Shown here piece after piece: positions 1 through 47,668 of a DNA stretch of 47,668 nt. The notes under the pieces are model-generated. The model did not search any database. It was given only the letters and a program-made list of their open reading frames with translations, and was not told the origin of the DNA. Numbering within the stretch: the first letter of the stretch is position 1; each line of letters begins with the position of its first letter. The stretch lies in NCBI RefSeq assembly GCF_014696715.1, contig NZ_JACJQO010000009.1, positions 1 through 47,668 on the forward strand. Reading direction: 5' to 3'. The position numbers and the translations under genes were made by a program. Source of the stretch: Pseudanabaena sp. FACHB-2040. GTDB lineage: Bacteria; Cyanobacteriota; Cyanobacteriia; Phormidesmidales; Phormidesmidaceae.

Positions 1-76
<76 letters not shown>

Positions 77-258
77 GAAAATTCGAACCAGATGCTCTCA
101 TCCGGTTAACTCTTGCACCCAGTAAGCATTAATGCTAAACTGACTGCAATTTCAATTCGTTAAACGGGAACCTTGGCTTAATATCTAGACTATTTAACTG
201 TCGAGGTTCTCGCAGCCAGTCATGAGTCGCTCTCGCTTCCCCCCTCTGGCGCTTTACC

Positions 259-288
259 AATATAACTACCCCCTTACTCAATTGTCAA
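259..288 (-). promoter_or_regulatory. Probable rrn operon promoter (sigma70-type)
   Basis: On the minus strand, TTGACA (288-283) is followed after 18 nt by TATATT (264-259); the overlapping TTATAT gives a 17-nt spacer. This is close to the sigma70 consensus. It points toward the 16S gene and would place the start near position 252, about 175 nt before mature 16S. No other minus-strand gene lies between, so assignment to the rRNA operon follows from position. It was read by eye, not mapped. Confidence 0.7.
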
Positions 289-403
289 TACAATCGAGAA
301 AAGAAATATCCCCTGCCTCAATCGCCCACCACGTAGGGGTTTCAAGGGTTTAGGAACGGTCTTAAAGTAGGTTTTTGAGAAAAAAAGTTTGAACTTTCTG
401 CGA

Positions 404-440
404 AGAGAGCCCTGCCAGAATCTTTCTAGCAGGGCTCTCT
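404..440. repeat. Perfect 12-bp inverted repeat (stem-loop)
   Basis: AGAGAGCCCTGC (404-415) pairs exactly with GCAGGGCTCTCT (429-440) around a 13-nt loop. Neither strand has an immediate T-run, so it is not a classical intrinsic terminator. It sits between the divergent rrn promoter and glyQ. Confidence 0.7.
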
Positions 441-645
441 GACGGTTAAAGCGATCTTTAGCCCACAGGCGGGGGATCTTTGCGGGCAGGGTTGGTTGCC
501 TCTACTGGAGCGTTTAGACTTTGGGGAACAGGCTTGAACTGGAAGGCTGCTCTTAGATGCTCAGGAAGTTAGGAGCGGCATTCGGTCCGATTCGGGAGAG
601 AATGAATCGGTTGCTGTTGCAGTGTTTGATGAGAGAGGGTTGGCT

Positions 646-1533
646 GTGAATTTTCAATCGGTGATTGCGACGCTGCATGATTTTTGGGCGAAGCAGGGAT
701 GTCTGATTGTGCAGCCCTACGATACGGAGAAGGGGGCAGGTACGAAAAGCCCTCATACATTCTTGCGGGCGCTTGGGCCTGAGCCTTGGTCAGTTGCTTA
801 TGTGGAGCCCTGTCGCCGTCCGGCAGATGGGCGGTATGGGGAAAACCCAAACCGCTATCAGCACTATTACCAATATCAGGTGCTGATTAAGCCATCGCCA
901 GACAATATTCAGGAAACTTACCTGGACTCGCTGCGGGCACTGGGGATTCGGCCGGAGGATCACGATGTTCGATTTGTGGAGGATAACTGGGAGGATGCGG
1001 CAGTAGGCGCTTGGGGCGTGGGTTGGGAGGTTTGGCTTGACGGCATGGAAATCACCCAGTTTACTTACTTTCAGCAGTGTGGGGGAATTGACTGTCGTCC
1101 GGTGTCGATTGAGCTGACTTATGGGCTGGAGCGATTGACGATGTATCTACAGGAGGTGGATGCGATCGCAAAGATTCAGTGGAACGACCACATCACCTAC
1201 GGCGATATCCACATGCAGGGGGAAATCGAGCACTCAACCTACAACTTTGATGAGTCTGACCCGGAGCTGCTGTTTACACTGTTTAACCTGTACCAAAAGG
1301 AAGCAGAACAGCTGATGGACAAGGGATTAGTGCTACCAGCCTATGACTATGTCTTGAAGTGCTCTCACGCGTTTAACCTCTTGGATGCTCGGGGCGTTAT
1401 CTCGGTCACGGAGAGAACCCGCTACATTCGCCAGGTACGGGGGTTGGCTCGGCGAGTGGCTCAGCTGTATTTACAGCAGCGGGAGGAGCTGGGATTTCCC
1501 TTGCTTAAAGAGGTTGCGAGAGAGGCTGCCTAA
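646..1533 (+). CDS. glyQ: Glycyl-tRNA synthetase alpha subunit
   Basis: This is the alpha chain of the alpha2beta2-type glycyl-tRNA synthetase, which activates glycine and charges tRNA-Gly in the cytoplasm; the beta chain (glyS) is not in this window. The protein is almost wholly diagnostic of the family: an N-terminal stretch with the [14 protein letters not shown] and [17 protein letters not shown] blocks, then [13 protein letters not shown] and [10 protein letters not shown]. An upstream in-frame GTG exists at 622. I chose GTG at 646 because GlyQ proteins typically start just before the NFQ/TFQ motif, which gives 295 aa, the usual length. A short gap leads to the DUF4079 gene on the same strand, so the two may be co-transcribed. 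Confidence 0.95.
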
Positions 1534-1596
1534 ACGGGCTCAGGTGTGGCATGTTAAGAATTGTTTTGCCACCAACGCAGTTTAGGGAGAGGGATT

Positions 1597-2079
1597 GTGG
1601 TTTCTAGCGTGCGCGCATTTTTACAGCCGATTGCGGACTGGTTTGCGGGTTTTGGGATGCCTGAACCGATTATCCACTGGGGTCACCCGGCCATGATGGG
1701 GATTGTGGTGCTGGTGATGGGCAGCTATACGGCTTGGGCTGGTTGGCAGGGGCGAATTGCTGCCGATGATGAAGTGAAGCTGACTCAGCGATCGAGCCAC
1801 CGTAAGCTTGCGCCTTGGCTGTTTACGTTTATTGCGCTGGGGTATACCGGCGGGGTGCTGTCGCTGGTTATGCAGGGGCAGCCAATTTTTGCCAGTCCTC
1901 ACTTTTGGACCGGAACGGCGGCAGTAACTATGTTGGCGCTGAATGGGCTAATCTCGGCCACTAAGTTTGGCGGCGGCAGTGGGTCGCTGCGGACGGCTCA
2001 TGCTTACATTGGCACCATTGCGATGGTGCTGCTGTTGGTGCATGGCTTCTTTGGGCTGAAGCTGGGTTTGTCTATTTAG
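1597..2079 (+). CDS. DUF4079 domain-containing membrane protein
   Basis: This is a 160-aa integral membrane protein of the DUF4079 family, found in cyanobacteria and plastids; its function is not established. It has about four hydrophobic segments. A conserved His-containing start (IHWGHPAMMG) and a late His-rich helix (LLLVHGFFG) resemble heme- or quinone-type membrane helices, but that is only suggestive. GTG at 1597 was chosen because a purine-rich ribosome-binding site (AGGGAGAGGG, 1584-1593) precedes it; the open frame begins earlier, at 1561. It lies 63 bp after glyQ, so read-through is likely. A hairpin at 2094-2129 follows the stop. Confidence 0.85.
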   Translation: MVSSVRAFLQPIADWFAGFGMPEPIIHWGHPAMMGIVVLVMGSYTAWAGWQGRIAADDEVKLTQRSSHRKLAPWLFTFIALGYTGGVLSLVMQGQPIFASPHFWTGTAAVTMLALNGLISATKFGGGSGSLRTAHAYIGTIAMVLLLVHGFFGLKLGLSI

Positions 2080-2093
2080 TTGAGTTACCCCAC

Positions 2094-2129
2094 TAGAAGT
2101 AGGGGCCTTGTGCTGTACCCCTACTTCTA
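2094..2129. terminator. Probable bidirectional terminator hairpin
   Basis: TAGAAGTAGGGG (2094-2105) pairs perfectly over 12 bp with CCCCTACTTCTA (2118-2129), loop 12 nt. It lies between two convergent genes (DUF4079 + and the DUF697 GTPase -), where a shared terminator is expected. No U-tract follows on either strand. Confidence 0.6.
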
Positions 2130-2167
2130 AAGCAGTTGCTCCAGAGTCATATCTGTTCGATAGGGCA

Positions 2168-3712
2168 TTAACGAGTAGAGGAGTTTTGTCCAGGATCGGG
2201 TGGGGTGGAGAAGATGGCTGAAAATTGGTCGGGCAGGGCCTGTGCGATCGCATCTCTGACAAACGCTCTGATAAAAGCTTCTCGCTGGTTTAAGCGAAAC
2301 TGCTCCTGCACGACTTCGGCCATGCCACCGTCACCCCAAGTCTGGCTGCGGCGAAAGTATTCAATGAAGCTTTTGCCTGCTATACGGGTGAGATAGGCAG
2401 CACTAACGCCTTGTAAAGCCCTGCCAGCCAGCACGGTGGCTAGGTTAGTTTGTAGACCAACTGCCAAAAGCTCAACTGCGCCCCGGACAATGCCTAATCC
2501 GGTTAGGGTCTTGGCGAGAGAAAGGGCCAGCTCTTTGCCTTCTTCCAGGCTGAGGCTACAGTCGTAAACTCGGCCTAGCTCTACGACCATTTGGGCATTG
2601 ATGGCTGCTGCCGCCAGCAAATCCAGACCAGGTAGAGGTGTTACTGCAATCACGCCCGCTCCGATCCACTGATAGCGCTCGACCACTGCATCAGCCTGCC
2701 GCTGGCGCTGATCGTCGATTAGGCGGCGGGCCTCGCTGCTGAGCCGCTGAGCTTGAAGCAGCAGGTTATCGGCGATTAACGTGTCGCCCTCTAGCCAGAG
2801 CACTTCGGCCATGCGCTCAATCAAGGGCACTACGTCAGGCTCCATTTGAAACCAGCCGCCATCTTCTAGAGGCAAAGGAGCTGGATTCGCGGCAATTGCT
2901 AACACATCTGCTGGGGTGAGAACGGTTTGAAAGCGCGATCGCACCCGCTGCAAAATTGCCTCCAGGGCTTCATCGGGAAAACGATCGGCCTTATTGAGGA
3001 CAACGAGAAGGCGCTTGTTGATATCAAGGAGCGATCGCACCAGCTGATACTCCGACTGCCGCAGGTCATCATCAATGACAAACAGCACCAAATCGGCTTC
3101 TGTCGCAAGCTGACGCGCATCCTGTTCCCGCAGGGTTCCAGCGACGCCTGCTTCCGAGATGCCCGGCGTGTCTATCAGCAGGATATTGCGAGAAATTTCG
3201 GCTAGCTGCCAGCGGTAGGTTTGCCGATCAGTTGTGGTGCCCATTGGAGCTGCCACAGCCCCCACGGCCTCACCAATTAAGGCATTGACTAAAGAAGTTT
3301 TACCGGCGGAGCCAACCCCAAAGACTGTTACTGCCAAGTCGCGGCGCTGCATCTCAGTTGTTAGACTTTGGGACTGCTCCTGCAGCGCCTCTCGCGCCAC
3401 CTGATTTTGAATTTGAGCGATCTGCTGCTGCAGGGCGTCGAGCGTTGCTCCCGCCGCTGCCGTCTGATCTTGGGGAGCTTGAGGCCGTCGCTGTGGCTGT
3501 TTGGGGCGTAGAAACAGCCAACCGTAGTAGATCCCAACTCCCAAGGCCAAAAGGAATAACCCAAGCACCAACAGCAGCAGCAGGTTGGCTAGAAGCGGTG
3601 ATGTGAGGGCTAAGCCATAGTAAAAGCGCGAGACAACTTCCACTAGCCAGAGCAGCATGCCCAGAACCAGCACTAAGCTCAGTACCAGAGGAATGAGTTG
3701 CCACCGCCGCAT
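2168..3712 (-). CDS. Membrane-anchored GTPase with DUF697 domain
   Basis: A 514-aa protein with two hydrophobic segments at the N-terminus (about residues 5-70) and a charged, Gln-rich linker. An Era/TrmE-like G domain follows, with a P-loop GVGSAGKTSLVNAL (about 130-143), DTPGIS (G3) and NKAD (G4). The C-terminal DUF697 region (about 350-480) contains a hydrophobic helix with the TPLPGLDLLAAAAINAQM pattern typical of that family. DUF697 GTPases are inner-membrane-associated in other bacteria (YcjF-like); the substrate or partner is unknown. Binding and hydrolysis of GTP is inferred from intact motifs. It is convergent with the DUF4079 gene and divergent from the DUF937 gene. The start at 3712 places the first helix directly at the N-terminus, which fits a membrane anchor. 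Confidence 0.85.
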   Translation of the reverse strand: MRRWQLIPLVLSLVLVLGMLLWLVEVVSRFYYGLALTSPLLANLLLLLVLGLFLLALGVGIYYGWLFLRPKQPQRRPQAPQDQTAAAGATLDALQQQIAQIQNQVAREALQEQSQSLTTEMQRRDLAVTVFGVGSAGKTSLVNALIGEAVGAVAAPMGTTTDRQTYRWQLAEISRNILLIDTPGISEAGVAGTLREQDARQLATEADLVLFVIDDDLRQSEYQLVRSLLDINKRLLVVLNKADRFPDEALEAILQRVRSRFQTVLTPADVLAIAANPAPLPLEDGGWFQMEPDVVPLIERMAEVLWLEGDTLIADNLLLQAQRLSSEARRLIDDQRQRQADAVVERYQWIGAGVIAVTPLPGLDLLAAAAINAQMVVELGRVYDCSLSLEEGKELALSLAKTLTGLGIVRGAVELLAVGLQTNLATVLAGRALQGVSAAYLTRIAGKSFIEYFRRSQTWGDGGMAEVVQEQFRLNQREAFIRAFVRDAIAQALPDQFSAIFSTPPDPGQNSSTR

Positions 3713-3861
3713 AAATAAAACCGCAGCCCGATGCTTAATCTACGCGTAGAGAGAGACCCAGGTTGAGTCTGCCCTCAGGCAGATGAGCTAGGGATGGCCC
3801 AGATCGTACAACCAAGGAGGCTTTGCCACAGCATAGCGTGTAATGCTAACGGGTACGACTT

Positions 3862-4380
3862 ATGGGACTGTTTGATCAAGTTTTAAGTGCAATTAACGAC
3901 CCCAGCCGTCAGGCCAGTCAGGATCAGGTTGGTCAGTTATTAACAACAGTCAACCAGCTCAGCCGCCAATCGAATACCCCTCCTAGCACCATGAATCAGG
4001 CTGTTTCGATCTTGGGTAGCTTCGTGCGATCATCGCTTCAAGATACGCGACAGCGTCAGGGAAATGAGGCAGCCTTGGATTTGGTTAGAGAAGGCAGCCG
4101 CCCAAACAGCAACATCTTACCCAGGCTGTTTGACAATGGGCAGCAGCAACAGCTGGTCAGTGCTTTAACTCAGCGCACTGGCCTAAACAGTGGTCAGATT
4201 ATGACCCTGCTGCCTGTTTTGCTGCCAGTTGTCATGCGGCTCTTGCAGTCGGGCGACACCACTCAAACTGGACCCAGCAATCACAACAGCATCCTCAGCG
4301 CGTTTCTAGATACCAACAGCGATGGCGAGGTGGACATGGGCGACATGCTTAGCCAAGCTAGCCGCTTCTTTACACGTTAG
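3862..4380 (+). CDS. DUF937 domain-containing protein
   Basis: A 172-aa soluble protein. It begins MGLFDQVLSAINDP, the usual opening of cyanobacterial DUF937 (YidB-like) proteins, and is rich in Gln, Ser and Asn. The central part is a predicted bundle of helices, and a stretch around LLPVLLPVVMRLLQ is a strongly amphipathic or hydrophobic helix. Near the C-terminus is a single DTNSDGEVDMGD loop, which matches the spacing of an EF-hand/dockerin-type Ca2+ loop. The function of the family is not established. ATG at 3862 lacks a strong Shine-Dalgarno sequence; an AAGGAGG about 45 nt upstream (3811-3817) is too far away to serve it. Confidence 0.8.
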   Translation: MGLFDQVLSAINDPSRQASQDQVGQLLTTVNQLSRQSNTPPSTMNQAVSILGSFVRSSLQDTRQRQGNEAALDLVREGSRPNSNILPRLFDNGQQQQLVSALTQRTGLNSGQIMTLLPVLLPVVMRLLQSGDTTQTGPSNHNSILSAFLDTNSDGEVDMGDMLSQASRFFTR

Positions 4381-4508
4381 AAAGCGGTTAGCTCGAATAG
4401 ATAGAGTTCATAGGCAATCTCAACAAAGAGCGGGCACAGCCTGATACAAGGCAACTTCAGGCCTAAATAGCGTGCAGCCTATGGAGCTCTATTAATAGCA
4501 GTACAGGG

Positions 4509-4829
4509 CTAAAGGGGATTGTGGGAGAATCGGGTAGTGCGGTTGCGGCTTCGGATGCCGCCGCTGCCACCGGCACTGCCATCGTCAGAGCGGGGCCGGG
4601 CTTTATTAACGCGCAGCTCTCGGCCTAGCCATTCCGCACCATCGAGTTCAGCGATTGCAGCGTCTTCACGGGCTTCCTCTGCCATATCGACAAAGGCAAA
4701 TCCACGCTTCTTACCCGTTTCGCGATCAATGGGTAGACTAATGCGCGTAACCTCGCCATACTCGGCGAAGACATCCCTAATGTCGTCTTCAGTTGCCTGA
4801 AAGGACAAATTCCCAACGTAAATAGTCAC
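4509..4829 (-). CDS. RRM-type RNA-binding protein (Rbp family)
   Basis: A 106-aa protein with one RNA recognition motif: RNP2 (IYVGNLSF, residues 3-10) and RNP1 (KRGFAFVDM, about 42-50), both with the aromatic residues that stack on RNA. The C-terminal tail is short and Gly/Arg/Ser-rich. In cyanobacteria such Rbp proteins include cold-induced forms; I cannot tell which class this one is, and the Gly-rich tail is shorter than in the classical cold-inducible ones. The start codon is GTG at 4829, preceded by GGAGAGAG. It lies 158 bp downstream of the ClC gene on the same strand, with a short inverted repeat (ATGCCA/TGGCAT near 4893-4909) in the gap, so it may have its own promoter. Confidence 0.92.
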   Translation of the reverse strand: MTIYVGNLSFQATEDDIRDVFAEYGEVTRISLPIDRETGKKRGFAFVDMAEEAREDAAIAELDGAEWLGRELRVNKARPRSDDGSAGGSGGIRSRNRTTRFSHNPL

Positions 4830-4987
4830 GACTCTCTCCGACCGGAATACAGAAAGTACTCATTCGGCAAGAATGACCAAAAACGCCTTGAATGCCATCA
4901 TTTGGCATCTATATCCGAATGATTGCTGCCATAATAGCCCATCTTTCATCAAGCTAGCAGTAGCGCACCTTACACCCTCAAGCACTT

Positions 4988-7654
4988 TTAATGAAGGTGT
5001 TGAAAGCTCTTTTGCGACGCTGCTGACTCGCTTGATTCACTGCTAGCAGACTGGCGAACGAGAACAACAGTAGCGTTAGTTTTGTCAGCAATTTCTAGCG
5101 GGATATTGCCCTTGAGAACCTGGCTGAGGAGCCCCTCTCGGCTTGCTCCCACTAAAATAGCGTCACTTTGGTACTGCTGGGCTAGCTTAACAATAGCTCC
5201 AGCAATTTCCTCTTGCTGCACAACTAAACATTTGACGGAGCAGCGTAAGGAGCGTAGGGGTGTAGCCAGTTCTACTAGCAGCTGTTCTTCGTGAATCTGC
5301 AGCTGATCGGATGCCCGTTTTGTCACGCAGCACAACCGCACATCGGTCGCTTCGCCCAAACTGACCAGACCGGGCAGGAGCTGCAGCGCCGCCTGAGAAT
5401 TGGGCCCGCCAGCGGTGGGAATGAGCCAGCGATCGAACTGCAGGTCTTGGCCAGGACGCACCACGATCACAGGACAGGGGGCCTGCCGGATTAGGGTATC
5501 TACTACAACTCCCATAATCCGACCAGGAGTAGTGGGCTGTCGATGCCAGCCTGCCAGTACGAGGTCGATATGGCGTTCTTTGATGACTTCTAGCAAGGTG
5601 CGGCCCACCTCATGAGCAGCTCGCACCTGAAAATGCAGCGGCAATCCATTTCGTTGGGCGTAGGCGGTAGCTAGCTGTTCTAGAGGCTCGCTGTACTTTA
5701 GATTGACGGCAGCCTCTGCTGGGGGAATGCTGCGCGGCACCTGAATGATGTGGACGCACTCTAGTTCGTAGTGCTTGTCTTTTGCGATCGCACCCCCAAT
5801 TTTCAGCAGCAGCGGCGCAGTTTTAGGATCGCTTAGAGGCAGCAACAGCCGACCCTGCCCTATGGCGGGCGCTCGTCGCTGGTAAACCACATAGGAGGGT
5901 TGTGCCTGAGGCCCTGGCTCTATTAGCTGGCCGCTAACCTGATCAGACTCAGCCCGGATAATGTCAGCGCGGGTAATGATTCCGACTAGCTTGGTGCCTT
6001 CAACTACAGGTAGGCGGCTGATTTTGAGGCGGTTGAGCAAATACAGCACGTGAGTCAAAGAAGCCTCTGGCCCCACTGAAACGGGATTGGGCGTCATCAC
6101 ATCAGCCAGTTTTGGGTTGCCCTCAGAGCTACTGGCGGCAACCTCACTTAAATCTGTCTGAGTGACAATGCCCACCAAGCGACCTGAATCTAAAACTGGA
6201 AAGCCTCGGTGGTGTGACCTCGAAAAAGCCTGCACTACCTCGGGTAGGCTAATCTGGCTAGAGAGCGTTTCAACCCGCCGCTGCATCAGATCGGCAGCCT
6301 TAAGGTTGGCCCAGGGGTTGTTAGCTTGAGGCACTGGCTCTAGGTGAATGCCCTGCCAAACCAGTAGGCGGCTGTAGATAGAGCCGTTGGCCACCCGATC
6401 AGCAATTAGGTAGGCAATGCCTGAACCGATCATCAGCGGCAGCACCAGGTTAAAGCTGGCAGTCATTTCAAAGACAATCACAATGGCAGTAATCGGTACG
6501 CCTGTAACAGCACTGAAAAAGGCTCCCATGCCGGTCAAGGCATAGGTCGTGGTGCTAGCCAGATCCGCTGGTGGAGCCCACGCCCCAAAGCCGCTGTAGG
6601 TAGCCTGAGCCACAAAGCTTACAAGACAGCCCAGGGCGGATCCGAGCACCAGCGAGGGGGCAAAGATGCCCCCAGCGGCCCCCGACCCATAAGCCAGCAA
6701 GGTCAGCAGAAACTTGGAGATGAATGCGATCGCAATTAGCTGCCAGCTAGCCGCGCCCGTCACCAAAAACTCCTGCAGACCCGTATTGTCTGCAGCGGCA
6801 ATCGGCAGAAATATGCCTACTACCCCTGTGATCAACCCGGCTAAACCCACTCGCTGGGCCAACCCCAGTTTGAACCGACGAAAAAACTTGAGACTGGCAA
6901 AAATACCTCGGCTAAAGCCCGCTCCCAAAAACCCCGCTAGCACTCCCAGCACAATTAGAAACGGCAAGTCCCGAACAGACAGACCTACGCTAGGAGCATC
7001 GATCACCAAGTTCAGCCCTTGGCCTCCCAAGAGGCGAGAGACTACAGCCCCAATAAAAGACGCCAAGATTGCGCTCCCCAGGGTAAGCCCAGAGAAGTCC
7101 TGCAGCAGTTCTTCGACAACGAACAAAATGCCTGAGATAGGCGCATTAAAGCCAGCGGCCAAACCCGCAGCGGCTCCAGCAGAGATCAGCTGTCGGCGGT
7201 ACTCCGGAGAAGTAGGCACCCAACGGCTAAGCTGAGCAGCCAGGGCCGCACCTATTTGCACTGTCGGCCCCTGCCGCCCCAACGAGAGGCCAGACCCTAG
7301 GGCCAACATGGTGCTAGCTAGCTTCACCAGCGCCACCCGCAGGTTCAGGGCCATCGGTGCAAATCCGAGAGCCGCCTTAACCTGGGGAATACCAGAGCCA
7401 GCCGCTTCTGGGGCCAGCCGCTCCACCAGCCCGCCCGAAAGCCAGCCCCCTAAAAGCCCTATCAGCGGCAGCGCCAGCCACAGGGGCAGAGCCAACCCCA
7501 AGGGCAGGGCTAGGGAACTTCGCTGCAGGGTTAGCCACTCTACCCCCTGCTTTAAAAATACGGCTGCTAGCCCAGATACGACCCCAATGATGCAGGCTTC
7601 TAGAATGGCAGCGCGCTTTCGACTTAGAAACGGCTCTAGGCGTTTGAGCAGCAT
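4988..7654 (-). CDS. ClC-family chloride channel/transporter with CBS pair and two USP domains
   Basis: An 888-aa protein. Residues 1-440 form the ClC membrane core, with GSGIPQ (about 86), GIFAP, a retained Glu pair (VVEELL, corresponding to the internal proton Glu region) and a Tyr before the last helix (SIYSRLL). Two CBS domains follow (about 455-570), then two universal-stress-protein domains in tandem (about 589-735 and 742-870), which usually bind nucleotides. The conserved GREGP filter motif reads GRQGP here, with Gln at residue 128 (codon 7271-7273) in place of the external gating Glu. It presumably moves chloride (or another anion) across the membrane under control of the cytosolic sensors; selectivity is not proven. 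It follows tldE by 33 bp on the same strand, so the two are probably co-transcribed. Confidence 0.92.
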   Translation of the reverse strand: MLLKRLEPFLSRKRAAILEACIIGVVSGLAAVFLKQGVEWLTLQRSSLALPLGLALPLWLALPLIGLLGGWLSGGLVERLAPEAAGSGIPQVKAALGFAPMALNLRVALVKLASTMLALGSGLSLGRQGPTVQIGAALAAQLSRWVPTSPEYRRQLISAGAAAGLAAGFNAPISGILFVVEELLQDFSGLTLGSAILASFIGAVVSRLLGGQGLNLVIDAPSVGLSVRDLPFLIVLGVLAGFLGAGFSRGIFASLKFFRRFKLGLAQRVGLAGLITGVVGIFLPIAAADNTGLQEFLVTGAASWQLIAIAFISKFLLTLLAYGSGAAGGIFAPSLVLGSALGCLVSFVAQATYSGFGAWAPPADLASTTTYALTGMGAFFSAVTGVPITAIVIVFEMTASFNLVLPLMIGSGIAYLIADRVANGSIYSRLLVWQGIHLEPVPQANNPWANLKAADLMQRRVETLSSQISLPEVVQAFSRSHHRGFPVLDSGRLVGIVTQTDLSEVAASSSEGNPKLADVMTPNPVSVGPEASLTHVLYLLNRLKISRLPVVEGTKLVGIITRADIIRAESDQVSGQLIEPGPQAQPSYVVYQRRAPAIGQGRLLLPLSDPKTAPLLLKIGGAIAKDKHYELECVHIIQVPRSIPPAEAAVNLKYSEPLEQLATAYAQRNGLPLHFQVRAAHEVGRTLLEVIKERHIDLVLAGWHRQPTTPGRIMGVVVDTLIRQAPCPVIVVRPGQDLQFDRWLIPTAGGPNSQAALQLLPGLVSLGEATDVRLCCVTKRASDQLQIHEEQLLVELATPLRSLRCSVKCLVVQQEEIAGAIVKLAQQYQSDAILVGASREGLLSQVLKGNIPLEIADKTNATVVLVRQSASSESSESAASQKSFQHLH

Positions 7655-7687
7655 AACCAGCAGGAGCAGGCATCCGTTTAGTATTCA

Positions 7688-8992
7688 CTAACAGCCTGTC
7701 ATAGAGAGCCCTCCGACGATAACCGATGGGGTATAGCAAGAGCCATTCCAATCTGCGTCTCCGCCCAACTCCACAATGTTGGACAGGGCCGTATAAACGT
7801 TGCCAGCAATCATCGTGTCTTTGACCCGACCGACAATTTCGCCATTGCGGATTAGGTAGCCAAGCTCAACATTGACCGAAAATTCACCCGAAATGCCCGC
7901 GCCGCCGCCCAACATCTGATCGACCAGCAAACCCCGATCTAGAGAGGCAATCAAATCGAGCAGGTCTCGCTCTCCGGGCTTGACCAGAGTGTTAAACAGG
8001 CTGGGTGTCGGGTAGCTGCCTAAACCAGGGCGAAAACCGTTGCCGGTAGAGCCGCCCCCCAGTTCGCGGCCCGTGGTACGGTCGGTGTAAAACAGGCGCA
8101 GCACCCCATTTTCGATAAAGGTCAGGGGCTGAGCCGGGGTGCCTTCATCATCAAAGGGGCAGCTAAAGGGACCGGCCTCAGGATCTTGGGAAAAGGTCAG
8201 CTGAGCGCCCGTGACCTGATCGCCAATGCGATCGCTCCAGGGAGAAGACCGCTCCAGCACCCGCTTACCGCTCAAGGCATCTTGCACCGTGCTCCAGAGC
8301 ATATCGGCAGCTTTGGACGTAAAGAGCACTGGCAGCCGCCCTCGAGGAGCCGCCACATTGCGATCGGCCCAATCCAACCGCTGAAGGATTTGCTGGGCCA
8401 GCGCATGGGGATCGAGGGCGTTGCGCCGGGTCTGCCCGTCGGCAACGCTAAGAAAGTCGTCTCCTCGCACCCAATCTGCCGACACATAGCCGTCTAACGT
8501 GGTGTCGCTATAGCTGCAGTCTAGGCCGAGCGTATTGACGATGCGGGTTCTTTCGACGTCGCATTCTAGCTCCGCCTCGCAAATTACCTCTGGGTAGGCG
8601 CTGCGAATTTGATCAATGACTTCTCGGCCTAGCTGCACTAGGTGTTCTACCGGCACCGCCTGTCCCATATCGGGGTAGCGGGTTTGGTTACCAACTGTAA
8701 GCTCGATTGTCTCGGGATCGTTAAGCTCGCTGAGCGCCAACGCTTTGGCTACCAGCGCTTGAGGATCGACATCGCCATAGGCCACTGCCAAACCCGGACG
8801 ACCATCGCGCCACAGCCGCAAAGCTGTCCCTTCTGCTTCGGAGCTTTCTAGCTGCTTAAGTCGGTTCGCCTCAAAAAAGACGGGCCTGGAAACAGATTTT
8901 GACTGCAATATTTCAGCCGCCTCTGCTCCAGACTGGAGCGCCAGATCAATTAGCTTCTCTGGCAGCAAGTCGTCAAAATGGTCAGACCCCAT
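7688..8992 (-). CDS. TldD/PmbA family protein, TldE (PmbA) type
   Basis: A 434-aa member of the TldD/PmbA family. In the known TldD/TldE heterodimer, TldD carries the HExxxH metalloprotease site and TldE is the non-metal partner. This protein has no HExxxH, and it has the conserved DDEGTP and DRTTGRELGG blocks and the C-terminal IVELGGD-type segment, so I assign it to the TldE/PmbA type. No tldD lies in the window. The start at 8992 (ATG) is the first plausible one. It heads a minus-strand pair with the ClC gene (33-bp gap) and is divergent from murJ, with about 150 bp between for both promoters. Confidence 0.88.
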   Translation of the reverse strand: MGSDHFDDLLPEKLIDLALQSGAEAAEILQSKSVSRPVFFEANRLKQLESSEAEGTALRLWRDGRPGLAVAYGDVDPQALVAKALALSELNDPETIELTVGNQTRYPDMGQAVPVEHLVQLGREVIDQIRSAYPEVICEAELECDVERTRIVNTLGLDCSYSDTTLDGYVSADWVRGDDFLSVADGQTRRNALDPHALAQQILQRLDWADRNVAAPRGRLPVLFTSKAADMLWSTVQDALSGKRVLERSSPWSDRIGDQVTGAQLTFSQDPEAGPFSCPFDDEGTPAQPLTFIENGVLRLFYTDRTTGRELGGGSTGNGFRPGLGSYPTPSLFNTLVKPGERDLLDLIASLDRGLLVDQMLGGGAGISGEFSVNVELGYLIRNGEIVGRVKDTMIAGNVYTALSNIVELGGDADWNGSCYTPSVIVGGLSMTGC

Positions 8993-9141
8993 AGATATTA
9001 CTCAGGCGGTAACCCGAATGAACCTTCACCCATCTTCGGGGATCGTGGTCACTCTGGAAAGGTGTCGCTGTTTGAGGTGGGGAAGAATCTAGCAGTGCGG
9101 CTGCCAGATCGCCAATTCACGATTAAATAGGAAAGTCCTTT

Positions 9142-10764
9142 TTGCCGAGACCTGTGCCAGATACTCCTAAGCCCGGTCGGTCCCTCGCTAATATTGCTGG
9201 GATCGTTGCTGCGGCTACCTTGATTAGCAAGCTCTTTGGCCTATTTCGCCAGCAGGCCATTGGGGCAGCCTTTGCCATTGGTCCGGTCGCCGATGCCTAC
9301 AACTTTGCCTACGTGATTCCGGGGTTTTTGCTGGTGCTTTTGGGCGGTATCAATGGCCCCTTTCACAGCGCTATTGTTAGCGTCGTTGCCAAGCGCAAGC
9401 GGGAAGATATCGGGCCTCTAGTGGAGTCGATCAGCACTCTGGTAGGGCTGGTTTTGCTGGGGGTGGCGGTGCTGCTGGTTATATTTGCCGCACCGATGAT
9501 TGACCTAGTGGCGCAGGGATTGGCCCAAAGCACGCCCGAGGCCAGAGAAATTGCCATTCTGCAGCTGCGGATTATGGCTCCGATGGCGCTGTTTGCCGGC
9601 CTGATTGGCATTGGCTTTGGCACCCTTAATGCCGATGACCAGTATTGGTTACCCTCGGTCAGCCCTCTGTTTTCGAGTGTGACGGTGCTGATTGGGCTTG
9701 GACTTTTGTTTGCTGCTGTGGGGCAGGACATCGTGCGGCCCGAGTATTTTCTGCTGGGGGGAGCGGTGCTTGCGATCGCAACTCTAGCGGGCGCAGTGCT
9801 GCAGTGGCTGGTGCAGCTGCCAGCCCTCTGGCGCTCTGGCTTGGGTCGGCTGCGGCTGCGGTTTAACTGGTCTGATCCGGGGGTGCAGGAGGTCTTTAGG
9901 ATTTTGGGACCGGCCACCTTTTCCTCAGGCATGCTGCAGATCAATGTCTTCACAGATTTGTTTTTTGCCTCGTTTATCCCTGGTACGGCAGCCGCTCTAG
10001 GCTACGCCAACCTGCTGGTTCAGACGCCCCTAGGAATTGTTTCCAACGTTATTTTGGTGCCGTTTCTGCCCATTTTTGCGCGGCTGGCAGCGCCAGAAAA
10101 CTGGCCGGAGCTCAAGAGCCGCATTCGCCAGAGCCTGCTGCTTACGGCCCTGACCATGCTGCCGTTGGGGGCGCTGATTATTACCCTGGCACTGCCCATT
10201 GTGCGGCTAGTTTATGAGCGCGGAGCGTTTGACCTAGAGGCCTCACAAATGGTGACCTCGCTGCTGATCACTTACGGTATCGGCATGTTTGTCTATCTAG
10301 CGCGGGACGTGCTGGTGCGGGTGTTTTATGCGCTGGGAGACGGCCAAACTCCGTTTCGCGTCAGCCTAGCCAACATCGGGCTGAATGCGGTGCTCGACTT
10401 CTGGTTCATCCGCTGGTTTGGCGCGCCTGGTCTAGTGCTGGCAACGGTCGGAGTCAATATCATTTCGGCCTTGGCGATGGTGATTATTCTGGATCGGCGG
10501 CTGCAGGGACTGCCATGGCTGGCTTGGGGCCGCCCAATCCTAGCGCTGACGTTGGCCAGCGGAGCAGCGGGCACCGCCGCTTGGGGAACTCGCCTAGGGC
10601 TTGAGAACTGGTGGGGGATGGAAGGATTTTGGATTCAGCTGCTGGTGCTTGCGATCGCAAGTACCGTTGGCCTCATGCTATTTACGCTGCTTGCCATGCT
10701 GCTGCCTATTCCTGAAACGGGGTTACTGGTGGCACGGCTGCGGCAGCGCTTCCGACGTCGCTAA
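9142..10764 (+). CDS. murJ: Lipid II flippase MurJ
   Basis: A 540-aa polytopic protein with about 14 membrane helices, of the MurJ/MviN branch of the MOP exporter superfamily. MurJ flips lipid-linked peptidoglycan precursor across the cytoplasmic membrane. The N-terminal ATLISKLFGLFRQQAIG and the loop with DVLVRVFYALGDGQTPFR match family signatures; the arginine-rich central cavity residues are consistent. The start codon appears to be TTG at 9142, because an AGGAAAG ribosome-binding site (9128-9134) sits at good distance; the next in-frame GTG, at 9154, would be too far. The downstream multidomain gene follows by about 100 bp on the same strand. Confidence 0.93.
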   Translation: MPRPVPDTPKPGRSLANIAGIVAAATLISKLFGLFRQQAIGAAFAIGPVADAYNFAYVIPGFLLVLLGGINGPFHSAIVSVVAKRKREDIGPLVESISTLVGLVLLGVAVLLVIFAAPMIDLVAQGLAQSTPEAREIAILQLRIMAPMALFAGLIGIGFGTLNADDQYWLPSVSPLFSSVTVLIGLGLLFAAVGQDIVRPEYFLLGGAVLAIATLAGAVLQWLVQLPALWRSGLGRLRLRFNWSDPGVQEVFRILGPATFSSGMLQINVFTDLFFASFIPGTAAALGYANLLVQTPLGIVSNVILVPFLPIFARLAAPENWPELKSRIRQSLLLTALTMLPLGALIITLALPIVRLVYERGAFDLEASQMVTSLLITYGIGMFVYLARDVLVRVFYALGDGQTPFRVSLANIGLNAVLDFWFIRWFGAPGLVLATVGVNIISALAMVIILDRRLQGLPWLAWGRPILALTLASGAAGTAAWGTRLGLENWWGMEGFWIQLLVLAIASTVGLMLFTLLAMLLPIPETGLLVARLRQRFRRR

Positions 10765-10865
10765 CGTAGGCCGACCTTTAACAAAGCTTGCAACAGTTGG
10801 CGTCACTTTCGAGATCTCCGTGTATCCTTACACACAGCCGATTTAGCCTCGCTGGGGTGCCCCCA

Positions 10866-13800
10866 ATGAACACGCTACCGAAGACCTCTTTATTGCTGCT
10901 TGCCCTGCTGACCTCGCTGGTCATGCCTCTGGTAGAGTTCCGACGAGAAAGCGGGCATACCCAGGCCCAAGAGTTTCTGGCTCAGGAATTGATTGAGCCT
11001 GTGCCTACCTTTACTCCGCCCGCTAGCATTGCCGCCGGGACTACCTTGACCATTGACGGGTCACCCAGTATGCGGGCAATCAATCAGGCGTTAGAGCAGG
11101 GATTTGAGAGCCGCTATCCGGGCTCGCAAGTGACCTCGGGCAGCAGCAGCACAGAGGCGGGGCTACAGGCTCTGCTCCAGGGCAACCTCGACCTAGCTGC
11201 AGTCGCTCGCCCCCTCAGTGATGCTGAAATCGCCCAAGGGCTAACTCAAGTGCCCATCAGCCGGGAAAAAATCGCCATTATTGTGGGGCGCGACAATCCC
11301 TTTCAAGGAGATCTCACCTTTAACGACTTTGCGCGGATTTTTCGAGGAGAGATTACCAACTGGGCTCAAGTTGGTGGCCCTAACCTGCCGCTGCGCTTTG
11401 TTGATCGCCCCGCTACCAGCGATACCCGGCAAGCCCTAGGCGGCTATGAAATTTTTCAGGCTGCGCCGTTTGAAACGGGAGCCAATGCGGTTCAAGTTGA
11501 CACAGATGATACGGCTGACGTAGTTCAGACGCTCGGCAACGATGGTGTGGGCTATGCGATCGCATCTCAGGTATTAAACCAGGAAAACGTTCGGGTCTTG
11601 ACTCTAAATAGCACCCTCCCCGACGACCCTCGCTATCCCTACTCCCAACCCCGAGGCTACGTTTACCGGGGCGAGCCCAGTCTGGCCGTAGAAGCCTTTT
11701 TGGGCTTTGCTACCAACCCAGAGGGCCAGCAAGCCGTTGCCGTTGCCAAAGCAGACGAAGCCGCGACAGTAGCCACCGCCGATCTGCTGCCTGGGCAACT
11801 GGCCGTAAGCCCCGATGGCGAATTAATCGTGCGAGGCACTCAAGATGGCCGCCTGGAGTGGTACGACAGCCAAGGCAAGGCTTTGGGGATCACCGTGCCC
11901 GCCCACACCAACCTAGTCACCGGGCTGGCCTTCGCCCCCGACGGGCAAACCCTGGTTTCTAGCAGCGCTGATGGCACCATCCGCCGCTGGGATCGAGAGG
12001 GTAACCCGGTGGGGCAGCCCCTACAGGGCAGTGGTAGCCCGATAACCGCCCTCGCAATCAGCCCCGACGGGCAGCAAATCGCCAGCGGCAGCAACAATGG
12101 CAGCGTTCAAAGGTGGTCAGCTGATGGCACACCGGGCAGTCCTATTGCAGCCCACCAGGGCAGCGTACGGGCTGTGGCCTTTAGCCCTGATGGCCAAACC
12201 CTGATTACTGGCGGTACCGATGCTGCTATCCGACGGTGGAACCCCGATGGCACCGCCGCTGGGGAAGCCGTTGAGGCCCATCTAGGGGGCGTCAACGCTT
12301 TGGCTAGCAGCCCAGACGGCCAGTTTTTGGTCAGCGGCGGCGCAGATGGCACCCTGCAATTTTGGGATGCTGCCGGAACACCTCAAGGTGAGCGGGTAGC
12401 TGCCCATGAAGAGGCTGTCACAGCCATCGCGATTAGCCCCGACAGCCAAACAACCGCCAGTGTCGGTCAAGACAACGTTTTACGGCTGTGGGACCCCAAC
12501 GGCAATCCTCGAGCCACGCCCGAGGGTTCTCTCCCTAGCTCAGTTAGCGATTTGGCCTATACTCCCGAGGGCAATCTGGTGACCAGTCTGGCTGAGGGCG
12601 ACCTGCAGCTGCGCGATCCGCAGGGACGGCTGCGAGGGGATGAACTGCCTGCGCTGCCCAGCAACTCCAATTTGCCGCCTGGAATCAACAATGCCTTGCA
12701 AGGTTTACCCCGCTCAGTCTGGTGGATTATTCCGGCAATTCCGATTCTGCTCATTTTAGTCGGCCTGCTGTGGAGCATCTTTGGCAGACGGCGATCTCCA
12801 GAAGACCCGGAGGAGACTGAACTAGAGGAACTAGAAGACGTTAATGCCCAGCTAGTCAGTGTTCCAGTCGAAAATGTTCCAGCCGAGGATGCTCCAATCG
12901 GAACTGTTCCAGTCGAAGATGTCTCAGCCAGAGTTGACGACATTACTCCTGGAGTACCCGATAACGGCTACCTAACCTCCCCTGAAATACCGCCCGATTC
13001 GGCTTGGGTAGGAGTTCCTGGAGCAATGGTCAAAGACCAACCCTTTAGGGCCACTGCAGATCCCTCTCTGGGGGAAAAACTGAGTCAGGCTAGGGCAGAT
13101 TTGGCAGAGGGCAACCGGCTAGCCAGCACAGGTCACTATGACGATGCTCTCAACCATTTCAATAGCGCAATTGAGGCGGCTGAGGTGGAGCGCATGAAAG
13201 CGATCGCAGCCGGCACCAGTCTGGCTGGAGTCGCCCTGGTTATGGCCCAAGCCACTGCTAGCCAAGGTAACGTCTTGGCACTGTTAGGCCGTTCTGATCG
13301 GGCTCTAGAGAGCTTTAACCAGGCTCTAGAAATAGATGCCGACGCTATAGAAGCTTGGGTGGGCAAAGGTCGCCTGCTGGCAAATATGGGGCAGCTAGAC
13401 GAAGCATTATTTTGTTTTGACAAGGCCCTAGAACTCGATCCGAGCTCTGGTCCAGCCTGGGCTGGCAAAGGGCGCACCCTTATTCAAATGGGAGAGCAGC
13501 AGGAAGGACAGACCTATCTCAGCCGAGCAGCCGAATTGGGCGGCGACGGTGACCCTGTCCCCGCTGAATCTGGTCTGCTAGAGCCTAGAAATCCTAGCGA
13601 CCTAGCAGGCGATCTGCTCACAGACAACATTTCAGATGAATCTACTCTGCAATCACTAGTTGACCCTGCACCCGCATCCTTGCCCGGCCCAATTCAGGCG
13701 TCTACGGGCTTGCCCCAGGCAGACGTACCCGCCGAGCTAGAGCAGGACGTTGCCGATTTACCCAGTGCCAAAACCCTGAAACAACCGGCAGCCCCGCTGG

Positions 13801-15179
13801 CAGATTTAGAAGTGCCAGCGGCCATGCAGGCTGTGGTAGCCGCCCTCCCCGATGAGCCTGAACTGCCTGAACACGCCTTCATCACGGCAGACCAAATCAC
13901 CAATCCGGATGAATGGGAGCAGCCCATTGCCCCCGTTATTTTGGAAGCGCCACCACTGACGCCAGAACAGTCACTCACTCCCACAGAGCTAGCTGCCCCC
14001 CCAGCAACGCTGGTGATAGACGAAGTTTCTCTGCCTGATCCAGAGGATTTACAAGAGATGGCAGAGGCTCTCAGGGCCACGATTGATCTCTCTACCATCA
14101 CGACTCAGACCCGCCAGTCAGGAGACATGGCCCCAGAGAACCCGACTGCGGACATAACCCCAAACCCGCCTAGAGCAGAACGGCCCACAGGTCGGGTGAG
14201 TTTGGTCGAGTACCTCCAGCCTAATGGTCCAGAACCTCCAAGCGGTGCTTTAAGTTCAGGCAGTACACTGGTCCCGGCTGAAGTGGCAGAGCCTGAGGCT
14301 TTAGAGACTGAGGCTGAAGTTGTAGAGCCTGAGGTCGCAGAGCCTGAAGCTGTAGGGCCTGAAGTTTTAGAACCTGAGGTCGCAGAAGTTGTAGAGCCTG
14401 AGGTTATGGAGCCTGAAGCTGTAGGGCCTGACGCTAACCCTGCTCCGGTAGATAGTTTCTCTGGTTCAGGCAATGTATCTATGCTGGATGAGCCTTTAGA
14501 GGCCGAACCTGAGCCGGATCTGGCAGGTGATACCTCCTATCTCTCAGCCACCAATAGCTCAACGACATCCATTCCCGCTGAAGCCCCCCGTGCAGTGAAT
14601 TCCGCCGAACCTGAGCCAGAACTGGTCGAGAGCAGACCCGACAATCCTGACGAAGGCAATGAGTTTGCTGACCTGCCCCCAGAGGTGCTGGCAGCGCTGC
14701 GCGGCATTCCTGCTGATTCCCCTGATTATCTCGATGTGCCCAGCGAAGTGGGAGGCGGGACAGTGAAACCGCCAGCGGTTCCGGCGAATCCCCGCTTGGC
14801 CCAGTTGTTACCAGATAATCTTACCGACCTGCCGACCAGCTGGATGACCCTCGCTCAAGAGACAGGCGGTGAACGCCTTTACACAGTCTGGGAAATTTCT
14901 GATTTGGAGCGAACTGCAGCCAAGCAAGAGGGTGGGGAAACTCTCATGATTCGCCTATACGACGTTACAGGGCAGCCTGCGGCAGGGAGCTTGCCTGCGC
15001 CTATTGATCAGCAAGCGTGTTACGAACTGGCTAAAGACTGGTATCTAGCGCTGCCTGAAGGCGAAAATGTCGAGGCCCAATCAACCCGCACCTATCTAGC
15101 TGAGGTTGGCTACCAAACCAATACCGGAGAGTGGTTAAGCCTAGCGCGCTCTAATTCAGTGACCATCGGCCTTGGCTAA
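10866..15179 (+). CDS. Transmembrane multidomain protein: PstS-like binding domain, WD40 propeller, TPR, DUF4912
   Basis: A protein of 1437 aa. Domains in order: signal/anchor segment (about 5-25); a periplasmic substrate-binding domain of the PstS-like kind (about 57-300, with SGSSSTEAG and a D-L-A-A-V-A-R-P segment); seven WD40-type repeats (about 305-600), most with an SPDGQ turn and an RRW or similar strand end; one transmembrane helix (about 618-640) followed by arginines (FGRRR); TPR repeats (about 740-890); a long acidic, Pro/Glu-rich stretch including a degenerate EPE repeat (about 1139-1192); and DUF4912 at the C-terminus (about 1312-1437). This predicts a periplasmic sensor and propeller joined to cytoplasmic TPR and DUF4912 parts. 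Ligand and output are unknown. ATG at 10866 was preferred to a TTG at 10788 because it begins the hydrophobic signal. Confidence 0.85.
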   Translation: MNTLPKTSLLLLALLTSLVMPLVEFRRESGHTQAQEFLAQELIEPVPTFTPPASIAAGTTLTIDGSPSMRAINQALEQGFESRYPGSQVTSGSSSTEAGLQALLQGNLDLAAVARPLSDAEIAQGLTQVPISREKIAIIVGRDNPFQGDLTFNDFARIFRGEITNWAQVGGPNLPLRFVDRPATSDTRQALGGYEIFQAAPFETGANAVQVDTDDTADVVQTLGNDGVGYAIASQVLNQENVRVLTLNSTLPDDPRYPYSQPRGYVYRGEPSLAVEAFLGFATNPEGQQAVAVAKADEAATVATADLLPGQLAVSPDGELIVRGTQDGRLEWYDSQGKALGITVPAHTNLVTGLAFAPDGQTLVSSSADGTIRRWDREGNPVGQPLQGSGSPITALAISPDGQQIASGSNNGSVQRWSADGTPGSPIAAHQGSVRAVAFSPDGQTLITGGTDAAIRRWNPDGTAAGEAVEAHLGGVNALASSPDGQFLVSGGADGTLQFWDAAGTPQGERVAAHEEAVTAIAISPDSQTTASVGQDNVLRLWDPNGNPRATPEGSLPSSVSDLAYTPEGNLVTSLAEGDLQLRDPQGRLRGDELPALPSNSNLPPGINNALQGLPRSVWWIIPAIPILLILVGLLWSIFGRRRSPEDPEETELEELEDVNAQLVSVPVENVPAEDAPIGTVPVEDVSARVDDITPGVPDNGYLTSPEIPPDSAWVGVPGAMVKDQPFRATADPSLGEKLSQARADLAEGNRLASTGHYDDALNHFNSAIEAAEVERMKAIAAGTSLAGVALVMAQATASQGNVLALLGRSDRALESFNQALEIDADAIEAWVGKGRLLANMGQLDEALFCFDKALELDPSSGPAWAGKGRTLIQMGEQQEGQTYLSRAAELGGDGDPVPAESGLLEPRNPSDLAGDLLTDNISDESTLQSLVDPAPASLPGPIQASTGLPQADVPAELEQDVADLPSAKTLKQPAAPLADLEVPAAMQAVVAALPDEPELPEHAFITADQITNPDEWEQPIAPVILEAPPLTPEQSLTPTELAAPPATLVIDEVSLPDPEDLQEMAEALRATIDLSTITTQTRQSGDMAPENPTADITPNPPRAERPTGRVSLVEYLQPNGPEPPSGALSSGSTLVPAEVAEPEALETEAEVVEPEVAEPEAVGPEVLEPEVAEVVEPEVMEPEAVGPDANPAPVDSFSGSGNVSMLDEPLEAEPEPDLAGDTSYLSATNSSTTSIPAEAPRAVNSAEPEPELVESRPDNPDEGNEFADLPPEVLAALRGIPADSPDYLDVPSEVGGGTVKPPAVPANPRLAQLLPDNLTDLPTSWMTLAQETGGERLYTVWEISDLERTAAKQEGGETLMIRLYDVTGQPAAGSLPAPIDQQACYELAKDWYLALPEGENVEAQSTRTYLAEVGYQTNTGEWLSLARSNSVTIGLG
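14280..14440 (+). repeat. Degenerate tandem repeat encoding (A/V/G)-EPE-type units
   Basis: Short units built on codons for Glu-Pro-Glu with Val/Ala (GAGCCTGA...GCAGAGCCTGA) repeat about a dozen times inside the multidomain gene, encoding an acidic Pro-rich spacer between the TPR and DUF4912 regions. Spacing is irregular (roughly 15-30 nt). Such repeats change length easily by slippage. Confidence 0.75.
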
Positions 15180-15243
15180 GCGCTGCTGCCCACAGCCACC
15201 ATAGCCGCCCTGTATAGTGGTTAGAAGTTAAGTGGGAAAGCCC

Positions 15244-17085
15244 ATGACAGCACCGCTGAAAACCTGGCTCCAAGCCTGTCCTAACCTATTTGCGATCGCA
15301 GCTGCAGCTCTGCACCGAATTAACCGGCCCTGGCAGCGAGGAACGGCGCTGGTCCTGGCAGGGGTATTTGCGATCGCACTGAGCAGCTGTGACCCTTCCC
15401 AGTTTCAGAGAGCCGATGCCGCTTCCACTCCTCGGCTAGTGCTGAGCTCCCTGGGCGATCCCAAAACCTTTAACCCCGTTCTCAACGACGAAGCCAACCA
15501 CGTTTTTGGCTACACCTTTGAGGGCCTGACCACCGGCGATGGCATTACCGGCGAAGTTATTCCCGCCCAAGCCGAGTCGTGGGAGATCTCTGAAGACGGC
15601 AAAACTATCGTCTTCACAATGCGAGAAGGGCTGCAGTGGTCAGACGGAGAGCCATTAACCGTTGACGATGTGCTCTTCACCTACAACGAAGTCATCTTCA
15701 ATGAGGCTATTCCCACCAGCAGTCGTGATGTGATGCGTATCGGTGAGCAAGGGCTTCTGCCCACCGTCAGTAAGCTAGACGACCGGCGTGTGCAGTTTGT
15801 CCTGCCCGAGCCCTTTGCCCCTTTCCTACGCACCACCAGCATGGAGATCCTGCCCGCCCACGTGCTGCGGCCTAGTGTGCAAGAAAAAGACAGTAACGGC
15901 AACCTACGATTTCTCTCCACCTGGGCCTCCGACACTCCGCCTAGCCAGCTCGTGGTCAATGGCCCCTACCGGATCAAGCGCTACACCCCTAGCGAGCGAG
16001 TCGAGTTTGAGCGCAACCCCCACTACTGGCGTAAAGATGAACAGGGCAACCCGCAGCCCTACATTCAAGAACTGGTTTGGCAGGTGATTGAATCTACCGA
16101 CAACCAGCTGCTGCAGTTTCGCTCAGGCGGGTTGGACCTGATGAGCATTTCTCCCGATTTCTACGCGCTGCTGCGGCGAGAGACAGAGCGGGGCGACTTT
16201 AGTATTTACAACGGTGGTCCAGCCCTAGGAACCACCTTCATGACCTTCAACCTAAACAAAGCCAGCCGCAACGGCAAACCCCTCATAGACCCGATTAAGT
16301 CCCGCTGGTTCAACACCCTAGAGTTTCGTCAGGCGGTCTCCTACGCAGTCGATCGCCAAACAATGCTCAACAATATTTTCCAAGGCTTAGGAGAACCCCA
16401 AACCTCCCCCATCTCCAAACAGAGTCCCTACTATGCCGCACCAGAAGAAGGCATTCCGACCTACGACTACAATCCTGACAAGGCCCGCGAACTGCTGCTC
16501 TCAGCCGGATTTCAGTACAGCGGTCGAGGTGAACTGCTCGATGCCGACGGCAACCGGGTGCGGTTTACGCTAATCACCAACTCTGGCAACAAGATTCGTG
16601 AGGCAATGGGCTCGCAGATCCGGCAAGATCTGTCCAAAATTGGTATTCAAGTTGATTTTCAACCAATTGCTTTTAGCGTTTTGGTAGACCGTCTGTCCGA
16701 CAGCCTTGAGTGGGATGCCCACATCCTAAGTCTGACCGGAGGGTTAGAACCTAACAGTGGAGCCAATGTCTGGCTAGTTAACGGCACCCTCCACGCCTTC
16801 AACCAAAATGCGGTCTCTGGGCAGGAACCCCTGGAAGGCTGGGAAGTTGCTGACTGGGAACAGCGCATTTCAGATCTTTACATTCAAGCCGCCCAAACCG
16901 TCGATGAAGATGAGCGTCGGGCACTTTACCGGGAAACCCAGGAAATTACCCAGACCTACCTGCCCTTCATCTACTTAATTAACCCGCTTTCCCTCGCGGC
17001 TGTTCGTAACAAGGTGGAAGGCGTACAGCACACGGCCATCGGCGGCTCTCTCTGGAATCTTCATGAACTCAGGCTGCAGGAATAA
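15244..17085 (+). CDS. ABC transporter substrate-binding lipoprotein (peptide/nickel family 5)
   Basis: About 613 aa. The N-terminal region has a hydrophobic stretch ending in a lipobox-like IALSSC at about residues 46-51, so it is probably a membrane-anchored lipoprotein outside the cytoplasmic membrane. The mature part is a family-5 (DppA/OppA-like) solute-binding protein: the DPKTFNPVLNDE opening, a VDDVLFTYNE segment, FNLNKASRNG, and late LYRETQEITQTYLPFIYL. Substrate is probably an oligopeptide or related compound, but family-5 specificity cannot be read from sequence. No permease or ATPase gene is adjacent. GTG at 15232 is an alternative start four codons upstream. It follows the multidomain gene by about 65 bp on the same strand. 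Confidence 0.88.
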   Translation: MTAPLKTWLQACPNLFAIAAAALHRINRPWQRGTALVLAGVFAIALSSCDPSQFQRADAASTPRLVLSSLGDPKTFNPVLNDEANHVFGYTFEGLTTGDGITGEVIPAQAESWEISEDGKTIVFTMREGLQWSDGEPLTVDDVLFTYNEVIFNEAIPTSSRDVMRIGEQGLLPTVSKLDDRRVQFVLPEPFAPFLRTTSMEILPAHVLRPSVQEKDSNGNLRFLSTWASDTPPSQLVVNGPYRIKRYTPSERVEFERNPHYWRKDEQGNPQPYIQELVWQVIESTDNQLLQFRSGGLDLMSISPDFYALLRRETERGDFSIYNGGPALGTTFMTFNLNKASRNGKPLIDPIKSRWFNTLEFRQAVSYAVDRQTMLNNIFQGLGEPQTSPISKQSPYYAAPEEGIPTYDYNPDKARELLLSAGFQYSGRGELLDADGNRVRFTLITNSGNKIREAMGSQIRQDLSKIGIQVDFQPIAFSVLVDRLSDSLEWDAHILSLTGGLEPNSGANVWLVNGTLHAFNQNAVSGQEPLEGWEVADWEQRISDLYIQAAQTVDEDERRALYRETQEITQTYLPFIYLINPLSLAAVRNKVEGVQHTAIGGSLWNLHELRLQE

Positions 17086-17554
17086 AGTAGTTCCTAGGCG
17101 GAGAAGCCCTCTGGATTGAGCTATTGCTGCCATAGTCAGCCTGAAGAATCTTGGCTGGCAGAGTTTTTGAGCGCTGTGCTGATGGAGGCAACTCTAGCCA
17201 GAGGCTCTTGATTGACAGACCCTAGCGGCGGCATTTTATGCCAGCACGACCTTCCACAGACACTGATCAAGATTGAATCGCTTCCTAGCTTTATTCAATG
17301 CTTGTCCTTCTTCAGCAGACAGGTGGCAACGTTCAGCCTGTTCTGTTTACGGAGGCCGCAGGCGCATCAAAAGTATCTAGGTACTGACGGCATTTATATG
17401 CGTCAACCTTTAGCGACACCAGAAAAGCAGATTAATTCTTTTAATAGCTGGCATTTTAGATCTTAATTAGTCTTCCTTAGAGGGAGCGTTCTTATTTTTA
17501 TTCTGAAAAATTATTTTAAATAATCAGATACAATTCCATGAGTGAGCGATTCTC

Positions 17555-17581
17555 AAGTTTGTAAATTTTGTTTACAAACTT
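17555..17581. promoter_or_regulatory. AT-rich 11-bp inverted repeat, candidate operator or stem-loop
   Basis: AAGTTTGTAAA (17555-17565) and TTTACAAACTT (17571-17581) are perfect inverted copies separated by 5 nt (TTTTG). Each half contains TTTACAAA, which resembles a single RpaB HLR1 half-site, but HLR1 is a direct repeat and here the halves are inverted. It may equally be a transcript hairpin. Confidence 0.45.
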
Positions 17582-17629
17582 ATCGATTGTTTATTTCAAT
17601 TTGTGTCTCCTAACGGCTCAAATCCCTAC

Positions 17630-17646
17630 CAGGCAAGGATTTTTGA
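17630..17646 (+). promoter_or_regulatory. 17-mer shared with the psbA upstream region
   Basis: CAGGCAAGGATTTTTGA here matches CAGGCAAGGATTTCTGA at 47223-47239 with one mismatch. It lies about 350 bp before chlH. Whether it is a regulatory element is inference. Confidence 0.35.
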
Positions 17647-17981
17647 TACAAACGTTTGGTAGGCTTGTTGTTGAACCACAGGCTAAAAAACATTTCCTTA
17701 TACCTTGGAAGTTGTTTTGTAAAGCCTCTGATCTCTCTAAGTTCAAAATTTTTGGAGTTTTATCTCCCTCACCTCTAAGGATCAAATTCAAGGGTTAAAT
17801 TGAGCCTGCGACGACATCCGTAAATGCATAGAATGAACTTTTTTACAAGCGGCTGGCCATCGTTTCTGAGCAGTCCTCCTGGAGTTCATTTTGATGACAG
17901 CTTTGGCCCCTGGCTTCAGTTACTAGGCTGATAGATTAGGTGCTGGTTTTAACGAACTTTTCGGCAACTTGAGATTAACGC

Positions 17982-17987
17982 AAGGAG
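17982..17987 (+). promoter_or_regulatory. Ribosome-binding site of chlH
   Basis: AAGGAG with a 9-nt spacer to ATG at 17997; it fixes the chlH start. Confidence 0.8.
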
Positions 17988-17996
17988 TTTTACTGC

Positions 17997-20900
17997 ATGT
18001 TCACCCACGTCAAGCCCACTATTCGACACATCGCCCCAGAGAGTGTAGATGGGCGTTCCTTGGTCAAAGTGGTCTATGTCGTGCTGGAGCCCCAGTACCA
18101 AAGCTCTCTCTCAGCTGCGGTTCGGGCTATCAACGCCAACAATCCCCAGATAGCTGTAGAAGTCAGCGGCTATCTCATTGAAGAACTGCGAGATGCCGAA
18201 AACTTTGAAGCCTTCCAGCGAGATGTCGCCAAGGCCAATATTTTTATCGCCTCTCTGATCTTCATTGAAGATCTAGCTGACAAAGTGGTGACTGCTGTGC
18301 AGCCTCACCGCGACCATCTGGATGTGGCGGTGGTCTTTCCCTCCATGCCTCAGGTCATGCGCCTCAACAAGATGGGCAGCTTCTCAATGGCGCAGCTGGG
18401 CCAGTCTAAGAGCGTGATCGCCAACTTCATGAAGAAGCGCAAGGAGAACTCCGGCAGCGGCTTCCAAGACGCCATGCTGAAACTCCTGCGGACGCTGCCT
18501 AGCGTACTCAAGTACCTGCCGATGGAGAAGGCCCAGGATGCCCGCAACTTCATGCTCAGCTTCCAATATTGGCTGGGCGGCTCCTCGGAGAACCTAGAAA
18601 ACTTCCTGCTGATGCTGGCCGACCGCTACGTTTTGAAAAAGGGCGATGGAGCTGAGGCCAATACAGCACTGGCCCTACAATATCGGGATCCCGAAACCTT
18701 CCCTGATATGGGTATCTGGCATCCCCTTGCACCCGCCATGTTTGAGGATGTCAAGGAATACCTGAACTGGCACAACTCTCGCCGCGACGTTGCCGACGAT
18801 CTCAAGGATCCGCTGGCTCCTTGCGTGGGTCTAGTATTACAGCGCACTCACCTAGTGACGGGCGACGATGCTCACTATGTGGCCATGGTGCAGGAGCTAG
18901 AGTACCTGGGCGCGCGAGTTATTCCCGTCTTCTCTGGGGGCTTAGATTTCTCCAAACCAGTAGAGGCCTTTTTCTTCGACCCAGTCGATACCAGCAAGGC
19001 AATCATTGATGCTGCCGTTTCTCTGACTGGCTTCGCGCTAGTCGGAGGCCCAGCCCGCCAAGATCACCCTAAAGCGATTGAGACGCTGAAAAAACTCAAT
19101 CGCCCCTACATGGTGGCCCTGCCCCTAGTCTTTCAGACCACTGAAGAGTGGGAAGACAGCGACCTGGGTCTGCACCCGATTCAGGTGGCGCTGCAAATGG
19201 CAATCCCCGAACTCGATGGCGCAATTGAACCCATCGTGCTCTCCGGCCGTGACGGCATTACCGGGCGGGCCATCTCCCTCCAGGACCGGATTGAGGTGAT
19301 TTCCCAACGGGCCATGAAGTGGGCCAACCTGCGCCGCAAGCCCAAGATCGATAAGAAGCTGGCCATCACTATCTTCAGCTTCCCACCAGACAAAGGCAAC
19401 GTGGGCACGGCTGCCTACCTCGACGTGTTTGGCTCCATCTACAAAGTGCTGGAGGCTATGAAGCACAATGGCTACGACGTGCAAGACCTGCCAGAGTCTG
19501 CCGAAGCCCTGATGCTTGAGGTGATTCACGATGCCCAAGCCCAGTACAACAGCCCCGAACTCAACGTTGCTTATAAAATGCCTGTCCGGGAATACCAGGC
19601 CCTAACCCCTTACGCCGAGCGGCTAGAGGAAAACTGGGGTCCCCCGCCGGGCAACCTCAATACCGACGGCGAGAACATGCTGGTATACGGCAAGGCATTT
19701 GGCAATGTCTTTATCGGTGTGCAGCCTACCTTTGGCTACGAGGGCGACCCGATGCGGCTGTTGTTCTCCCGCTCAGCCAGCCCTCACCACGGCTTTGCCG
19801 CCTACTACACGTTCATAGACAAAATCTGGGGCGCAGATGCGGTGCTGCACTTTGGCACCCACGGCTCGCTAGAGTTTATGCCCGGTAAGCAGATGGGCAT
19901 GTCGGGCAGTTGCTACCCCGACAACCTGATCGGCACCACGCCTAACCTCTATTACTACGCAGCCAATAACCCATCAGAGGCAACTATTGCCAAGCGCCGG
20001 GCCTATGCCGAGACCATCAGCTACCTCACTCCCCCAGCGGAAAATGCCGGTCTCTACAAGGGCTTAAAGGAACTGAGCGAGCTGATCGGCTCTTATCAGT
20101 CTCAAAAGGACAGCGGTCGGGCAATCCAGATTGTCAACGCTGTGATCGAGACGGCGCGGCAGTGCAACCTTGACAAAGACATTCAGGAGCTAGCCGGAGA
20201 GCCAGGTTCCCTCGATGCAGCCACGCTATCGGCTGAGGAGCGCGATGGGCTAGTCGGCAAAATCTACATCAAGCTGATGGAGATCGAGTCACGCCTGCTG
20301 CCCTGTGGCCTGCACGTGATCGGCAAGCCGCCCAGTGCTGAAGAAGCGATCGCAACTCTAGTCAACATTGCCGGACTCGATCGCGAAGAAGAAGGCATCA
20401 AGAGTCTGCAGCGGATCATTGCTGAAAGCCTAGGCCGCGACATCGACGAGATCTACGCCAATAGCGATCGCGGTGTACTGACTGACGTGCAGCTGCTCTA
20501 CGACATTACCCAGGGGGTGCGCTCAGCGGTCAGCGCCTTGGTGCATGAGCAGATCGACGCCGAAGGTCGCGTCTCGATGGTGTCTCGCCTCAACTTCTTC
20601 AACATTGGCCGCAAAGAGCCCTGGATCAAAGCCCTCCATGAGGCAGGCTATACCAAAGTAGACAGCGAGCCCCTCAAGCCTCTAATGGAGTACCTGGAGT
20701 TTTGCCTAGAGCAGATCTGCGCCGACCAGGAACTGGGCGGACTGCTGAAAGCACTAGAAGGCGAATACGTACTGCCCGGCCCCGGCGGCGACCCCATCCG
20801 CAACCCAGATGTGCTACCCACCGGCAAAAACATCCACGCCCTCGATCCCCAGTCCATTCCCACCACCGCAGCGGTGCAGTCGGCCAGGATCGTAGTGGAG

Positions 20901-22010
20901 CGCCTGCTAGAGCGGCAGCGCCAGGAAAACGGCGGTCGCTACCCCGAAACCATTGCCACCGTGCTCTGGGGCACCGACAACATCAAAACCTACGGCGAGT
21001 CCCTGGCACAAATGCTTTGGTTTGTCGGAGCCAAGCCCGTCCCCGACTCTCTAGGCCGGGTCAACAAGCTAGAGCTGATTTCCTTAGAAGAGTTGGGTCG
21101 TCCTCGGGTAGACATTGTCGTGAACTGCTCCGGCGTCTTCCGAGATCTGTTCATTAACCAGATGGCGCTGCTAGATCGAGCAGTCAAGATGGCAGCTGAA
21201 GCTGACGAACCGCTGGAGATGAATTTCGTTCGCAAGCATGCACTAGAGCAGGCTGAGCAAATGGGCATTTCCGTCCGTCAGGCAGCGACCCGAATTTTCT
21301 CTAACGCTTCTGGCTCCTACTCGTCCAACATCAACCTAGCCGTCGAAAACAGCAGTTGGGAAGAGGAAAAAGAACTCCAGGAGATGTACCTGAAGCGCAA
21401 GTCCTTTGCCTTCAACTCCGACAACCCAGGCGTGATGGACAACAGCCGAGACATGTTTGAGACGGCGCTGAAGACGGCAGAGGTGACCTTCCAGAACCTC
21501 GACTCTTCGGAGATCTCTCTCACTGATGTATCCCACTACTTTGACTCTGACCCTACCAAGGTCGTAGCCAGCCTGCGAGACGACGGCAAAGCCCCATCTG
21601 CGTACATCGCCGACACTACCACCGCTAACGCTCAGGTTCGCACCCTCTCTGAAACCGTCCGCCTAGATGCCCGCACCAAGATGCTTAACCCGAAGTGGTA
21701 CGAGGGTATGCTCTCCCACGGCTACGAAGGGGTCCGGGAACTGTCGAAGCGCTTGGTCAACACTATGGGCTGGTCAGCTACCGCTGATGCAGTGGACAAC
21801 TGGGTCTATGAAGACGTCAACACCACCTTCATTCAGGATGAAGAGATGTGCAAGCGCCTCATGAACCTCAACCCCCACTCCTTCCGCCGGATGGTTTCTA
21901 CCCTGCTGGAGGTCAACGGTCGCGGCTACTGGGAAACCAGCGACGAAAACCTGGAGCGCCTGCAAGAGCTGTACCAAGAAGTTGAAGACCGAATTGAAGG
22001 CGTTGAATAA
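17997..22010 (+). CDS. chlH: Magnesium chelatase subunit H
   Basis: A 1337-aa protein covering the whole length of ChlH/BchH. It binds protoporphyrin IX and, with the ChlI and ChlD AAA+ subunits (not in this window), inserts Mg2+ at the branch point to chlorophyll. Family blocks are plain: an N-terminal [12 protein letters not shown], the central [24 protein letters not shown] and [15 protein letters not shown] (His-rich), and the C-terminal [16 protein letters not shown]. In some cyanobacteria and plants ChlH is also linked to signalling, but nothing here shows that. The AAGGAG site at 17982-17987 supports ATG at 17997. It is a single-gene unit, with a 0.9 kb leader before it and a strong intrinsic terminator at 22035-22063. 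Confidence 0.98.
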
Positions 22011-22034
22011 GCTCTGGTAATTTAGACATGTACT

Positions 22035-22063
22035 AGGGGTGAACACAAGTTCACCCCTTTTTT
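22035..22063 (+). terminator. Intrinsic terminator of chlH
   Basis: AGGGGTGAAC (22035-22044), loop ACAA, GTTCACCCCT (22049-22058), followed by a T-run to 22063. A perfect 10-bp stem with a U-tract, 25 bp after the chlH stop. Confidence 0.92.
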
Positions 22064-22065
22064 AT

Positions 22066-22215
22066 TTGAACAAGTCCTTATTCAAAGGGAGTAATCCTAA
22101 ACCGCGAGAAGAAAAAATAGCTAGGAAGCACCACCCGAAAAAGGATTTAACGCCGGAAGAACAAGCTTTACTGGAGCCTATAGAAGAGGGAATGAAATTT
22201 TGCTTCAAACCTTGA
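22066..22215 (+). pseudogene. Possible remnant or tiny ORF, 49 codons
   Basis: An open frame after the chlH terminator has only a TTG (22066) as start and no ribosome-binding site. Its C-terminal half reads KKDLTPEEQALLEPIEEG, which resembles the N-terminal helix of small antitoxin-like proteins seen next to toxin genes, and ends at TGA 22213-22215. No toxin gene follows. It may be a decayed fragment or chance; I cannot assign a family with confidence. Confidence 0.25.
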
Positions 22216-22332
22216 ACAGGAGATCAGAGGTTTTCAAAGTGATGCCAAGAACCAGCTAAGCGCTCTTTACCAAGCACCCACAGACAATAAATCAAATAGC
22301 TAGCATAGAAGCAGTTTGCCAAGGTGAAACCT

Positions 22333-22659
22333 ATGAGGTTGCTGACTCCACTCGCTGCTGCAGCCATTTTGTTTGCAATTGTGCCAACTGCAGCCGCTGA
22401 AATCAGTGCTGATTCATTTCCTGTGTCAGAGCGCACTCAAGAGATTTCTGTACAAGCCGATGCCCCTACTGCTGAAGAGACAGGGATTGCTCAGGGGACA
22501 TTGGAGTGCCCACCGGGTCAGTTTTTATCTCCTTTCTCTGACGTAAGGCCCACAGACTGGGCCTATTCGGCTGTGGTTGCGTTGGCAGGTGTACCGCTGG
22601 AGTGTTTTGGCCCGAACACAGTAGGGCAAGCGCCCCTAAGCGGGACAGCCACAAATTGA
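22333..22659 (+). CDS. Small exported protein with a single SLH-like motif
   Basis: 108 aa with an N-terminal signal peptide (MRLLTPLAAAAILFAIVPTAAA, cleavage likely after AAA), an acidic low-complexity part, and then PFSDVRPTDWAYSAVVAL, the core of an S-layer-homology motif, with two Cys (CPPGQ and ECF) framing it. SLH domains bind secondary cell-wall polymers. In cyanobacteria, short proteins with one SLH-like motif are common, with unknown roles. GTG at 22324 is an alternative start; ATG at 22333 has an AAGGTG at suitable distance. It is convergent with the PEP-CTERM gene. Confidence 0.7.
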   Translation: MRLLTPLAAAAILFAIVPTAAAEISADSFPVSERTQEISVQADAPTAEETGIAQGTLECPPGQFLSPFSDVRPTDWAYSAVVALAGVPLECFGPNTVGQAPLSGTATN

Positions 22660-22704
22660 GGCTAGGGGCCAACGGAGAGCCTAGCCTGACGCGTAAGCTC
22701 TCCG
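22660..22704. terminator. Convergent terminator region with two mutually exclusive hairpins
   Basis: GGCTAGG (22660-22666)/CCTAGCC (22680-22686) and CGGAGAGC (22673-22680)/GCTCTCCG (22697-22704) are both perfect and overlap, so only one can form at once. They lie exactly between the stops of two convergent genes. No U-tract is seen. Confidence 0.5.
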
Positions 22705-22728
22705 CTCTGAGTAGTCCTGCTAGCGGAA

Positions 22729-25500
22729 TTAGCCTCTGTTGATCCAGGGCATCTTTCTGTTTTGCGAACGCCGCTGCAGCCACAGCACAGCTGCAAGGCC
22801 GCCTAGGCCCAGGAGCACTCCCGGTTCGGGGGCGCTAGCAGGGTCGTTGAGCAGGTTGGCTGGTTGAGTCAGCGTATCGTTGCCCGTCTCGACCTGGCGC
22901 TTGAATCGATCTGCCGAGGCCTCTGCCTGCCGTAGGGCTTCCCGTTGCCGAGCATCCACCAGCACTAGCATCGACGAGTAGGGGGTCACAATTTGACTGC
23001 GTTTAGCAATGGCATGCACCCGATCGAGCTGCTCTAGCTGCCCCATATCGCCATCTCGACCGAGCTTGAGAATGAGTTGACGGGCTGCCAATGCGATAAA
23101 ATCAGGCGCACTTACATCTGTACTTTGGTCAGCAGAGACAGGCTCCACACGCCACACATACCCATCTGCCACGCTTGCGACCCGGCTATCTTGACGGTTC
23201 ATTGCTAGTCGCTGGAGCAGCTCACTCACCTCAGTCGCCACACCTCCTCGGCTCGCTTGAATCGCTTGTAGCACTGCATCCTGATAGGCCGATGGCAGGT
23301 GCCCGCCCAAGTGCAGTACCCAAAGTGGCGCATCCGGCGGAGGAACCTCGGCCTCATTGTTGGCCAGCTCATAGCTGCCCTCGTCCGTAACCAGAATGAT
23401 GGCATCGTAAGAGCGACTTTCCTGTAGATGCTCAAACTGTTTCAGCATCTCAGATAACTGCAAACTGCCAAAAAAGAGCAGGTCTTTCGGATTGGGGGCT
23501 TTGTCTAGGCGCTGAGGGGTATCTTCGGCCCCTGCTACATACCAGTCAAGAGTGTTGTTGTTGCCGATGCGCTCCAGCTCCTGCACCGTCTTAGCCAGAC
23601 GCTTTGACTGGGCCTGCATACTGTAAGAGGTATCCATAACTAGGGCCAGACGTTGCCCCTGTAGCGGAGCGGTTGTGCCCGACAGCGGTTCAGCAATTAC
23701 CCGGTACCCTTCTGGAAAAACGGCCTGATGACGACGAGGCTGAACTGAAGCCGCGACTGGAATTCCTGCTTCAAGCCAGGTATCTTGGTCTAGCTTTGTC
23801 GTGCCCTGAGGGCGCAGATGAGCGGTCTTGCGATCCCAGTAGATGCTGCGCTTCTCGGTCAGCTGGGGTAGAGGCCATTGATCATTCTGCGGCAGAGCTT
23901 TGTAGGTCAGCCATAGGTCTGTGCGACCAGGCCGCCCTTCGACCGTATTGCGAGGCGGAATGGGAAAAACTCGCAGGCGGTACTGTTGTGGCCCGACTTG
24001 TTCTAGCAAGGCCGGATCGGTAGGAGCTTGGCGCTGTCCTCGCTCAACCTCTTCGTTGTAGACCTTTTGGGCAGCTCCCCGAGGTGACACCACAAACGGA
24101 TAGCGGGTCTGCGGCTGTAGGTCATCGCCCAGCCACAGACCTGTAATGACGGCACTCTCGGGCAAAGAGAAGGAGTAAAAGATTTCTTGGTCTTGGGGAG
24201 TGTTGTTTTCATAGCGCTCAAACAGGGTCACCTCGGCCCAGTCGCCCTGCTCCTGGACGCTGACCTGCTGCTGAGCCAGATAGACAATTTCCTGGTTGAT
24301 ATTTAGCAGGCCTGCCTTGGTTTCCTCCCGGTTTACAGTGGACTGCAGAGCCTGCTGAATCGGCTGGCGTTCTGCCTTTTGAATGGGCTGATCGAAAACT
24401 TGAGCATATAGCTGAGCCGCTTTGCCATCGTCTGAGCGTTGGCCCTGATAGAGAAAGGGCGATAAAAACCGGTTATGCCAGTTCTGCCAAAATCGAGCTT
24501 GATCTAACGATAAATTGAACAGACTTTGATACCAGCTGGCTAGGGCGTTGCTTTCTGGCCAAGGACTGAGGTAGCGATAAGACTGGAGGTAAGCATTGGT
24601 CAGACCCTGGCGCACTGTTTCAGACTGGGCCAAGACTGCCTGACGGGCTACCTCAGTCTGGGGTAGGGGGTCGAGCAGCTGGAACGCCTTAACTTGAGGT
24701 TGGGCTTGGGTCTGGATGAAGAGTAGGAGGGTTGCGATCGCAACCCCCCCCGTCACCAGCCCGCCCTGTCGCCACCCATGCTGCCGCCCAAAGGCAGTTA
24801 GAATGCGTCCCCATGAGCGGGTGTATAGATTCACCAGACCGTAAGGCATCGCTACAAACAAAGTGCAGCTAAAGCCAAACAAAAACAGCGACATTGTCCC
24901 CCACAGCACTGAATGCCAGGGGCTGCCAGTCATAGCCCGAAAGACATCCCGCCACCAGTCGCCCTGCAGCAAGCTGGTAACAAAGGTGTAGAGAAAAACG
25001 CAGAGCGCAGGCACCGTATAGAACAGCAAAATACCGCCCACATAGAGCCCTACCATCAGCACCAGGCTGTGAGTAGCCATCTGAAACCAAGCCAACGGCT
25101 TTTGATAAGCGGCGTAGCCAAAAAATAGCTCCAGCGCAAACGTAGCAATGGCAAAACCAAAGGCGGCCAGTACAAACGCGCTTCCGGGAGTCGTTTCCCG
25201 CAAAACAAACAGTCGCAGCAGTAGTAATCCCAGTAGCGGTGCTTCGATACCATAAAACAGGCGCATCAGGAGTACCGGGTGCCGCCGCAGTCGCCAAAAG
25301 CCTAGTCCCGTACAGACAGGCGGCACTACCAAGATACCGACTAGGCTGACGACAAAAGGAAAAGGAATGGTGCCATCTACCATTGCCCGCACCACCTCAA
25401 ATCCACTCAGGGGCAGCAGACCAAAGTAAATCAGCAGCAGAAAGCAAAGATTCCAGATCCAGAAGATACCAGCGCAGAGCAGATGGATAGCTGTCTTCAT
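22729..25500 (-). CDS. TIGR02921-type PEP-CTERM integral membrane protein with vWA domain
   Basis: 923 aa. The N-terminal third is polytopic (about seven to eight helices to residue 260). The middle has a beta-rich VIT-like segment (about 440-600: WAEVTLFERYENN, YSFSLPESAVITGLWLGD, YNEEVERGQRQAP). A von Willebrand A domain follows (from about 615) with a complete MIDAS opening DTSYS and a later VTDEG. The C-terminus has a PEP-CTERM sorting signal: APEPG, a hydrophobic helix, then RRSQNRK. PEP-CTERM proteins are normally handled by an exosortase; none lies in this window. This family is known in cyanobacteria and has no assigned function; the vWA/VIT pair suggests metal-dependent protein binding outside the membrane. 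It is divergent from the 53-aa membrane protein gene. Confidence 0.82.
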   Translation of the reverse strand: MKTAIHLLCAGIFWIWNLCFLLLIYFGLLPLSGFEVVRAMVDGTIPFPFVVSLVGILVVPPVCTGLGFWRLRRHPVLLMRLFYGIEAPLLGLLLLRLFVLRETTPGSAFVLAAFGFAIATFALELFFGYAAYQKPLAWFQMATHSLVLMVGLYVGGILLFYTVPALCVFLYTFVTSLLQGDWWRDVFRAMTGSPWHSVLWGTMSLFLFGFSCTLFVAMPYGLVNLYTRSWGRILTAFGRQHGWRQGGLVTGGVAIATLLLFIQTQAQPQVKAFQLLDPLPQTEVARQAVLAQSETVRQGLTNAYLQSYRYLSPWPESNALASWYQSLFNLSLDQARFWQNWHNRFLSPFLYQGQRSDDGKAAQLYAQVFDQPIQKAERQPIQQALQSTVNREETKAGLLNINQEIVYLAQQQVSVQEQGDWAEVTLFERYENNTPQDQEIFYSFSLPESAVITGLWLGDDLQPQTRYPFVVSPRGAAQKVYNEEVERGQRQAPTDPALLEQVGPQQYRLRVFPIPPRNTVEGRPGRTDLWLTYKALPQNDQWPLPQLTEKRSIYWDRKTAHLRPQGTTKLDQDTWLEAGIPVAASVQPRRHQAVFPEGYRVIAEPLSGTTAPLQGQRLALVMDTSYSMQAQSKRLAKTVQELERIGNNNTLDWYVAGAEDTPQRLDKAPNPKDLLFFGSLQLSEMLKQFEHLQESRSYDAIILVTDEGSYELANNEAEVPPPDAPLWVLHLGGHLPSAYQDAVLQAIQASRGGVATEVSELLQRLAMNRQDSRVASVADGYVWRVEPVSADQSTDVSAPDFIALAARQLILKLGRDGDMGQLEQLDRVHAIAKRSQIVTPYSSMLVLVDARQREALRQAEASADRFKRQVETGNDTLTQPANLLNDPASAPEPGVLLGLGGLAAVLWLQRRSQNRKMPWINRG

Positions 25501-25883
25501 AGGACTGAGCCTGAAAGGTTGACAATAGCCAATAGAGCAGTATCGCCTCGGGAGCTAGTGAACTCACGCAGATCTCCCTGTTTCCATTGATACTTCCTCT
25601 GCGCTCAAAATTCCAGACAAAAGTATCGAGCCATACACCCCTAATCTATAAATTAATATTTCGTAACCACAGCTAGAGAAAAATCACAGTAGATAAGACT
25701 CTCTAGCAGAGGGAAGGCCCTAAAAAATGTTCTTATCCTGGCCTGAAAACGTGAAGTTTTAACTAATAAGCGTTTTCACTGATAGCTTTTCTCAGACATT
25801 GGAACATCCTTCTTCTATTAAGCCCCTAAAGTTCAGCTCAGTCGCTGTTATTCTTCCCCTCAACCTGATTTAGGAGCCTTATC
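25501..25883. other. Divergent intergenic region with an inverted repeat
   Basis: About 380 bp, A/T-rich, between two divergent genes and presumably holding both promoters. TGAAAACG (25744-25751) and CGTTTTCA (25771-25778) form an 8-bp inverted repeat 19 nt apart, about 110 bp upstream of the small ORF. No other gene is seen. Confidence 0.5.
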
Positions 25884-26045
25884 ATGCGTATTTACTTTCC
25901 TCCAATTCTCAATAAATTCTTTTCCACCCTGATCCTGCTGCTTTCAGTAGGGTTGGTCTTCCTGGTCGCCACCAAAGCCCTGGAGGTTTGGAGCAGCGAT
26001 CCTGCCCTCAAAAAACTCCCCGAAATCATGCAGAAGTCCAATTAA
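25884..26045 (+). CDS. 53-aa single-span membrane protein, unknown function
   Basis: Begins MRIYFPPILNKFFSTL, has one strongly hydrophobic segment (about residues 15-33, rich in Leu/Val), and ends with a short polar tail (DPALKKLPEIMQKSN). An excellent ribosome-binding site (TAGGAG, 25871-25876) precedes ATG by about 7 nt. Codon choice is normal and the frame is clean, so I believe it is a real gene although it is very short. I do not recognise a family; it is not one of the known small photosystem or cytochrome b6f subunits by sequence. It converges on the glgP terminator. Confidence 0.65.
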   Translation: MRIYFPPILNKFFSTLILLLSVGLVFLVATKALEVWSSDPALKKLPEIMQKSN

Positions 26046-26083
26046 AAAACTCCTGCCTACTGGAATTTAGTAGGCAGGAGTTT
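26044..26083 (-). terminator. Intrinsic terminator of the alpha-glucan phosphorylase gene
   Basis: On the minus strand a perfect 14-bp stem (AAACTCCTGCCTAC, 26047-26060, with GTAGGCAGGAGTTT, 26070-26083, loop 9 nt) is followed by a run of T. It begins 36 bp after the glgP stop. It overlaps the end of the small ORF, whose transcript would also form the stem. Confidence 0.88.
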
Positions 26084-26118
26084 AAGGACAGTTTACAGCC
26101 CCATTTAGATACCACTAG

Positions 26119-28785
26119 CTACAGTAAAGCTGCCGTCTCTGACGCCATTTGGGTGCGGCTAAAACTCTCATCAGCCGTAATTTTCACACTTTCAGGCTGA
26201 GCCCAGAGAATTAGTTTCATGTCGTAGGAGCTGTTGAGATATTGGTGCTGCGGCAAAATCCGTAGGGATAGGCCCTGCAGCCCACTGGTAGTGTAAGTAA
26301 CTTCAACGGTGTATAGACGCTTGCCCTGGGGATCTTGACCCCGATAGGTCATAGGAGTGGCGATACCGCTATGAATTTCGCCGTCCACGCTGACTACACC
26401 TTGATACAGCTCCACCTGAACATCGTCGGGGGTTAAGGCACCCAAATGCAGCCGGGCTTCTACCTGAAAGCTCTGATTCACCTTTAAATCAGTCGCTTCT
26501 GAGATAGCAATTTCCTCGATCCGCATGTCGTACCAGTGCTCAAAAATGTGTGTTTGCCAATGGGCTAGTTCCCGAGCTGGTTTAAAGTCTTGCAAGCCAA
26601 AAGTGGCGCAGCGATCGCTAGCCGCAAAGTAGCCCTGCTCAGCATAGTCTTGCACCATGCGGGCAGTATTAAAGAGCGGCGTATTGAGTCGAATGGCGTC
26701 TTTCATCTTAGCCACCCAGCCCCGAGGAATCTCGTCTTTGTCGCGGTTGTAAAATAGGGGCACAACGGCTTTCTCTAGCAGTTCATAGAGGGCATTGGCC
26801 TCTACGTCATCCTGATAGTCTGGCTCGTCATAATCTTCCCCCGATCCAATTGGCCAGCCAGTGCGTACATAGTCGGCCTCATCCCACCAACCATCGAGCA
26901 CGCTTAAGTTAGGTAAACCGTTCATCGCTGCCTTCATACCGCTAGTGCCAGACGCCTCGCGGGGCCGACGCGGGTTGTTGAGCCAGACATCACAGCCTGC
27001 TACCATTGCCCGCGACAGGTGAATGTCGTAGTTGGGCACAAAAACAATCGATCGGCTCAGCCCTTCATCCCGGGTGAAGTGAATGATGTTACGGATCAGC
27101 TCTTTACCGGGAATGTCTTTAGGGTGAGCTTTTCCAGCAATAACAAACTGCACTCGGCGATTGTGGCCATCTCCTTGAATGATTTGACGAATGCGCTCTA
27201 CATCTCGCAAAAACAGAGTGGCTCGCTTATAGGTAGCAAATCGACGGGCAAAACCGATAGTCAGCACAAAGGGATCGAGCACTTCCTGAGCATCTACCAC
27301 CTCATGGGACGAGGCCCCACGCTCTACCATGCTCTTGGTCAACCGTTCCCGCACATAAACCACGAGCTGAGATCGGCAGAGTTCGTGGTTGCGCCACAGC
27401 TCTTCGTCTGGAATGGTATAGACCCGATTCCAAACGGCATCGGTGGGGCCAGCCTGAGACCACTTGGGTCCTAAATAGCGGTCGTAGAGTTCCTGGGTTG
27501 ACTTGGCGACACAGCTGCGAGCATGAACCCCATTGGTAATGGCGCGAATCGGCACTTCATTTAGCGGCAGGTCTGCCCAAAGCCCCACAAACATCTGGCG
27601 GGAGACCTCAGCATGTAGCTTGCTAACGCCGTTGACAAAAGTCGCCATTTTGATAGCCAGCACGGCCATACTGAAAGGGGCTGAAAAGTCTCCTGTGTTT
27701 TCCCGCCCTAGAGCCAAAAACTCTTCATCAGCCAAGCCAAACCGCTTAGCATAGTGCCCCAAGTAGTAAAGCACTTTGTCAGGCGGGAAGAGGTCAATGC
27801 CTGCAGGCACAGGCGTATGGGTAGTAAAAAGCTGTCCGGCCTGAGCGACCTGTTTGGCCTCAGCAAAGGTCAATCCGTTTTCGTCCATCAGCATTGAGAT
27901 CCGCTCTAGCGCCAGAAAGGCAGAGTGGCCCTCGTTCATGTGGTGGGCAGTGGGCATCAGGCCCAAGGCCCTAAGCATACGAACTCCACCGATGCCCAGC
28001 ATGATCTCCTGGTGGATTCGCATGTCAATGTCACCGCCGTAGAGGCGATCGCAAATATCCTGGTCGTACTGCGTGTTGGGTTCAATGTTGGTGTCGAGGA
28101 GATACAGCGGCACCGTGCCTATCTGAACCCGCCAGACCCGCGCATAAACCACGCGCCCAGGGTACCCTACAGCAATTCGCAGCTCTTCTCCTTGGGCATC
28201 TCGCTCGAGGTGCAGCGGCATGTTGTAGAAGTCGTTGATGGGGTAGCGTTCTTGCTGCCAGCCGTCGGCATTGAAGTACTGGGCAAAGTACCCCTCCTGA
28301 TAAAGCAGCCCCACAGCCACCAGGGGCAGACCTAAATCGCTGGCTGACTTCAGGTGATCTCCCGCCAGCACCCCCAGCCCTCCAGAGTAGACGGGCATAC
28401 AAGAGGTCAGCCCAAACTCCATCGAAAAGTAGGCGTAGCATTCACCTGAAACGATGTTAGAGCGATGCTTCTTAAACCAGGTTCGGTTCTGTAGATAGTC
28501 CTCAAGCCGTTGAGCCGCTCGATTCATCTGGGCTAAAAACCCTTCATCTTCTGCAACTTCCTGCAGTCGGGTTTGACTAATGGTGCCCAGCATCAAAACC
28601 GGATTGTAGCGGCTAGACGCCCACAGGTCAGAGTCCAGACGTCGAAACAGGTCAGTCGCGTCAGTATCCCAATCCCAGTGCAGGTTATAGGCCAGCTTCC
28701 GCAGAGGCTCCAGCTGGGCTGGCAAAGAGGGCGTCACATTAAAGGTGCGAATAGGGCGCATAAATCTCGCCAATGATGCTGTCAT
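26119..28785 (-). CDS. glgP: Alpha-glucan (glycogen) phosphorylase
   Basis: 888 aa, of the bacterial/archaeal alpha-glucan phosphorylase type (TIGR02094 family), with a DUF3417-like N-terminal domain (about 20-110: LRKLAYNLHWDWDTDATDLFRRLD). It phosphorolyses alpha-1,4-glucan to glucose 1-phosphate using PLP. The PLP lysine is K618 in EASGTSGMKAAMNG; YFSMEFGL and NDFYNMPLHL are further family blocks. It would mobilise glycogen in the dark. The frame opens at ATG 28785; many relatives begin at the MRPIRTFNV block, i.e. ATG 28761, which is a real alternative. The gene is followed by a strong intrinsic terminator. The glycosyltransferase gene upstream on the same strand ends about 100 bp before it. 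Confidence 0.95.
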   Translation of the reverse strand: MTASLARFMRPIRTFNVTPSLPAQLEPLRKLAYNLHWDWDTDATDLFRRLDSDLWASSRYNPVLMLGTISQTRLQEVAEDEGFLAQMNRAAQRLEDYLQNRTWFKKHRSNIVSGECYAYFSMEFGLTSCMPVYSGGLGVLAGDHLKSASDLGLPLVAVGLLYQEGYFAQYFNADGWQQERYPINDFYNMPLHLERDAQGEELRIAVGYPGRVVYARVWRVQIGTVPLYLLDTNIEPNTQYDQDICDRLYGGDIDMRIHQEIMLGIGGVRMLRALGLMPTAHHMNEGHSAFLALERISMLMDENGLTFAEAKQVAQAGQLFTTHTPVPAGIDLFPPDKVLYYLGHYAKRFGLADEEFLALGRENTGDFSAPFSMAVLAIKMATFVNGVSKLHAEVSRQMFVGLWADLPLNEVPIRAITNGVHARSCVAKSTQELYDRYLGPKWSQAGPTDAVWNRVYTIPDEELWRNHELCRSQLVVYVRERLTKSMVERGASSHEVVDAQEVLDPFVLTIGFARRFATYKRATLFLRDVERIRQIIQGDGHNRRVQFVIAGKAHPKDIPGKELIRNIIHFTRDEGLSRSIVFVPNYDIHLSRAMVAGCDVWLNNPRRPREASGTSGMKAAMNGLPNLSVLDGWWDEADYVRTGWPIGSGEDYDEPDYQDDVEANALYELLEKAVVPLFYNRDKDEIPRGWVAKMKDAIRLNTPLFNTARMVQDYAEQGYFAASDRCATFGLQDFKPARELAHWQTHIFEHWYDMRIEEIAISEATDLKVNQSFQVEARLHLGALTPDDVQVELYQGVVSVDGEIHSGIATPMTYRGQDPQGKRLYTVEVTYTTSGLQGLSLRILPQHQYLNSSYDMKLILWAQPESVKITADESFSRTQMASETAALL

Positions 28786-28884
28786 GTAGGGACATTTTGC
28801 CGCCCATTCATCAAATTGTCAGTGGTTTTAACACTCTCTTCCCAGGTCAAATTTTAAGGGCAGCAGACTCTGGCAAGAGACCCC

Positions 28885-30189
28885 TTAGACTTTGCCCTTC
28901 TCCAAACCTGGGGCAAACCGGCGTAAAGACTCACCCGCCTTCAGGCTGTCTACCCCTGTGAGCGGATCCGTTAAAGCTCGCATAAGACGCTCGTAGCGAT
29001 CTACAGCCTGCTCGAAGGAATAGTTTTCGAGGGCGTATTGCCGCCCCTGCTGACCCAAATGATCGACTTTGGAGCGATCGCTGTAAAGCTCCAGCACACC
29101 GTTAACAAGAGCTGTGGGGTTTTCGGGCTCGACGACAATGCCCCCTCCGCTGCGTAAAACAGCTTTAGCTGCAGTACCGTCGCTAGGGACTGAAGCAATG
29201 ATGGGCCGCCCACTCGCCAACAGCAGCTGGGTCTTAGAGGGCATGTTAAAGCCCACCACATTGCGCTTTTGCATAATTAGTCCCACATCAGCAGCTGCCA
29301 GCATGTCCGGCAGTTCAGAACGAGGAGCAAAAGGTAGGAGTAACAGGTTATTGACCTCCAATTCCTGGCGAAGCTGGTCGAGTTCGCACAGCTGGTTCTG
29401 CTCTCCGACAATCACAAAAACAATATCTGGGTAGGCAGACAGTGCCTTGGCAGCCCGAATTGCGGTTTTAAGACCCTGAGTGCGGGCAATGTTGCCGGTG
29501 TAAAGCACGACAAACTTATCCTGCAGCTGGTGCCGCTGGCGAAATTGGCTGGTGGCCTGGGGCAGCGGGCAAATGAAGTTAACGTCTACCCAGTTGGGAA
29601 TGCAGACCATCTTCTCAGCTGGCACCCCTTTACTCTGCAGATTGTCCCAAAAGCCTTCGGCGATTACGCTAATCCTATCTGCACTGCGATAGGCAAATCT
29701 CTCCAGCGCTTCAAAGCAGCGGATAGCCACAGGATTGGTCAGTAGCCCGGTGTGAATCGCGGCTTCGGGCAAGATGTCTTGCAGATTGAGAATGCTAGGA
29801 CAGCGGTACCAGGCCTTGAGCAGCGCTACCGGCAAACAGGCTGGTAGGGAGGGGCTCGTTGCCAAAATTACGTCTGGTCGCCAGCCCCGCAGCGCCTGCA
29901 CAAAGCTCAGGGTAATAAAGCTCCCCTCTAACATTAGGCGAGCCACTAGACCTGGCTGCGGACGAATGGCCACAAAACAGCGCTGAATCAAGACTCCATT
30001 GCGCGTCTCAGTGCAGTATAGGCGGCCCCGGTAATCGGGGTAGACAGTCCGCTCTGGGTAGTTGGGCATAGCCGTTACCACACGAACTTCATGCCCTCGA
30101 TTGACTAACCCTTCAGCCAGTTCAGTAATTAATGGCGCAATGCCAATGGGCTCAGGGTAGTAGTTGTAGGAGTAGATTAAGATGCGCAT
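28885..30189 (-). CDS. WcaI-like GT4 glycosyltransferase
   Basis: 434 aa, two-domain GT-B fold of the GT4 family, closest in pattern to WcaI (colanic-acid biosynthesis fucosyltransferase). It has an N-terminal MRILIYSYNYYPEPIGIAPLITELAEGL, a central LNLQDILPEAAIHTGLL, then YTGNIARTQGL and a C-terminal NVVGFNMPSKTQLLLASGRPIIASV. It probably adds a sugar to a lipid-linked exopolysaccharide or lipopolysaccharide precursor at the inner membrane face; donor and acceptor are not predictable. A TTG two codons upstream (30195) is possible, but ATG at 30189 begins the family motif. There is no exopolysaccharide cluster around it; it stands alone between the phosphorylase gene and a 0.6 kb gap. Confidence 0.88.
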   Translation of the reverse strand: MRILIYSYNYYPEPIGIAPLITELAEGLVNRGHEVRVVTAMPNYPERTVYPDYRGRLYCTETRNGVLIQRCFVAIRPQPGLVARLMLEGSFITLSFVQALRGWRPDVILATSPSLPACLPVALLKAWYRCPSILNLQDILPEAAIHTGLLTNPVAIRCFEALERFAYRSADRISVIAEGFWDNLQSKGVPAEKMVCIPNWVDVNFICPLPQATSQFRQRHQLQDKFVVLYTGNIARTQGLKTAIRAAKALSAYPDIVFVIVGEQNQLCELDQLRQELEVNNLLLLPFAPRSELPDMLAAADVGLIMQKRNVVGFNMPSKTQLLLASGRPIIASVPSDGTAAKAVLRSGGGIVVEPENPTALVNGVLELYSDRSKVDHLGQQGRQYALENYSFEQAVDRYERLMRALTDPLTGVDSLKAGESLRRFAPGLEKGKV

Positions 30190-30837
30190 GAACAATCGCT
30201 CGAACGGTAGATTGCAGGAACGCTCGATGCAACGGTTACGGCCGAACAGGTATCTAGAATAAAAGATAGGCTGTTTTCAGAAGATTGTTAACTGTTAATA
30301 CCCAATTCAACCTATTTATAGGCATGGGGTGTAGCCTCTCTTGATTTGAGAATCTATTAAGGATCAAGAATCTAGAGCTATTAAATTAAGTCACTTGGTT
30401 TAAGATACCAGCCAGCCTCAAGCAGCCGTAACAGAAGCTATCTAGATAGAGTACCCAAAACTCACTTAATTGCCATACTTTAATTAGCACACCATCCATA
30501 GGTTTTCCATATCACAGGTGCATTAATTGGCGTCACAACTCAGGCGCATGCCCAGCTACAGCTAGGATTTGGCGTTCTTAGACTAGCTTTTACAGATCTC
30601 ACAGGAGCTTAACATGAGCTTGCAGTGGCTCAAAAGAGCCGTTTAACCATCCCCCCAACCCACAACAGCCGCTGCACCTAAGACCTTCATGAGCAGGCAA
30701 GAGGCAGCAGCATGGGGAATAGTAAACCAAAACCCCACCTGTTCTGACTTGCTGAGTCAAAATAGGTGGGGCAGAAATCTGGTAGTACAGCGGTCAAGGT
30801 GGCCGTCGGCAAGCTGCTCAAGCAACAGGCAGCGTGA
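30190..30837. other. Intergenic region with a mini-ORF and a terminator
   Basis: About 650 bp, A/T-rich in its first half. I see no full gene. It contains a 10-codon ORF with a good AGGAG site (30614-30646), a small GGCTC/GAGCC hairpin inside that ORF (30627-30640), and the terminator of the DUF3318 gene (30725-30771). Confidence 0.5.
30725..30771 (-). terminator. Terminator of the DUF3318 gene
   Basis: On the minus strand CCCCACCT (30771-30764) pairs with AGGTGGGG (30740-30733), with an inner stem TGACT/AGTCA, and is followed by TTTTGGTTT. It lies about 65 bp after the DUF3318 stop. Confidence 0.75.
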
Positions 30838-31491
30838 TTAATAGGCAGAACGCATATCGCTGCGCTCAGTCCGGGCCTTTTCTTTGGCCCTAGAAGCACT
30901 CTTTTTCAGGGCCTCTAGACGCTTGATGTAGCGATCGCGCTGTCGCTTTTTGGGAGTCTGCTCAATCAGGGTCTTGAGCGCGCTACCGAGGCTCTTGTAA
31001 GCATTGGGCAAGGTATAGCCGAAGCGGGTTGCGATCGCAATTGCCCGTTCATCCGCCTCAATTGATTCTTCCAAAGTCTTTTGATTGTTGTTGCGCCGAT
31101 ACAGCCGCCACCCGGAGAAGCCACACAGCGACAGAGCCAACATCAGCAACAGCCCATCTTGCACCCAGAGCTCACCGACTGCACCCCCCAGACCAATGGC
31201 AAGTGCCGCCATTTCCCAACCATCCCGGGGAATCGTGTCATTCTGAATGCGTCCCACCTGATGCCAGAACAGCAGGTTTCGCTGATCTAACGCCAGCTGC
31301 TCCCACTTAATCAAATCCACCTGGACCTCGATCTGGTCTTTACCCAGTTCTTCACAGGTGATTAGAGGCGGCGAAATATCAGTAGCTGCCTCAACCGTCA
31401 CCCAACTTTGCAGTTCAGGCGGCAACAGGCTTCTCAACCGGCGCAATTCACCTATATCAGCTCGAGCGGTGGAAGTGGCGTACGAGGTCAT
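30838..31491 (-). CDS. DUF3318 domain-containing membrane protein
   Basis: 217 aa, matching the cyanobacterial DUF3318 family along its length. The soluble N-terminal part (LRRLRSLLPPELQSWVTVE, then EQLALDQRNLLFWHQVGRI) is followed by two adjacent hydrophobic segments (about 93-130) and a basic C-terminal helix rich in Lys/Arg (KKRQRDRYIKRLEALKK...). Function unknown. The central QRNLLFWHQ resembles the region around the His of metallo-enzymes, but no HExxH is present. It follows dusB by about 220 bp with a hairpin between, so it is probably a separate unit. Confidence 0.85.
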   Translation of the reverse strand: MTSYATSTARADIGELRRLRSLLPPELQSWVTVEAATDISPPLITCEELGKDQIEVQVDLIKWEQLALDQRNLLFWHQVGRIQNDTIPRDGWEMAALAIGLGGAVGELWVQDGLLLMLALSLCGFSGWRLYRRNNNQKTLEESIEADERAIAIATRFGYTLPNAYKSLGSALKTLIEQTPKKRQRDRYIKRLEALKKSASRAKEKARTERSDMRSAY

Positions 31492-31662
31492 GGACTCTGG
31501 TGGTATGAGTACTTAACCCAGATAGCAATAAATTCCCAGGATATGAGAACCCATCCAGGTATCAACTTATATTATCCTAAACCTCCAAGCTGGATGTGCC
31601 GCCCCTCTGCAGGACGGTTATCCGAACGCTGGGTTTGGAATACAGGGGTCAAATGTCAAGGG

Positions 31663-31702
31663 GCAGCGGGTAGAAGGTGTTTTTATTGCTTCTGCCCGCT
31701 GC
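31663..31702 (-). terminator. Hairpin after dusB, probable terminator
   Basis: GCAGCGGG (31663-31670)/CCCGCTGC (31695-31702) with an inner AGAAG/CTTCT stem (31672-31676/31689-31693) form a 14-bp stem with one G-T pair. It begins 6 bp after the dusB stop. On the minus strand no U-tract follows; on the plus strand TTTCTTCT follows. Confidence 0.6.
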
Positions 31703-31708
31703 TTTCTT

Positions 31709-32716
31709 CTAAACCACCTGCAGTAATGCCTCATCCAGCAGCCGATAACCTTCCTCCACCGACTCAATTCGGCACAGGTGCTGGCGCAGTTGGGCAGCCC
31801 CAGCAAACCCAGTCACGTACCAGCTCATGTGCTTGCGGGCCTGGTAGATACCCCGCTGGCCTTTGTATTGCCAGAGCAGCTGCAAATGGTCGCGGGCGCA
31901 CTGCAGCCGCTCAGCTAGGGACGGAACAGGACGGCGTTGCCCGGTTTTGAGGAAATGATCGATTTCTCCGACCAAAAAAGGATAGCCCAGCGTGCCTCTT
32001 GAGCACATCACGCCGTCAGCCCCGGTCTCCTCCAAACAGCGCACGGCTGACTCAACTGACACAATGTCGCCGTTGGCAATAACCGGAATTGACAGAGCGG
32101 CTTTGACTTGGGTAATCCACTCCCAGCGGGCAGGCCCGTGATAGCCCTGGGCTCGAGTTCGGCCGTGGAGGGTCAGCATTTGGGCTCCGGCGGCCTCCAT
32201 TCGCTGCGCAAAGGCCACTGCATTGATCTCTGCATCGTCCCAACCAATGCGGGTTTTGATCGTAACCGGCACCGCCACAGCTTGAGCAACCGCGCGCACA
32301 AGGGCCTCTGCCGTTTCAGGATCGCGCAGCAGGGAAGAGCCGCCGCCTTTGCGGGTGACCTTATTCACCGGACAGCCCATATTGATATCGATGGTCAAGG
32401 TTCCCTCGTCCACAGCTTTGCGGGCTGCTTCTGCCATGAAGTCAGGGCGGCAGTCAAATAGCTGAATGCTGATGGGTTGCTCCTCCGCTCCCACCGCCAT
32501 GATCAGCTCCAGCTCCTGGGCATGGCACAGCCCGGCGGCCTGAACCATTTCAGTGTAGAGCATTGAAACCGGGGCATAGCGGCGCACTAGCTGGCGAAAG
32601 GCGCGATCGCTTACCCCCGACAGGGGCGACTGTAGCACCCGGCTCTGTAGCTGAACCGGCCCAACTTCAAGCGGCACACTCAGGCGCTGCTGCAACTCTG
32701 ACGAAAGCACAACCAT
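31709..32716 (-). CDS. dusB: tRNA-dihydrouridine synthase
   Basis: 335 aa, FMN-dependent TIM-barrel enzyme that reduces specific uridines in the tRNA D-loop. The catalytic Cys is C115 in DINMGCPVNKV. LQSPLSGVSDRAFRQL at the start, LTLHGRTRAQGY and PVIANGDI (flavin phosphate binding) are conserved. The length and the order of these blocks fit the DusB branch common in cyanobacteria. ATG at 32716 gives the normal N-terminus. It lies about 60 bp downstream of the cyclase gene on the same strand and may share its transcript. Confidence 0.93.
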   Translation of the reverse strand: MVVLSSELQQRLSVPLEVGPVQLQSRVLQSPLSGVSDRAFRQLVRRYAPVSMLYTEMVQAAGLCHAQELELIMAVGAEEQPISIQLFDCRPDFMAEAARKAVDEGTLTIDINMGCPVNKVTRKGGGSSLLRDPETAEALVRAVAQAVAVPVTIKTRIGWDDAEINAVAFAQRMEAAGAQMLTLHGRTRAQGYHGPARWEWITQVKAALSIPVIANGDIVSVESAVRCLEETGADGVMCSRGTLGYPFLVGEIDHFLKTGQRRPVPSLAERLQCARDHLQLLWQYKGQRGIYQARKHMSWYVTGFAGAAQLRQHLCRIESVEEGYRLLDEALLQVV

Positions 32717-32778
32717 CTTTCCGCTCCCATGCTGTTTAGCTACAGCCGTTTTTCACTGCAGCGTTCAACTGTGGCCAA

Positions 32779-34263
32779 TTAATTGCGGCCAATCAGCCAG
32801 TAGGTCGTCATCTGGCCCCGACCTTTAACCGCTACAAAGCCGCGCTTCTCCAATAAAAATTCGTCCTTCAGGCACTCGTAGAGGCCGGGAGTGACCTGAA
32901 TGCGTTGGGGTTCGCCAGTTGCCTCCATCCGGCTGGCGATGTTGACGGTATCGCCCCACAGATCATAGGCAAACTTGCGGCGGCCAATCACACCGGCCAC
33001 TACTGGCCCTGTATTGATGCCGATCCGCAGCTGAAAGGGTTTACCATCGGGCCGTTGGAAATGCTGAATTGCATCTCGCATATCCAAGGCCATGCGGGCG
33101 ATCGCCATCGTGTGGTCAGGCCGAACCGTAGGTAGCCCGCCTGCCACCATGTAGGCATCTCCCAGAGTTTTGATTTTTTCAAGGGAATGGGAAACCGCCA
33201 GCTGATCAAAGATCGAGAAAATCTCATTCAGCAGCTTCACCAGTGCGCGGGGCGTCATCTCGCTGGAGGCCGCTGTGAAGTCTACCAGATCGGCAAAGAG
33301 CACGCTTACCTGGTCAAAGCTTTCAGCAATCGTGCGGGTGCCGACCTTTAGCCGCTGGGCAATTTGGTAAGGCAGAATGTTGATTAGCAGTCGGTCGGCC
33401 TGCTGCCGCTGCTGTCGCAGCTCCGTTTCCATCTGACGACGTTCGCTGATGTCGTGAACAATGCCTTCGTAGTAGAGGAACCGGCCCCCCTCATCACAAA
33501 CGGCCCAAATGTCCTCACTAATCCAGAAGGGGCTGCCGTCTTTGCGGTAGACTTCTGACTCGGCATCCTGGATTTTGGAGTAGCGCTTGAGGTATGCAGT
33601 CAATTCATCTCGCCGCTGAGGCTGGGCGTAGATTTGGCCGTCGATGTTTGTCACGATCGCCATCATTTCTTCCGGCGAGTCATAGCCGTACATGCGCGCT
33701 AGGGCAGGGTTAACGCTGATGTAGGTACCGTTGCCAGTGGTTTTGAAAATGCCCGCAGTGGAGTTTTCAAAAATGCTGCGGTACTTGGTTTCTGCAGCCC
33801 GTAGCGCCTGCTCGGCTTGTTTGCGATCGCGCACTTCCTCCAGCAACAGCGCATTCTGCTGGCTCAGCTGCCGACGCTGACGGTAGAGATTCACCTGGTT
33901 ACGCACCCGCGCCAGCACCTCTTGAGGCTGAAATGGCTTGGTCACATAATCTGCGGCCCCCGCCTCAAAAGCTTTGACCTTATCTAAAGAATCCCCCAGG
34001 GAACTCAGGAAAATAACAGGAACTTCTCGAACGCGCGGCTGCTCCTTGAGGCGTCGGCAAACTTCATAGCCATCAGTATCGGGCAGTAAAATGTCCAGCA
34101 GAATCAGGTCAGGCAAAACATCAGCAACAGCAGCAGACACTTCCTCTCCATTCTGAAGTTCGCGCACCAGAAATCCATGATGGGTCAAAAGGCGCGCTAA
34201 TGGCCCTCGGCTGATCGCATCATCATCCACAATGAGCAGGTTGGTTTGAAAAGCCTCGTCCAC
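32779..34263 (-). CDS. Response regulator with PAS and class III adenylate/guanylate cyclase domains
   Basis: 494 aa. It has an N-terminal receiver domain (about 8-125) with acidic DDD (13-15), phosphoacceptor D57 in LILLD, and a late Lys in YVTKPF. A PAS domain follows (about 155-280: YRSIFENSTAGIF, YGYDSPEEMMA, WISEDIWAVCDEGG). A class III cyclase domain (about 310-494) has both metal Asp (FADLVDFT and LGDAYMVAGG). The Lys in KIKTLGD and Asp in YDLWGD are those expected for ATP, and NIASR supplies the transition-state Asn/Arg, so adenylate cyclase is more likely than guanylate cyclase. This predicts cAMP synthesis controlled by a histidine kinase not in the window. dusB follows closely. Confidence 0.9.
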   Translation of the reverse strand: MDEAFQTNLLIVDDDAISRGPLARLLTHHGFLVRELQNGEEVSAAVADVLPDLILLDILLPDTDGYEVCRRLKEQPRVREVPVIFLSSLGDSLDKVKAFEAGAADYVTKPFQPQEVLARVRNQVNLYRQRRQLSQQNALLLEEVRDRKQAEQALRAAETKYRSIFENSTAGIFKTTGNGTYISVNPALARMYGYDSPEEMMAIVTNIDGQIYAQPQRRDELTAYLKRYSKIQDAESEVYRKDGSPFWISEDIWAVCDEGGRFLYYEGIVHDISERRQMETELRQQRQQADRLLINILPYQIAQRLKVGTRTIAESFDQVSVLFADLVDFTAASSEMTPRALVKLLNEIFSIFDQLAVSHSLEKIKTLGDAYMVAGGLPTVRPDHTMAIARMALDMRDAIQHFQRPDGKPFQLRIGINTGPVVAGVIGRRKFAYDLWGDTVNIASRMEATGEPQRIQVTPGLYECLKDEFLLEKRGFVAVKGRGQMTTYWLIGRN

Positions 34264-34679
34264 GGGTGGCGACTCTTGCTGGTTCCTGGCAATGATATCG
34301 TTAGCTGCTTAAGGAGCTGTTCAAGGGCAACGGGAAAGGGCTGCTCAGCTTGCTCCCTATTTCCCACTGCGTGCAGTTTAGTCTTTAATTATCCTGCAGA
34401 GTCTCAGCCATTAAAAATTAAATTATAGTTCTGCACTAACAAGCAGCGAATAGTTAGAGGCCCCTGTCCAAAATTATCGGTTTTGGTAGAGAGTTACGCT
34501 ATTAATCCCTACTAATTATCCCTGTTGGTCTTTCAATCATCCCTATTAATTTTTGATTTTTTGCTGCACTCGCCCAACCGCCAACCAGACCAAGGCAAAG
34601 CGAGCTCAGCTGCCCTCTCTGGTGACCCAAGCTTGTGACCGTGACTTGTTGCTAGGATCAAGTCACCCCAAGATAATAA
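34264..34679. other. Divergent intergenic region with three ATCCCT repeats
   Basis: About 415 bp between the cyclase (-) and recJ (+) genes. The middle is A/T-rich. ATCCCT occurs at 34505-34510, 34518-34523 and 34539-34544; the first and third extend to ATCCCTA(C/T)TAATT. I see no gene. Confidence 0.5.
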
Positions 34680-37121
34680 ATGGGTACTATGCCAAAGCCG
34701 ACCCCCCAATGGCAGCTGCCGTCAGACTCTTCCCAGCCGCCTGCAGACTGGATCAATATCATTCGCCAAGCCTGTCCTGCTGCCGCGTCTCTGCCTCTAC
34801 ACTATGCAGCGCAGTTGCTATGGCAGCGCCAAGTGCAGCAGCCAGCTCAGCTAAAAGGCTTTCTTCGGCCCGATGCCTATTGTCCTACCAGTCCGTTTGC
34901 CTTTGGAGAGGAAATGACTTGGGCAGTGGAGCGGCTAAAGCAGACAGTACACCCAACCACCCCACCAGCTTCCCTAGAAAAAGTAGCTATTTGGGGTGAT
35001 TTTGATGCCGATGGCGTCACCGCCACCGCCGTCTTATGGGAAGGGCTGAAGCCGCTGCTGCCCCCTGATAGCCGCCTGCGCTACTACATTCCCAACCGAT
35101 TCACAGAGTCCCATGGGCTATCAACAGCAGGGTTAGAGCAGCTAGCTGAGTGGGGCTGTCAGCTGCTGATTACTTGCGATACAGGCAGTACCAGCCTAGT
35201 CGAGATCGACTACGCCCACCAGCTAGGCATGGAAGTAATTATTACTGATCACCATACCCTACCAGCCCAGCGCCCCCCGGTGGTGGCCCTAATCAATCCT
35301 CGCACTCTGCCCTTGGGCCATCCCCTGCAGACCCTGTCGGGTGTTGCGGTCGCCTACAAACTGATCGAAGCTCTGTACGAGTCCCTGCCGGTACCATCCA
35401 CTGCTCCCTTAGAAGATCTCCTAGATCTGGTAGCAATCGGCCTAGTTGCCGACTTAGTCGAGCTAACCGGAGACTGCCGCTATTTGGCCCAGCGGGGACT
35501 AGAGCAGCTGCAAAGCCACCTGCAAACATCGTCCCCCCGGCGTCCGGGAGTAGCTGAGCTACTGGCTCTCTGCAAACGCACGGGCGACCGTCCAACAGAT
35601 ATTTCCTTTGGTATTGGGCCTCGAATCAACGCCATCAGCCGGATTCACGGCGACGCTCGCTTCTGCGTTGAGCTGCTAACCAGCCAAGACCCCGAGCACT
35701 GTCGTACCCTAGCCCTGGAGGCAGAGCTGGCCAATACCCGCCGCAAAGCTCTGCAGCGAGACCTGTTGAATCAGGCCAGGGGAAAACTGGCTCAGCTCGA
35801 TCTGGCGACTACGGAGGTCATTGTCCTGGCAGATGAACAGTGGCCCACCGGGATTTTAGGACTAGTGGCGGGTCAGATTGCCCAGGAGTATGGTCGTCCA
35901 ACCCTTCTACTCAGCCTTGACCCGCTTGCCTCTGAGCCTTCTAGCTCAAACTCAAACCGGATGGCGCGGGGATCGGCCCGTTCCATACCAGGTCTGGATC
36001 TCTACGACCTATTTAAAACTCAGGCACACCTGCTCAAAAACTATGGCGGCCACCCCCTAGCGGCTGGACTGAGTCTGCCTGCCGAAAACCTAGCCCTATT
36101 TACCGCTGCCCTAAACCGGGAGGTCCGGGAGTTTAAGGGAGAGCAGCCGGGGGCAGGGGGACCGGTGCTGGCAATTGATTTAACTGTCACCGTAGCTGAC
36201 TTGGGCCAAGAGCTATTTCGGGCACTCAAGCTGTTGGAACCTTACGGCATGGGCAACCCTGTACCCCGGCTATTGATTTCGGATTGCTGGGTTACAGGGG
36301 CCTGGCACCGCCGCATTAAAGACCAGCGGGGTGGGCAGGTGGCTTTTATCAGAACCGAGTTTAAGCTCTGGGATGATACGGTTCAGGTTGGCTTCCCTGC
36401 GGAGTGGTGGGACCATTATGCTGAGGACCTGCCTCAGGGCCGCTGTGATGTCGTGGTGGAGCTGGATTTTAATACGTTTCAAAAGCAATACCGGGCGCGG
36501 CTGGTTGCCGTTCGTGCTGCCCAGTCACAGTCTCGCGCTGCCCTTACCCAGTTTCAGGAACCAGTTCTAGATTGGCGGCAGGAACCAGCGGGAGAAGCCG
36601 TTGATGGCACCAGCTTCCCTCAGTCATTGGGGCAGCCCTCAGAGGCAATGCTCGCAGCACGGACATCAGATATGGCAAATGCTCTGGTCGTCACTCGGTG
36701 CCCCGCTGGGTGGGCTGAATGGGCTACCTGGGTAAAACAGGCAGAAACCGCCCAACAGCCTTTGGCTATTGCCTATCCCCCTCCCACTGAGCGCGCCCCT
36801 GAGGCAGTCTGGAAAGAACTGGTGGGACTGGCCAAGTATCTCAGCCGTACGGGCGCGACTGTGGCACTCGATCGTCTACAGGAGCGATTACAGCTATCGG
36901 CCCCAGCCCTAATGCTGGGATTCAAAAGCCTTGAATATCTGGGATTTCAGGTACAGATAGACAGCGCTGATCAAGTGCAGATCCAGTGGGAGGCAGCTGA
37001 ATCGTCGTTATCCCCCGATGGCCCAGAGGTTAGAGCTTTTTTAGAGGCATTGCAGGAAGAGCAGTTTCGCCGCCGTTACTTCTACCAGGTGCCTGTTTCT
37101 ACGCTAACGACTCGAGGCTGA
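34680..37121 (+). CDS. recJ: Single-stranded-DNA-specific exonuclease RecJ
   Basis: 813 aa. The DHH phosphoesterase core is intact: GDFDADGVTATA (about 104-115), TCDTGS, TDHH and, later, GPRINAISRIHGDA, followed by a DHHA1-type region (NYGGHPLAAGLSL). This is a 5'-3' single-strand exonuclease acting in recombination, mismatch and base-excision repair. It is longer than E. coli RecJ (577 aa); the additional C-terminal part (from about residue 620) ends in a winged-helix-like segment (LVGLAKYLSRTGATVALDRL), which is usual in cyanobacterial RecJ. ATG at 34680 is weakly supported; ATG at 34689 is three codons on. Its stop is 8 bp from the convergent ydcF-like gene. Confidence 0.92.
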   Translation: MGTMPKPTPQWQLPSDSSQPPADWINIIRQACPAAASLPLHYAAQLLWQRQVQQPAQLKGFLRPDAYCPTSPFAFGEEMTWAVERLKQTVHPTTPPASLEKVAIWGDFDADGVTATAVLWEGLKPLLPPDSRLRYYIPNRFTESHGLSTAGLEQLAEWGCQLLITCDTGSTSLVEIDYAHQLGMEVIITDHHTLPAQRPPVVALINPRTLPLGHPLQTLSGVAVAYKLIEALYESLPVPSTAPLEDLLDLVAIGLVADLVELTGDCRYLAQRGLEQLQSHLQTSSPRRPGVAELLALCKRTGDRPTDISFGIGPRINAISRIHGDARFCVELLTSQDPEHCRTLALEAELANTRRKALQRDLLNQARGKLAQLDLATTEVIVLADEQWPTGILGLVAGQIAQEYGRPTLLLSLDPLASEPSSSNSNRMARGSARSIPGLDLYDLFKTQAHLLKNYGGHPLAAGLSLPAENLALFTAALNREVREFKGEQPGAGGPVLAIDLTVTVADLGQELFRALKLLEPYGMGNPVPRLLISDCWVTGAWHRRIKDQRGGQVAFIRTEFKLWDDTVQVGFPAEWWDHYAEDLPQGRCDVVVELDFNTFQKQYRARLVAVRAAQSQSRAALTQFQEPVLDWRQEPAGEAVDGTSFPQSLGQPSEAMLAARTSDMANALVVTRCPAGWAEWATWVKQAETAQQPLAIAYPPPTERAPEAVWKELVGLAKYLSRTGATVALDRLQERLQLSAPALMLGFKSLEYLGFQVQIDSADQVQIQWEAAESSLSPDGPEVRAFLEALQEEQFRRRYFYQVPVSTLTTRG

Positions 37122-37129
37122 GCCGGCTT

Positions 37130-37780
37130 CTAGTCCAGATCCGCCTGGTGTTCGCACTTAAACCCTTTCGCTTGCCAGGCCTCAAGATCGACCCCAGCCA
37201 GCGGGATCACCTCTGGGCAGCGGGGCCGGTAGACTTGGCTGACCACGACCCAAATTAGGCTACGGCCTAGATCAAGGGTGGTTTTGAGCCTATTTTCCTG
37301 GTTGCCAGGCCGGCCTGTTTCCGCCACAGCATCGACTTCAACCCAAATGCCGTGAGCCCCTAGCATGATCTGGCCGAGCCATTGGGCTCGGGGCAGGTGA
37401 CTTTGGGATGTGACCAGACGTACGTGGTTGATACCCCACTGCTGCAAAATCGGCAGGCTAAAGCGGAAGTTGTCAAAAGTAGATTGGGCACACTTTTCTA
37501 GCCAGACGTCTTGAAGAGAGGTGCCCTGGCGCTGAAAAAGCTGCCGGATGCAGGGATCGGCTGATCCCTGGGAGATCAAGATAGGGATAGCTGGATCACC
37601 CAAGGCATTGACTGTGCGGCGCTGGGCTACCTGGATCTCTCGCTGCACGCTGCCGCCCAATACCAGGACTGCGTCGACGGGTTGACTTGCTGCCTGATGC
37701 AGGGTGCCTAATCTCAACATCAGCCCTAGGCTGAAGGCCAGCAGGCATCCTAGCAACAGCCATCGCTTGAGCTTGAGCAT
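37130..37780 (-). CDS. YdcF/SanA-like (DUF218) membrane-associated protein
   Basis: 216 aa from ATG at 37780. One N-terminal membrane helix (LLLGCLLAFSLGLMLRL) is followed by the DUF218 domain: DAVLVLGGSVQREIQVAQRR, CAQSTFDNFRFS, and LVTSQSHLPRAQWLGQ, with the conserved Gly-Gly, Asn and Ser-His residues. Family members (SanA, ElyC, YdcF) act in envelope or peptidoglycan-linked processes in other bacteria; the exact reaction is not settled. The open frame extends to TTG 37834; I chose 37780 because AGAGAGG lies shortly upstream and the hydrophobic anchor begins directly. It is convergent with recJ. Confidence 0.82.
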   Translation of the reverse strand: MLKLKRWLLLGCLLAFSLGLMLRLGTLHQAASQPVDAVLVLGGSVQREIQVAQRRTVNALGDPAIPILISQGSADPCIRQLFQRQGTSLQDVWLEKCAQSTFDNFRFSLPILQQWGINHVRLVTSQSHLPRAQWLGQIMLGAHGIWVEVDAVAETGRPGNQENRLKTTLDLGRSLIWVVVSQVYRPRCPEVIPLAGVDLEAWQAKGFKCEHQADLD

Positions 37781-38157
37781 CACGGCACTAGCCTCTCTTA
37801 ATGGCCCTAGCAACCTCAACCAGGTGGGTTTCAACTATAAAACTTTATACTTTTCCTCAGGATTGCTTTGAGAAGACTCCGGTAAAGTGAAACAGTTGAG
37901 TCAGTTTTAGCAGGGCTTCGGCCTGTAATCTTGCTCTAGTCCTTCGGGAACCACCTGTAGGGCGAGTTACGTCCAGCCTCCTATATTCAGCCAATTTCGT
38001 GTCCCTCATCCCTTTTGCAGTTCGGCTAGACTGGTTGAAATGGCTCTAGGTTTTGCCACCTCTGCAGCTGTCTTGATTCTCAGCCCCTCTTTTTAGGGGG
38101 TTGCTTTCCGTTGAGAAAGCATTTTGTTCGTCCATACGTTTTCTCAGGCTAGCGTAG
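37781..38157. other. Divergent intergenic region and ctpB leader with two hairpins
   Basis: About 380 bp. It has CCCCT/AGGGG (38084-38099) and TGCTTTC/GAAAGCA (38102-38121) followed by TTTT, placed 36 bp before the protease start. The rest holds no gene that I can support. Confidence 0.5.
38102..38125 (+). terminator. Terminator-like hairpin in the ctpB leader
   Basis: TGCTTTC (38102-38108), loop CGTTGA, GAAAGCA (38115-38121), then TTTT. A weak stem (7 bp). It is in the 5' leader of a coding gene, so an attenuator role or chance are both possible. Confidence 0.35.
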
Positions 38158-39501
38158 ATGAATCTCTCTATTCGCACGCTTCGATTTTCCCCAGCCAGTC
38201 TGATGAGGGGCGCGATCGCATCTTCTTTGCTGGCGATTCCCACTGCTCCCGCCTTCGCCACCTCTTCTGCCCAGCCCGTTTTTGAAGACAGCCCCAAGGC
38301 CGTGCTAGATGAAGCCTGGCAAATTATTGATCAGCACTACGTAGATGGCGACTTTAATCGCGTCGATTGGCAGGCGGTTCGTCAGAGCCTCTTAGGCCGA
38401 GAGTACACTAGCCGAGATGAGGCCTACTCAGCCCTGCGAACAACGCTAAGGCAGCTCAACGACCCCTACACTCGTTTTCTCAGCCCCAGAGAATACTCAG
38501 AACTAACCGAGCAAACCTCTGGAGAAGTCTCTGGCGTCGGGCTGCGGCTGCGGCGCGACACCCAGACCAGCAAGGTTTTTGTCACGGAAGTGGCGGAGGG
38601 ATCGCCCGCTCAGCAGGCTGGGCTGCAGCCCGGAGATCAGCTGCTGCTGGTAGATAGCCAAACCACCGACCGCATTACCATCGAGGGAATTTCTCAGCGG
38701 CTGCGGGGAGAAGAGGGCACCCAGGTGACCTTGACCGTATCGCGCAACGGCACTGCTCCCCGTACAGTTATTTTGACTCGCACCCTACAGGAAATCCCAA
38801 CCGTTGAACATGCTGTTAAACAGCAGGGCAACAGTCGCATCGGCTACATTCGCTTGGGCGAGTTCAACGCTCATGCTGCCGAGCAAATGGAGCGAGCGAT
38901 TACCAACCTGACCCAGGAAAACGTTGAGGGATTTGTCCTCGATCTGCGGGGCAATCCTGGCGGATTGTATCAGGCCAGCATTACCATTAGCCGCATGTGG
39001 CTGCAGCGGGGAAGTATAGTTCAACTTATTGACCGGGAAGGCCACAGCGAATCGATTCGGGCTAACGGCACAGCGATCACTCAGCTCCCTCTCACGGTTT
39101 TAGTTGATGGCCGCTCTGCCAGCTCCAGCGAAATTCTAACTGGAGCGTTGCGTGACAATGGCCGAGCTACCGTGGTCGGCAGCACCACCTTTGGCAAGGC
39201 GTTGGTGCAGTCGCTGCACGGTCTTTCCGACGGCTCTGGACTGACGGTAACAGTGGCCCACTACTACACACCCAACGGCACTGATCTCAGCCGCAAAGGT
39301 ATTGTCCCCGATATCGAGGTGGAGCTGTCTGACCGCCAGCGGCAGGAACTGTTTAATAATCCTGTCCTACTAGGAACCGATGCCGACATCCAATACCTCC
39401 AGGCGGCCCAGGTGCTAGAGCAAACCATTCTCAGTCTTAGACAGCCTGGGACAGTTCCGGGGATCAACACTCCTAGTCAGCTAGGTAGGGTTGAGTTTTA
39501 A
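38158..39501 (+). CDS. ctpB: Carboxyl-terminal processing protease, S41 family (CtpA/CtpB type)
   Basis: 447 aa with a signal peptide (about 1-34, SLLAIPTAPAFA), an N-terminal helical part (SPKAVLDEAWQIIDQHYVDGDFNRVDW), a PDZ domain (about 120-205, GVGLRL and GDQLLLVD) and the S41 protease core. The catalytic dyad is S322 (in RSASSSEI) and K347 (in TTFGKALVQ), 25 residues apart as in the family. Such proteases act in the thylakoid lumen or periplasm; CtpA matures the D1 protein, while CtpB/CtpC have less settled roles. The N-terminal block resembles CtpB more than CtpA, so I give ctpB with moderate certainty. Its stop shares bases with the convergent ribBA stop (39498-39501). Confidence 0.88.
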   Translation: MNLSIRTLRFSPASLMRGAIASSLLAIPTAPAFATSSAQPVFEDSPKAVLDEAWQIIDQHYVDGDFNRVDWQAVRQSLLGREYTSRDEAYSALRTTLRQLNDPYTRFLSPREYSELTEQTSGEVSGVGLRLRRDTQTSKVFVTEVAEGSPAQQAGLQPGDQLLLVDSQTTDRITIEGISQRLRGEEGTQVTLTVSRNGTAPRTVILTRTLQEIPTVEHAVKQQGNSRIGYIRLGEFNAHAAEQMERAITNLTQENVEGFVLDLRGNPGGLYQASITISRMWLQRGSIVQLIDREGHSESIRANGTAITQLPLTVLVDGRSASSSEILTGALRDNGRATVVGSTTFGKALVQSLHGLSDGSGLTVTVAHYYTPNGTDLSRKGIVPDIEVELSDRQRQELFNNPVLLGTDADIQYLQAAQVLEQTILSLRQPGTVPGINTPSQLGRVEF

Positions 39502-41255
39502 TCCGTCAGGACATGGCTGGAGAACACATAGATGCGCTGGCTTTCTAGGCTGTCGCGTAGATCCGACGGGCGCACAGTCTTCTCAGTCAGCGGCAGCTCT
39601 CGGTGAAAGATCTGTCTGTTTAGGCCAACCTGCAGACTGGTGAAGGGATCGCCGCCGGGGGAAACCAAAAACTCTAGCTGACTGACGTCGGGCCAGCCCA
39701 CTAGGGCGTCGAGGAAGGCTGCGATCGCATCTATCCGAGCAGAGTCTTTCTGATACCAGTCTCCAGCCACCCCATTGGGCTGATCGAGCCCCAAGTGAAA
39801 AATTAAATGGGCCTGGTTAAACAGCGCCACCGCCACCGATCGGGCCTCCTCCTGCACCAGCAGGTCGTGCTCACGGGCCAGTTCTCTTAGCTTTTCCAGG
39901 TGCTCATAGCGAGCCGCTAGTGAGAGGGGCCCCTGCTGCCACTGAATTGCGATTGTGGTCAGGTAAGTCTGCAGCAGCAAATGACCTAGCTTTTTCGCCT
40001 TGGTAGCCAGGTAGTTAGAGTTGTAGGCCGTAGCCTCGATAATCAGCGGCACCCGATTAATCATCTCCAGCTCATATCCCTTGAGGCCCGCAATCTTACG
40101 CGGGTTGTTGGTAATCAGGCAAAACTGCTTGACCCCAATATCGTTGAGAATCTGAGCCCCAATGCCATAGTTGCGCTGATCAACGGGGAGCCCCAGCCTT
40201 TCATTGGCCTCGACAGTGTCTAGCCCCATATCCTGCAGCGAGTAGGCCTTGAGCTTGTTGACCAGCCCAATGCCCCGGCCCTCCTGTCGCAAATACACCA
40301 CCACGCCGCGACCAACACTGTTGATCATCTTCAGCGCCGCCTGCAGCTGCATACGGCAATCACACCGCAGCGAACCAAAAGCATCCCCCGTCAGACATTC
40401 AGAGTGAACCCGCACCATTACCGACTCATCTTGAAAGGTGGCCGGGTCACCCTGCACCAAGGCCACATGCTCAGAGCCATCCAGCAAATTGCGGTAGGCG
40501 TAGATTTTAAACACCCCAAACTGGGTGGGCAGATCGGCCACTGCCTCCCGCTGCACAAATCGCTCATGCTGCAGGCGATAGCTGATCAAATCCGCAATGC
40601 TGATCAGCTTTAGACCGTGGGTGCGCGCGTAGTCAACCAGATGCGGCAGCCGCGCCATTGACCCGTCCGGGTTTTGGATTTCGCAAATCACGCCTGACGG
40701 GTACAGTCCTGCTAGCCGCGCCAGATCTACCGCTGCTTCCGTATGGCCCGCCCGCTTCAACACCCCACCTTCTTTAGCCCGCAAGGGAAAGATATGGCCA
40801 GGCCGCCGCAAATCATGAGGGCGGGCCTTAGGATTGATGGCTACCTGAATCGTTTTGGCCCGATCGTCTGCCGAGATCCCGGTTGTTACCCCCCAAGACA
40901 ACCCTGCATCAATGCTGACGGTAAAGGCAGTCTGCTCGTTTTCGTCTTCAAAGGCACTCTGGCTGACCATTAGCGGCAGCTCTAGCTCATCTAGACGCTC
41001 CCCTGTCATAGCCAAGCAGATCAGTCCGCGCGCTTCAACCGCCATGAAATTAATCATGTCTGGGGTGGCAAACTGAGCCGCGCAGATCACATCCCCTTCG
41101 TTCTCGCGATTTTCATCATCAACCACAACAATGGCGCGACCCGCAGCCAAATCGTGCAGGGCGTCTTCAATGGCGTCAAACTGAAAGTTAATGGAGTCTA
41201 CCGACACGGACTGAGGAGTTGCCGCATCTAAGTTCCCTAAAGCCGAGTTGGACAC
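39498..41255 (-). CDS. ribBA: Bifunctional riboflavin enzyme RibBA (DHBP synthase and GTP cyclohydrolase II)
   Basis: 585 aa. The N-terminal half (about 25-230) is 3,4-dihydroxy-2-butanone-4-phosphate synthase, with [12 protein letters not shown] and [24 protein letters not shown]. The middle (about 235-430) is GTP cyclohydrolase II, with zinc cysteines in [16 protein letters not shown] and [12 protein letters not shown]. Both first steps of riboflavin synthesis are thus on one chain. About 150 residues follow the cyclohydrolase; such a tail is usual in cyanobacterial RibBA and has no known function. The upstream region toward argC has no FMN riboswitch that I can see. The gene overlaps the convergent protease gene by four bases at the stops. 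Confidence 0.95.
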
Positions 41256-41347
41256 AATCCTGATAAACCTTGTATATCAATGGTTGTCTATATAAGATTG
41301 TAGTCCCGACCGTTAAGGCAGTCATGAAATCTGCATTTCCTAAGAAC

Positions 41348-41377
41348 TTTACAGGGCAATAGCAGGTTTAGTATTAC
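41348..41377 (+). promoter_or_regulatory. Candidate argC promoter
   Basis: TTTACA (41348-41353), 18-nt spacer, TATTAC (41372-41377), about 75 bp before the chosen argC start. It fits the consensus moderately and was read by eye. Confidence 0.4.
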
Positions 41378-41452
41378 AATGTCGCATCTAAGATCGTGAA
41401 CTGCAGTCTTGCGGCCAAGCGATGGAGTCACGCCTTTTATTCGTCAAATCCT

Positions 41453-42517
41453 ATGGGTGATTTAGCCTCCAATCCAATTTCTGTCGGCATTATTGGCGCA
41501 TCTGGCTACGGTGGTGTGCAGCTAGCACGCTTACTGAGCGAGCACCCGGCTGCTGAGATCACCTACCTAGGGGGCGAGAGCAGCGCGGGCAAACGCTTCT
41601 CAGATATCTACCCGCACTTCGGTACGCAGGTTCCGCTGGCAATTGAAGCGATTGATTTAGAAGAAATCGCCAGTCGCTGTCAGGTCGTCTTTTTGTCTCT
41701 GCCTAACGGGCTGGCCTGCGAGATGGCCCCTACCCTGCTCGCTAAGGGGTGCCGGGTGCTGGATCTTTCGGCAGACTACCGCTTTACTGACCTGAGCGTT
41801 TATCAAGACTGGTATGGGGGCGAGCGGCAGGATCAGGAAGTGGCAGCAGAGGCTGTGTACGGTCTGCCAGAGCTGTATCGCGATCGCATCCAATCGGCCC
41901 GCCTGATCGGCTGCCCCGGCTGCTACCCTACCGCCAGCCTGCTAGGCATTGCGCCCCTTCTGAAGCAGGGCCTAGCCCAGCCGGAAACCCTAATTATTGA
42001 TGCCAAGTCTGGCACCTCTGGCGGAGGAAGAGTTGCCAAGACCCCACTCTTGCTAGCAGAAGCCGACAACTCCTTGGCCGCCTACAGCGTGGCCCGCCAT
42101 CGCCATACCCCTGAGATTGAGCAGATCTGCGGCCAGCTAGCCCGCCAGGAAGTGCTGGTGCAGTTCACCCCTCACCTGGTACCGATGGTGCGCGGCATCC
42201 TCTCCACCATTTACGCCACCATGCGCGATCCGGGCCTGGTAAGGGATGACCTAATTACGATCTATAACGCCTTCTACCGCTCGTCACCCTGGGTAACTGT
42301 CCTGCCCAACGGCACCTATCCCCAAACCAAGTGGGCCTGGGGAACTAACCGCTGCTACATCGGCATCGAGGTCGACTCGCGCACAGGTCGGGTCATCGTG
42401 ATGTCAGCTATCGACAACTTAATGAAGGGGCAGGCAGCCCAAGCTGTACAGTGCTTCAACCTGATGATGGGCCTTGAAGAAACGGTGGGCTTACCGCAGC
42501 TGAGCTTCTATCCCTAG
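41453..42517 (+). CDS. argC: N-acetyl-gamma-glutamyl-phosphate reductase
   Basis: 354 aa. It reduces N-acetylglutamyl phosphate to the semialdehyde with NADPH (arginine synthesis). A Rossmann opening [18 protein letters not shown], the catalytic C157 in CPGCYPTAS, and SGGGRVAKT are family signatures; [10 protein letters not shown] carries the active-site His. The open frame reaches back to GTG 41396, but ATG at 41453 fits the usual N-terminus a few residues before the Rossmann strand. It is divergent from ribBA, convergent with ilvH, and has no other arginine genes around it, as is common in cyanobacteria. Confidence 0.95.
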
Positions 42518-42579
42518 AGGTAGCCTAAGCAGGTTCTACGCTGTGGCCTGTTGCTAGAATAGAGTTCTCAGATCGAGCC

Positions 42580-42600
42580 GGGGCACCCGCTAGGTGCTCC
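42580..42600. terminator. Convergent terminator hairpin between argC and ilvH
   Basis: GGGGCACC (42580-42587)/GGTGCTCC (42593-42600), loop 5 nt, eight pairs with one G-T. It sits between two converging stops; no U-tract. Confidence 0.5.
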
Positions 42601-42608
42601 CACCGCTT

Positions 42609-43166
42609 CTACTGCAGCTTGTTTTCCAAAGACTTGAGATATTCAGTATTCACGCCAGACTCGCGGGTCAAAGCAATCTTACCGGTGCGGGCAATCTCAC
42701 GAATGCCAAAGCGGTTAAGCACCTGTACGATAGCAACCATCTTTCCCGGATCGCCCACTACCTCTAAAGTGAGGGAGTCTTCCGAGACATCGACAACACG
42801 GGCGCGAAAGATTTGGGCCAGTTCGATAATCTCAGAGCGGCTGGCACTGCTGGCATTGACCTTTAGCAGCATCAGCTCTCGCTCAACACAAGGCGTTTCG
42901 GTAATGTCTTGAACCTTAAGCACGTTGACCAGCTTGTAGAGTTGTTTGGTCAGCTGCTCAATTACCTGATCGTCACCGGGCACGACCATCGTAATCCGAG
43001 AAATTCCTAAGGTCTCAGCTGGGCCTACAGCCAAACTTTCGATGTTGAAGCCGCGACGGGCAAACAGTCCAGCGATCCGTGAGAGAACGCCTGCCTCATC
43101 CTCAACTAGCACAGACAGGGTATGTTTGATCGCGGGAGGAGAGAAAACAGTAGTAGCAGTAGACAT
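42609..43166 (-). CDS. ilvH: Acetolactate synthase small (regulatory) subunit
   Basis: 185 aa. An N-terminal ACT domain (about 13-85: [33 protein letters not shown]) binds valine for feedback control of the catalytic subunit; a C-terminal domain (from about 95) completes the IlvN/IlvH fold. It acts in branched-chain amino acid synthesis. The catalytic subunit gene is not in the window, as is common for cyanobacteria, where the two are often unlinked. The first residues ([14 protein letters not shown]) are a short non-conserved leader. The 335 bp upstream are shared with the divergent Npt/HEAT gene. Confidence 0.96.
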
Positions 43167-43501
43167 GGCAATACGTCCTCAATAAAGCAGACCAGCCGGT
43201 GGGAAAGTCGCAGCGACCCCTGCCGCCAACATAACTAGAGCCTCAGCCGAGAAGACATCCATTTTATCCTGAATTTAAGGTAAATCAGGCCCTGGAGCGA
43301 GGTCTAGAAGCACGCTAGCTCCAGAAATAGGTGCCGAGTTTCAGCATTTCACAACATAATGTTCGGCATGGTCCAAGATCTAGGGGCCATGGCTGATTAC
43401 AGCAGGCCGCCAAGAAGGCCGCATATGATGAGGATGCTGTCACCGAAAAAGTAGGTGGGGGTATCCTATAAGTCAACAGTTTTGCCCCAATCGCAAGCTA
43501 A
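43167..43501. other. Divergent intergenic region between ilvH and the Npt/HEAT gene
   Basis: 335 bp. A short palindrome AACAT-A-ATGTT at 43353-43363 and a GCCGA/TCGGC pair around it (43333-43337/43363-43367) are the only structure I see. No gene. Confidence 0.45.
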
Positions 43502-46495
43502 ATGAGGTCACAGGGAGCCGTTCAAACCAAACCACCCCTCATTCACCGTCTGCTGGAACTGATTAACCTGCGACCGGGGGAAGGGGAGCGAACTCTTTTG
43601 ATGTTCGCGTTTTACACTGCATCCTCCATGGGAATTTTGTGGCTGGAGGTCAGTTCGGCAGCGCTTTTTCTGGGTGAGTATGGGGCGGCTAACCTGCCCT
43701 GGATTTACCTGTTCAGTGCTGCGGTGGGGTTTAGCCTCAACACGATTTACTCGTGGCTCCAGCGGTTGCTGCCCTTGCGCTGGGTCATTGTTCTAATTGC
43801 TCTGCTGATGGCTCTACCCATCTTGCTGTTTCGCTGGGGGTTAGCGGTTCCCTGGCTAGCTGCCGCTACTGTATTTGCGATGCGGCTGTGGATGGAAGCC
43901 ATTTACAACCTGAATGATCTCAATGTTGCTGTTACCGCCAACCAGCTATTTAACATTCGAGAGATCAAGCGGGCTTATCCAATTATCAGCAGCGGCAATC
44001 TGGTCGCAGATGTGCTGAGCGGCTTCTCTGTCTACCTGCTCCTGAATCTGGTGGGTCTGGAAAATGTGCTGCTACTGGCTTTTCTGATCATGGTGGTGGG
44101 CTCGGTTATCCTGCTGTACCTGAGCCAAACCTACGAGCATGCCTTTCCAGATTCACCTAAGCGACAGGCTGAGGAAACAAGCTTCAACCAGGCTCAGAAT
44201 CGACTGCAGGGATCTTTGAGGCAGTATGTCATCCTGCTGTTTGCTTTCTTTGTGCTGGCTCAGATGCTGATGTTCTCAATTGAGTTTCAGTTTCTCAACC
44301 AGCTAGAAATCAATCTAGATGACTATGAAATTGCCGGTTTTCTGGGCATCTTTACCGGCCTGCTGGGGCTGATTGAGCTAGTGACTCAGTGGTTTACCTC
44401 CAGCCGTTTGATCGAGCGCAAAGGGGTATTTACGGTCAGCCTGATCCTGCCTTCAGCCATCGTGGTCTTGGGGCTGATCAACCTGGTGCTGAGCAGCCCA
44501 CTGTTCTTGGGAGCCAACTTTCTTTTTTTAGGGCTAGTTGCCCTCAAGTTCTTTGATGAGTGGCTGCGCTATACCCTAATGGTCAGCACTCGGCCTGTCT
44601 TATTTCAGCCGATTCCCGACCAGCTCCGCAGCAGCATGCAGTCCTTCATTGCCGGGATTGCCGAGCCTTTTTCGATGGGCTTTACGGGAATTACGATCCT
44701 CCTGACTATCGCTATTTGTCGGCGTTTAGGGTTTTATGAGGTTGCTTTTCAGTCGCGGGTCTTCTTGGTTGGGGTGATTGCCTCGGCCTTAGTCTGGTTT
44801 GGGGTGATTTATCTGCTGCGATCGCGCTACCTCAACCTGCTGGTGCTGGGAGCCGAGCGGGGTTTGCTCAGCTTCTCGGATGCCAACCTGCGAGTCCTTA
44901 AACGGGCCTTTATCGATCAGCTTGAGTCTCAAACCTCAGAGGCCAACAAGCGCTCCTGCATCGAACTGCTTTGCCACATTGATCAAAAGGGGGTAGGCGA
45001 AATTCTAGCCCCTCAGCTTGCCACGCTCTCTCCGGCGCTGCAGCGGCAAAGTTTGGAGGCCATGCTGGAATATCCCAACCCGGATTATCTAGAACCGGTG
45101 GAAACTTTGCTGAAGGCTTCCCGGCAGCCCGAAGTGCTAGCCTTGGCCCTGCGATATGTCTGGCTAGCCGAGGCCAATCCAGACATCAATGCGCTACGTC
45201 CCTATCTCAAACCGGATATTGATCCGGTGGTGCGCGGCACGGCTGCCTCAATGATGCTGCGGCGAGGCGATCGACAGGAGCGGGCCGAGGCCACAGAAAC
45301 TCTGCGAAAAATGCTGACTCATGAGCAGGAGCGAGAGCGGGTGATGGCCTGCCGAGCCTTGGGCGAAGCGGAGTACATGCAGGCTTTGCGGATCTACATC
45401 CGCGACCTGCTGCAGGATGAGTCTTTGAGGGTGCGGCGGGCGCTGCTAGATGCGATCGCAGCCACCCAACTGGAAGAGTACTACCCCTCACTACTCAAAG
45501 CGCTGCAGTACAAATCTACCCGAGAGGCCGCCGTCAAAGCTCTGACCCGTCTGGGTAACGAGGCCCTGCCAATGCTGGAGCGAGTGGCCACCGACGGGTA
45601 CAAGCCCGAAGCCCTGCGAAACCAGGCATGGCAAGTAATTGGTGACATCGGCACCCCAGAAGCACTCGACATTTTGATCAACAGCCTCATGACTTCTTGG
45701 GGCAATACCCGCCGCTGGATTTTGCGGATTTTGCTTAACCTGTTTCAGGAAACGGGGGTCAAACGGTCCAATTTTATTGATGCAGCCCTAGATCAGCTGG
45801 GCCGTAGCGGCATCGAAAACCTGATGAATACCGAGCTAGCCTTTATCGCGCAGATGCTGGCTGCCAAAATTGACCTCTCTGCAGAGCAGGTTTCAGGTCG
45901 CGAGGCCAACCTGCTGCGGGAAGCTCTAGACGATCTGCAGGATGACGCCATTGAGCGGTTTTTCATGTTACTGCGGTTTGTTTCGCCGCCTAGCGCCATT
46001 CAGGCAGCTCAGGTTAGCCTACAGGGCTCCTCCGCTAGTCGCGCCAGGGGGTTAGAGATTCTTGACAACAGCCTTGATATCTCCAGTAAGCGAGCTTTTC
46101 TAGGCATTTTAGATAAGCGATCGGATTGGGAAAAACTGAAATTCTTGGCAGCCCTGGCCCGCTATTCCCCCCAGGCTCCTAACGAGCGGCTCCGCAGTCT
46201 TTTAGATCTGCGTAACTTTCTCTCCGACTGGGCGCTGGCCTGCTGCTTTCACTTAGCGCGGCACAAGCGCTGGCGGCTCACTGCAGATCACACAGTTGCC
46301 TGCCTACAACACCCGACTGGATTTGTGCGAGAGGCCGTTTTGGCATACCTCAACATGGCTTCTCCCCGAGCCCTAAAAGCAGTTTTGCCGCTGATGAAGG
46401 AAGACCCCAACGCACTAGTAGCGGCCCAAGTACATCAGCTCCTAGCAGATCTACAGTTAGAGGAGGACTCCCCTACCCTGTCCTCTCCGGCTTAG
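43502..46495 (+). CDS. Npt-like (ATP/ADP translocase-type) transporter fused to HEAT repeats
   Basis: 997 aa. Residues about 27-443 form a polytopic membrane domain (about 12 helices) that resembles the nucleotide transporter (NTT/Npt) branch rather than ordinary MFS, judged by an ITANQLFN-like segment (here AVTANQLFNIREIKRAYPIISSG), where the Npt pattern has a (D/N)xFDxRxAKRLFPLI core. The rest (about 460-990) is a string of HEAT/Armadillo-like helical repeats (TLRKMLTHEQERERVMACRALGE, ESLRVRRALLDAI, etc.), a protein-binding scaffold. Whether it moves nucleotides is not shown. ATG at 43502 is the first plausible start. The next gene encodes a cNMP-binding protein about 135 bp downstream, a module found fused to this transporter type elsewhere. 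Confidence 0.72.
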   Translation: MRSQGAVQTKPPLIHRLLELINLRPGEGERTLLMFAFYTASSMGILWLEVSSAALFLGEYGAANLPWIYLFSAAVGFSLNTIYSWLQRLLPLRWVIVLIALLMALPILLFRWGLAVPWLAAATVFAMRLWMEAIYNLNDLNVAVTANQLFNIREIKRAYPIISSGNLVADVLSGFSVYLLLNLVGLENVLLLAFLIMVVGSVILLYLSQTYEHAFPDSPKRQAEETSFNQAQNRLQGSLRQYVILLFAFFVLAQMLMFSIEFQFLNQLEINLDDYEIAGFLGIFTGLLGLIELVTQWFTSSRLIERKGVFTVSLILPSAIVVLGLINLVLSSPLFLGANFLFLGLVALKFFDEWLRYTLMVSTRPVLFQPIPDQLRSSMQSFIAGIAEPFSMGFTGITILLTIAICRRLGFYEVAFQSRVFLVGVIASALVWFGVIYLLRSRYLNLLVLGAERGLLSFSDANLRVLKRAFIDQLESQTSEANKRSCIELLCHIDQKGVGEILAPQLATLSPALQRQSLEAMLEYPNPDYLEPVETLLKASRQPEVLALALRYVWLAEANPDINALRPYLKPDIDPVVRGTAASMMLRRGDRQERAEATETLRKMLTHEQERERVMACRALGEAEYMQALRIYIRDLLQDESLRVRRALLDAIAATQLEEYYPSLLKALQYKSTREAAVKALTRLGNEALPMLERVATDGYKPEALRNQAWQVIGDIGTPEALDILINSLMTSWGNTRRWILRILLNLFQETGVKRSNFIDAALDQLGRSGIENLMNTELAFIAQMLAAKIDLSAEQVSGREANLLREALDDLQDDAIERFFMLLRFVSPPSAIQAAQVSLQGSSASRARGLEILDNSLDISSKRAFLGILDKRSDWEKLKFLAALARYSPQAPNERLRSLLDLRNFLSDWALACCFHLARHKRWRLTADHTVACLQHPTGFVREAVLAYLNMASPRALKAVLPLMKEDPNALVAAQVHQLLADLQLEEDSPTLSSPA

Positions 46496-46630
46496 CCACT
46501 TAGGCAGGTAAAGTCGTTTGCCCCAGACGCTACCCAAAACCAGAGTCTTGTAAGCTGAAACTGGCCAGCGTATGGCTCCGCTTAATCGATTTCGTACTCA
46601 ACAGCCATCGGCTTGTTCGCCCCATTCCCT

Positions 46631-47215
46631 ATGCTCACCAGTGTTGATCGGCTCCTCTTCATCCGCAGCGTTCCTATCTTCAAGGAACTGAGAGACGACT
46701 TTTTAGTACGTCTAGCTTCTGTTATGGATGAAATGACCTTTGCGTCAAATTACACGATCATTACAGAAGGGCATGAAGGGCGAGCCCTTTACATTGTGGT
46801 TTCTGGTCGGGTCAGAGTACATCTACGCAGCCAAGAACTAGCCCAGCTAGCTCAAAATGCGTGCTTTGGGGAAATGTCTGTCTTCGACGCCGAGCCCCGC
46901 TCTGCCTCAGTCACAACCCTAGAGCCCTGCAACTGCCTCGTCCTAACGCAGCAGCAGCTATACGATGCCATTGATGAGACCCCCGGTATTGCAGTCAATA
47001 TAATTCGGCTGCTCTCTCGCCGCATCCGGGAACTTAATCGAGACCTGAACCAAAAGCAGCAAGAGCTTCAGGCGTTCCAGCGGATAGCACAGCCTTATCT
47101 ACAGGAGGCTTCAGTACCTGCCGCTGAGACAAAGGTTAGTCAGACTCAGGAAAACGGCCAAGGTGAGTCAGCCCGCCCTCACGGATATTTCCCCTACGGC
47201 CAAATTCCCTATTAA
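46631..47215 (+). CDS. Cyclic-nucleotide-binding domain protein
   Basis: 194 aa. A cNMP-binding beta-barrel (about 5-125) has a phosphate-binding cassette CFGEMSVFDAEPRSASV, with the Gly-Glu and Arg-Ser-Ala that contact the cyclic phosphate and ribose, so binding of cAMP or cGMP is likely. A helical segment follows (about 128-160: IIRLLSRRIRELNRDLNQKQQELQ), then a polar tail ending YFPYGQIPY. It has no helix-turn-helix, so it is not a CRP-type activator. The start at 46631 (ATG) fits the usual VDRLLFIRSVPIF opening; the frame opens at TTG 46613. It follows the Npt/HEAT gene by about 135 bp, so co-transcription is likely. Confidence 0.88.
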   Translation: MLTSVDRLLFIRSVPIFKELRDDFLVRLASVMDEMTFASNYTIITEGHEGRALYIVVSGRVRVHLRSQELAQLAQNACFGEMSVFDAEPRSASVTTLEPCNCLVLTQQQLYDAIDETPGIAVNIIRLLSRRIRELNRDLNQKQQELQAFQRIAQPYLQEASVPAAETKVSQTQENGQGESARPHGYFPYGQIPY

Positions 47216-47219
47216 GCCT

Positions 47220-47253
47220 TGACAGGCAAGGATTTCTGACAGGCAAAGATTGT
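47220..47253 (+). promoter_or_regulatory. Tandem 17-bp direct repeat upstream of psbA
   Basis: TGACAGGCAAGGATT (47220-47234) is repeated as TGACAGGCAAAGATT (47237-47251) with a 17-bp offset and one mismatch. It lies about 105-140 bp before psbA, just beyond the likely promoter (a TTGCAC at 47254-47259 and TAACAT or TAATCT at 47276-47286 are candidate -35/-10 elements with imperfect spacing). The offset (about 1.6 helical turns) does not put the copies on the same face. A regulatory role is inferred only. Confidence 0.45.
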
Positions 47254-47357
47254 TTGCACATCTGTAAATAAGTGTTAACATAATCTCAGGTAGGAAAACA
47301 GTTTGGTTTCCCGCCTATATATATCAACGTTTTTGTTGTTAACGCACTTATACAATC

Positions 47358-47668
47358 ATGACGACTACTCTACAGCGGCGCGAAAGCGCCAACCTGTGGG
47401 AGCAGTTCTGCCAGTGGGTGACCAGCACCGACAACCGCCTCTACATTGGCTGGTTCGGCGTACTGATGATCCCCACTCTGCTAGCTGCAACCGCTTGCTT
47501 CGTAATCGCCTTCATCGCTGCTCCTCCTGTTGACATCGACGGTATCCGTGAGCCTGTTGCGGGTTCTCTGATGTACGGCAACAACATCATCTCTGGTGCT
47601 GTTGTGCCTTCTTCCAACGCCATCGGCCTGCACTTCTACCCCATCTGGGAAGCAGCTTCTGTCGATGA
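47358..47668 (+). CDS. psbA: Photosystem II D1 protein, N-terminal part (gene runs off the window)
   Basis: The first 103 codons of D1 are present: [20 protein letters not shown], then [12 protein letters not shown], the first helix ([16 protein letters not shown]), [17 protein letters not shown], and the conserved [19 protein letters not shown] up to EAASVDE. D1 binds the primary photochemistry cofactors and the Mn cluster; it turns over fast. The usual Ile/Thr in the first helix is Ala-Cys (residues 46-47) and SLDE is SVDE. The diagnostic residue 130 (Gln or Glu) is beyond the window, so low-light or high-light type cannot be told. No Shine-Dalgarno sequence precedes ATG, which is common for psbA. 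Confidence 0.97.

Follow-up and report, generated by a model that had tools for sequence, protein, structure and literature searches.

The window, a stretch of 47,668 nucleotides from Pseudanabaena sp. FACHB-2040, carries on its forward strand an ORF at 10866-15179 that is open throughout and encodes 1437 residues counted from an ATG. An alternative TTG start is possible upstream, at 10788; the ATG start matches the aligned N-termini of many relatives. The features of the protein, and the gene that follows it, are listed below with the evidence used to assign each.

10866..10970, + strand: signal-peptide-like N-terminus, residues 1-35 (hydrophobic peak; low AlphaFold confidence)
11031..11765, + strand: PstS/Sll0540-like periplasmic binding domain, residues 56-300 (PF12849, AlphaFold)
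11787..12638, + strand: seven-bladed WD40 beta-propeller, residues 308-591 (Pfam, local repeat model, AlphaFold, structural alignment)
12717..12785, + strand: predicted single transmembrane helix, residues 618-640, then RRR (hydropathy, AlphaFold)
12860..12922, + strand: short degenerate repeat (VPVENVPAED...) in the linker after the helix (repeat search)
13248..13538, + strand: TPR repeats, residues 795-891, with a weaker one at 743-771 (Pfam, local model)
14253..14450, + strand: acidic EPEVAEPEA-type repeat linker, residues 1130-1195 (sequence)
14871..15167, + strand: DUF4912, predicted Fn3-like beta-sandwich, residues 1336-1434 (Pfam, AlphaFold, VIA-align)
15232..17085, + strand: next gene, a family-5 solute-binding lipoprotein (SBP_bac_5, 272.6 bits), with the motif LSSC, which we take to be lipobox-like

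The first-pass annotation had described a one-piece protein composed of a phosphate-binding-like domain, a full seven-WD40 propeller, a transmembrane segment, TPRs, an acidic repeat and DUF4912, and this architecture was confirmed by Pfam, local models and AlphaFold. Residues 56-285 belong to the fold family PBP_like_2 (PF12849; 113.9 bits, cut-off 27), and many WD40 families in Pfam match between residues 298 and 575. Seven WD repeats were counted with a local model made from the protein's own repeats, and structural alignment of the AlphaFold model of residues 308-591 with a known seven-bladed propeller gave a Z score of 39.7 and an rmsd of 1.6 over 279 aligned residues, the VIA-align rows for the propeller model spanning residues 308-588. 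Over residues 1-710, modeled with 18 relatives, the mean pLDDT was 81.2, and most residues of the two outer domains exceeded 90. Beyond the helix, TPR_2 scored 65.4 bits (cut-off 27) and DUF4912 (PF16258) 55.7 bits (gathering cut-off 29.4; 60.9 bits in another search). The long linker between them is acidic and proline-rich: residues 1130-1195 hold 19 D/E and no K/R over 66 residues, and the underlying DNA contains a degenerate tandem repeat at 14310-14435. A reading of the ORF as a defense gene was rejected; PADLOC returned a HEAT-ARM match of 99.3 bits, but over residues 278-459, mostly propeller. PADLOC also gave two further weak TPR models for the protein, and no match for the family-5 lipoprotein or two sister proteins.

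The model of the DUF4912 copy (pLDDT 88.2) is Fn3/Ig-like. Because Foldseek found no structure similar to this model at an E value of 0.001 or better, and FN3 or Ig-like domains make up most of the 50 VIA-align rows, we describe the domain as Fn3-like only, and on the same results a carbohydrate-binding role for DUF4912 is not supported; the best VIA-align row (Z 8.9, rmsd 3.0 over 85 residues) was a domain of a pectate lyase. DUF4912 is also shared with a protein (L001) whose N-terminus is Rho_N-like by eye (a weak 17.1 bits to TIGR00767), which differs from the window protein in having 426 residues and no recognized membrane part; relatives of L001 were found in 39/39 genomes searched, one of them matching from residue 104 on only. 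A further DUF4912 protein (L002, on contig C18 of the window's genome) is an 817-residue membrane-type protein with an acidic linker and no recognized binding domain. In a literature search that left most subscription journals outside its reach, DUF4912 was named only in work on cotton callus, as judged from its title.

The placing of the binding domain and propeller outside, and of the TPRs and DUF4912 inside, a single membrane helix, as proposed in the first-pass annotation, is borne out by prediction. The N-terminus has a signal-like hydrophobic peak at residues 7-25, with low AlphaFold confidence to about residue 42. The predicted membrane helix at residues 618-640 stands, with a hydrophobic peak at 621-639 (mean Kyte-Doolittle value 2.61) and an AlphaFold helix at 624-639, and is followed by RRR. 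In 115 of 124 complete fused proteins the binding domain is separated from the first inner domain by a hydrophobic helix, the other nine having none at the threshold used. In these 115 relatives there are eight cysteines in the 46,866 residues of the outer parts (residue 36 up to the helix), 111 of which are entirely free of cysteine, vs. 472 in the 74,248 residues of the inner parts; the proteins of the window type (n = 20) have three in 11,801 outer and 61 in 12,215 inner residues, and both cysteines of the window protein itself, 850 and 1385, sit on the predicted inner side. Folds differ in cysteine content anyway, and we therefore regard this contrast as support for the topology and not as proof. 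An excess of K/R after the helix relative to before it occurs in 84/115 proteins and is absent from 31. Only six of the 20 window-type proteins, the window's included, show this excess, and the residues just past the helix are acidic in 19; the positive-inside rule would thus be mostly silent or contrary for this type, though it holds for the window protein. This result left our estimate of a receptor unmoved, because the signal-like start, the cysteine contrast and the RRR of the window protein agree. By prediction only, the protein has the layout of a Venus-flytrap receptor, with a PBP domain outside, one helix and an inner part.

Of 388 genomes in the class to which the window belongs, 259 contain relatives of the outer domain (E up to 1e-15), and some of these relatives are short stand-alone PstS-like proteins, as open-frame lengths showed when 45 genomes were searched again. 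When 84,980 species genomes were scanned, 344 relatives were confirmed, and the best 80 are all cyanobacterial by record title. For a census of architectures we collected 192 ORFs (159 after removal of duplicates) from loci that were the best matches to the window domain, or came from a later search or from matches to the domain of locus L080, so that the sample is biased to close matches; domains were called with local models derived from the window's own repeats and DUF4912 seeds, and the proportions refer to the 135 complete members, window's included, the 24 partial ones being excluded. The order of the window protein, PBP-WD40-TPR-DUF4912, occurs in 20 of the 135 (window's included), PBP-DUF4912 in 78, PBP-WD40-TPR in six, and PBP-WD40-DUF4912 and PBP-TPR in four each. 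A glycogen phosphorylase domain is present in 11, five of these with TPRs, an acetyl-CoA synthetase in one, and none of the local-model domains in a further 11. Complete PBP-DUF4912 proteins have from one to ten copies of DUF4912, the ten being found in a 2290-residue receptor of Okeania (L133, 8860-15732, +). In another relative (L161, 1731-6812, +), the binding domain and helix are joined to long coiled coils and helix-hairpin-helix repeats. The window architecture had been noted as lacking a known characterized parallel; it is no isolated case, given that other cyanobacteria have proteins with the same order and with many variants of it.

We built a quick tree of 104 domains, 38/101 of its inner branches being open. 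Receptor-type domains (88 rows) form a group separated, with SH-aLRT 97, from rows of the Sll0540 type. The window domain groups with 24 others, all WD40-type but one DUF4912-only row (SH-aLRT 95), and the phosphorylase- and TPR-type domains form a common lineage together with two unassigned rows (SH-aLRT 99). The WD40-DUF4912 label requires at least two changes, even on the starred branches, and hence parts of these proteins have been acquired or lost repeatedly. This pattern, one group of outer domains against varied inner parts, is what an input module with interchangeable outputs should show. As judged from these comparisons, the outer domain is the head of a larger cyanobacterial family, mostly of predicted single-span proteins, with exchangeable inner parts. 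We found no description of a PBP-headed receptor family of this kind in the literature searched, most subscription journals lying outside that search.

Among solved structures, the family profile matches Sll0540 of Synechocystis best (PDB 9l8j; E 4.2e-78), a structure for which we found no paper, and PstS proteins next. The window family and Sll0540 have in common the PBP domain and the Arg, Ser and Thr of its cradle. They differ in that the best match to Sll0540 in each of 13 genomes is an open frame of only 257-338 residues, a length that leaves no room for propeller, helix, TPR or DUF4912. To compare pockets, we aligned 159 sampled domains with 13 stand-alone rows (from Sll0540-type loci, one row being an outlier) and two PDB chains. 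R115 is kept in all 159 sampled domains, R181 and T187 in 149 each and S185 in 153. The phosphate contacts reported for E. coli PstS include T10, F11, S38, D56, R135, S139, G140 and T141 (PMC10846223). Reading by eye along the R...SGT motif, we take R181, S185 and T187 to be the likely counterparts of R135, S139 and T141, with Asp in the place of G140. This S-D-T is found in the window domain (D186) and most receptor-type domains, vs. S-G-T in Sll0540 and the PstS structure 4q8r: the Gly position is Asp or Glu in 89/89 PBP-DUF4912, 11/11 phosphorylase-type and 21/23 other domains, and Asp (23), Ser (12) or Ala (1) in the 36 of WD40 type, the stand-alone rows retaining Gly in 12/13. A second change precedes R115, where all 13 stand-alone rows have Ser (S-R in Sll0540, G/A-R in the window family); this position is Gly in 85/89 DUF4912-type, 34/36 WD40-type and 7/11 phosphorylase-type domains, and Ala (A114) in the window protein. 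The ligand had been suggested to be phosphate or a related oxyanion. By its sequence the oxyanion-type cradle stands, and phosphate itself is less safe, because S-D-T has replaced S-G-T. An anion cradle would thus persist in altered form, with plain phosphate not assured and only one candidate ligand, and the changes at D186 and A114 could mean another ligand or none.

With PstS (PF12849, TIGR02136) the window protein has in common the fold family and the R...S.T motif; it differs in scoring below the cut-offs of both PstS models (TIGR02136, 90.7 vs. 206.6 bits; TIGR00975, 24.1 vs. 205), in having no ABC transporter alongside and in its large inner part. With BvgS it shares the plan of a one-protein transmembrane receptor with a PBP-type domain outside, but BvgS has flytrap domains in tandem and works as a sensor kinase (PMC4352136), whereas the window protein pairs a PstS-type domain with a propeller and contains no enzyme domain. 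PBP-type receptors are therefore already known, and a family with a PstS-type head is apparently undescribed in what we could consult. Our reading of the window protein, which we hold to have an even chance of being right, is a type-I single-span ligand-binding receptor/scaffold of the cyanobacterial envelope that acts by protein contacts. The PstS-type clam-shell would bind an oxyanion-bearing ligand (phosphate, a phosphate-bearing or a related compound), ligand binding and the propeller would set the state or partners of the outer part, and the TPRs and DUF4912 would relay that state by protein-protein contact. We favor protein contact as the output because no enzyme domain was found in the protein.

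Possible partners of the inner part are suggested by sister receptors whose binding domain is fused to a glycogen phosphorylase domain, the two being separated by a hydrophobic helix in 11/11 ORFs. The two phosphorylase enzymes of the window genome itself contain EASGTGNMK, with the PLP lysine. That lysine is replaced in 9/9 fused ORFs that reach the site, L168 and L174 being too short to do so and outside this count, and in 5/5 further phosphorylase ORFs that are close matches, with a binding domain detected in the same ORF in two of the five and not in three. The loss thus extends to 14/14 phosphorylase domains reaching the site (nine groups at 80% identity), and it is for this reason that the domains look like dead enzymes. 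In the stretch KR.HEYKRQ the first Lys is lost in 14/14 and the Arg in 12/14 of them; we presume that these two residues, and the PLP lysine, serve PLP and phosphate. As to gene order, we considered phosphorylase- or TPR-type genes for which 1.9 kb or more of downstream sequence was available; 9/14 are followed within 2.2 kb by a second receptor-type gene of the same orientation (10/16 if two unassigned relatives, L161 and L175, are added; L168, with 60 bases downstream, is excluded). Before this count several loci were already known to have two receptor genes, and L050 and L080 had prompted the idea; some of its negatives rest on just 2-3 kb of downstream sequence.

Since the genes of some sisters, which contain a pseudo-glycogen-phosphorylase, adjoin the gene of a DUF4912 receptor, analogy suggests that the cytosolic partners have to do with storage carbohydrate, which for the window protein is a hypothesis from sister proteins and gene order only. 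A wider and decidedly tentative proposal, which we think unlikely to hold in full, is that these proteins make up a modular set of cyanobacterial one-span receptors. The PstS-derived head, its anion site altered, would sense a phosphate-type signal outside; arrays of Fn3-like DUF4912 domains, together with TPRs and dead enzymes of metabolism, would relay it inside, and external phosphate status would be linked to how stored glycogen is handled, with no kinase or second messenger. The window protein would represent a branch that gained a propeller. If true, a transporter-type binding domain would have found a second use as an interchangeable head for receptors whose outputs are pseudo-enzymes and DUF4912, bacteria would have a new way to link outside nutrient status to inside carbon storage, and DUF4912 would gain a concrete context.

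It is also feasible, if somewhat unlikely, that the protein is a structural tether of the envelope, in which the PBP-like domain and propeller bind envelope proteins with no switching by ligand and the TPRs and DUF4912 anchor a cytosolic assembly. Both pocket changes (S-D-T and G/A-R) are consistent with this, as are the long acidic, proline-rich linker, the relatives with up to ten DUF4912 copies or with coiled coils and helix-hairpin-helix repeats, and the finding of no signaling enzyme as output in 11 relatives scanned with Pfam (the remainder having been scanned with local models for DUF4912, WD40, TPR, phosphorylase and acetyl-CoA synthetase only). A mere surface, however, would have no need of the cradle Arg, Ser and Thr, which are largely kept.

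We consider it improbable that the protein is a tethered auxiliary phosphate-binding protein feeding the Pst transporter, although its nearest solved relative, Sll0540, has been described as potentially the fourth Pi-binding protein in Synechocystis (PMC5053081). The large inner domains have no evident feeding role, and the TIGR02136 score is far below its cut-off. The window gene lies away from the pst genes, its neighbors being MurJ and SBP_bac_5; a canonical PstS gene, followed by pstC/pstA/pstB-like genes (named by eye), is present on contig C5 of the same genome, so that transport is covered. A Pho-box scan, with a consensus that we assumed, scored 12 of 16 upstream of the window gene and found 8 of 133 upstream regions of family genes at 13 or above vs. 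4.0 expected from base shuffles, an excess that appears weak at most and no clear enrichment. Conserved neighbors were sought at E 1e-20 in 80 loci, many of which end at contig ends. The family-5 lipoprotein does follow on the same strand as had been noted, "orphan" having been judged from immediate neighbors only, but the association is not conserved, a homolog recurring in 1/80 loci (L072). ClC and PmbA homologs were near a relative in 1/80 (L117), MurJ and ChlH homologs were beside relatives in none of the 80, and recurrent neighbors of WD40-type genes were confined to a group of close relatives. Neither analysis gives clear support for a response to phosphate. Least probable is an uncleaved N-terminal anchor, giving two spans with the outer part looped between them and a function otherwise as receptor/scaffold, for although segment 7-25 is hydrophobic and its cleavage site only putative, it is followed by a stretch lacking confident model structure, as after cleaved signals, which points weakly to cleavage.

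Around the receptor genes, of which we read the window's as encoding a single-span receptor/scaffold, several further observations were made. A protein of ~130 residues, with no Pfam match, is encoded in 19/80 loci, mostly directly upstream of the receptor gene, and its domain also ends some DUF4912 receptors. Two copies of this domain are present in a 1597-residue protein encoded upstream of a receptor gene (L128, 3391-8184, +), the N-terminus of which is vWA-like by eye, with no Pfam match above cut-off. In the acetyl-CoA synthetase fusion (L172, 377-4567, -), in which the enzyme domain is joined to the binding domain via a helix, a search for the pattern YG.TE found none, and YTSGSTGKPKG and PKTRSGK, the nucleotide-binding and C-terminal lysine motifs, are retained. 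The window also encodes a DUF3417-type alpha-glucan phosphorylase (26119-28785, -), 11 kb from the receptor gene and with no sign that the two belong together. Elsewhere in the same genome (L261, contig C11), a PstS-like ORF (6314-7510), which at 156.7 bits does not reach the TIGR02136 cut-off, precedes a true glycogen phosphorylase (9748-12369) on the same strand at a distance of 2.2 kb.
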